A stretch of 38,524 bases of DNA from a virus, in IMG/VR virus record IMGVR_UViG_3300026183_000016, positions 1 through 38,524 of that record; one strand, given 5' to 3'. Under the pieces are notes generated by a model. That model was not told where the DNA came from and searched no databases. It saw only the letters and a program-made list of their open reading frames with translations. The stretch's first letter is position 1. Every line of letters begins with the position of its first letter. The translations under genes were made by a program, and so were the position numbers. Of this stretch, positions 1 to 38,524 are shown piece after piece.

Positions 1-990
1 AGGGTTTTTATCTTTTGATCCTCTTGCTATTGTGATATAGTCTGGATTTTCAATTGCAGGTACTGTGTCATACCTTGTAGAGTCCCAACCTTCTGTAGTT
101 GATGATGTACCTTGTGTATCTGACGGATCCCATGGCAGAAATTCTTCATCTAAAAATAATTCTGTTTCACTACTGGTTTCAACAAAAAATATTCCATTTT
201 TGCTTTTGATCCCTTCTATAAAATATTTTTTGTCTTGATAATTTGAATTTGTTAATGATGCAGATGAAAACTCAATTAATAATCCAGATGTAAACGCTAT
301 ACCGTTTGGTGATGTATAATTTTTTAGACCAACAATATCATCTGGGTCTATTTTGTAAGTAACTGAAATATTATCACCAGCATTTAAAACAATACTGCTA
401 GACGAAAAGTCTAAAGTTAAACCTGTTGCTTGATAATCAACTGTAGCAACACCGTTGACTTGAACCGTATCATGGGCACCAATTGGGTATGATAAAGTAA
501 AAGTTGTTTGATTTGCGGCAACTGTGAATTGTTCAGTTTTGCCTGCAACAACAACAGTTGGTACACCTGAATCAAGACTTGGATACCAATAGTAGTTTTC
601 ATAGTTTAAAAATTTATCATAATCAATTGGCGGACCGTATGAATAATAGTTTTGACCAAATAATCTATTTTGATTATTAGTTTTACCATTTTCATGAGTT
701 ATATAGTCAAGAGCTTCAGTAAAGAAAACTGTGTCAATTGTTTGTAAGTTTGCAGGATCTTTTAATACTGCTGTAGTTTCTAATTGATAATTTTGTCTAG
801 AATTGTTTTTTTCTATTTTGTAATTGTCTTTGAATGGGTTATAATATGTACCATATTTTCTACCAATCCACTCAGTGACTTTTTCATTTTGAGCTTTAGA
901 AAATACTTGTTCTACTGTGCCATCAAAAAAGTTTTTTAATTTTGCAGTTTGTAAAAACTCAGGTAATTTTGTGCTTACTTTATCAGCCAT
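1..990 (-). CDS. large virion structural protein, N-terminal part (cut by window edge)
   Basis: The frame is open from an ATG at 990 to the window edge, giving 330 codons without a stop. It lies five bases beyond the gp6 stop, and a GGGAG ribosome-binding sequence sits inside the gp6 end, so it is the third gene of the gp25-gp6 operon. The protein begins MADKVSTKLPEF and is rich in Tyr, Asn and Ser. Around residues 110-140 it has an aromatic stretch (YYSYGPP, NYENYYWYP), followed by beta-rich sequence. T4 has the wedge protein gp7 next to gp6, and related marine T4-like phages carry a large structural protein here. A baseplate or tail-fibre attachment role is therefore likely, but I see no diagnostic motif. 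Its identity with gp7 is positional inference only. Confidence 0.75.
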   Translation of the reverse strand, partial: MADKVSTKLPEFLQTAKLKNFFDGTVEQVFSKAQNEKVTEWIGRKYGTYYNPFKDNYKIEKNNSRQNYQLETTAVLKDPANLQTIDTVFFTEALDYITHENGKTNNQNRLFGQNYYSYGPPIDYDKFLNYENYYWYPSLDSGVPTVVVAGKTEQFTVAANQTTFTLSYPIGAHDTVQVNGVATVDYQATGLTLDFSSSSIVLNAGDNISVTYKIDPDDIVGLKNYTSPNGIAFTSGLLIEFSSASLTNSNYQDKKYFIEGIKSKNGIFFVETSSETELFLDEEFLPWDPSDTQGTSSTTEGWDSTRYDTVPAIENPDYITIARGSKDKNP

Positions 991-995
991 TAAAA

Positions 996-3900
996 TTAAC
1001 TCCCGCTACCTACACCGGTGTAAGATGGATTTAAGCTGTTGCCGGTTAATCCGGTAATTATTTCAACATCATTAACAGAAGCAGTTGAAAAGAATAATTC
1101 ATTTGGTTCTGCTCTTACTTGAAATAAGTTACCAAATTTTGATTCGCTATCTCTTGGCACAATGACCACTGACGAAATTTGTGAAGACAGCTGGTTGTGT
1201 ATATACGTTGCTAGTTCAGTAAAGAAAAATGTATCACCAAAATCCCAATTACCAATTGCAAAATAATTATTGATAGCATTTATAACACTTGTTTTAATTT
1301 GATTATCTGTAAATGTTGCACCAGGAATTTTTACAATTCTAAATGATGCTTGATTAGCCACATTTGCAGTTGAACCAAACAACAACTTAAATTTAGCTGG
1401 AGAATAAACTATTTGATCACCAATAGTTTTATATTTTTCTAATTCTAATAATGAAGATTTTAATTCAGTTGATGTTGGTTGTAAAGGTAATTCAGATAAT
1501 GTTTTACCTGCTTTAAACCAGTTTTGTACATCAATATAATATGCTGTTTGTAAAATAATCATTTCAATTATGTTTGATACACTTGGATCAACACGTTGTG
1601 ATCTTGGTGCTGAATGTTTGTGCTGAAAATAAAACGGTTCGTTTGTATTTGCTGTTCTTCCAATATATGCTTTGTAAATAGTATCACCATTTACTCCATA
1701 TCTTTTTGTATAAGAATTTGTAGTACCATTTGTTAATTTTGTATTGTTAAAATAAAACTGTTCATCAGTTGTTAAAAATTCTAATCCTGTGCCTGTTAAT
1801 ACACTCACAACTGATACATCATGATTGATTTTGTAATAAGTGTAATTGTCATAATCGGTGTAACTGTTAAAAAATACATAGTGTGAATCATCAAGCAATC
1901 GTTCATGACCCAATGGATTATCAGGCATGCCATCATTGTCAGAATCTAAATTAGCAATTTTAACTTTTTTAGTATCAATGTATCCATCTTGTTCAACAAA
2001 TTCTTCTACCAGTTCAAATGTTACAGGATTTTTTAACTGTGTAGTACTTGACGGATTAGACAGTATTGTGTTGTCTTTGTTTATGTCCAGTATTTTAATT
2101 GTATCTTTAATTGCTTGACCTGTTTGTGTACTAATATTTTTGTATTTGTCAACATAATAAAATCTTACTTCTTCGGCACTTTCAAAAACATATTCTAAGC
2201 CTCTAATTGTGAAAACATATTTTGCACTTGCACCTGTACTTGATGCAGGCACATAAGATGCTCTTAGTAACCATGATGCATCTTGACCTAATGAATTATA
2301 GCCGCCAAATGTGTCATGGTATTGTACTGAAAAATCTGACGATGCATCAATAAAGTCTTCGTTTATAACATACCAGTTATTTTCATTTAACGAAGGGTCT
2401 CTGAAATGATAACCAATGCCAAAGTCTAGACCTGATTCCATTTGTGCTTGTATTGATGCTTTTTCATTCAATGACAATGCTGTCCTAAATGCTGGTAATA
2501 TTGTTCTTACTTTTAAACCAGCAGTGATTGACTCATCAAGTGTGATAGAACCTGATGTTTCACTGTTAAGAATAGAACCATCGTTTGTTATACTAACAAC
2601 TGTAGACCATTTAATAACAGTAGGGTTTGTATAACTGTCAACAAATTCTAATTTTGCACCTGGTCTAATAAATGCTAATTTGTCATCGCCGGAGTATGGA
2701 TTGTTAAACACAGTAATCAACTGAGCTGTGTTTGGTCTGCCTGTTACTAGTATTGGTGCATTACCAATGTAAAAGAATCCGTTATTTGATGCTCCGCTAA
2801 CCGGATATGGTTGCCAAGCAACTTGGTTAACTGATATTAAATCCATTTCAAATTGTTTATCAGAGTTACCTAAATTTGTGTAATTGGTTTCAACTGCTGT
2901 TTTGTAAGTGTCAAAATAAAAGTTTTTTAATTGTGATTTTTTTAGTAAAGATTCTAACACATTGTCAACAATGTAAGTGTAACTAGAACTATCAGAAACT
3001 ATTCCTGTAATATCTTCTGTGTCTAAATTGAAGTTTGGATTTTTATACAAGATGCCATCTTCGCCAAACACATTTAAACTTTTCACTGTGCCTGTTGGAT
3101 CGTTTGTGTCTAAATATCTTGAATGACCAATGTGCGTTCTATTGATTGTTTTAATCTTTTGAATAGTTTGCGATTGTGTTAAAGGAAAAATAGCATAATC
3201 TTCTGCATTAACCATTCTGTCTTGTGTATAGAACGCCACTGATGCATTGTTCTTAATGTTTGTATTAGTTTCAGTGTCAGAAGAATTGTTGACTGTGTAA
3301 GTTAGTGTTAAACTTAATGTTGCCACATATTCTTGACCTGCTTTGTTCAAATAAGTCACATTAATTTCTTGATTTTGAATTCTGTTTGCTCTTAGTATTT
3401 GACCTTTGCCTGAGCTTCTTCTGTACCAAAATCTAAAGTTGCCTTTGGGTGCTGTACCAAAATTACCATCAGCAAATAAAATTTTAACTTTGTCATTGTT
3501 TTCTGATTGCACGTTAAAAACATTTCTTTCTGCTAGAGCCAATGAATTGTAAATTGCATTTTGACCAAATAGTGAAGGAATTTTTTTCCATTTTTCTAAT
3601 GGTACACCTGATGCATTAACTTTTTGTACCCAAACATCTAAATCGTTGACATTTGATTTGTTAATAGAAACTGTTCTGTTAGGCAATGGTGTTGAAAAGA
3701 ATTGATCTTCATATTCCATTTCACCTTCTTTGAAATATACAAAGAAACCAGTGTCTGTTGAACCAAACCCTTGGTTGTCATTTCTGTATATCATAGTGAA
3801 CGCATCTGTTTGGTCTGGGGATCTTTCTTCTAAGTAACCATCAGTGTTGATTTGTGATTTAACAACTTCAATTTTTGTGTTGATACCATCTACTTTTGCT

Positions 3901-4505
3901 GAAAAAGGTTTTACCACACTGGTATCAGTTTGAGAATTAACGTTGTAAATTTCTGTGTTGATGCCACCAACAATGCCTTTTGATGACGGATTACCAAATT
4001 GGTTTGTAGAAACAAATAAAGAGTTTGCTATAGTTAACCATTGGTCGTACCAGTCAGCATTAGTTGGATCATTCCAATTGATTGTTAAATTTGACAAGTT
4101 GTTTCCGTTTGAATCTTCAATTGGTTCTGTTGTTGAAATTTTTGTAAGTTTTAAAATGCCTCTTGCAGGTACATTTCTTTTTATTCTGTAGTTGATTAGT
4201 TTTGCTAATCTTATAATTGAATCTCTTCTTTCTGCTGTGTCTAAGAAATTTTCTCTTGAGTTTAAATCTGTTCTGAATGCAATACTTTGACCTAGGTATG
4301 CAAGTAAATCTATGATAGCAATAAATTCACTTGATTGAATATAGTCATTAAAATCTTCAGGATAGTTAACTGAAATGTAATTAAGCATAGTTGATCTGAT
4401 TGAATCATAATCATATGCTGTAAAGTCTGCTTGTGAAAAACTTCTGTAAACTGTTCTCCATTCTTCTGCGGCAAATAAATTGTTTTGTCTTACTATCTGA
4501 CTCAT
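996..4505 (-). CDS. gp6: baseplate wedge subunit gp6
   Basis: This 1169-residue protein is the gp6-type wedge protein, which forms the inner ring of the contractile-tail baseplate. The N-terminal 120 residues (FTAYDYDSIRSTML, FIAIIDLLAYLGQSIAF, ENFLDTAERRDSIIRLA) are the conserved gp6/gpJ-like part. The C-terminal 150 residues carry the second conserved part (DNQIKTSVINAINNYF, WDFGDTFFFTELATYI). The middle is a long beta-rich insertion, so the protein is nearly twice the length of T4 gp6 (660 residues). Its ATG overlaps the stop of gp25 as TAATG, which implies translational coupling. Related marine T4-like phages also have large gp6 proteins, so the size is not an assembly error. Confidence 0.92.
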   Translation of the reverse strand: MSQIVRQNNLFAAEEWRTVYRSFSQADFTAYDYDSIRSTMLNYISVNYPEDFNDYIQSSEFIAIIDLLAYLGQSIAFRTDLNSRENFLDTAERRDSIIRLAKLINYRIKRNVPARGILKLTKISTTEPIEDSNGNNLSNLTINWNDPTNADWYDQWLTIANSLFVSTNQFGNPSSKGIVGGINTEIYNVNSQTDTSVVKPFSAKVDGINTKIEVVKSQINTDGYLEERSPDQTDAFTMIYRNDNQGFGSTDTGFFVYFKEGEMEYEDQFFSTPLPNRTVSINKSNVNDLDVWVQKVNASGVPLEKWKKIPSLFGQNAIYNSLALAERNVFNVQSENNDKVKILFADGNFGTAPKGNFRFWYRRSSGKGQILRANRIQNQEINVTYLNKAGQEYVATLSLTLTYTVNNSSDTETNTNIKNNASVAFYTQDRMVNAEDYAIFPLTQSQTIQKIKTINRTHIGHSRYLDTNDPTGTVKSLNVFGEDGILYKNPNFNLDTEDITGIVSDSSSYTYIVDNVLESLLKKSQLKNFYFDTYKTAVETNYTNLGNSDKQFEMDLISVNQVAWQPYPVSGASNNGFFYIGNAPILVTGRPNTAQLITVFNNPYSGDDKLAFIRPGAKLEFVDSYTNPTVIKWSTVVSITNDGSILNSETSGSITLDESITAGLKVRTILPAFRTALSLNEKASIQAQMESGLDFGIGYHFRDPSLNENNWYVINEDFIDASSDFSVQYHDTFGGYNSLGQDASWLLRASYVPASSTGASAKYVFTIRGLEYVFESAEEVRFYYVDKYKNISTQTGQAIKDTIKILDINKDNTILSNPSSTTQLKNPVTFELVEEFVEQDGYIDTKKVKIANLDSDNDGMPDNPLGHERLLDDSHYVFFNSYTDYDNYTYYKINHDVSVVSVLTGTGLEFLTTDEQFYFNNTKLTNGTTNSYTKRYGVNGDTIYKAYIGRTANTNEPFYFQHKHSAPRSQRVDPSVSNIIEMIILQTAYYIDVQNWFKAGKTLSELPLQPTSTELKSSLLELEKYKTIGDQIVYSPAKFKLLFGSTANVANQASFRIVKIPGATFTDNQIKTSVINAINNYFAIGNWDFGDTFFFTELATYIHNQLSSQISSVVIVPRDSESKFGNLFQVRAEPNELFFSTASVNDVEIITGLTGNSLNPSYTGVGSGS

Positions 4506-4930
4506 TATAATGTTTCTCTTTCAAATTCTAATTGCATTGTTGCTTGTTTGTTAAATGGTAAAACATTAATGCTGATATCAACTCTAATTCCGTTACCAAA
4601 TGAATCAAGATTAATATCTAATAATTCACATCTTGGATCTGTGTTTATGATTCTTGAACAATCTTCTATCAAATCTTCTTTAACACTTTCATCAAGTGGT
4701 TCGTACAGCAAGTCCCAGATAATTGAACCAAATTCAGGTTCCATTACTCTTTCGCCTTTTCTTGTGTAAAAGTGATTGATTAAATCTTGCTTGACCACGT
4801 CAATATCATATAGCATATTACTCTTGTTGCCAGAAAGTGTTGAAAAGCCCTTGTATATTTGGGCTGTACCTGTATTTTCACTGCTGTTTGCAGTTGAAGT
4901 GATCTGCGATGTTGAACTAGAATATGCCAT
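4505..4930 (-). CDS. gp25: baseplate wedge subunit gp25 (lysozyme-like fold)
   Basis: This 141-residue protein is close to T4 gp25 (132 residues), the conserved contractile-tail wedge protein that with gp6 starts sheath assembly (TssE in type VI secretion). The family signature is clear at residues 56-80: TRKGERVMEPEFGSIIWDLL followed by YEPLD. The N-terminal 35 residues are Ser/Thr-rich and probably disordered. It is the first gene of a minus-strand operon with gp6. A late-type octamer at 4946-4953 predicts a start at 4940, leaving a ten-base leader with AAGGA before the ATG at 4930. Confidence 0.95.
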   Translation of the reverse strand: MAYSSSTSQITSTANSSENTGTAQIYKGFSTLSGNKSNMLYDIDVVKQDLINHFYTRKGERVMEPEFGSIIWDLLYEPLDESVKEDLIEDCSRIINTDPRCELLDINLDSFGNGIRVDISINVLPFNKQATMQLEFERETL

Positions 4931-4945
4931 GTTTTTCCTTGCAAA

Positions 4946-4953
4946 TATTTATT
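4946..4953 (-). promoter_or_regulatory. late promoter octamer for gp25-gp6 operon
   Basis: The minus strand reads AATAAATA, one change from the T4 late consensus TATAAATA. By T4 spacing the +1 is 4940, giving a ten-base leader that contains AAGGA. The assignment rests on the motif and its position before a structural operon. Confidence 0.65.
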
Positions 4954-4984
4954 GTTGTCTTTATATGCTAACTTAACTATTTAC

Positions 4985-5013
4985 TTGACTTGATGAAATA
5001 AATAAGTTATTAA
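4985..5013 (+). promoter_or_regulatory. sigma70-like promoter for the clpP-like gene
   Basis: TTGACT at 4985-4990, a 17-base spacer and TATTAA at 5008-5013. The predicted start is about 5020, with the ATG at 5039. It is back to back with the minus-strand late promoter of gp25, which separates host-type and late-type transcription. Confidence 0.6.
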
Positions 5014-5038
5014 CATATTAACATATACTATTTAACCA

Positions 5039-5599
5039 ATGAAAAAACTTGATACATTTTCAGCAGAAGACAGAGTAGAAATACTACTTCAAAATGACGA
5101 TATACATTATCTCAATGGAGAAATCTGTGAAGAAAATATTTCAAAAACAATCAAATGGATTCTTGCTTGTAACATCAATAAAAAGCCAAAAAAAACTCTA
5201 AAATTATATGTCAACACAATTGGCGGTGACTTATATGAAACATTTGCATTAGTAGATGTAATGAGAAACAGTTATCATCATATATCCACTATTGGCATCG
5301 GTGCTGTAATGAGTGCTGGTATTTTGATTTTTGCTAGTGGCAAACAAGGTGAAAGATACATTGGTAAAAACACTGGTATAATGAATCATCAACATTCTGA
5401 TGCAATGGAATCTAAAATGCACGATATGAGAGCACAAATGAAAGAAAATGTAAACTGTGAGCAAAGATCAATGCAAATCCTAAGAGATGCTACAGGATAT
5501 CCATTAGCAGAAGTACGTAAAAAATTTAACAATCCTTCAGACCAATATTTCACAGCCAAACAAATGGTTGACTTAAAACTAGCAGATCATATACTATAA
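5039..5599 (+). CDS. ClpP-like serine protease
   Basis: This 186-residue protein has the ClpP fold and length. The Ser-His-Asp triad is visible: Ser92 in GAVMSAGILIFASG, His117 in GIMNHQHS and Asp169 in NPSDQYFTAKQMVDLKLADH. The oxyanion-loop motif NTIGGDLYETFALVD lies at residues 59-73. ClpP works as a tetradecamer with an AAA+ unfoldase, and no unfoldase is encoded here, so it would need a host ClpX/ClpA or act alone. The capsid protease in this phage is a separate gp21, so this one is probably not the maturation enzyme. It is the first gene of a plus-strand block driven by a sigma70-like promoter, and the next gene starts four bases after its stop. I see no strong Shine-Dalgarno sequence. 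Confidence 0.88.
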   Translation: MKKLDTFSAEDRVEILLQNDDIHYLNGEICEENISKTIKWILACNINKKPKKTLKLYVNTIGGDLYETFALVDVMRNSYHHISTIGIGAVMSAGILIFASGKQGERYIGKNTGIMNHQHSDAMESKMHDMRAQMKENVNCEQRSMQILRDATGYPLAEVRKKFNNPSDQYFTAKQMVDLKLADHIL

Positions 5600-5603
5600 A
5601 TGT

Positions 5604-5852
5604 ATGAGTGCTAATTTAAAAAACTTTGCTTCTGGCAAAAACTGGTGGTACATGGAAAAAGCCACCGCAGACAAACTACTTGATGCAATCACAGACTATT
5701 ACAATGATAAATTGTCCAAAAATGTGGATGTCTTATTTGAACCAGAAGATATAAGCCTTTACACAGCCGAAATCAAACAGGAACTTATGAAAACTGCTCC
5801 ATTATTTTTTAAAAATATTGGAATAAAGTTGGAAGATTCTGAAATTGGCTAA
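5604..5852 (+). CDS. small protein of unknown function
   Basis: An 82-residue protein that I do not recognise. It starts four bases after the stop of the ClpP-like gene, so it is probably co-transcribed and coupled. The sequence is mixed alpha-helical with an aromatic patch (KNWWYMEKATADKLLDAI, residues 12-29) and an acidic C terminus. It has no signal peptide or membrane segment. Its tight spacing suggests a link to the protease, for example as a partner or adaptor, but that is only context. Confidence 0.6.
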   Translation: MSANLKNFASGKNWWYMEKATADKLLDAITDYYNDKLSKNVDVLFEPEDISLYTAEIKQELMKTAPLFFKNIGIKLEDSEIG

Positions 5853-5870
5853 AAAACTTGGATTTATTGG

Positions 5871-5899
5871 TTGACTTTTCTTACAACCTGTAGTAATAT
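5871..5899 (+). promoter_or_regulatory. sigma70-like promoter
   Basis: TTGACT at 5871-5876, a 17-base spacer and TAATAT at 5894-5899. The start is expected near 5906. This leaves a leader of about 44 bases containing AGGAGG before the ATG at 5950. Confidence 0.7.
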
Positions 5900-5933
5900 A
5901 TTATTATATGTTTAACTTACTTAAAAACCTACT

Positions 5934-5939
5934 AGGAGG
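5934..5939 (+). promoter_or_regulatory. ribosome binding site that fixes the start at 5950
   Basis: A perfect AGGAGG lies ten bases before the ATG at 5950. It falls inside the longer frame that opens at 5908, where it would encode part of LLGGKKK. The start at 5908 has no such site and coincides with the predicted transcription start, so 5950 is preferred. Confidence 0.7.
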
Positions 5940-5949
5940 TAAAAAGAAA

Positions 5950-6264
5950 ATGGCAAGAACTAAACAATATGTAGTATACACAAGAGAATTTGCTAAAGGC
6001 AGAGTCTCAAACAAAGTTGGTGTGTTTATGGATGAAGCAAAAAACACACTTGATAACACTGGTTCTATTAACGGTGGTGTTATTAAATTTAAAAACCTAA
6101 AGATGTCTAGAAAAACTCCAACAACGGAACTAGTATCAAAAGGTTATGACTTCAATGTAAGAGTAATTGGTTCTGGTAACTACGAAGTTGCTAAACAAAT
6201 CAAAAACTCTGTAATTGAGTTACTTGCTGATACAGGTAAAACTGTAATCAACGCAAACGCATAA
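5950..6264 (+). CDS. small basic protein of unknown function
   Basis: Starting at 5950 behind AGGAGG, this gives 104 residues beginning MARTKQYVVYTREFAKGR. It is rich in Lys and Arg in the first 60 residues, with alternating beta-type segments (YVVYTREF, GGVIKFKNLKM, FNVRVIGSG) and a C-terminal helix (YEVAKQIKNSVIELLAD). A compact alpha/beta nucleic-acid-binding or structural protein is possible, but I recognise no family. It has its own sigma70-like promoter at 5871-5899 and an intrinsic terminator 26 bases after the stop. It is therefore a single-gene unit with strong expression signals. An upstream in-frame ATG at 5908 would add 14 residues. Confidence 0.75.
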   Translation: MARTKQYVVYTREFAKGRVSNKVGVFMDEAKNTLDNTGSINGGVIKFKNLKMSRKTPTTELVSKGYDFNVRVIGSGNYEVAKQIKNSVIELLADTGKTVINANA

Positions 6265-6290
6265 TAATAACAATATTATTATAAAACTTA

Positions 6291-6320
6291 AAAGGGCGGT
6301 AAATATCGCCCTTTTTTTTT
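6291..6320 (+). terminator. intrinsic terminator
   Basis: Stem AAGGGCG (6292-6298) pairs with CGCCCTT (6307-6313) and runs into a T tract to 6320. The loop is GTAAATAT. It ends the 5950-6264 unit and belongs to the GCGGT...ATCGC family seen again at 6663 and 7111. Confidence 0.9.
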
Positions 6321-6446
6321 ATTTGGTAAATAATGACGAGTTAAGAGTAATAAGACAAGACGCAGTAGAATTAACAACTCCCGCCCTAATTTTAGATACA
6401 AACTTCCTCAAATATTAACAAATACTAAAACTAAAGAAAGAACAAC
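6321..6446 (+). promoter_or_regulatory. leader region of the cold-shock gene
   Basis: This 126-base interval separates the terminator from the cold-shock ATG. It contains GGTAAATA (6325-6332, weakly late-like) and GAGTT (6338-6342) that can pair with AACTC (6376-6380). CCGCCCT (6381-6387) is an exact complement of AGGGCGG (6293-6299) in the terminator just upstream. Host cspA genes are controlled through long structured leaders, and this may be a small analogue, but I cannot show it. Confidence 0.35.
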
Positions 6447-6647
6447 ATGAGTCAACAAGGAAAAGTAAAATGGTTCAATGCCACTAAAGGCTTTGGATTT
6501 ATTACGTGTGAAGATAAAGATGTTTTCGTACACATTTCAGCAGTTGAGGCCGCAGGCTTAAGACAGTTGAATGAAGGCGACGAAATTACGTTTGACACAC
6601 AAGATGGACCTAAAGGTCCAAGTGCTGTGAATTTATCATTAGCGTAA
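6447..6647 (+). CDS. cold-shock domain protein (CspA family)
   Basis: A 66-residue single cold-shock domain, the usual length for CspA proteins. These are OB-fold proteins that bind single-stranded RNA and DNA and melt RNA structure. RNP1 is KGFGFI at residues 14-19 and RNP2 is VFVHIS at 26-31, with the N-terminal GKVKWFNATKG intact, so it should bind nucleic acid. It is a monocistronic gene between two intrinsic terminators. It is very like bacterial Csp and was probably taken from a host. It may help translation or antitermination during infection. Confidence 0.93.
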   Translation: MSQQGKVKWFNATKGFGFITCEDKDVFVHISAVEAAGLRQLNEGDEITFDTQDGPKGPSAVNLSLA

Positions 6648-6662
6648 TTAAAAATAAAATAG

Positions 6663-6688
6663 AGGCGGTGGCAACATCGCCTTTTTTT
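6663..6688 (+). terminator. intrinsic terminator after the cold-shock gene
   Basis: AGGCG (6663-6667) pairs with CGCCT (6678-6682) and is followed by a T run to 6688. The loop is GTGGCAACAT. It has the same GCGGT...ATCGC core as the terminators at 6291 and 7107. Confidence 0.85.
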
Positions 6689-6784
6689 ATGAAAATTTTA
6701 TCAACATCAATAAAATTGCATTTAAATTAAATGATGTGTTAATTAAATTATCCACAATTTAAATAAAATTGAACAAATAAAGTC

Positions 6785-6813
6785 TTGCTTTTATCCACTT
6801 AATATGTTAGATT
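6785..6813 (+). promoter_or_regulatory. sigma70-like promoter
   Basis: TTGCTT at 6785-6790, a 17-base spacer and TAGATT at 6808-6813, upstream of the membrane-protein gene. This is a weaker match than the other sigma70-like promoters. The AT-rich stretch from 6690 to 6784 holds no gene that I can see. Confidence 0.5.
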
Positions 6814-6848
6814 AAGCACAACTTTAAAACAGTTAGGAGGTCCTTATT

Positions 6849-7082
6849 ATGGATATTATTAACAAAGTAAAATCATGGGCGTCAGCATTAGCAGATGTCG
6901 GTGTATCATTAATAGCACTTGGGATTGTTCTTGAAGTGTTATTCAGCGGCCAAGGTATTCCGTTTTGGCCAAACATTTCTGTAATTGGAAATGTGCAGGC
7001 AATACTATCAGGATTTAGTGATCAAGGATTACTAGGCTTGGTGGCTGTTTGGATTTTATATCACATATATAAGTCTAAATAA
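6849..7082 (+). CDS. small membrane protein, two hydrophobic segments
   Basis: A 77-residue protein behind a perfect AGGAGG (6835-6840, eight bases from the ATG). Hydrophobic segments lie at about residues 14-32 (LADVGVSLIALGIVLEVLF) and 60-75 (LLGLVAVWILYHIY), separated by a Gly/Pro-containing linker (GQGIPFWPNISVIGN). The C terminus is YKSK. Two short membrane spans and a basic tail are compatible with a holin or another inner-membrane protein. No endolysin lies next to it, so I leave the function open. It sits in its own unit between a sigma70-like promoter and a bidirectional terminator. Confidence 0.8.
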   Translation: MDIINKVKSWASALADVGVSLIALGIVLEVLFSGQGIPFWPNISVIGNVQAILSGFSDQGLLGLVAVWILYHIYKSK

Positions 7083-7106
7083 TCTTAGACCTCAAAGATC
7101 TTTGAA

Positions 7107-7139
7107 TAAAAAGAGCGGTAGAAATATCGCTCTTTTTTT
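7107..7139. terminator. bidirectional intrinsic terminator
   Basis: AAGAGCG (7111-7117) pairs with CGCTCTT (7128-7134), with A tracts on the left and T tracts on the right. It therefore works in both directions between two convergent units. The loop is GTAGAAATAT. It overlaps the gp5 stop codon at 7138-7140. Confidence 0.85.
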
Positions 7140-8586
7140 ATGACTGATTAGTTGTACTTTTGCTTTCGTGATCTAAATAAGGTTCTCTGGTTGGGAATCT
7201 AGTAGTAATAGACCCTCGTTGTGATTCTGTTTCTCTTGGTGAGTTAACTGCTGAACCTGTTCTATTTTCTAAAATGTTTGTGTATAACAGATTGCCATTA
7301 GCATCTGTTAAAAATGAAATTCCTGATATTGGCGTTAATAACAATGCATCAAAGCCTGCAGAATTCATATCAATTCTGCCTGCACCACCGGCCGCAGTTT
7401 CTCTATGACTGATACCACTATTGATATGTGATGTACCAAGTTGTGTTAGTTTTAAATCTAAACCTGAGTATATGTTTGTGTTGTTGTTTGTTGTTAAACT
7501 AATATCGTCATCTGACTTTATTTTGGTTTCACCAGCAACATCAATATGTAAATTACCTTTTATATCTCCTAAATCTCTAGTGGATTTGGGTTGAGTGTAA
7601 TTGCCTGCTGAATCAGTATCAAGTGTATAATTGGCTTTTATATTAATATTTCTACCTGCTTCAAAGTTAATATCTCTATCTGCTCTCACATTAATATCTT
7701 TTTCAGTTCTCATTGATATTGAATCTGCACCCCATATTTCAATTTTACCTTGATTTGTTATTTCAACCCAACCAGTTGCTGTGCTGTTAGTCACGTAAAC
7801 TGTGTTGTTTGTGTCATCCAATAATATCTGTGAACCATTTAATGTTCTTAATCTAATGTGTTTTTGATTAGCATCGTCCATTACAAACTGATGCCCACCA
7901 GGTGTTAAAATACCAAAAACTTGACTTGGTGATTCTCTTCTAGCAGATGAATCACTAAGACCTCTAATTTCATCATTTTCTAAACCTTGATTTATTAAAC
8001 CTTGATAATGAGGACCATGGGCAGGTCGTTTGGCTTTATCAATGGGCTCGCCTCTGGCTGTGTGAGCTTCTATGTCAAATATGTTTGCTAGTTGTGATTC
8101 ATCACCTAATCTGTTTACTTCTGCTAACGGCACAATAGGTGATTTTTCACCAAATGTTTTACCTTTGGCAATACCTGGTACCATATGATTGATGCCTGGT
8201 TGAAACAAACAACCAATACATACACCATAGTTACTATTACCATTGACAAATGCAACTGCAACCAAATTACCAATTGATGGTGGAACCATCCACATACCAT
8301 ATGATGTTTGTGTGCCTGCATATGTGTCTTCTAGTTCTCCTTTTCTTAAACCACTAGTACTGGTAGCACCTGCAAACGGAGAAGTCCAAATTACTGTTTT
8401 CCAACTTGTTTTGTCAGTTCTTGGTGTGTTTGAACCTATGATATGTACTTGCATTCTGCCCATTCTGGCTAAATCAGTCACACTCATCACTTCTGCTATT
8501 TTTATAACACCATAATCAATTGATTTACTATTGCCATCTCTACGAGATTTGTAATTGCTTGATGAAGATTGTGTTTTTTTTGACAT
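7138..8586 (-). CDS. gp5: baseplate central spike gp5, lacking the lysozyme domain
   Basis: This 482-residue protein is a gp5/VgrG-type hub and spike. An OB-fold spans about residues 25-140 (GVIKIAEVMSVTDLARMGRM, VIWTSPFAG, YGMWMVPPSIGNLVAVAFV). A second conserved part contains GHQFVMDDANQKHIRLRT and GSQILLDDTNNTVYVTN. After that comes a repetitive region with short alternating repeats (ISMRTEKDINVRADRDINFE), typical of the triple-stranded beta-helix. T4 gp5 (575 residues) has a lysozyme domain between the OB-fold and the helix. I see no such domain or its catalytic motif here, as in cyanophage gp5. It is the last gene of the minus operon and starts three bases after the hub gene stop. Confidence 0.9.
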   Translation of the reverse strand: MSKKTQSSSSNYKSRRDGNSKSIDYGVIKIAEVMSVTDLARMGRMQVHIIGSNTPRTDKTSWKTVIWTSPFAGATSTSGLRKGELEDTYAGTQTSYGMWMVPPSIGNLVAVAFVNGNSNYGVCIGCLFQPGINHMVPGIAKGKTFGEKSPIVPLAEVNRLGDESQLANIFDIEAHTARGEPIDKAKRPAHGPHYQGLINQGLENDEIRGLSDSSARRESPSQVFGILTPGGHQFVMDDANQKHIRLRTLNGSQILLDDTNNTVYVTNSTATGWVEITNQGKIEIWGADSISMRTEKDINVRADRDINFEAGRNINIKANYTLDTDSAGNYTQPKSTRDLGDIKGNLHIDVAGETKIKSDDDISLTTNNNTNIYSGLDLKLTQLGTSHINSGISHRETAAGGAGRIDMNSAGFDALLLTPISGISFLTDANGNLLYTNILENRTGSAVNSPRETESQRGSITTRFPTREPYLDHESKSTTNQS

Positions 8587-8589
8587 TTA

Positions 8590-11532
8590 TTATTGGTTTC
8601 CTACTTTAACACCTCGTTGATTTACAACAAAACTTAAATCAGTTAATACATCTCTTTGTAGGTGCAGTCTTTGTGTAAATTGTCCACCTTCAAATCTATG
8701 TTCTATTTTATAGATTCTATATATGCCTGTCAAGATTTCATCCCGCCTTTCGCTTACTGGTGGAATCATTCCAGAACCAGGATCAACTTCTTCTGGATAC
8801 ATTGATTGAAACAGTATCATATTTTCATATTTTGGATCAGCAGATACACCTAAATTTTGTAGTATTTTTTCTAAAGTATCAATTTCAGGTCTTGGTAACC
8901 AATATGGATCACCTATGATATCCATGGTCACTGACATTAAATCTATTCCAGGACCACCTGCAAAAGAATTTTCTAAAACTCGTTGTGCTTCTGCATTTTC
9001 AGATGAACCAGCATCTGTCATACCGTCGTGTGTATTAACTGCTCTGCCATAAAACTGAACATTTAATTTTGTCAATGAATCTTCGGACAAGTTAACATTA
9101 TCATTTTCCAATTTCTCAGCCAAGCGCCACTTTCCACCAATTCTAATTTCAAGTCCTTCATTATCTGCTGTCTTTCTAAGATCATTAAATCTTTCAACTT
9201 CTTTTAGTTTTATACCAGCATCTCCTTGTTTGATGTTATACTGTTGAATGTCTTTGTTGTATTCATTAATCAAATTTTGATAGGCTGTTAGTGTGCCAGC
9301 GTCAGGTTCAACTGCACCATTTTGTAATTGCTCTGTGTAGTTTTCCAAAAAGAATTTTCTTGCTTGTAATATTTGTTTGTGCTCAGCACCTGATATTACA
9401 CCGTCTTCTGCCGCTTTGCTAAAAGTCAATTTCATTTCATTGCTTTTTTCTTTTTTATTTGCTTCTTCGGTTGCATTTTCTTGAAATTTTATCATGGTTG
9501 CTTCAGGTAATCTTTTAAAGACACCGTGCAGTTGATCATAAGGATAAACATATTGATAATTGAAATCTAAATTAAATTCTAAAACATCAATGTTATCGCC
9601 TGTAAACAAATAATTGTATTTTTTATTAATCAATGCATTTTCCATCATGGTACTGACTCTTTGTTTGTGTCTTGTTTCGGGTGCTTGATATTCTTGTATG
9701 ATTCCTGACTGCACTGTGGCCCAATCACTGACTGTAATAACATAATGAAAATGTCTTTGATAGTCTTGCCGTAAACTGTCAAAACCCATTGGTATTGCAT
9801 GTGCTGTGATTGTAAATGCTTTTTTGGTTATAGCAATTTCGTCCCATTTTTCCACAGCATCTTTGTCAATGTCAGCCAACTGTTCTTGAATGCCTTTGAT
9901 TTTGTCTACCATAAAAGTTGTTCTGGCCAAATGTCTTTCAAGTACTTCAGTAATACTTGAATCATAATCAATTTCTGTTGTTACAACTGGGTTATCTAAA
10001 TCTTTACCAAATATAATATGTTTGTTTTTTTCAGCATCTGTTACTATACGAGATTCTGTTATTCCAGTAATATCTTCATCTGAGCCTTTTATAGAAAAAC
10101 TATATTTGTCTAACAGATACTTTGTAACTCCTAAATTGTGCTGTTCTTGTTGTGCTAATTCAGATGCAAACCCATCTGTGAAATCTTTGAATTTTTTAAT
10201 GTTAGATATTTTCATATCTGCAATCAATTGATGATCATCTGCTTTGCCAATATCACCATATCTTATGGCTTCAATTTGATACACTGCACCGCCGGCTTCG
10301 ACTCTGTATGTTATGTTTCTTATCATAATAGCATACAATCTTCTTGTGCCTGGTATTTCAATGCCGGAGGCATTGTGTATACCTAAGTTTCTTTCATCTT
10401 CAGTTTTCACTGGTTTGTAATCGCCAACTAATGTGCTGTCTTTTTTTCTACCTTTTAAATAAACTTGGATTAAAAAAGGGTGTTGTTGATAACGCTCAAT
10501 ACCTAGTTCTTGTGATGCTAACCATATCTGTTTAATCAAGTTGGCTGACTGTGGTTGTGTCACGCTAAATCTTATAACAGCCGCGGTGTTGACTCTGTCT
10601 GCTCTTGTTAACCCAAATGTGTTTTCCATTTCCAAATTTGTGATGGTAGTAATAGTTTCTCCAGTACGTGACAGTATTGATATCATTTGTTGAGATTCTT
10701 TGAGTAACATGTTTGGATCTTTGTCAGTTGAATAATCAAAAAATTCATTGCTGGTTGAGTAGCCAGATGTTAATGCATTTTCTCTTTCAAAAAATTCAGT
10801 CATAAATTTTTTACCAGCCATTGCCCATGTTATATCGTAAGTTACTGATTCATAATTGTGCAACACATTTTGCATGAAATTAGTGTCATTGAAAATGTCT
10901 AAACTGGCCTGTAATCTTTTTTCACCTGTTTCTGCTGGTTTACTGGATTTTTTAATAGTTGAGTTTGAATTAGTTTTGGTACTACCTGCTTCAATACCTT
11001 CATTGAGTTCATCAATTAGTTGTTGATTGTCTTGCACATTGTTTTTTTCAACTTTTGATTCTTTTAATTTATTTTCAGTTTTAAATGTGTCAAAATCATA
11101 TGATGATGTAGCACTAGCATCAAGGTTTTTAAATTTATTATTCTGTACCTGTTCTGCTAATTCAAGTCTTTCTTGAGTTTGATTTCTATTATAAAAATAG
11201 TTTTCTTCTGATATCACATCTAACGCATTCAATGAATCAGCAGGATTAATGTTTGGTGAGTTGAGTCTGTCATCAGCAAAACTTAATCTTGCACTGTTAA
11301 CAGTACCAATTGGCACTGTTGAACTAGAACTAGTGGTGCTAACAGTTTTATTGTTAGTAGTAATTCCTGCATCTAGGTCTTTTATTAATTCGGCTCGTTC
11401 GTTGGCTAATTTTGATTTTTGCCATGGTGTCATTTGAACATGAACGTTTTTACTTGGGTCAACTGTGATACTGGTGTTATCTTTTACAGCTCTAGGATTA
11501 AATTTTTTAAATTTGGATTCGTGTGATGACAT
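8590..11532 (-). CDS. large baseplate hub/virion structural protein (position of gp27)
   Basis: A 980-residue protein between gp53 and gp5. The first 210 residues are polar and low-complexity (Ser/Thr/Asn, Gln/Lys). Residues 240-480 are mixed alpha/beta (WAMAGKKFMTEFFEREN, GTRRLYAIMIRNITYRVEA, YQIEAIRYGD). The middle has a segment typical of large T4-like marine structural proteins (NKKYNYLFTGDNIDVLEF, residues about 660-680). The C terminus (TGIYRIYKIEHRFEGGQF, then QRLHLQRDVL) resembles the end of phage hub proteins that contact the spike. Gene order suggests it takes the place of gp27, the hub ring holding gp5, but I cannot confirm homology by eye. It lies five bases after gp53. Confidence 0.8.
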   Translation of the reverse strand: MSSHESKFKKFNPRAVKDNTSITVDPSKNVHVQMTPWQKSKLANERAELIKDLDAGITTNNKTVSTTSSSSTVPIGTVNSARLSFADDRLNSPNINPADSLNALDVISEENYFYNRNQTQERLELAEQVQNNKFKNLDASATSSYDFDTFKTENKLKESKVEKNNVQDNQQLIDELNEGIEAGSTKTNSNSTIKKSSKPAETGEKRLQASLDIFNDTNFMQNVLHNYESVTYDITWAMAGKKFMTEFFERENALTSGYSTSNEFFDYSTDKDPNMLLKESQQMISILSRTGETITTITNLEMENTFGLTRADRVNTAAVIRFSVTQPQSANLIKQIWLASQELGIERYQQHPFLIQVYLKGRKKDSTLVGDYKPVKTEDERNLGIHNASGIEIPGTRRLYAIMIRNITYRVEAGGAVYQIEAIRYGDIGKADDHQLIADMKISNIKKFKDFTDGFASELAQQEQHNLGVTKYLLDKYSFSIKGSDEDITGITESRIVTDAEKNKHIIFGKDLDNPVVTTEIDYDSSITEVLERHLARTTFMVDKIKGIQEQLADIDKDAVEKWDEIAITKKAFTITAHAIPMGFDSLRQDYQRHFHYVITVSDWATVQSGIIQEYQAPETRHKQRVSTMMENALINKKYNYLFTGDNIDVLEFNLDFNYQYVYPYDQLHGVFKRLPEATMIKFQENATEEANKKEKSNEMKLTFSKAAEDGVISGAEHKQILQARKFFLENYTEQLQNGAVEPDAGTLTAYQNLINEYNKDIQQYNIKQGDAGIKLKEVERFNDLRKTADNEGLEIRIGGKWRLAEKLENDNVNLSEDSLTKLNVQFYGRAVNTHDGMTDAGSSENAEAQRVLENSFAGGPGIDLMSVTMDIIGDPYWLPRPEIDTLEKILQNLGVSADPKYENMILFQSMYPEEVDPGSGMIPPVSERRDEILTGIYRIYKIEHRFEGGQFTQRLHLQRDVLTDLSFVVNQRGVKVGNQ

Positions 11533-11537
11533 GCTGA

Positions 11538-11834
11538 TTACCTCGATCCAGCAATAGCACTTGGGTTTGGTAAACGTATCACAGTTCCTGTAGTAAAATC
11601 GTTGATTGGATCTTCAAACAGATCCATGTTTCTTGCAATAAACACCCACCACAATCTAGTTGATCCATACAATGAGTGTGCAAGTAAATCTGGTCTTTTA
11701 TCAAATTTACTTTCTATAGTGTAATATTCATCGTCAGATCTTTGAGGTATATTTGGTAAAGATAAAATATCTAAATAGTCATTGATAATTTTAGTTGATG
11801 AATATTGTGAGTTTTCGTTACTTGCTCTAGCCAT
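11538..11834 (-). CDS. gp53: baseplate wedge subunit gp53
   Basis: A 98-residue protein, about half the T4 gp53 length of 196. It matches the conserved part of the family: a region ending at residue 50, then DLLAHSLYGSTRLWWVFIAR, NMDLFEDPINDF and a LysM-like end (TTGTVIRLPNPS). gp53 joins adjacent wedges around the hub. The ATG overlaps the stop of the preceding gene as TAATG, so translation is probably coupled. Confidence 0.85.
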   Translation of the reverse strand: MARASNENSQYSSTKIINDYLDILSLPNIPQRSDDEYYTIESKFDKRPDLLAHSLYGSTRLWWVFIARNMDLFEDPINDFTTGTVIRLPNPSAIAGSR

Positions 11835-12646
11835 TAAATAAATCCTTTACTGCCATCTTTGTTACCACCTTTTAACCAAGTACCATCTCTGAAAGTGTCT
11901 AAGTTGAAACCATCTCTGACAGTTGACGGTGTTGGTGCATAAACAAGTTCTATAAACACGTTTAACAGTGAAGGCACAAAACTTTTTGAAACACCTTGTT
12001 CAACACTTTTAATATTGCCTTTTACTTTTTCTTTTAATTTTTTTCTTTCTTCAAGTTCTGCTACACCATAATCGTTATCAATACTGGTATCAATAACTGC
12101 TAATTCTTGTAATCTTTTTTCATCGTTGTTCATTGGTAAATTTTCTGGGCCATATCCGCACGGTATATAATCTACATCTTGTTCTAAACCAAATGACACT
12201 GTTCTAATCAGAACAGGAACTCTCTCAAACATATACGGACCATATGCACTAAACAACAGCACCGGGGGAGGAGTTCCTCTTCTGGCCAAGTTTTTACTAC
12301 CAAAATATGTCATTGTTACAGATCTCAAAAAATGAAAAACAGCTAGTAAATACCTTGCTTCTTCTAGGTTATTTGCTGTAAACGGTGCTGTTACAGAAAA
12401 TGTAGGAGATGCTCTTCTAACAAATGCATAATAATCAAAATTTGTTTGCAATAGATTATATTGAGAATAGTCTACCTGTGCATGAGATACTTGTATTGCT
12501 GGTGTGTAGGGAAACACCAGACCGTTTGTATATGCAATAGGTGCCAACAGATTTTTTCTATAATCTTTACTTCCGCCGCCATACACTTCTTGCTTTGCTA
12601 ATGGCTTTGCTTGTAATTTTGCTCTAAAGTCGTGATTGATAGTCAT
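11834..12646 (-). CDS. tail-tube-associated baseplate protein (gp48/gp54-like)
   Basis: A 270-residue protein with a core like that of the T4 tube-initiation proteins gp48 and gp54. The core consists of GLVFPYTPAIQVSHAQVDYS, a helix (LEEARYLLAVFHFLRSVT), then GTPPPVLLFSAYGPYMFERV and VSFGLEQDVDYIP. These proteins cap the hub and start polymerisation of the gp19 tube. Only one such gene is visible in this operon; the other may lie outside. A Lys/Glu-rich segment at about 195-215 (LEERKKLKEKVKG) is probably a linker. It is the first gene of the operon. The late octamer ends six bases before the ATG, so the message is predicted to be leaderless. Confidence 0.78.
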   Translation of the reverse strand: MTINHDFRAKLQAKPLAKQEVYGGGSKDYRKNLLAPIAYTNGLVFPYTPAIQVSHAQVDYSQYNLLQTNFDYYAFVRRASPTFSVTAPFTANNLEEARYLLAVFHFLRSVTMTYFGSKNLARRGTPPPVLLFSAYGPYMFERVPVLIRTVSFGLEQDVDYIPCGYGPENLPMNNDEKRLQELAVIDTSIDNDYGVAELEERKKLKEKVKGNIKSVEQGVSKSFVPSLLNVFIELVYAPTPSTVRDGFNLDTFRDGTWLKGGNKDGSKGFI

Positions 12647-12651
12647 ATAAA

Positions 12652-12659
12652 TATTTAGT
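12652..12659 (-). promoter_or_regulatory. late promoter octamer, leaderless geometry
   Basis: The minus strand reads ACTAAATA, then TTTAT, then ATG at 12646. With T4 spacing (octamer at -13 to -6) the +1 is the A of the start codon. It drives the gp48/54, gp53, hub and gp5 operon. Confidence 0.65.
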
Positions 12660-12703
12660 AATAAAATAAAAGCAGTATTTAATCATTTATTTGTCTTAAA
12701 TGG

Positions 12704-12732
12704 TTGACATTTTAACATCTAGAGAGTATATT
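12704..12732 (+). promoter_or_regulatory. sigma70-like promoter of gp55
   Basis: TTGACA at 12704-12709, a 17-base spacer and TATATT at 12727-12732, the best sigma70 match in the window. The expected start at about 12739 coincides with the ATG of gp55. An in-frame ATG at 12700 lies upstream of the -35 element and so cannot be in this message. Confidence 0.8.
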
Positions 12733-12738
12733 TGTATT

Positions 12739-13539
12739 ATGGCAAAAAGAATAAATTATTTAAACAACAAAGACATCTTAAAAGAAATACACAAAAGCAA
12801 GAACAGTTTCTGTTGCTACACAAAGCCAGAGTATGCAGATTATGATCTGATAATTACCACGCCTATTGAAAAAATTACCAAAACAAAAGTGCTTGAAGCA
12901 CGTAGAAATCGTGCCGCTAGACTCACACAATTGAAGGCTGAAGAACTTGGATTAAAGAAAAAAGAAATTGCTGAGCATGAAATTAAATTAAGGCACGTGG
13001 ATGATACTGATGTGATTATTAGAGTTGTTACATGGGATCACATTCCAGATGATCCGGATAGAAAAAACAATCCAAAAACTATAGCAGATACAAAAGTCAA
13101 ACTAAATTTTATTCCTTTTAAACATTATAAGTTAAATGATAATAATGATTGGGAAGAAGTTGGTAAAAGTCATCACATTGGACACAATCAATTTAGTAAA
13201 GATCATGGTAGAATGACCAATAAACTTGGGTTGATGTTTCTTAAACTGTGTGATAGATATGGTTCTCGATCCAATTGGAGAGGCTATACCTACAATGACG
13301 AAATGAGGGCACAAGCGTTGGTTCAACTGTCACAGATTGGTTTACAGTTTGACGAAAGCAAATCACAAAATCCATTTGCTTATTATACTGCGGCAATTAC
13401 CAACAGTTTTACTAGAATTTTAAATGTAGAGAAAAAACATCAAAGTTTAAGAGATGATATACTAGAAAGTCACGGAATGAGTCCTTCTTACACAAGACAA
13501 ATGGAAAATGAAATGTCCACTAAAGAGGGCAAGAAATAA
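12739..13539 (+). CDS. gp55: late-transcription sigma factor gp55
   Basis: A 266-residue protein homologous to T4 gp55, the small sigma factor that directs host RNA polymerase to late promoters. The N terminus (KRINYLNNKDILKEIHKSK, residues 3-21) and the C-terminal part (RGYTYNDEMRAQALVQLSQI, FDESKSQNPFAYYTAAITNS, residues about 175-225) match T4. Between them lie about 120 residues absent from T4 gp55 (185 residues): a Cys-Cys pair, a basic helix (VLEARRNRAARLTQLKAEEL) and TWDHIPDDPDRK. Marine T4-like phages share this enlarged form. The start at 12739 is chosen because the -35 element overlaps the longer frame. The message is probably leaderless. Its targets are the TATAAATA-like octamers in this window. 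Confidence 0.93.
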   Translation: MAKRINYLNNKDILKEIHKSKNSFCCYTKPEYADYDLIITTPIEKITKTKVLEARRNRAARLTQLKAEELGLKKKEIAEHEIKLRHVDDTDVIIRVVTWDHIPDDPDRKNNPKTIADTKVKLNFIPFKHYKLNDNNDWEEVGKSHHIGHNQFSKDHGRMTNKLGLMFLKLCDRYGSRSNWRGYTYNDEMRAQALVQLSQIGLQFDESKSQNPFAYYTAAITNSFTRILNVEKKHQSLRDDILESHGMSPSYTRQMENEMSTKEGKK

Positions 13540-13541
13540 AG

Positions 13542-13570
13542 TTGACTTTTTACAACTTTTAATGTATATT
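13542..13570 (+). promoter_or_regulatory. sigma70-like promoter of gp47-gp46
   Basis: TTGACT at 13542-13547, a 17-base spacer and TATATT at 13565-13570, just after the gp55 stop. The expected start is about 13577 and the ATG is at 13600. It allows early expression of the recombination genes. Confidence 0.75.
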
Positions 13571-13599
13571 TTTACTAGTTAATTGACTGGAAAAAAATT

Positions 13600-14604
13600 A
13601 TGTTTAAAAAAGCGGCCTGCTTTACTGATATACACTTTGGTTTAAAAAATAATTCAAGACAACACAACAACGATTGTGAAAATTTTGTTGAATGGTTTAT
13701 CAAAGAAGCCAAAGAATTTGGTGCAGAAACTTGCATATTTTTAGGAGACTGGCATCATCACAGAAGTTCAATTAATATCAGTACACTGAATTATTCTATT
13801 TCTAATTTAAAAAAATTAAGCAAAGCATTTGAAAAAACTTATTTTATCACTGGAAATCATGATTTGTTTTACAGAGATAAAAGAGAAATTTCTTCTGTGA
13901 TATTTGCTAATGAAATCCCAAACATTGAAATAGTTAACGAAATACTAGTCAAAGATGATGTTGCTATTATTCCATGGTTAGTTGGAAACGAATGGAAACA
14001 GATTAAAAATATCAAATGCAAATATATGTTTGGTCATTTTGAATTGCCAAACTTCAAAATGAATGCCATGGTTGAAATGCCAGACCATGGAGAAATACAA
14101 GCAGATCATTTCAGTCATATTGAAAGAGTGTTTTCAGGACACTTTCACAAAAGACAACACAAAGGCAATATCAGTTATATAGGAAATCCGTTTGCTCACA
14201 ACTATGCAGATGCATGGGACAATGACAGAGGTTGTATGTTTTTGGAATGGGACAAAGAACCACAGTACAAAATATGGGCAGATGGTCCAAAATACAGAGT
14301 TATGAATTTGAGTGATTTGCTCAAAGATCCAGAAACATATTTAGATACTGAATGTCATGTACGAGTTAAAATTGATGTTGACGTAACATATGAAGAAGCC
14401 AATTTTATCAAAGAAAGTTTTCAACAACAGTACAGTTTACGAGAAATCAGTTTGTTACCACACAAACAAGCAGAAGAAGAAATAGAATTTCAAGGAGAAA
14501 TTAAATTTCAAAGTGTTGATGAAATTGTGTTAGATCAATTGAGCAAAATTGAATCTGACAGTTTTGACAATCACATATTAATGGAAATCTACAATAGACT
14601 ATGA
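13600..14604 (+). CDS. gp47: recombination endonuclease subunit gp47 (SbcD/Mre11-like)
   Basis: A 334-residue metallophosphoesterase, nearly the length of T4 gp47 (339). The two-metal-ion motifs are present: D10-I-H12, G49-D50-W-H, G85-N-H-D88, H146 in FGHFELP and G180-H-F-H183. With gp46 it forms the Mre11-Rad50-type nuclease that resects DNA ends for recombination-dependent replication. Its stop overlaps the gp46 start as ATGA, so the two subunits are translationally coupled. The promoter is sigma70-like, which fits early or middle expression. Confidence 0.95.
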   Translation: MFKKAACFTDIHFGLKNNSRQHNNDCENFVEWFIKEAKEFGAETCIFLGDWHHHRSSINISTLNYSISNLKKLSKAFEKTYFITGNHDLFYRDKREISSVIFANEIPNIEIVNEILVKDDVAIIPWLVGNEWKQIKNIKCKYMFGHFELPNFKMNAMVEMPDHGEIQADHFSHIERVFSGHFHKRQHKGNISYIGNPFAHNYADAWDNDRGCMFLEWDKEPQYKIWADGPKYRVMNLSDLLKDPETYLDTECHVRVKIDVDVTYEEANFIKESFQQQYSLREISLLPHKQAEEEIEFQGEIKFQSVDEIVLDQLSKIESDSFDNHILMEIYNRL

Positions 14605-16379
14605 TAGTTTTAAAGAACCTTACAATCAAAAACTTCCAAAGTATTGGTAATGCCACACAGGCAATTAACTTAAATCACACAGGCTTAACACTGATACTTG
14701 GTAACAACTTGGATCTTGGCGGAGAAGGATCAAGAAATGGTACAGGTAAAACCACATTACTAAATGCTTTGAGTTTTTGTTTGTTTGGAGATGCATTAAC
14801 AAATATCAAACGAGACAATTTAATTAACAAAACCAATCAAAAAAACATGAGTGTTTCTTGTGAATTTGAAGTTGATGGTAAAAGTTATAAAATTGAACGT
14901 GGCAGAAAACCAACTTACTTTAGATTTTTTTGCAATGATGAAATTGTTAATGAAAAAGACACAGACGAAGCACAAGGTGAAAACAGATTAACACAAGAAG
15001 AAATTCACAAAGTGTTTGGTATGTCGCTGGCATTGTTCAAGCAAATAGTTGCATTAAACACTTACAATCAACCCTTCTTAAGTATGAAAGCAACAGAGCA
15101 ACGTGATGTTATTGAAGAATTGCTAGGTATAACTAGGTTATCAACCAAAGCACAGTTGCTTAAAGATCAAATTACAAAATCAAAAAATGATATCAAAGAA
15201 GAAGAATTACGTATACAAGCAGTTAAATCAAGTAATGAAAAAATTGAAGAAACTATTAGACGTTTTAAAATCAAAAGTTCAGCATGGCAGGATGAACATT
15301 CTAAAAAAATTAATAATGTTAAAACTGCAATCAAAGAACTTGAAAATATTGATATTAATTTAGAAATTGAAAAACACAAAAAACGTGATTTGTGGCAAGA
15401 AGGCAACTACAAGATTAATGAAGCTAACAAATGGATTCAAAGTGTTAGCAACGACACAGCCAAACAGCAAAAGACTGTGTCTAAGTTACAAAATGAAATT
15501 GTGTCATTAGAAGAACATAAATGCTATGCTTGTGGACAAGAGTTACATGATAACAAACAAGATGAAATCTTAACAAGTAAAAAAGCATCACTTGAAGAAG
15601 CTAATGTGCAAATTCAATTAAATGAAAATCAAATAGTTGAACAAAAAAATGTTATTGAACAAATTGGAGATATTGGAGAAGCACCTACTTGTTTTTATTC
15701 AGATGTAGATCAAGCCTATCATCACAAACAAAATTTAGAAAAATTGCGTAACGAACTTGATTTTGTCAGCAGTCAAGAAAATCCACATATTGAACAGATT
15801 GATACTTTGCAAAATCAAAATATTGAACTTATAGATTACAACTTGTTAAACAATCTTACTAAACTAAAAGAACACCAAGAGTTTTTGTATAGACTGTTAA
15901 CATCAAAAGATTCATTTATACGTAAAAAAATTATTGATCAAAACCTAGCATACTTAAATGCAAGATTAAATCATTATTTAGAACTGTTATATCTACCACA
16001 CGAAGTTATTTTCAAATCAGATTTATCTGTGGAAATCACAGAATTAGGTAGAGAACTAGACTTTGATAATTTAAGCAGAGGTGAAAGAAACAGACTGATA
16101 CTTGGTTTGAGTTGGGCATTTAGAGACATATATGAATCCACAAGCAAACCAATCAATCTATTGTTCATTGATGAATTAATTGACAGTGGTATGGACACAC
16201 AAGGTGTTGAATCAAGCATGTCAATATTGAAAAAAATGACCAGAGAACGTGGCAAGAATGTGTTTTTAATTTCACACAAAGATGAGTTAACTGGTAGAGT
16301 TAATTCAATCATGCATGTTGTAAAAGAAAACGGCTTCACGTCTATTTCAAACGATCTTGAGATTGTTTCAAACCATTAA
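14601..16379 (+). CDS. gp46: recombination endonuclease subunit gp46 (SbcC/Rad50-like ATPase)
   Basis: A 592-residue SMC-like ATPase, against 560 in T4. Walker A lies at residues 43-51 with Lys50 (GSRNGTGKT). The zinc hook CYAC is at 308-311 in the middle of the coiled coil. The ABC signature LSRGE begins at 491, and Walker B has Asp524-Glu525 (LLFIDELIDSG). Coiled-coil arms run from about 170 to 460. It works with gp47 in DNA end processing and replication restart. The start overlaps the gp47 stop by four bases. Confidence 0.95.
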   Translation: MIVLKNLTIKNFQSIGNATQAINLNHTGLTLILGNNLDLGGEGSRNGTGKTTLLNALSFCLFGDALTNIKRDNLINKTNQKNMSVSCEFEVDGKSYKIERGRKPTYFRFFCNDEIVNEKDTDEAQGENRLTQEEIHKVFGMSLALFKQIVALNTYNQPFLSMKATEQRDVIEELLGITRLSTKAQLLKDQITKSKNDIKEEELRIQAVKSSNEKIEETIRRFKIKSSAWQDEHSKKINNVKTAIKELENIDINLEIEKHKKRDLWQEGNYKINEANKWIQSVSNDTAKQQKTVSKLQNEIVSLEEHKCYACGQELHDNKQDEILTSKKASLEEANVQIQLNENQIVEQKNVIEQIGDIGEAPTCFYSDVDQAYHHKQNLEKLRNELDFVSSQENPHIEQIDTLQNQNIELIDYNLLNNLTKLKEHQEFLYRLLTSKDSFIRKKIIDQNLAYLNARLNHYLELLYLPHEVIFKSDLSVEITELGRELDFDNLSRGERNRLILGLSWAFRDIYESTSKPINLLFIDELIDSGMDTQGVESSMSILKKMTRERGKNVFLISHKDELTGRVNSIMHVVKENGFTSISNDLEIVSNH

Positions 16380-16385
16380 TAAATA
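16378..16385 (+). promoter_or_regulatory. late promoter octamer
   Basis: AATAAATA overlaps the gp46 stop codon at its first base. The predicted +1 is 16391, leaving a 27-base leader with AGGA (16404-16407) before the ATG at 16418. Confidence 0.55.
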
Positions 16386-16417
16386 TTAAAAAGTTTATTA
16401 AACAGGAACACAATTTA

Positions 16418-17095
16418 ATGGAATCACAACAAAAATTAGAACAACATTTTAAAGATGACTGGCAAGGTGAAAAACACATTTATGATTGGTTGCGTAAACA
16501 CACTAATATTCCTTATTTGCAACTTGATATAGATATTCCATATCCAGAAATTTATAAAGAAGCACTTGCAGTACAAGATCAGTTTGTGGTACACAGAAAA
16601 CACGAAGGTGATGAAACTTGGAAAAGTGCTTGTTTGCATGGAGTTGATGTGCATGTAACCAACGATTGGAAAGCACATGAATACAAAGACAAAGGCTGGA
16701 CTGAACCTCCAGAATATAAATGGACCAGTCTTGCAGATCAATGTCCTGTAACTACAGATTTTTTTAAAAATACTTTTCCATATAGTAGATACGACAGACT
16801 AAGGTTTATGTGGATCGAGCCAGGAGGATATATATTACCACATCAAGACTTATCTGAAAGACACTTTGCACCCGTAAATGTGTCAATATATAATCCTAAA
16901 GGTTGTGAATTTAGATTTAAAAACTGGGGTACTGTACCTTTTACACATGGTAGTGCTTTTTTAGTTGATGTTGGCCAAGCTCACTGTGTATGGAACAGAA
17001 GCAGTGAACCAAGATTGCACATGATTGCACATGGATCAAAAGACTGGGATCGTTTTATACCAATGCTAGAAAGAAGTTGGAAAAAATACAAATAA
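16418..17095 (+). CDS. aspartyl/asparaginyl beta-hydroxylase-like 2-oxoglutarate oxygenase
   Basis: A 225-residue protein with the iron-binding facial triad of Fe(II)/2-oxoglutarate oxygenases: His142-x-Asp144 in YILPHQDLSERH and His189 in VGQAHCVWNRS. Arg199 (EPRLHMIAHG) lies where the 2-oxoglutarate carboxylate is bound. The jelly-roll strands between them (FAPVNVSIYNPKGCEFRF, FTHGSAFLVDVG) fit the aspartyl/asparaginyl hydroxylase family. These enzymes hydroxylate protein side chains or small molecules; the substrate here is unknown. The gene is followed after two bases by a Rossmann-type protein, so the pair may act together, for example in modifying a virion or host component. It has a late-type promoter. 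Confidence 0.82.
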   Translation: MESQQKLEQHFKDDWQGEKHIYDWLRKHTNIPYLQLDIDIPYPEIYKEALAVQDQFVVHRKHEGDETWKSACLHGVDVHVTNDWKAHEYKDKGWTEPPEYKWTSLADQCPVTTDFFKNTFPYSRYDRLRFMWIEPGGYILPHQDLSERHFAPVNVSIYNPKGCEFRFKNWGTVPFTHGSAFLVDVGQAHCVWNRSSEPRLHMIAHGSKDWDRFIPMLERSWKKYK

Positions 17096-17097
17096 AA

Positions 17098-18273
17098 ATG
17101 ACTAAACCTACTAATATTCTTAATAAACAATATACATTGGTTATCTTAAAAAATAATACTATTTTAGATAGTATTAAAGATTTCTTTTATCAAGACTTGT
17201 TTCATGAGATTGAAAATGTTGTTTATACTAGTATGAAAGAGTTTGACCGTGTATTAGATAAAGTCAATACTAGTCATATTATTGTAATTCAAGAAGGTTG
17301 TTTTTTTTACGATCATCTCACAGTAAACTTTCTTAAAGATATTGACAGCAGTTTAGAAGAGTATTCTTTAATAGGACACATACTTAACCGTAAAGGTTCT
17401 TACTATAATATACACGAACAATGTTTTATTCTTAATATAAATCACTGGCGTCAAGCAGGAATGCCTAAATTTTATGACAATTCTGTTGATAATTTAATTA
17501 GTGTTAAAAGGTCAGATGATAATTTCCACGATGATTATACTCCTAAGTGGATTAGCAAAGATACTGAAAACACAGAACACACAGAAAAAGTTATCAAACT
17601 TAAATTTGGTGGCAAAGTTATCAGTGAAATGTTAAAACATAATTTTAAAATACGTCCTTTTGCTGAACATGAAAGAAATTCAAAAAAGTTTATATATTAC
17701 GAACAGCAAGAACAGATAGAAAATTTACTAGCATGGGATAAGTTAAACGCAAATCATAAACATTATTTTCCTTATACAACAAAACCACAAAGTATTGAAT
17801 TCACAAATAATGGTGAACACTATATTTCAGTTGCAAATGGATTGGAAAGTTTATTTAGAATTAATAAAGTATATAAAGGTATAAAAAAAATTACATTTTA
17901 TGATATTTCAATAACTGCATTAATATTCACTGAAATTTTTATTAACAAATTTTATGACCATTATGTTCAATTTGTTGATGATTTTCAAACTTTATTACCA
18001 AGCAAACATCATAAAATTAAACCAACTGATCATAACATTACATTAAACAAAATCAAACCTGTATTAGAGCATATCAGGAATAACAACATAACAGTAGAGT
18101 ATCTTGTAGGAGATATCACAAGAAATAATATAATTAAAAATATTAATAAACCTACACTAATTAGCCTAACAAATGTGTTTACATATCAAAAAAATCTAAT
18201 TAGAAAAGAAGAAAGAGAATCTTATATACAAGAATTAAACAATCAACCTAATATTAAGGAAGTTTTATTTTAG
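17098..18273 (+). CDS. two-domain protein with methyltransferase-like Rossmann half (paralogue A)
   Basis: A 391-residue protein starting at the ATG at 17098; a longer frame with TTG at 17077 overlaps the previous gene and is less likely. The N-terminal half (residues 12-125) has motifs such as VIQEGCFF, EYSLIGHILNR and CFILNINHWRQAGMP, which recall glycosyltransferase-like phage proteins. The C-terminal half has a SAM-methyltransferase-like order: HYISVANGLESL (241-252), ITFYDIS (265-271), YLVGDITR (335-342) and SLTNVF (356-361). It is clearly paralogous to the minus-strand gene 18662-19750 over its whole length, down to the last residues (EVLF against EILF). The substrate is unknown. It is probably co-transcribed with the hydroxylase gene upstream. 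Confidence 0.75.
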   Translation: MTKPTNILNKQYTLVILKNNTILDSIKDFFYQDLFHEIENVVYTSMKEFDRVLDKVNTSHIIVIQEGCFFYDHLTVNFLKDIDSSLEEYSLIGHILNRKGSYYNIHEQCFILNINHWRQAGMPKFYDNSVDNLISVKRSDDNFHDDYTPKWISKDTENTEHTEKVIKLKFGGKVISEMLKHNFKIRPFAEHERNSKKFIYYEQQEQIENLLAWDKLNANHKHYFPYTTKPQSIEFTNNGEHYISVANGLESLFRINKVYKGIKKITFYDISITALIFTEIFINKFYDHYVQFVDDFQTLLPSKHHKIKPTDHNITLNKIKPVLEHIRNNNITVEYLVGDITRNNIIKNINKPTLISLTNVFTYQKNLIRKEERESYIQELNNQPNIKEVLF

Positions 18274-18281
18274 TATAAATA
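18274..18281 (+). promoter_or_regulatory. late promoter octamer (perfect TATAAATA)
   Basis: Exact T4 late consensus immediately after the stop of the preceding gene. The predicted +1 is 18287. AGGAG at 18295-18299 serves the ATG at 18308. Confidence 0.75.
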
Positions 18282-18307
18282 CCATTAGAATAAAAGGAGC
18301 AAAAACA

Positions 18308-18670
18308 ATGAATTTTGAACAATTGGTAAGATACACATTAGAATATGGTAATCAATTACGATATTACCATTGGCAAACATCTAGTTATGCACAACACGAA
18401 GCACTAGGTGAATTTTATAACGGACTATCAACAAAGATAGATGGATTAGTTGAATCATGGCAAGGTCGTAATGGAAACATCAAAGTCGACCAAGGCAGTG
18501 TTGAACTAGTTGATTATTCAGATGTTGATGCTGTGATTGAAAGTGCTGAAAATTTAAGAGATGCTTACGAACAATTTAAAGAAAAAATCAGTCACGGTGA
18601 TATTCAAAATCAAATTGACGAAGTTGTTGAATTAATTAATCACACAATATATCTATTAAAATTAAAATAA
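18308..18670 (+). CDS. Dps/ferritin-like four-helix protein
   Basis: A 120-residue, mostly helical protein. The segment YYHWQTSSYAQHEALGEFY (residues 19-37) and the following helix to residue 53 resemble the ferroxidase helices of Dps. His21, His30, Asp45 and Glu49 line up with Dps ligands. The last three keep the Dps spacing of 15 and 4 residues, while the first gap is 9 instead of 12. Similar small Dps-like proteins are known in T4-like phages. Dps binds iron and protects DNA, and here it could protect phage DNA or act in the virion. It lacks the N-terminal DNA-binding tail of Dps. It has a perfect late promoter and AGGAG, and its stop overlaps the convergent paralogue B gene by nine bases. 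Confidence 0.75.
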   Translation: MNFEQLVRYTLEYGNQLRYYHWQTSSYAQHEALGEFYNGLSTKIDGLVESWQGRNGNIKVDQGSVELVDYSDVDAVIESAENLRDAYEQFKEKISHGDIQNQIDEVVELINHTIYLLKLK

Positions 18671-19750
18671 AATTTCAAATTTATTTTGGTGTTGCATGGC
18701 CATATTGTACCAGTAATTTTTTTCACCTTTTCTGATGTGATTATGACTGTATTCAAACACATTTGACAAGTGAAGCAGTGTGTTGGTATTTACATTTTTA
18801 AAAACAAATAATCTTGTAATATCTCCATAACAATAGTCTACTGTTATATCATTGTTTCGAATATGTTCTATCACAGGCATCACTTCGTCAACATCTTTGA
18901 TATACTGATCAATTTGATTGTATCCATAAGCATCAACATGCAAAGTGGTCCATGGTCTTCCTCCAAAAGTATTTTCAAAATGTTCAACAAATTTTTTATA
19001 ATCTGCTTCAAAATCAGACAACAGCAATTCTGTAAATATCAAAGCAGGCATTGATATATCATAATATGTGATATGTTTTATTGATTGATAAACATTTTTT
19101 ATTTTACGTAGACTCTCAACACCGTTTGCTACTGAAATATAATTAGGATAAAATTCAGAAAATTCATTTTTTCTCACAGTTGTTGCTACTGGATAGTAGT
19201 AAGATTTAGGTGGAATACTTTCCCATGACAGCAGATTTGTTACTTGATCTTTTTTACTGTAATATAAAAATTTTTTAGATTGATTTTCATAATTGTTAAA
19301 TGGTCTAATTTTAAAATTATTTTTTAGTAATACATCTATAACTTTATTGCCAAATTCACGCTCGTCTAATAAAAAGTCTGGTGCACCTACTTGTTTCCAA
19401 TCATGCAAGTTTAAAATAAAAGTGTTTGACTCTAATTTGGAATCATTATTTAATAAATTTCCTATTAATGAATATTGGTTAAAATCTTTAACTGTTTTTC
19501 TTAAAAAATCATTGTCTATATGATTAGTAAAAAACACACCTTCTTCAATCACTATAGCAAATTTGTTTGTGACTTGTGTTTCTAAACATTTAGTAAGCTC
19601 TTGCTTTTCAATGCAAAAAGATTCTTTGATTAAATCATGTAAAAGCATTTCATAAAAATAGTCTTTGATACTTTTTAATAAACTGTGATTTTTAATAATG
19701 ATTAAACTGAAATTTTCTTCAATATCACTGACTTTGATTTCTAATTGCAT
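18662..19750 (-). CDS. two-domain protein with methyltransferase-like Rossmann half (paralogue B)
   Basis: A 362-residue protein homologous to the 17098-18273 product. Shared blocks include SIKDYFYE, EEGVFF, YSLIGNLLN, ILNLHDWKQVGAPDF, NNFKIRPF, YISVANGVESL, ITYYDISMPALIFTE, IEHIRNNDITVDY and GDITR. It lacks the insertion at about 130-165 of paralogue A but has its own insertion before VIEHIRNN (TFGGRPWTTLHVDAYGYNQ). The N half looks glycosyltransferase-like and the C half methyltransferase-like; both are inferences from motif order. It lies in a minus-strand pair with the nuclease gene 19725-20222, overlapping it by 26 bases. The duplication is old, because the two copies differ at most positions. 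Confidence 0.75.
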   Translation of the reverse strand: MQLEIKVSDIEENFSLIIIKNHSLLKSIKDYFYEMLLHDLIKESFCIEKQELTKCLETQVTNKFAIVIEEGVFFTNHIDNDFLRKTVKDFNQYSLIGNLLNNDSKLESNTFILNLHDWKQVGAPDFLLDEREFGNKVIDVLLKNNFKIRPFNNYENQSKKFLYYSKKDQVTNLLSWESIPPKSYYYPVATTVRKNEFSEFYPNYISVANGVESLRKIKNVYQSIKHITYYDISMPALIFTELLLSDFEADYKKFVEHFENTFGGRPWTTLHVDAYGYNQIDQYIKDVDEVMPVIEHIRNNDITVDYCYGDITRLFVFKNVNTNTLLHLSNVFEYSHNHIRKGEKNYWYNMAMQHQNKFEILF

Positions 19751-20222
19751 CTTTGTTGTTTGTCCAAAATTCTTTTGCTGTGATGTATTTATAGGTCTTG
19801 TAAGTTTTAGAAAATGTTAAATCTTGCCATTGAGTTGGATCCCATAAAACAAATTCACCTTGCCTAGAAATTTTTACACACAATAACCATTTGTCTTGTG
19901 ATTCGCAACTTTCTTGTGATTGACGAATCCATTCATCGAGCTGTTTGACTTCTTCACCTAGTGCCAATTGATTCCATTTAAATTCACCGTAGTTTTTTGC
20001 TTCAATTACCAGCAGTGGAAATGAGTCAGGTGGAATTATGTCACCTTTAAATCCTCTGGTTTGGTTTTCGCTTAATGTTTGTGTTCGCACAATGTTTTGA
20101 CCACCCACAAAAGCACCCGAGTATGGTACTCGAGTAAATGATTCGTTGTACAAATCTGAGAGAAAATTGGCTATATCTCGTTCGTACGATTTGCCTTTGT
20201 TTTTGCTTTTTCTACCACTCAT
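19725..20222 (-). CDS. Holliday-junction-resolvase-like PD-(D/E)XK nuclease
   Basis: A 165-residue protein with the archaeal Hjc-like nuclease pattern. Glu14 lies in the first helix (KGKSYERDIANFL), followed by RVPYSGAFVGG, Asp61 in GFKGDIIPP and Glu74-x-Lys76 in LLVIEAKNYGEFKW. This family cuts branched DNA, and in a T4-like phage such an enzyme could replace endonuclease VII (gp49) in resolving DNA before packaging. The N terminus is basic (GRKSKNKGKS). It starts 11 bases after the predicted late start and overlaps the next gene by 26 bases. A defence-type or repair nuclease is an alternative. Confidence 0.8.
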   Translation of the reverse strand: MSGRKSKNKGKSYERDIANFLSDLYNESFTRVPYSGAFVGGQNIVRTQTLSENQTRGFKGDIIPPDSFPLLVIEAKNYGEFKWNQLALGEEVKQLDEWIRQSQESCESQDKWLLCVKISRQGEFVLWDPTQWQDLTFSKTYKTYKYITAKEFWTNNKDAIRNQSQ

Positions 20223-20238
20223 AATGACTATTATACAT

Positions 20239-20246
20239 TATTTAAT
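20239..20246 (-). promoter_or_regulatory. late promoter octamer for the nuclease gene
   Basis: The minus strand reads ATTAAATA. The predicted +1 is 20233, leaving an 11-base leader without a clear Shine-Dalgarno sequence before the ATG at 20222. It forms a divergent pair with 20260-20267. Confidence 0.5.
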
Positions 20247-20259
20247 TGTTAAAAGCAAC

Positions 20260-20267
20260 TATAAATA
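20260..20267 (+). promoter_or_regulatory. late promoter octamer, leaderless geometry
   Basis: Perfect TATAAATA followed by TTTGC and the ATG at 20273, so the predicted +1 is the start codon. A longer frame with TTG at 20246 runs through the promoter and is rejected. Confidence 0.7.
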
Positions 20268-20272
20268 TTTGC

Positions 20273-21028
20273 ATGGAAGATATGTGGCCAGATCTGTTGT
20301 ATCAATTAATAATGGGCATGATCGATGATGAATCAGACTATGATATCAAACAACAATATCACAATGATATGATTTACAAAAGATGTCACGAACTAGAACT
20401 CACATCATACTTAAAACAGTATTATCAAAAAATTAGCACAAATCATGATCTTTCACAACCGTTGTCTGTGGTTGAATTGGGTTGTAGTTTTGGGTTTTTG
20501 TTCTTTGCAGAACAGTTGTTTAGTGATTTTAAATTTAAAAGTTGGATTGGCTATGACATTGACCAAAAAGGTATAACAGTTGCAAACAAAATAAAAGACA
20601 GTCTGGGTTTTGACAATTGTCAGTTTATTCACAGTGCAACTACAAACACCAATAATGACATTTTATATGTCGAAGACAGTTATCCATTAGGTATGGACAT
20701 ATTCCAACCTGGCAATTGTCCAGTACCAAACACACACTTTAGTCAACTGCCCAGTGCTGACATATATCTAATAGACATTGAAGGTGCCTGTATTGACTTG
20801 GATTTGGATCAATTGGATTTTAAAGTCTTAATGATTGAAACCAATACCAAATCTGCAACATCAAAGTTTTTGAAATTGATACTGTCACGTGAAAACACAA
20901 CCTATAGATGTATACATTCACATGTGATAAAAAATAATAAAGATAAAAGTTTCTATATCTTTGTGAAAAGAAATCCTGAAAACAATAATAATAATTTATT
21001 TAGATCTTATAGAGACAACTCGGCTTAA
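20273..21028 (+). CDS. FkbM-like SAM-dependent methyltransferase
   Basis: A 251-residue protein starting at the ATG at 20273. SAM-binding motif I is VVELGCSFGF (66-75) and the acidic end of strand 2 is IGYDID (92-97). The later segment YLIDIEGACIDLDL (165-178) followed by VLMIETNT is typical of FkbM-type methyltransferases. Such enzymes methylate sugars or small metabolites at oxygen. The first 60 residues are helical and probably a lid. With the neighbouring hydroxylase and the two Rossmann-type paralogues it forms a small group of possible modification enzymes. A gene-poor region follows its stop. Confidence 0.78.
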   Translation: MEDMWPDLLYQLIMGMIDDESDYDIKQQYHNDMIYKRCHELELTSYLKQYYQKISTNHDLSQPLSVVELGCSFGFLFFAEQLFSDFKFKSWIGYDIDQKGITVANKIKDSLGFDNCQFIHSATTNTNNDILYVEDSYPLGMDIFQPGNCPVPNTHFSQLPSADIYLIDIEGACIDLDLDQLDFKVLMIETNTKSATSKFLKLILSRENTTYRCIHSHVIKNNKDKSFYIFVKRNPENNNNNLFRSYRDNSA

Positions 21029-21029
21029 T

Positions 21030-21505
21030 TAAATTAAATCACCTCCGCGATGGTGTTATCATGTCCTTTGCGGAACTGTGATCATCTTTGCGATACTGCT
21101 AATTTTGATTTGTATTAGATTCTATATGAGTATGCACTTATTACCAAGATTTGGCCATACTTCACCCGTTGCCGGGCGAAGTACTTTTCTTTGTTAATAA
21201 GTTGTTTTGTTACTCATTACCAGAGATCAGTCATCTAACTCACGGAACCTAAAGAGGCGGTTGGCCGGTACCCCTATCATTCCTACTTCATCCAACGGGA
21301 CTTGTACATACCCAGAGTTAGCAGTTTATGTACAAGACAATGGTTGCATTTCTTTCTCTAGCAGAGCCATTATCATTTGTGCCTTAGTTAACACTTGCCT
21401 TGCAACACTAGATTCACCATCTTTATGACGCATTTCTAGGATCTTATTGATCAATTGAGTTGCTATGTTATGCCTGAAAATTTGCCTTGATATTTGCCTA
21501 TATAA
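21030..21505 (-). ncRNA. candidate structured noncoding RNA locus
   Basis: About 480 bases with no convincing long gene and a G+C clearly above the surroundings (over half in 21241-21300). The minus strand folds better. A 10-bp hairpin is formed by 21301-21310 with 21327-21336. In its 16-base loop, 21315-21321 can pair over 7 bp with 21235-21241, a pseudoknot. An 8-bp stem (21136-21143 with 21195-21202) encloses an 11-bp hairpin (21158-21168 with 21173-21183). On the minus strand that hairpin has a GCAA tetraloop and a G-U pair; on the plus strand the same position is an A-C mismatch. Small helices lie at 21144-21154, 21049-21086 and 21040-21055. A sigma70-like promoter (21511-21539) points into it. 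No known RNA family is recognised. Confidence 0.5.
21326..21433 (-). CDS. possible 35-residue peptide in the 5' part of the RNA locus
   Basis: An ATG at 21433 opens 35 codons with an amphipathic, protein-like composition (KDGESSVARQVLTKAQMIMA). The frame is open upstream to 21532 without another ATG. There is no good ribosome-binding site, and the 3' end runs into the left half of the 10-bp hairpin. It may be a real small gene of the same transcript or chance. No homologue is recognised. Confidence 0.25.
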   Translation of the reverse strand: MRHKDGESSVARQVLTKAQMIMALLEKEMQPLSCT

Positions 21506-21510
21506 TTTGT

Positions 21511-21539
21511 ATAATGTAACAAGTAGCAACAAAAGTCAA
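21511..21539 (-). promoter_or_regulatory. sigma70-like promoter reading into the RNA locus
   Basis: On the minus strand TTGACT (21539-21534), a 17-base spacer and CATTAT (21516-21511). It is preceded by GG, as are the other strong promoters in this window. The expected start is near 21504. Confidence 0.65.
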
Positions 21540-21550
21540 CCTCTTTTTTG

Positions 21551-21558
21551 ATTAAATA
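21551..21558 (+). promoter_or_regulatory. late-type octamer
   Basis: ATTAAATA, with a predicted +1 at 21564 and a 12-base leader containing AAGG before the ATG at 21576. Confidence 0.45.
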
Positions 21559-21575
21559 CACAAAAAGGCAAATAT

Positions 21576-21833
21576 ATGGTAGAATGGGATTTTACAAGTC
21601 ATTGGGATTACAGAGATTGCAGACTAGAAAACAACGGTTTGATACCCAAATCTTGCGGATATAACAAAACCTTCAAATATGTGATCAATGTACAGCAAAT
21701 GAAAGATGACTACATTGATTGGTGCATGGAAAAATGCAGAAGCAACTGGGGTTGGCATTTTGATGACGATCATGCTTTTATATCTTTCAATTCCAAAAAA
21801 GAAGCATTTTTGTTTAACCTGTCAATAAGATAA
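21576..21833 (+). CDS. small protein of unknown function
   Basis: An 85-residue protein rich in Trp, Asp and Cys, with cysteines at positions 15, 27, 49 and 54. Segments such as DDYIDWCMEKCRSNWGWHFDDD (given here as its key pattern W-C-x3-C-x3-W-x-W) and HAFISFNSKKEAFLF look like a compact alpha/beta domain. I recognise no family. It starts ten bases after AAGG and ends one base before the next gene, so the two form an operon. Confidence 0.65.
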   Translation: MVEWDFTSHWDYRDCRLENNGLIPKSCGYNKTFKYVINVQQMKDDYIDWCMEKCRSNWGWHFDDDHAFISFNSKKEAFLFNLSIR

Positions 21834-21834
21834 A

Positions 21835-22185
21835 ATGTTTAGTGTAGAAGATTTATACATTGTAGAAAATAAAAAAATTAAAAACATAGCAAAAAAAGAT
21901 CATGCTGTGGATTGGATTGGTGGCAGTTGTGTTTACAAGATATTAATTGGAGACCAAGTAGTACATGTTGGTAGATCTGACACCTGTAAAAAACATGGAG
22001 GTGCTGAAAAAACAAGAAAAGCCATTGTACAATTGTTAGGTTGGGAAAAACACAATTCTGGAATTACGACCACAAAAATTTGGAAAGCAATAAAAAACAA
22101 ATTCAAACCAGATATACAAAATATCAAAGTTGAAGTTATTTTTACTAAAAATATTGAAAAAGTTTACAGCAAAGAATTGATTTAA
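21835..22185 (+). CDS. small GIY-YIG-like protein
   Basis: A 116-residue protein. The pattern CVYKILIGDQVVHVGRSDT (residues 32-50) follows the GIY-YIG nuclease core, with CVY in place of GIY, HVG in place of YIG and Arg47 right after. A glutamate near the end (Glu114 in YSKELI) falls where the family has its metal-binding Glu. The protein is short enough to be a bare catalytic domain without a DNA-targeting part. The first motif is degenerate, so activity is uncertain. It may be a repair or homing-type nuclease or an inactive relative. Its stop overlaps, on the opposite strand, the stop of the gp26 extension. Confidence 0.6.
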   Translation: MFSVEDLYIVENKKIKNIAKKDHAVDWIGGSCVYKILIGDQVVHVGRSDTCKKHGGAEKTRKAIVQLLGWEKHNSGITTTKIWKAIKNKFKPDIQNIKVEVIFTKNIEKVYSKELI

Positions 22186-22412
22186 ACCACAGGGCTCATT
22201 GATCCTTTGTATCTTTCCATGTTGTCTTTTAAAAATTCTTGAATGATTTTTTTATCTTCGTAACTTAATGCCCAGGCTTGATTCCAAGACACAGAACCTC
22301 TCATGTACCAACAAATTTCAGCAATCTGTTTTCTTATGTCGTGACTTTCTTCTGCTAATCTTCTAAAGTATTCTCCAACGTCAGAAGGCGAGTGTGTTAT
22401 TAAGTAATTACG
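22182..22412 (-). CDS. -1 frame extension of gp26-like protein (probable frameshift product tail)
   Basis: This frame overlaps the end of the gp26-like gene in the -1 register. It continues for 76 codons from CGT (22412-22410) to a TAA at 22184-22182. It has no ATG before residue 39, so it is unlikely to be translated alone. The sequence looks like real protein: helical, with GEYFRRLAEESHDIRKQIAE, then CWYMRGSVSWNQAWALSYED and KKIIQEFLKDN. A Trp/Gly followed by W-x(4)-W-x-L/M-S-Y-x-D/E-(K/R) is typical of tail assembly chaperone extensions placed before tape measure genes. The fusion would be about 354 residues against 281 for the unshifted product. Confidence 0.7.
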   Translation of the reverse strand, partial: RNYLITHSPSDVGEYFRRLAEESHDIRKQIAEICWYMRGSVSWNQAWALSYEDKKIIQEFLKDNMERYKGSMSPVV

Positions 22413-23245
22413 AAAAAATCCGCTGGATCCAATTTCACGTCAGCAGTGAATTCTTTTTCAGTTTGTTTGCAAATCAATGTTTGTTTGGTCACAGTTGAAA
22501 ATTTATTAAGTCTGTCAATTTCTTTGTCAATTAATTTGCTGTTTTGTGCATCAAGATTATCAATAAACTCTTTGATGTGAGCTCTGTTTTCAACAATGTC
22601 ACCATTTGGTGTTACAATTTTTACAACACTTTCAGTTAACAAGTTCATGTTTGTTTCTGCTAGTTTTACAAACATATTTTTAAATTGATTAACTTCAGGA
22701 TTGTTTTGCACTTGATTTAATGTTTGTAGTGCTTTGGCTTGATCATATGCAACCAAATTTAATTTGGTTTGTAATTCATATGACAATGGTCTAACATACA
22801 CAGTTATACCATTTTTTAACACAACATAATTTTCAGATTCCATAACTTCAACATTTTCTAAAATACTGTTTAAGTTAATTTCATATGTTTCTTCTTGACC
22901 GCTGTGTGGAGAAGTCAATCTAGTTTCCATAATTTCACCATACGTGGCCATTCGAATAGCAATTAACAAAATGTCCACATCACACACTGGCAGTTTTCTA
23001 GTCTCCTTGATGCTTGGTGCACAACTCTGTACAATTTTTATAACAGAATCACCATTGAGTAGTGCATCTGGATTTCTCATGTACAACTCATCTTTGGTTG
23101 TCATTGGAAAAACCGCAATTTCATCAGTTGGTGCTTGGTCATCAACTGTGTTAAACTTGGCTCCAGATGGCAATTTTATATAAAGTTTTGGAGCTCTATA
23201 AAACTGTTTTAACGGATTGATATTTTCGTTTTGTTGTTCTGACAT
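22400..23245 (-). CDS. gp26: baseplate hub assembly protein gp26-like
   Basis: A 281-residue protein of the T4 gp26 family. Typical parts are NPLKQFYRAPKLYIKLPSG (residues 10-28), VFPMTTKDELYMRNPDALLN (45-64), SVIKIVQSCAPSIKETRKLP and CDVDILLIAIRMATYGEIME. Most relatives have Cys-rich CxxC pairs after the last block; here that place reads TSPHSGQEETYEINLNS without cysteines. T4 gp26 (208 residues) helps hub assembly. The gene is divergent from the tape measure gene. The late octamer at 23272-23279 gives a 20-base leader with AAGGA. The final codons contain the slippery heptamer T TTT TTC at residues 277-278. Confidence 0.85.
   Translation of the reverse strand: MSEQQNENINPLKQFYRAPKLYIKLPSGAKFNTVDDQAPTDEIAVFPMTTKDELYMRNPDALLNGDSVIKIVQSCAPSIKETRKLPVCDVDILLIAIRMATYGEIMETRLTSPHSGQEETYEINLNSILENVEVMESENYVVLKNGITVYVRPLSYELQTKLNLVAYDQAKALQTLNQVQNNPEVNQFKNMFVKLAETNMNLLTESVVKIVTPNGDIVENRAHIKEFIDNLDAQNSKLIDKEIDRLNKFSTVTKQTLICKQTEKEFTADVKLDPADFFVIT
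22412..22418 (-). promoter_or_regulatory. -1 ribosomal frameshift slippery heptamer T TTT TTC
   Basis: On the minus strand the gp26 codons GAT TTT TTC form a canonical X XXY YYZ site with X and Y both T, three codons before the stop. Slippage by -1 enters a 76-codon open frame. A weak downstream stem (CTTCT with AGAAG) is the only stimulatory structure I can see. Confidence 0.7.
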
Positions 23246-23271
23246 TTTTGTTCCTTATTAACTACGTACTT

Positions 23272-23279
23272 TATTTAGT
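23272..23279 (-). promoter_or_regulatory. late promoter octamer of gp26
   Basis: The minus strand reads ACTAAATA, with a predicted +1 at 23266. It is one base away from the plus-strand octamer at 23281-23288, so the two divergent late promoters nearly touch. Confidence 0.6.
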
Positions 23280-23280
23280 T

Positions 23281-23288
23281 TATAAATA
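23281..23288 (+). promoter_or_regulatory. late promoter octamer (perfect TATAAATA) of the tape measure gene
   Basis: Exact consensus with a predicted +1 at 23294. The leader is 46 bases and carries GGAGA about 28 bases before the ATG, too far for a usual ribosome-binding site. Confidence 0.65.
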
Positions 23289-23339
23289 TTCATGTAGAAT
23301 ACTTATTGGAGAAATTAAAACTATACTTAATTATTTATC

Positions 23340-25589
23340 ATGATAGATCTTGAATTAGAGGGACAGACGATAAGAATACCAGAATTTGCAATGGACAAAT
23401 CCATTCAGATTCTTATTCAGTTGGCCAAGAAGCAAGGACTAGACTTAACTTCTATTGAAAAGTCTGACAAGCGTACAGCCACAGTGCTTTCCAGAATGGA
23501 AAAAATCTTAACTGGACAAAAAGAACAGTTAGCAAAACAAACCAAAGAAGGTCAAAAAGGAATCCAAGCACAAAAAAAAGAATCTAGCGAAACTGCAAAA
23601 GTTCGTGAAGCCATTAATAACGCAACAAAATCAAATTCAGCAAAACTTGAACAGTTGGCTGAAAAAATTGGCGACAAAAATGCAGGTGGGTTGTTAGGAG
23701 GTGTTGTTGGTAAACTTGGAATCTTTAGTAAATTCTTATCAGTAGGTGCCGCGGCACTTGCCGGTTTTGCCACAGCCATAACCACTGCTTTCAAATTCTT
23801 AATGAGATTAGGACAACTTGAAGGCACACTATTTAGAACTGGATTTTTTAGTTTTGATTCTCAAGAAGGATTGGCTCAAGGTATTACTTCGTTGACAGTG
23901 TCAGCCGCAAATGCAAGATTGAGTTTAGAACAAGCAACTGAAATTTTGACACAATATTCAAAAGCCATGGATGCTTATGGAAGTGAAACAATTTTGTCAG
24001 CAATCACAAACACACAGAATCTTTTAGAATCACAGGGCTTCTTGGCACAGAGTTATCAAGAGATTGCTAATGCAGTTGCTGAACAATCAGACATTTTTGC
24101 AAAAGCAGGATTGTCAGTGGGAGCAAATGGTGTAGCACTAGCAAATCATTCAGCAGAATTATTAAGAAGCACAGTGGCATTTTCTGATTTGACAAACACA
24201 TCTGCAGATTTGATTAGAACGCTAGTGGTACAGGCATCAACAAATCAAGTGTTCTTAAACAGATTACAAATGTTACCAGAATCAATTCGACAGTCAACAC
24301 TGTCATCGGCTCAAGAAGCCTTTGCAGGATTGGCCGCATTTGGAGAACAAGCAGGTGGCGAGCTCACAAGAATTTTAAGTGAAGGTATAGGTTTTGGTAA
24401 TTTGGCATTCTCGCAATCATTTAGAGATTTGGTTGTGACATCACCGCAGTTGGCAGACTCATTGTATAATTTACAAAACACAATAACAGGTGGTGGCAGT
24501 GTTATTGACGGGCTAGAAACATTTAGGCAAACTGTGTTAGACGTTAGTGATGGTGAAAGACAAAGATTACAAGCATTGTCTATTATGGGAGATCAGACAG
24601 CATCAACGGTGTTGGCATTGATCAATCAACAAAAATTATTAACAGATGAAACCAATAACTTTGTGAGGCTGAGAAGACAAGCGGCAAATTTACAACCAGG
24701 TGAGTTAGCAAATATACAAGCAAGATTACAAGCGGCTATGGCAGAGTTGAGTACTAGATTTCAAAAACTAGCGGCGTCATTTTTGACATCAGGTGTGGTT
24801 GATATGTTTGGCAATATTATGGATGGGGTTATAAAGTTAGTGCAAAAACTTGGCGAGCAAGGTGGCTTCATTGACACAATTGGTAACAAGATAACTCAAG
24901 CATTACAGAATTCAGAAAACTTTATAAAAAAAGTCAAAGACTTTTTTACAAACACTGTTGAAGGATTCACAAGTTTTATTTCAAGTGCATTAACTAACGG
25001 AATATCAGCAGGTATTGCCAGAGGTGTTGCACTGGCATTACCAGGTGGTGACAATGCAAAAAAATTAGCGATGTATGATGAAGTACAAAAGATGCTTGAA
25101 AACAATCCTAATGATCCTGACACACTTAAAAAAGCATACGCAATATTACGTAGAGGCAATTTAGAAGCAAAATCAACTGATCCGTGGGCCGAATATGCTT
25201 ACGAAAATAGAGGAGCAGAATCTCTACAACAATACATCCAGAAAGAAATAGGTCAGTATTATACCAAGCCGCTGTTTCCACAACCAGGTGAAATGGGTTC
25301 GCCAACTGGCATTGTAAATCCTAATCAGCAAGGTGGAACACAAGGTGGAACACAACAGTCAGACGGTATAAGTGGCACTAGCAGGCAAAAAATTAAAATT
25401 TTACCAATGTTTGGTGATCCAACGAAATATCTTGAACAAGGTGAAATGACTGAAGGAGAGTATAGAAGAAAACAAATTGAAATACTCCAAGAACAGATTA
25501 ACATACTAAACAAAATCAACACTAATTCAAAAAATCAAGTGACTTCTATTGATAAACAGACAAATACGTTGCAAAGTACAACATCTTAA
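23340..25589 (+). CDS. gp29: tail tape measure protein gp29-like
   Basis: A 749-residue protein. The N-terminal 110 residues are Gln/Lys-rich helix. A hydrophobic block at about 115-160 (GGLLGGVVGKLGIF, VGAAALAGFATAITTAFKF) is typical of tape measure proteins. Long helical stretches with many Ala, Gln and Ser follow to residue 560. The C terminus is a linker rich in Gly, Gln and Pro, then a coiled coil (YRRKQIEILQEQINILNKIN). Tape measures set tail length and enter the host envelope; T4 gp29 has 590 residues, so a longer tail is possible. Its place next to the gp26 unit mirrors lambda G/GT-H, but here on opposite strands. No clear Shine-Dalgarno sequence precedes the ATG. Confidence 0.83.
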   Translation: MIDLELEGQTIRIPEFAMDKSIQILIQLAKKQGLDLTSIEKSDKRTATVLSRMEKILTGQKEQLAKQTKEGQKGIQAQKKESSETAKVREAINNATKSNSAKLEQLAEKIGDKNAGGLLGGVVGKLGIFSKFLSVGAAALAGFATAITTAFKFLMRLGQLEGTLFRTGFFSFDSQEGLAQGITSLTVSAANARLSLEQATEILTQYSKAMDAYGSETILSAITNTQNLLESQGFLAQSYQEIANAVAEQSDIFAKAGLSVGANGVALANHSAELLRSTVAFSDLTNTSADLIRTLVVQASTNQVFLNRLQMLPESIRQSTLSSAQEAFAGLAAFGEQAGGELTRILSEGIGFGNLAFSQSFRDLVVTSPQLADSLYNLQNTITGGGSVIDGLETFRQTVLDVSDGERQRLQALSIMGDQTASTVLALINQQKLLTDETNNFVRLRRQAANLQPGELANIQARLQAAMAELSTRFQKLAASFLTSGVVDMFGNIMDGVIKLVQKLGEQGGFIDTIGNKITQALQNSENFIKKVKDFFTNTVEGFTSFISSALTNGISAGIARGVALALPGGDNAKKLAMYDEVQKMLENNPNDPDTLKKAYAILRRGNLEAKSTDPWAEYAYENRGAESLQQYIQKEIGQYYTKPLFPQPGEMGSPTGIVNPNQQGGTQGGTQQSDGISGTSRQKIKILPMFGDPTKYLEQGEMTEGEYRRKQIEILQEQINILNKINTNSKNQVTSIDKQTNTLQSTTS

Positions 25590-25619
25590 TCCATATGCAA
25601 TTTTACCAACAAAACAAGG

Positions 25620-25648
25620 TTGACATATAGTATTCATTTTGTTAGTAT
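25620..25648 (+). promoter_or_regulatory. sigma70-like promoter of portal gene
   Basis: TTGACA at 25620-25625, a 17-base spacer and TAGTAT at 25643-25648. The expected start is near 25655, next to AAGGAA. A late octamer lies 17 bases further on, so the portal gene may have both promoter classes. Confidence 0.6.
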
Positions 25649-25664
25649 ATTAAAAAGGAATTTA

Positions 25665-25672
25665 AATAAATA
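25665..25672 (+). promoter_or_regulatory. late promoter octamer, leaderless geometry
   Basis: AATAAATA followed by ACGTT and the ATG at 25678, so the T4-type +1 is the start codon of the portal gene. Confidence 0.65.
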
Positions 25673-25677
25673 ACGTT

Positions 25678-27414
25678 ATGAGTTGGAAAAAGTACTTTAG
25701 AGAATACGACACAGCCGAAGGTTCTAAAAGCCCAATGGGGTCAGTGCCAGCCAGTGCAACATCAAACACAGGTCACGCAAGATACAACACATGGTTACCT
25801 GAGGTTTATGCAGGACAACCAAACAGAATTGAAAGATACTATCAGTATGACATGATGGATCTTGACACAGAGATTAATTCTGCATTAGACACTATTGCAG
25901 AATTTTGTACTCAAGTTGACGAAAAAACACAATCACCTTTCACAGTATTTTACAAACAAGAACCAACCACAACTGAAACAGCATTATTGCAAAATGCATT
26001 ACAGCAATGGAACAAAATTAATGAGTGGAACAAACGTGCTTTTAAAATGTTTAGAAACACTATCAAGTATGGTGATCAAATGTTTGTGCGTGATCCTAAA
26101 ACTTACAAATGGTTTTGGGTTGATCCAGGATTTGTAGACAAGATTGTTGTCAACGAAGGCAAAGGCAAAAAGCCAGAAGCATACTTTATTAGAAACTTAG
26201 ATTTAAATATTAAAAATTTAAATTTAACTTCTGACTCTTATTCAAAATTCAACACACAAATGGGTTATGCAAATGCAACTCCATTCCCTGTAGGTGGTAT
26301 GGGATCAAACAAAGCATATCAACCAAGAGGTGCCACAACAGCAAATTTACCAGGCGGCTACGGATCAAGATTTCAGAGAGACGCCACAGTTTACCCAATT
26401 GATGCCACACATGTAATTCATTTAAGTATGACAGAAGGTATGGATAGATTTTGGCCTTTTGGGTTGTCAATTTTAGAACCAATCTTTAAAACATTCAAAC
26501 AAAAAGAATTGTTAGAAGATTCAATTATAATTTACAGAGTGCAAAGAGCACCTGAACGTAGAGTGTTTTATATTGATGTAGGTAATATGCCAACTTCAAA
26601 AGCAATGGGATTCATTGAAAGAATCAAAAATGAAATTCATCAAAGACGTATTCCATCACAGACAGGTGGCGGCACAAACATTATGGATGCCACTTACAAT
26701 CCGCTGTCAATGATTGAAGATTATTTCTTTGCACAAACGGCTGAAGGTAGAGGTTCTAAAGTTGAAACATTACCGGGCGGTACTAACTTGGGTGAAATTG
26801 ATGACTTAAGATATTTCAATGATAAACTAATGAAAGGTTTGAGAATACCAAGTGCATACATGCCAAGCTCACCAAATGATCCACAAACTGCATTCACAGA
26901 TGGCAGAGTTGGTACAGCATACATTCAAGAATATAGATTTACAAAATTCTGTAAAAGACTTCAAACATTTTTACAGCCAGCAATTGATCATGAATTTAAA
27001 ATGTTTTTGAAACACAGAGGAATTGAAATTGATTCTGGTATGTTTGAATTACAATTTAATGAACCACAAAACTTTGGCAAGTACAGACAGATTGAACTTG
27101 ACACACAATTGGTACAGATTTGGAATCAAGTACAGCAGGTACCTCATATCAGTAAACGTTTTGCAATGAAACGTTTCTTGAAAATGACTGAAGATGAAAT
27201 TCATGACAATGAAAGACTATGGGCAGAAGAAAACAAAAACTCTATGCCAGGCAATGAAGGCACAGAAGGTTTAGGCTCAGTGGGTGCGGCGCCAATGCCA
27301 GGCTCAGGATTCACAGGATCAGAAGGTGGCCCAGATGATGTGGACACAGGTGGCACAGAATCGCCAATATCAGGTGCAGAATCGCCAACATCACCAACAC
27401 CTGAACAAGAATAA
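25678..27414 (+). CDS. gp20: portal vertex protein gp20
   Basis: A 578-residue protein of the T4 gp20 family (524 in T4). It forms the dodecameric portal that starts head assembly and is the DNA channel. Conserved parts are RYYQYDMMDLDTEINSALDT (54-73), the wing region with FRNTIKYGDQMFVRDP, the block YRVQRAPERRVFYIDVGNMP and PGGTNLGEIDDLRYFNDKLM, and the helix with FCKRLQTFLQ. The last 50 residues are low-complexity (Gly, Ser, Pro, acidic). It is the first gene of the head cluster 20-67-21-22-23, in the same order as T4. It has both a sigma70-like and a late promoter. Confidence 0.96.
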   Translation: MSWKKYFREYDTAEGSKSPMGSVPASATSNTGHARYNTWLPEVYAGQPNRIERYYQYDMMDLDTEINSALDTIAEFCTQVDEKTQSPFTVFYKQEPTTTETALLQNALQQWNKINEWNKRAFKMFRNTIKYGDQMFVRDPKTYKWFWVDPGFVDKIVVNEGKGKKPEAYFIRNLDLNIKNLNLTSDSYSKFNTQMGYANATPFPVGGMGSNKAYQPRGATTANLPGGYGSRFQRDATVYPIDATHVIHLSMTEGMDRFWPFGLSILEPIFKTFKQKELLEDSIIIYRVQRAPERRVFYIDVGNMPTSKAMGFIERIKNEIHQRRIPSQTGGGTNIMDATYNPLSMIEDYFFAQTAEGRGSKVETLPGGTNLGEIDDLRYFNDKLMKGLRIPSAYMPSSPNDPQTAFTDGRVGTAYIQEYRFTKFCKRLQTFLQPAIDHEFKMFLKHRGIEIDSGMFELQFNEPQNFGKYRQIELDTQLVQIWNQVQQVPHISKRFAMKRFLKMTEDEIHDNERLWAEENKNSMPGNEGTEGLGSVGAAPMPGSGFTGSEGGPDDVDTGGTESPISGAESPTSPTPEQE

Positions 27415-27443
27415 TCAATTACATATAATATAAGTAGAACTCA

Positions 27444-27451
27444 CATAAATA
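27444..27451 (+). promoter_or_regulatory. late promoter octamer
   Basis: CATAAATA, with a predicted +1 at 27457 and only three bases before the ATG at 27460, nearly leaderless. Confidence 0.55.
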
Positions 27452-27459
27452 AAAGTGTT

Positions 27460-27663
27460 ATGAGATACAATGAACTTAAAGAGGCTTACTTTCCTGAAAA
27501 AGATGCATATCATCGTGCTGACATAGGCACATCAAGAAAAACTAGACTTACACTTAAACATTTAAATGAACTAAGAAAAGTCAGAGAAATCAGAAAACAA
27601 GACCAAGAGCAAAACAGAGAATTTGTATCAATAATGTACGGACAACCAGCAGAAGTTGTCTAG
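27460..27663 (+). CDS. small basic protein between portal and prohead core gene
   Basis: A 67-residue protein, MRYNELKEAYFPEKDAYHRA and so on, with a highly charged helix in the middle (KHLNELRKVREIRKQDQEQN) and the tail FVSIMYGQPAEVV. Similar small proteins occur at this place in cyanophage head clusters. T4 has the small prohead core proteins gp67 and gp68 here. A prohead assembly role is likely from position, but no assignment to gp68 is possible by eye. Confidence 0.7.
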   Translation: MRYNELKEAYFPEKDAYHRADIGTSRKTRLTLKHLNELRKVREIRKQDQEQNREFVSIMYGQPAEVV

Positions 27664-27728
27664 TAAAAACTACTTTTATCTAAAATCTAAAAAAAAACAC
27701 CTAAAATCTCTCTAATTAACCGGTATTT

Positions 27729-27758
27729 TTAACCTTTTGTGTAAATATAGTTTATAAT
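27729..27758 (+). promoter_or_regulatory. sigma70-like promoter of the prohead core gene
   Basis: TTAACC at 27729-27734, an 18-base spacer and a perfect TATAAT at 27753-27758. GTAAATATA (27741-27749) inside the spacer resembles a late octamer, so both forms of polymerase may start here. Confidence 0.5.
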
Positions 27759-27766
27759 ATACGAAC

Positions 27767-27776
27767 ATTCGCGAAT
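27767..27776 (+). repeat. 10-bp perfect palindrome in the leader
   Basis: ATTCGCGAAT lies just after the predicted start, with flanking TACGA (27760-27764) and TCGTA (27781-27785) that can also pair. It could be an operator or a leader hairpin before AAGGAG. Confidence 0.45.
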
Positions 27777-27799
27777 AATATCGTAAAAGGAGATTTAAC

Positions 27800-28648
27800 A
27801 TGTCACAAATGAGTTCAAAATTAGAACAAGTGTTAGAATTCTTAGTGAACGGTGAAAACGACAAAGCTCAAGAACTTTTACACGACACAATCGTAGAAAA
27901 AGCTAGAGAAATACACGAAGAAATCGTTAACACTCAAGAAGCAACTGACACAGAAGCAGAAACCAAAGAATCAACTGAAGAAACAACTGAAGCAAAATCA
28001 GAAGAAACAACTGAAGCAAAATCAGATGATGATGCTGAAAAAGTTGAAGAAACTGAAGAAGTTGAAGAAACAGTAGGTGGTACAGGAGATTCAGAAGAAG
28101 ATCTTAAAGCAGAACTAAAGCAAAAAGCCGAAGAAGATGCTGAAGAGATTGACTATGAACAAACAAACGAAGAAGATCATGATGAAGAAGCTGAAGGTGA
28201 AGCTGAAGTAGATGCAGAAGAAGTTGAAGATTTAAAAGACAAAGCTGATGACATCGAAGACGCTTTAGAAGAACTAAAAGCAAAATTCAATGAGCTTATT
28301 GGTAACAAAGACGAAGAAGAATCAGCAGAAGAAGAAATGCCAGCAGAAGAAGAAATGCCGGCAGAAGAATCTGCAGAACAGCCGTTAGAAGAAGCATCTT
28401 TAACAGCAGTTAATGTAGCTCATGCTGATGGATCAGATTCTACTAAATCACCAGTAGCAGGTGCACCAAAAGAAAACGCCAACGGTGCGGCACCAATTGC
28501 AACTGGAAAAGGTGGTGAAGAAAAAGGTGGTCAAGTAGCAAAACCAAGTGAAATGGGTGCTACAACAGAACCTAATATGTCTGAAGTAAAAGCAGATCAT
28601 AATGACGGTTCAGACTCATCTGCAAAATCACCGGTAGCGAGTAAGTAA
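27800..28648 (+). CDS. acidic prohead core protein, gp67-like
   Basis: A 282-residue, extremely acidic protein. The N-terminal 45 residues (LEQVLEFLVNGENDKAQELL, VEKAREIHEEIVN) resemble T4 gp67 (80 residues), which also has a short helical head and an acidic tail. The tail is much longer here and full of Glu, Ala and Thr. It includes two identical copies of a 24-base unit and two copies of EEEMPA. Acidic core proteins act inside the prohead and are cleaved by gp21 to peptides; I see possible cleavage sites of the L-x-E type (LLE, LEE). AAGGAG lies ten bases before the ATG, so expression should be high. Confidence 0.78.
   Translation: MSQMSSKLEQVLEFLVNGENDKAQELLHDTIVEKAREIHEEIVNTQEATDTEAETKESTEETTEAKSEETTEAKSDDDAEKVEETEEVEETVGGTGDSEEDLKAELKQKAEEDAEEIDYEQTNEEDHDEEAEGEAEVDAEEVEDLKDKADDIEDALEELKAKFNELIGNKDEEESAEEEMPAEEEMPAEESAEQPLEEASLTAVNVAHADGSDSTKSPVAGAPKENANGAAPIATGKGGEEKGGQVAKPSEMGATTEPNMSEVKADHNDGSDSSAKSPVASK
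27977..28024 (+). repeat. perfect 24-base tandem duplication within the acidic gene
   Basis: Two identical 24-base units, 27977-28000 and 28001-28024, encode EETTEAKS twice. The match at the base level suggests a recent slippage event. A related 18-base repeat, encoding AEEEMP, lies near 28326-28361. Confidence 0.85.
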
Positions 28649-28668
28649 TTACTCAACAGGAGTAGCAA

Positions 28669-29307
28669 ATGAGAGTTATGCGTCCACTAACAGAAAGTTT
28701 GACATTTGATCAAGCAAAGATCAATGTCGTGCAAGAAGGCAAAGAGGATCAAAAACACTACTATATGGAAGGTGTTTTTATTCAAGGTGGAGTAGTTAAC
28801 GAAAACAAACGTGTTTATCCGGTTGAACAAATCCGTGGTGCAGTAGATTCAATCAAAGAGAAAATCAATGGTGGTTATTCTGTAATGGGTGAATGTGATC
28901 ATCCACAAGGTTTACAGATCAACCTAGATAGAGTTTCTCATATGATAGAAAATATGTGGATGGATGGACCAGATGGATACGGAAAACTAAAAATACTAGA
29001 AACCCCAATGGGTAAAATAGTATCAACTTTGCTTAAAGGCGGATGTAAATTGGGAGTAAGTTCCAGAGGCGCTGGCAATGTTGGTAACGATGGTAAAGTG
29101 TCAGAATTTGAAATCGTTACTGTAGACGTTGTTGCACAGCCTTCGGCCCCTGATGCATATCCAAAAGCCATTTACGAAGGTCTACTAAATATGCGTGGCG
29201 GACAAAAAATATTAAATTTGAGTCGTGATGCCACATATGATGCAGTAGCTGAAAAGTATTTGGCAGAAGAAGTTATGAAAATAATAACAGAACTAAGGTT
29301 AAAATAA
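28669..29307 (+). CDS. gp21: prohead core protease gp21
   Basis: A 212-residue protein, the same length as T4 gp21, the serine protease that cleaves scaffold, core and capsid proteins during maturation. His78 in MGECDHPQ and Ser132 in LGVSSRGAGN (Ser131 is adjacent) are the expected catalytic residues. An N-terminal block (YYMEGVFIQGGVVNENKRVY) and the end (VVAQPSAPDAYPKA) also match the family. AGGAG lies in front of the ATG. The cleavage rule of T4 gp21 (after I/L-x-E) finds a good site in gp23 after residue 42. Confidence 0.95.
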   Translation: MRVMRPLTESLTFDQAKINVVQEGKEDQKHYYMEGVFIQGGVVNENKRVYPVEQIRGAVDSIKEKINGGYSVMGECDHPQGLQINLDRVSHMIENMWMDGPDGYGKLKILETPMGKIVSTLLKGGCKLGVSSRGAGNVGNDGKVSEFEIVTVDVVAQPSAPDAYPKAIYEGLLNMRGGQKILNLSRDATYDAVAEKYLAEEVMKIITELRLK

Positions 29308-29317
29308 GGAGATTCAG

Positions 29318-30406
29318 ATGGCAAATATAACTGATGAAATTTTTGGATCCGAAACCCTTTCTGAAGAGGTAAAAACTCAAGTTCAGGAAGCGTGGGAGAA
29401 AAAGCTGTCTGAGGCTCGTGAGGAACTTTCTGCAGAACTTCGTGAGGAGTTTGCACAACGTTACGAAAACGACAAATCTCAAATTGTTGAAGCTATGGAC
29501 AATATGATTACTGATTCTCTTAAAAAAGAGATGAGTGAACTAGCAGAAGACAAGCAAAAACTTGTTGCTGAAACTGTAGCATACAAACAAAAAATGGGAG
29601 AACATTCGGAACTGTTGACTAAGTTCGTTAATGAAACTCTTGTAAAAGAAGTACAAGAATTACATGGCGACAGAGAGTCACTCAAAGGTCAATTTACAAA
29701 CTTAGAAGAGTTTGTAGTCAGACAACTCTCCAATGAATTATCTGAGTTCGCACAAGACAAAAAAGACGTTGTTGAAACAAAAGTTAAATTAGTAGCAGAA
29801 GGTAAAAAAGTTATCGAAGATACTAAAGCGGCATTTGTTAAAAGAGCGGCTGGTCTTGTTGAAGACACAGTTAGTTCAACACTGAAAAACGAAATGACAG
29901 CACTTAAAGAAGACATCAAAGTTGCAAAAGAAAACAATTTTGGTAGAAAAGTGTTTGAAGCGTTTGCAGGTGAATACATGAGTTCTTACCTAAATGAAGG
30001 TGGAGAAATTCGTAAGTTGAATGATCAACTTACTGATCAGCAGGAAATGACCAAGACATTGGAAGGTAGCCTCGCTGAAAAAGACGCTGAAATTAAGACA
30101 GTGGAAACAAAGCTAAAAATAGCTGAAGACAAGATTGTTAGAGAAAAAACTCTTAACGAACTTGTTTCACCACTATCAAAAGATAAGCGTCAAGTAATGT
30201 CAGAGTTACTTGAATCAGTTCAAACTGTTAATCTTAAGAAGCAGTTTGAAAAATATCTACCAGCAGTGTTAAATGAAACAACTACTGAAGTTGAAACAAA
30301 CAAAGTAGTAATCACAGAGCACACTGGAGACAGAGCTGAAACAACTAACAACGACGAAAATAATGATATCGTTAATATTAAACGACTAGCAGGTCTAAGG
30401 AGTTAA
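29318..30406 (+). CDS. gp22: prohead scaffold protein gp22
   Basis: A 362-residue, almost fully helical protein rich in Glu, Lys and Leu, as expected for the scaffold around which gp23 assembles (T4 gp22 has 269 residues). Coiled-coil heptads run from about 20 to 290. The conserved patch NFGRKVFEAFAGEYMSSYLN (residues 207-226) marks the family. A run of SPLSKDKRQVMSELLESV follows at about 280. An AAGGAG site precedes the ATG and the gp23 ATG comes two bases after the stop. gp21 should degrade it after assembly. Confidence 0.92.
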   Translation: MANITDEIFGSETLSEEVKTQVQEAWEKKLSEAREELSAELREEFAQRYENDKSQIVEAMDNMITDSLKKEMSELAEDKQKLVAETVAYKQKMGEHSELLTKFVNETLVKEVQELHGDRESLKGQFTNLEEFVVRQLSNELSEFAQDKKDVVETKVKLVAEGKKVIEDTKAAFVKRAAGLVEDTVSSTLKNEMTALKEDIKVAKENNFGRKVFEAFAGEYMSSYLNEGGEIRKLNDQLTDQQEMTKTLEGSLAEKDAEIKTVETKLKIAEDKIVREKTLNELVSPLSKDKRQVMSELLESVQTVNLKKQFEKYLPAVLNETTTEVETNKVVITEHTGDRAETTNNDENNDIVNIKRLAGLRS

Positions 30407-30408
30407 AC

Positions 30409-31581
30409 ATGACAGACAAAACAATTACTGAAAATTGGGAAAATACAAAATCTGCTCTGCTAGAAGGACTTGAAGGTCAAAGAAAAGAGACTATGGGTGC
30501 AATCCTAGAGAACACTCAAACTTATTTGGCTGAAGCGGCTACAGCCGGTGCCACAGGCGCTGGTAATGTTGCGGCTTTAAACAAGGTTATCCTTCCAGTA
30601 ATCAGAAGGGTTATGCCCACTGTGATCGCAAACGAAATCGTTGGTGTACAACCAATGACAGGTCCAGTTGGACAAATCCACACATTAAGAGTTAGATACG
30701 CTGACTCATTCAATTCAACATCAGGTACTGATACTACAGCAGGCGAAGAAGCACTTTCTCCGTTCAAAATTGCTGAAGGTTATTCAGGTGACGTTGACGA
30801 CAAAGCGGCTTCAACATCAACACTAGAAGGTGCGGCTGGTAACAGACTATCAATTCAAGTGTTAAAACAAACTGTAGAAGCTAAGACAAGAAAGCTATCA
30901 GCAAGATGGACTTTTGAGTCGGCTCAAGATGCTAACGCAATGCACGGTCTTGATGTAGAAGCTGAAATTATGGCGGCTCTAGCACAAGAAATAACAGCTG
31001 AAATCGATCAAGAAATTTTAGGTTCACTAAATTCTCTAGCAACATCGGCGGCAACAAACTTTGACATGAACAGTGTAACTGGTACACACACATATATCGG
31101 TGACAAACATGCAGTTTTAGCCATCCTGATCAACAGAGAAGCAAACTTGATTGCACAAAGAACAAGAAGAGGTGCAGGTAACTGGGCAGTAATGTCTCCA
31201 ACAGCACTTACAATTCTTCAATCAGCGACAACTTCAGCGTTTGCAAGAACAACTGAAGGTTCTTTTGATGCACCAACTAACACTAAATTTGTTGGTACAT
31301 TAAACGGTTCTATGAGAGTATACGTTAATTCATATGCTTCTGATAGTGCTAACGTACTAGTTGGTTACAAAGGTCCAGGCGAAGTGGATGCGGCGGCTTT
31401 CTATTGCCCATACATTCCTCTAATGTCTTCTGGCGTTGTAATTGATCCAGGTACATTTGAGCCAGTAGTATCGTTCATGACAAGATACGGTTATGTAGAG
31501 TTAAACAACACTGCATCATCACTTGGTAATGCACAAGACTACATCTCAAAAATCGGTGTATCAAACTTGTCATTTGTGTAA
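30409..31581 (+). CDS. gp23: major capsid protein gp23
   Basis: A 390-residue HK97-fold capsid protein of the T4 family. Conserved segments are VILPVIRRVMPTVIANEIVG, VQPMTGPVGQIHTLRVRY, AKTRKLSARWTFESAQDANA, AEIDQEILGSL and the C-terminal YCPYIPLMSSGVVIDPGTFE. The gp21 cleavage site is probably after Glu42 (YLAE, then AATAGATG), giving a mature protein of about 348 residues. T4 gp23 has 521 residues; the shorter length fits marine relatives without the T4 insertion domain. An AAGGAG site and a strong terminator after the stop point to high expression. Confidence 0.97.
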   Translation: MTDKTITENWENTKSALLEGLEGQRKETMGAILENTQTYLAEAATAGATGAGNVAALNKVILPVIRRVMPTVIANEIVGVQPMTGPVGQIHTLRVRYADSFNSTSGTDTTAGEEALSPFKIAEGYSGDVDDKAASTSTLEGAAGNRLSIQVLKQTVEAKTRKLSARWTFESAQDANAMHGLDVEAEIMAALAQEITAEIDQEILGSLNSLATSAATNFDMNSVTGTHTYIGDKHAVLAILINREANLIAQRTRRGAGNWAVMSPTALTILQSATTSAFARTTEGSFDAPTNTKFVGTLNGSMRVYVNSYASDSANVLVGYKGPGEVDAAAFYCPYIPLMSSGVVIDPGTFEPVVSFMTRYGYVELNNTASSLGNAQDYISKIGVSNLSFV

Positions 31582-31605
31582 TCCACAAACAAGTTAAACA
31601 TATTG

Positions 31606-31635
31606 AAGCCTCCCAGGAAACTGGGGGGCTTTTTC
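31606..31635 (+). terminator. strong intrinsic terminator after gp23
   Basis: An 11-bp stem (31606-31616 with 31621-31631, one G-T pair) with a GAAA tetraloop closes into TTTTTCTTTT. It insulates the head operon from the next gene. Unlike the other terminators it is GC-rich and not of the GCGGT type. Confidence 0.93.
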
Positions 31636-31665
31636 TTTTAAGCACATTTTAATCAAATCATTGAC

Positions 31666-31677
31666 AATAAATAAATA
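31666..31677 (+). promoter_or_regulatory. late promoter, two overlapping octamers
   Basis: AATAAATAAATA contains two overlapping AATAAATA octamers (31666-31673 and 31670-31677). The message would start at 31679 or 31683, close to AAGGAG before the ATG at 31696. Confidence 0.65.
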
Positions 31678-31695
31678 TAGTAAAGGAGCATAGAA

Positions 31696-34098
31696 ATGCC
31701 AGCAAAAGTAGTTAGACGGTCATCAGGAACAATCTCGTTTGATTCAAACGTGAATTTTGTGAATGATTTACTTACTGTTAGCACAACAGATTTAACAACC
31801 ACTGATCCAATTATTACTGTTAATGATCAAGCAGGAACAGTGCCAGGCGCAGGATCAGGTTTAGAAGTTTCAGCTGGTAACGTTGCAGTAGCAAGTTTGT
31901 TATATACATCTTCTGCAGGTAACGGTAATTGGGCATTTGTAGGTGAAGGATCAATGACAGTTGACTTTCAAAATGCTACTTTTAATAATTTTTCAATAGG
32001 AACAGTTGCAAGTATTAATGTAACTTCTAATTTATCATCTCCAGGTGCAAACATAACTGGTGGTTATATAGATTCAACAGCAATTGGTTCTACTACACCA
32101 TCAACAGGTTCATTTACAGATTTAACAGCAACAGGCACAGTATCACTTGGTGCTCATTCGGGTACATTAACAGGCGATACAACAGGTTTACACACTGGAA
32201 ATGTGTTAGCGGCCAATACAGATGTAATTTTAAATGTTGGTTCAAGTCCAGCTATGTTAACAGGACAAGTGTCAAGTATTGCAAATCATGACACAGATAA
32301 TTTAGGTGAAGGCACAACAAATTTATATTACACTGACACAAGATGGGACAATAGATTAGCAACTAAAACAACAGACAATGTGATAGAAGGTGCGTCAAAT
32401 CTTTACTATACAAACGCAAGAGCAGATGCAAGAATTAATGCGGCCAACTTAACTGATTTAAACAATGTAACTATTGCCAGTGCAAACTCAGGTGAAGTTT
32501 TAACTTGGAGCGGTACTGCATGGATCAATCAAGCTCAAGCACAGAATGTAGTTAATAGCAGTGTTGATGATGACAACAGCACAACAGCAATTTCAGGAGC
32601 CACACTAGAGGCAGAAGCGGCTTCAGGATTATCAGTTGCACTAAATCCATCAAGTAACTCTAATAATATTTTAGTCACAGCACATGTAAAATATCAAGTA
32701 CAGTCAAGCACAGGTACAACTGCTTTTTATGTTAGATTATATAGAAATAAAGGTTTAGTTGGAGAAACACTATTAGCAGAAGACACAGTTTATGAATCTG
32801 CTAACACACCAACAATTTATCAAAGTAATTTTAATGTTTATGACATACCAGGTGGGTCAGCAACATATTCAGTTTATTATGATGCTTCCACAGCCAATGG
32901 TACTTTGACACCTAACCCACAACACTCTGATACAACAGCATCAAAAGGTTATATCACAGCCACAGAAGTTAGAATTTCATCACTGAACATTGTAGAAGAC
33001 ACAACACCATCTCTTGGTGGAACACTAGATGTTAATTCACAAAATATTCAGTTTCCAACAACCACAATTAATGATGTCATAGATGACGATACTTTTGCTA
33101 CTGCTAATGCTACTAAATTGGCAACAGCAGAATCAATCAAAGCATACGTTGACTCACAGGTAGCCACAGCAAATGAATTAAGTGAACTCACAGATGTAAG
33201 CATAGGTACTCCATCAAACGGAGATGTATTGAAATACAACACAAGCACATCTCGTTGGGAAGCAGGTGTAGATGTTGACACAGATACAGGAATTTTAAGT
33301 ATTGTAGAGGACACTTCACCACAATTAGGTGGAGATTTAGATCTTAATTCACAAAATATCACAGGCACAGGTAATATCAATACCACAGGTGATGCAGAAT
33401 TTTCAGGAAATTTAACAGTACAAGGAAACTTAACAGTTAATGGTTCAACAACTACAATTGATGTAACACAATTAGAAGTTGATGATCCAATGATTTATTT
33501 GAATAGAAATGCTGACACAGGCTCAACTAATGCATTAGACTCTGGTCTTTTAATTGAAAGAGGTTCAACAGAAGATCATGCTGGTATGATATGGCAAGAG
33601 TCAACAGACAGATTTAAATTTTTAACATCTTCAAGTGTCACAAGTACTACAACAGTGGTCACAAACATAACACTAGCAGATGTAGAAGCCGCTACAGCTC
33701 ATGTCACAGCAACGTCGGCTCAATATGCTGACTTGGCAGAGTTATATACCAGTGATGCAGAATATCCACGTGGTACAGTTATGGTGTTTGGAGGTGACGC
33801 AGAAGTCACACAATCAACTCAAGCAATGGATCATAAAATTGCTGGAGTAGTTTCTGAAGAACCAGCATACTTGATGAATTCAGGCGAAGAAGGATTAACT
33901 GTTGCTGTAGCATTAAGAGGTAAAGTGCCAGTAATGATTAAAGGTCCTGTTAAAAAAGGTGACCTAATTGTATCTAGCAATGAACCAGGTGTTGGTGAAG
34001 CACATGACGGTGTTACAAACTGTGTTTATGTGATTGGTAAATGTATTGAAAATGACGACACAGAAAATTTAACTAGATTAATTTACTGTGTAATCTAA
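31696..34098 (+). CDS. large fibre-like virion structural protein
   Basis: An 800-residue, Thr/Ser/Asn-rich, beta-rich protein, probably a tail or neck fibre or head decoration fibre. Fibre-type repeats occur at about 205-255 (NLYYTDTRWDNR and NLYYTNARADARI). Two copies of the unit IVEDT-SP-LGG-LD-NSQNI lie near 435 and 535. A typical shaft follows (GNLTVQGNLTVNGSTTTID). The last 130 residues form a compact domain (QYADLAELYTSDAEYPRG, KIAGVVSEEPAYLMNSGEEG, VMIKGPVKKGDLIVSSNEP) found at the ends of marine phage fibres. The host receptor is unknown. It has its own late promoter and terminates by overlapping the convergent gene at 34095. Confidence 0.78.
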   Translation: MPAKVVRRSSGTISFDSNVNFVNDLLTVSTTDLTTTDPIITVNDQAGTVPGAGSGLEVSAGNVAVASLLYTSSAGNGNWAFVGEGSMTVDFQNATFNNFSIGTVASINVTSNLSSPGANITGGYIDSTAIGSTTPSTGSFTDLTATGTVSLGAHSGTLTGDTTGLHTGNVLAANTDVILNVGSSPAMLTGQVSSIANHDTDNLGEGTTNLYYTDTRWDNRLATKTTDNVIEGASNLYYTNARADARINAANLTDLNNVTIASANSGEVLTWSGTAWINQAQAQNVVNSSVDDDNSTTAISGATLEAEAASGLSVALNPSSNSNNILVTAHVKYQVQSSTGTTAFYVRLYRNKGLVGETLLAEDTVYESANTPTIYQSNFNVYDIPGGSATYSVYYDASTANGTLTPNPQHSDTTASKGYITATEVRISSLNIVEDTTPSLGGTLDVNSQNIQFPTTTINDVIDDDTFATANATKLATAESIKAYVDSQVATANELSELTDVSIGTPSNGDVLKYNTSTSRWEAGVDVDTDTGILSIVEDTSPQLGGDLDLNSQNITGTGNINTTGDAEFSGNLTVQGNLTVNGSTTTIDVTQLEVDDPMIYLNRNADTGSTNALDSGLLIERGSTEDHAGMIWQESTDRFKFLTSSSVTSTTTVVTNITLADVEAATAHVTATSAQYADLAELYTSDAEYPRGTVMVFGGDAEVTQSTQAMDHKIAGVVSEEPAYLMNSGEEGLTVAVALRGKVPVMIKGPVKKGDLIVSSNEPGVGEAHDGVTNCVYVIGKCIENDDTENLTRLIYCVI

Positions 34099-34760
34099 TC
34101 ATATTTGTAATTTTTATCATTGTATTTGGCGTGAAATCTTAAAAAAACACCACTCCATTTTTTTATGTCTTTTATCATTTCTTGAGTGTGATAAAATGTC
34201 ATTGGAAATGTGAAAAATTTATACAACTTTTTCATTTCATAAAATCTTCTTTCTAAACGTTGTAATGATCTAGTGTCTTGTTTTATGTCTTGTATTAGAT
34301 TATCAATAAATTCTTTGTCTTTTATCAAATTAATAATTGTTACATGATCTTCATTGTCTTTATTGAAGTTGATATCTATCTCCTGTATTTCAAAATAAAT
34401 TGATCTTACAGGATTAATATTTTTATGATATTTTTTTAGTATTGATTCTATTTTATATTTTTCATTACTGGTTTTTAAATTATTAGTAATAGTATAATAT
34501 ACATCTTCAAGATCGTATCTTAATTGCAAATCAATTTCACTTGAATCTTTGATATAATGTTCAAATGCAGAAACTATTATCTTGTAATATTTTTTAACTT
34601 CGTTTCTTGGTAAATTTGAAAAATATTCATAAAATTTTTGTTTGGTAATACTGTTTTGATCCATATACTGAATGATATGTTTATCAAGTGTACCATCTTT
34701 TTGAAACTTTTTAAAAGATTCAAACAATTTGATTTGTTCTATTTTATAAACTTTTCCCAT
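34095..34760 (-). CDS. helical protein of unknown function
   Basis: A 221-residue protein that I do not recognise. It is Lys-, Tyr- and Ile-rich and predicted helical throughout, with segments such as KLFESFKKFQKDGT, LEDVYYTITNNLKT and RSLQRLERRFYEMKKLYKFF. It has no signal peptide or membrane segment. Its late octamer lies exactly five bases before the ATG. The position between a fibre gene and the neck genes could suggest a fibre assembly or virion role, but only by location. It overlaps the end of the fibre gene by four bases. Confidence 0.65.
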   Translation of the reverse strand: MGKVYKIEQIKLFESFKKFQKDGTLDKHIIQYMDQNSITKQKFYEYFSNLPRNEVKKYYKIIVSAFEHYIKDSSEIDLQLRYDLEDVYYTITNNLKTSNEKYKIESILKKYHKNINPVRSIYFEIQEIDINFNKDNEDHVTIINLIKDKEFIDNLIQDIKQDTRSLQRLERRFYEMKKLYKFFTFPMTFYHTQEMIKDIKKWSGVFLRFHAKYNDKNYKYD

Positions 34761-34765
34761 ACTAC

Positions 34766-34773
34766 TATTTACA
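34766..34773 (-). promoter_or_regulatory. late promoter octamer, leaderless geometry
   Basis: The minus strand reads TGTAAATA, then GTAGT and ATG at 34760, which again places the predicted +1 on the start codon. Confidence 0.55.
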
Positions 34774-34778
34774 AATAG

Positions 34779-35195
34779 TTATTGGTTAAGAATTTTTTTT
34801 ATCTTTTTTATATTTTTTTCGTTGTTTAATGTAGTTTTAGCACCGTTGTGTAAAGGTCTTGGATATTGACCAACTTTGACCCAAGCATATCCGTTGCTTT
34901 CATTATTAAGAGATGGTATAAATTCTTTTGGTGTAACAATAACGTAAGTGTAATATTTAAAACCGTTGTCGTTTGATTGAAATGTATCAAGTGGATTGAT
35001 TTTTTCCATTGGTGGCACAAAACCCATTTCTTCTTTGAGTTCTCTTCTCAAAGCATCTAGTGGAAGTTCTCCCTTTTCAATTTTACCACCCCAAAAACTC
35101 CAAGTGTTTGGATATGACACTTCTTCGCTTCTAAGATTTAATAAAATCTTTTTCGTATCTTGTGCAATAAATGTTGTACCAACTGCCTCGTACAT
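34779..35195 (-). CDS. Nudix hydrolase
   Basis: A 138-residue protein with a perfect Nudix box: Gly37, Glu43 and Arg51-Glu52-x-x-Glu55-Glu56-x-Gly58 (G-x5-E-x7-REUxEExGU). Nudix enzymes hydrolyse nucleoside diphosphate derivatives. T4 encodes NudE in another genome region, so a role in clearing ADP-ribose, NADH or ApnA is possible, but the substrate is unknown. The start at 35195 is preferred over 35222, because an A-rich AAAGG site precedes it and the longer frame adds only a lysine-rich tail. It lies 18 bases before the unknown helical gene. Confidence 0.9.
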   Translation of the reverse strand: MYEAVGTTFIAQDTKKILLNLRSEEVSYPNTWSFWGGKIEKGELPLDALRRELKEEMGFVPPMEKINPLDTFQSNDNGFKYYTYVIVTPKEFIPSLNNESNGYAWVKVGQYPRPLHNGAKTTLNNEKNIKKIKKILNQ

Positions 35196-35225
35196 TTTTT
35201 TTCCTTTTTTTTTATTGTACACTTT

Positions 35226-36590
35226 TTATGGCGTAGGTGCAAGTTCTAATTTCCAATAACCGTTATTATATTGTCCTCTGTGGCTATCTATCCATTGCGA
35301 CCCTGTCCATTTGTATTGTATACCTGTGTTTGTGTTTGTTACATATTCAGCACGAGTATTTTCTGATGCATCAAACACAATTGACCATGCTCCATTATTA
35401 TAAGCAATGATGTCATTTTCTCCACAACTAAAACCTTTAAAACTATTATTGTTAGTGGCAATAGGATTAATAACAAGATATCTTTGTCCGTTCATTGATA
35501 AAGGTAATCCGTTTCCTGGATAAGTTGTTTCTGGATCAATAATTTTATCAACTGCATTTTGAGTGTTTGAAGGCAGTGTACTTGAGTCCAGTGTAAACAA
35601 TAATTTGTTTTTGTCTGTTGGGTGGTATGCAATAGTACCGTAAATTAAATCTGTTGTTGAATCTAAATTGTCTGAATGATTAATAATTAATCTTGAAATT
35701 CCATCTTGTAGTTCTCCGTAAATGTCTAAAAACTCTTTCCAACCTTCATCGTCGTTGGCTCCGTATGCACCAAGCAATGATACTTCATTGCCGGCAATTG
35801 ATATCTGTGCATTTTCTGGTGTGATAATTTGTGTTGATATTTGACCTGGAAACTGTTCAAAAAAGTCAATAAATCTTGGATCGTAATCTAAATCATCAAT
35901 TGATTCTGTGTTGTTTACTCTAGCAACTATTTGTTTGATAATTGATTGTTTTTTAACTTTTGCAGGAGGATTAATCCATATTGGTAAACTAAAAGTTAAC
36001 GTTGACACGTCAAGTTGTGTGTCAACTCCTTGTGGAACAGCACGTGAACTCCAATTGATATCAATTAATTCAACGTTAGTGATATTAGTCCAATCTAAAG
36101 GATTGTCATTTGCCTGTAGTTCTACTGCTGGGTTAAACAGTGTTAGCACTTGTTCTAAAAGTTGTAATTTTTGGTCAGTGTTTGAACACCAAACGTCAAC
36201 AGCCATGTTTAAATTGTATGGGACAGGCATAAATCTTTCTACAGTGTATGTGTTACCAATTTCATGCAAATAAGAATCACTTACTTCGTCATATTTTCTT
36301 TCTTGTACCTGTACTTTGTCAACAAGTCTGGGCTCTTGTAATCTATCTCTTGCAAGTTGTAAGTTAGCAACATACACAGACATAAAAGGTGCTGAACTCA
36401 TAACATTTTCAGAATTATGTCTTTGCAAGTGTGCAACCATTCTGCTCATGTCTGCATATCTTACAGGAACTCTAATGTATGATTCACTATCAGAATTATC
36501 TTTTTTTCCTACACGAATAGAAAAATTATCAAAGATTCTTATGAATTGTAAAATATATCTTCTTATTTGTTGATCGTACCAGTAGTCCAT
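35226..36590 (-). CDS. gp15: tail sheath stabiliser/tail completion protein gp15
   Basis: A 454-residue protein. The first 270 residues match T4 gp15 (272 residues): YDQQIRRYILQFIRIFDNFS, then SYIRVPVRYADMSRM, YTVERFMPVPYNLNMAVDVW, LLEQVLTLFNPAVEL and TLTFSLPIWINPPAK. gp15 caps the finished tail and joins it to the neck. The extra C-terminal 180 residues are beta-rich and end in WTGSQWIDSHRGQYNNGYWK, a piece like carbohydrate-binding or fibre domains. The gene begins one base after the gp14 stop, so they form an operon, as in T4 order 13-14-15 but with gp13 on the other strand. Confidence 0.9.
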   Translation of the reverse strand: MDYWYDQQIRRYILQFIRIFDNFSIRVGKKDNSDSESYIRVPVRYADMSRMVAHLQRHNSENVMSSAPFMSVYVANLQLARDRLQEPRLVDKVQVQERKYDEVSDSYLHEIGNTYTVERFMPVPYNLNMAVDVWCSNTDQKLQLLEQVLTLFNPAVELQANDNPLDWTNITNVELIDINWSSRAVPQGVDTQLDVSTLTFSLPIWINPPAKVKKQSIIKQIVARVNNTESIDDLDYDPRFIDFFEQFPGQISTQIITPENAQISIAGNEVSLLGAYGANDDEGWKEFLDIYGELQDGISRLIINHSDNLDSTTDLIYGTIAYHPTDKNKLLFTLDSSTLPSNTQNAVDKIIDPETTYPGNGLPLSMNGQRYLVINPIATNNNSFKGFSCGENDIIAYNNGAWSIVFDASENTRAEYVTNTNTGIQYKWTGSQWIDSHRGQYNNGYWKLELAPTP

Positions 36591-36591
36591 A

Positions 36592-37839
36592 TTAATCTGC
36601 CTTTGGTGGTATCACCTTACTTAAATTTTGTTTTTCACTGCCATCACCTGTTACTGATGATGAAGATTTGTTGTTGATAAAACTGTCAAGACCTTTGTTT
36701 GAACTTACATAATTACCTCTGTAATTGTCTGAGATTTTGATAAATCTGTTGCCTTGTTTTCTAAATAATCTGCTTGGAGAATAATCAGTACGTAACACAT
36801 ATTGACCGTTTTGTATTGAACTTGGAAAACTGTTTCCAGTGTGCGATATTGTAATGCCTTTTCCAGCAGTTCCGTCTTGACTCTTTGGATCAACTTTGTG
36901 TAATGCTTCTCCTTCAACATATAAATGACCAACTTGATTTCCTTTTGTTGGAACATTTCTTTCAGCTTCGTTGATAACTGCATCGTTGATGTTAATGTCT
37001 GACTGATATGTTGAAATAATATTTTTTAAATCTCCGGCATCTTCACCACTACCAAGAATATCTCTAAATTCTTGTGTGTCTTGCATAGCCACTGCTTTGC
37101 ATCTCCAAATGTGTGGCCACCAACCTGGATCATAACCTTCTTGACCTCTTGCAGTGTCTTCAACCACATAAAATTTATTAATGGCTAAATTTTCTGATGG
37201 AGTAAAAGATGAAACAGTTTGTGTTGCTGAACTGGTTTCACCTGTGAGAGTTTCGTTAGCATCAAACAATCCATCAGTGGTTAATCTTATAGTTTTAGCA
37301 TTGTGATTGTAATCAATAACAGTGCCAACAGTACCTGATGTTGCACCTGTGACAGTTTCACCTTTTCTAAACTTTTTGGTTGGTTTACTTGTTAAGGTAA
37401 TCATGGCCGCTTCAAGTCTTAAATCATCTCTCAAATGCGGTAATTCAAACACATCACCTGGCATGATTTTTCTACCAAGTTGTTCAACCATGCTGTTTAA
37501 ATGAAATGTAATGTAAATTGTATCGCTGGTTTGAAACAAGCCAAATTGTGTCAAATCAAAATCTTGATCATTTAAAGAATAATTACCTCTTAAATCATAT
37601 ACATCTGGATCGTATTTTCTATCTCTATTTTCTAAAAATAATAGATCTTGTATGTTTGCTGGACCCAAACTGCTATTCTTTGGCTGATCATGTGATATAC
37701 TGTTTGTATTAACATGGGGACCTAGGTATTTGTGTACAAATACGCCCGTACCACCTGCATATAGGTGTTCTTTTACTACACGATCAACAAATTTGTAGTC
37801 GTTTCCTTTATCTGGTTTCCATAAGCTAATTCTTGGCAT
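36592..37839 (-). CDS. gp14: neck protein gp14
   Basis: A 415-residue protein with the gp14 core at 55-170 (DLLFLENRDRKYDPDVYDLR, FDLTQFGLFQTSDTIYITFH, LGRKIMPGDVFELPHLRDD). T4 gp14 has 256 residues; the excess is a beta-type insertion at about 155-220 (GETVTGATSGTVGTVIDYN and similar Gly/Thr repeats) and a polar C terminus. gp14 with gp13 forms the neck that closes the head after packaging. The late octamer at 37857-37864 and AAGGA precede the ATG. Confidence 0.87.
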   Translation of the reverse strand: MPRISLWKPDKGNDYKFVDRVVKEHLYAGGTGVFVHKYLGPHVNTNSISHDQPKNSSLGPANIQDLLFLENRDRKYDPDVYDLRGNYSLNDQDFDLTQFGLFQTSDTIYITFHLNSMVEQLGRKIMPGDVFELPHLRDDLRLEAAMITLTSKPTKKFRKGETVTGATSGTVGTVIDYNHNAKTIRLTTDGLFDANETLTGETSSATQTVSSFTPSENLAINKFYVVEDTARGQEGYDPGWWPHIWRCKAVAMQDTQEFRDILGSGEDAGDLKNIISTYQSDININDAVINEAERNVPTKGNQVGHLYVEGEALHKVDPKSQDGTAGKGITISHTGNSFPSSIQNGQYVLRTDYSPSRLFRKQGNRFIKISDNYRGNYVSSNKGLDSFINNKSSSSVTGDGSEKQNLSKVIPPKAD

Positions 37840-37856
37840 AGTTATTCCTTACATAG

Positions 37857-37864
37857 TATTTATT
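37857..37864 (-). promoter_or_regulatory. late promoter octamer of gp14-gp15
   Basis: The minus strand reads AATAAATA, with a predicted +1 at 37851 and a 12-base leader with AAGGA. It is divergent from the gp13 promoter 16 bases away. Confidence 0.65.
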
Positions 37865-37879
37865 GTATTAAAATCTTTT

Positions 37880-37887
37880 TATAAATA
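37880..37887 (+). promoter_or_regulatory. late promoter octamer (perfect TATAAATA) of gp13
   Basis: Exact consensus with a predicted +1 at 37893, only three bases before the ATG at 37896. Confidence 0.7.
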
Positions 37888-37895
37888 CTATTAAC

Positions 37896-38524
37896 ATGGC
37901 TACTAAGAAAACTAACAGACAGGAACTTATTACAGATATTCGTAACATCTTAGGTGATGGTATGGTTGATGTAGAACTTGATCCAAAGCACTATGAACAA
38001 GCAATTGATCTAGCAGTTGATAGATATCGACAAAGATCATCAAATTCTACAGAAGAAGCGTATATTCATTTAGAACTACAGCAAGATATTCAAGAATATA
38101 CACTGTCAAGAGAAGTAATTGAAGTTCGAGAAATTTTTCGAAGATCAGTTGCAGGATCATCAAGTTCGGTTGATTTAGATCCATTTGAACTTGCTTACAC
38201 AAATCTTTACTTTTTACAAGGTGGTAGAATTGGTGGATTGCTAACATGGGATGCATTTGCACAGTATCAAGAAACTGTTAGAAGACTGTTTGGTGGTTAT
38301 TTAAACTTCAAATATGTAACAGAAAAACAAAAATTAATACTAATGAGAAGACCTAGGAGCAAAGAAAATGTGCTGTTACAAGTTTACATGGAAAAACCTG
38401 CTGAAACGTTAATTGATCAAAGATACAGTAAACCATGGATAAGAGATTATGCACTTGCACAGTGTAAAATGATGTTGGGTGAAGCCAGATCTAAATATGG
38501 TACTTTACCTGGTGCGGCTGGTGG
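37896..38524 (+). CDS. gp13: neck protein gp13 (cut by window edge)
   Basis: 209 codons are visible before the window ends. The start MATKKTNRQELITDIRNILG and the following helix (YEQAIDLAVDRYRQRSS) match the gp13/adaptor N terminus. LDPFELAYTNLYFLQGGRIG, FKYVTEKQKLILMRRP and the helix YALAQCKMMLGEARSKYG also match. gp13 binds the portal and with gp14 closes the filled head. It is transcribed divergently from gp14. The C terminus lies outside the window. Confidence 0.88.
   Translation, partial: MATKKTNRQELITDIRNILGDGMVDVELDPKHYEQAIDLAVDRYRQRSSNSTEEAYIHLELQQDIQEYTLSREVIEVREIFRRSVAGSSSSVDLDPFELAYTNLYFLQGGRIGGLLTWDAFAQYQETVRRLFGGYLNFKYVTEKQKLILMRRPRSKENVLLQVYMEKPAETLIDQRYSKPWIRDYALAQCKMMLGEARSKYGTLPGAAG

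Follow-up and report, generated by a model that had tools for sequence, protein, structure and literature searches.

The gp26-like gene of the window (the whole stretch of viral DNA analysed, 38,524 nucleotides from an uncultured, giant T4-like phage) is very probably expressed as two proteins through a -1 frameshift, giving a short and a long tail assembly chaperone, as judged from the sequence of this locus and of its relatives. The features on which this proposal is based are as follows.

22400..23245, minus strand: gp26-like gene of 281 aa encoding the short product, the proposed TAC-N; Pfam T4_baseplate PF12322, phrog_150
22412..22418, minus strand: slippery heptamer T TTT TTC in the register X XXY YYZ (GAT TTT TTC)
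22400..22402, minus strand: zero-frame stop codon TAA, three codons past the heptamer
22182..22412, minus strand: -1 frame extension of 76 codons and a stop, the proposed C part of the long product TAC-NC
22302..22304, minus strand: first ATG of the -1 frame, at residue 39 counted from FF and part of the conserved WYMRG motif
23340..25589, plus strand: divergent neighbour encoding a probable tape measure protein of 749 aa; phrog_10613, E 0.0014

The gp26-like gene and its -1 frame extension

The product of the gp26-like gene matches T4_baseplate (PF12322) at 57.7 bits, above the curated cut-off of 24.5, and its PHROGs match, phrog_150, is described as 'baseplate hub'. The ATG is preceded by a Shine-Dalgarno-like AAGGA and the 3' end reads GAT TTT TTC GTA ATT ACT TAA. 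The perfect T TTT TTC that the preliminary description had reported here is indeed present in the correct register. TTTTTTC is found 34 times in this AT-rich window, where 31.1 ± 5.5 occurrences are expected. A lone motif is therefore at chance level and by itself proves nothing; its significance comes from conservation.

The -1 frame downstream of the heptamer is open for 76 codons (22185–22412), translates as RNYLITHSPSDVGEYFRRLAEESHDIRKQIAEICWYMRGSVSWNQAWALSYEDKKIIQEFLKDNMERYKGSMSPVV and closes with a TAA at 22182–22184, making a predicted fusion of 278 + 76 = 354 aa. Both the extent of this open frame and the lack of an ATG before residue 39, as first described, were borne out, and no Shine-Dalgarno sequence was found in the 25 nt ahead of the first ATG. 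The AlphaFold2 model of the extension is a helical domain (pLDDT 87). A Pfam scan of 64 extensions gave scattered weak matches only, PDB sequence and fold searches with the extension gave nothing useful, and in the PHROGs search of extensions one member matched phrog_634, 'baseplate hub assembly catalyst', at E 0.0022. A convergent ORF of 116 aa without a family match lies at 21835–22185 on the plus strand, where its stop overlaps that of the extension (TTTAAA).

We infer that slippage occurs, that the long product is the minor one and, by analogy with lambda G/GT, that both act as chaperones on the tape measure protein. Most ribosomes would end at the zero-frame TAA to give the 281 aa gp26 (TAC-N). 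A fraction would slip back one base by tandem slippage, with tRNA-Phe on the TTT and TTC of T TTT TTC, and these would read 76 more codons to give the 354 aa gp26-extension fusion (TAC-NC). If the pair works as G/GT does in lambda, the tape measure protein would be coated by the short form, and the long form would use its helical extension to recruit subunits of the tail tube or hub.

Conservation of the slippery site

Relatives were taken from IMG/VR and from the isolated jumbo phages Atu_ph07, Phosso, PA5oct, XaC1, RaK2, SNUABM_19, CBB, PHA46, Kaldavass, GAP32, Vibrio 2.275.O, PBECO4, XbC2, XacN1, RAS14 and SCTP-2. This jumbo-type set contains 120 loci covering the gp26 end, 82 after dereplication, with identity down to 22%. 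A canonical in-register heptamer near the gp26 stop, followed by an open -1 frame of about 72–97 codons, is present in all 120. The heptamers are TTTTTTC in 112 loci, TTTTTTT in 3 and AAATTTT in 5 (75, 3 and 4 in the dereplicated set), while at other positions of the same genes canonical heptamers occupy only 169 of 23,253 codon positions (0.7%). The codon preceding the heptamer encodes N, S, D, H, A, Y or R, and at the poly-T sites its third base is always T.

The FF encoded at the site is invariant in a 20-sequence alignment; the zero-frame tail beyond it differs in length and sequence. A conservative chance test was made in which the conserved FF was taken as given and only the choices between T or C were counted. 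The probability is then ~0.47 per lineage, which comes to 10^-9 for 28 clusters at 50% identity and to 10^-3.6 with 11 clusters at 40% identity. The five AAATTTT sites (L157, L161, L191, L200 and L203), where T TTT TTC has been swapped naturally for A AAT TTT at the same place, weigh more as evidence than the heptamer count. In these FF has been lost from the end of the zero-frame protein, and still a heptamer suited to tandem slippage is kept in place.

The same five sites bear on whether the frame is changed by transcriptional slippage on the T run, rather than by the ribosome. The site is a six-T run in most genomes, which speaks for such slippage, but its codon register is fixed, A AAT TTT keeps tandem tRNA slippage with the T run cut to five, and hairpins lie a few bases downstream, the usual place of ribosomal stimulators. 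Transcriptional slippage is thus the least probable of the explanations considered.

Downstream structure helps -1 frameshifting and is not obligatory for it. When compared with dinucleotide shuffles and with six other positions, the 50 nt beginning at +4 past the heptamer have the greater stability on average. Across the 82 jumbo-type genomes the mean z is -0.94, against 0 to -0.3 elsewhere (P 1e-3 to 6e-6), and across 39 cyanophage-type genomes it is -2.47, against -0.6 to +0.3 elsewhere (P < 1e-7). In cyanophage S-PM2 a near-perfect hairpin begins 9 nt past the heptamer and is kept in relatives despite sequence change. No convincing stimulatory hairpin is seen at the site of the window itself (z -1.3), nor in its close relatives L006, L014 and L024 (z about -0.6 to +1.3).

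Among pairs of extensions that are >55% identical, mismatches per codon at -1 frame positions 1, 2 and 3 are 0.30, 0.18 and 0.53. By this pattern the extension evolves as coding sequence. It could be a small gene in its own right, with translation beginning at a separate start codon or through termination-reinitiation at the stop of gp26, and with the heptamer incidental. Several genomes do have the extension annotated as its own ORF, as with the ATGA overlap in Phosso and the 'gp51' of S-PM2, and TAATG junctions are found without a canonical heptamer in the Ackermannviridae-like K475 and Cygsa01. An ATG is located upstream of FF, or by the eighth residue past it, in the -1 frame of 13 of the 82 jumbo-type relatives, where independent initiation may be possible. 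Against this, the frame in PA5oct contains no ATG, GTG or TTG anywhere, those of L174, L201 and L214 have no ATG, and the window's first ATG falls within the conserved WYMRG motif and lacks a Shine-Dalgarno sequence. The heptamer is also kept even in genomes where an ATG exists. To judge from these frames, the extension usually cannot start translation by itself, and a separate gene is very improbable.

The reading of the site as a programmed -1 frameshift, proposed in the preliminary description, is supported by heptamers that are conserved with turnover, by a -1 frame that is open in every relative and by coding-type evolution. It is also backed by the frequent lack of a usable start codon and by the hairpins in many relatives.

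In Stenotrophomonas phage IME-SM1 (L147, about 3720–3740) the extension is in the +1 frame and gp26 is lengthened. The stretch around its gp26 end is 401 nt, against 402 nt aligned in 14 other Stenotrophomonas phage records. Being one base shorter than its relatives, this exception is probably a one-base indel, and probably a homopolymer sequencing error.

Other groups of phages have comparable sites. In all 81 cyanophage-type loci, T TTT TTC lies exactly one codon ahead of the stop and is followed by an open -1 frame. S-PM2 gp26, for example, ends TCT TTT TTC GCA TAA, and the ORF of 57 aa annotated as gp51 is the -1 frame continuation of gp26. T TTT TTC is also found in Vibrio phage ValKK3 (Straboviridae) and Pseudomonas phage Astolliot, and the site of Sinorhizobium phage phiN3 is T TTT TTT. 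The Ackermannviridae-like K475, MAM1 and Cygsa01 (L148, L149 and L150; MAM1 is a Serratia phage of the Ackermannviridae) retain a -1 extension without a canonical heptamer, and the TAATG junctions of K475 and Cygsa01 could allow reinitiation.

Relation to T4 gp26 and gp51 and the chaperone function

The gp26 profiles of the window's family and of the cyanophages align at E 2.6e-13, and the extension profiles at E 1.8e-4 over 33 columns only. The cyanophage extension in turn aligns with residues 207–244 of T4 gp51 at E 2.9e-5, with a local score of 58 against a shuffle maximum of 44. In PHROGs, T4 gp51 spans both phrog_150 and phrog_634; the cyanophage extension reaches just the C-terminal part of each. 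On these alignments, the gp26 short form and the extension share ancestry with gp26 and gp51. For the cyanophage product called gp51 (baseplate hub assembly catalyst; 4191–4364 of L063, and cyanophage records), the match to T4 gp51 is confined to the C-terminal tail; most likely this product is the frameshift extension and not a whole gp51. If the shift occurs, the long form by sequence contains all of the short form and continues into a C-terminal tail, the same layout as T4 gp51.

The AlphaFold2 model of gp26 (pLDDT 90) matches predicted T4-type gp26 proteins in BFVD, such as gp26 of Aeromonas phage 25 (E 8e-6). No match to the PDB, solved TAC N domains included, was found for this model at E <= 0.001, and a PDB sequence search with gp26 gave nothing useful. 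Membership of the TACs by fold is therefore not claimed; the function is proposed by analogy and from homology to T4 gp26 and gp51.

That gp26 is the short and the gp26-extension fusion the long tail assembly chaperone is, by this analogy, the best reading. The chaperone role put forward initially gains support in that the short product is a homologue of gp26 (T4_baseplate) and the extension is homologous to the tail at the C-terminus of T4 gp51. Alternatively, frameshifting could be real and its products structural proteins of the baseplate hub. Databases call the family 'baseplate hub', and a review reports that some genetic studies assigned T4 gp26 to the hub (PMC3004832). The same review, however, names both gp26 and gp51 as chaperones of hub assembly and describes gp51 as necessary for assembly but not part of the particle. 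In phage CBB, the homologue CBB_250 (gp26) and the extension CBB_249 are missing from the virion mass spectrometry list (PMC5259590). This fits non-virion chaperones, as an absence of detection only. A structural role is unlikely, although less so than either of the alternatives to ribosomal frameshifting.

The neighbouring gene had been taken for the tape measure gene. It is divergent as described, and its identity is plausible with weak sequence support (the phrog_10613 match). Its positional counterpart in phage CBB, CBB_251, was detected in the virion with good coverage (29 peptides; PMC5259590). The T4 late promoter consensus TATAAATA is present at 23281–23288 on the plus strand, which is 51 nt ahead of the probable tape measure gene. 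Six copies occur in the window, where four are expected, a number that is not significant by count. A gene for a T4-type late sigma factor is located at 12700–13539 of the window.

Two genes with PF12322 matches, 26 and 51, are found in T4, Krischvirus SFHK24, Aeromonas 31, RB43, KARL-1 and two T4-type IMG/VR contigs. In whole-genome searches the other isolates with a match have one such gene; SCTP-2 has no Pfam match and its gene is present by tblastn. The combination of heptamer and extension at the end of gene 26 is absent in all seven two-gene genomes examined, whereas the one-gene genomes mostly have the slippery site with the extension. The end of T4 gene 26 retains FF, as GAG TTC TTT. 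In RB43 there is a T TTA AAG a few codons ahead of the stop, the -1 frame soon closes and gene 25 is next. When the jumbo genomes were searched with a profile of the cyanophage extension, no convincing second copy turned up. Contrary to the earlier statement that gene 51 follows 26 in T4, 51 is divergent from 26, the two being 50 nt apart.

We favour, with modest confidence, frameshifting as the ancestral route to the two chaperone forms across the T4 superfamily, including the jumbo phages. The T4 lineage would then have switched to gene duplication with an in-frame fusion (26 and 51), and its slippery site would have decayed afterwards. In this reading the heptamer itself would have been exchanged (T TTT TTC, A AAT TTT) without a change of position.

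Comparison with known systems

In lambda (gpG/gpGT) and P2 (E/E+E'), a short protein and a longer frameshifted protein are encoded beside the tape measure gene, and the first frame has a conserved slippery site close to its end. The proposed arrangement in the window has the same short and longer frameshifted forms and a slippery site near the end. It differs in that the gene is divergent from the probable tape measure gene and in that searches of solved structures by sequence and by fold gave no match.

The preliminary description knew of no frameshift in the gp26 family. This looks wrong, since two papers that cite Vladimirov, Gautam and Davidson 2022 (Virology 566:9-15) imply that one was described there. 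As represented in these citing papers, some T4-like phages have a short gene and a fused long gene instead of frameshifting (PRFect, PMC10885494), and TAC-N genes of T4-like phages, like that of the window, have poly-T frameshift signals (the Adele paper, PMC12846349). From these citations the principle of a frameshifted chaperone in T4-like phages appears to be known already, and the window's locus to be a new, well-supported case. In none of the records examined is the gene annotated as joined. In many jumbo phages and cyanophages the stretch in question carries an intergenic or hypothetical annotation, and the frameshift reading explains it.

In the TAC of the Vandenendeviridae and Andersonviridae, TAC-N likewise ends with a T-rich -1 site that is conserved, and the part downstream is annotated as a hypothetical gene (PMC12846349). 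These are other phage families, and the GTTTTT motif as printed is not a full X XXY YYZ heptamer.

The cyanophage gp26 and 'gp51' (S-PM2, Kyanoviridae) share with the window a T TTT TTC at the gp26 end and a -1 extension. The cyanophage site, unlike that of the window, is one codon ahead of the stop and has a strong downstream hairpin. The extension there is about 60 codons and closer to T4 gp51, and the gene order is not divergent, whereas that of the window is.

T4 gp26 and gp51 are of the same protein family (PF12322) and have, like the proposed products of the window, a short form and a C-terminal tail of the long form. In T4 and its close relatives the pair would come from two genes, 26 for the short form and 51 for a gp26 domain fused in frame to the tail, while in the window a single gene with a -1 frame extension would provide both. 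The two therefore offer a clean natural comparison of recoding and gene duplication, as two routes to one pair of tail assembly proteins.
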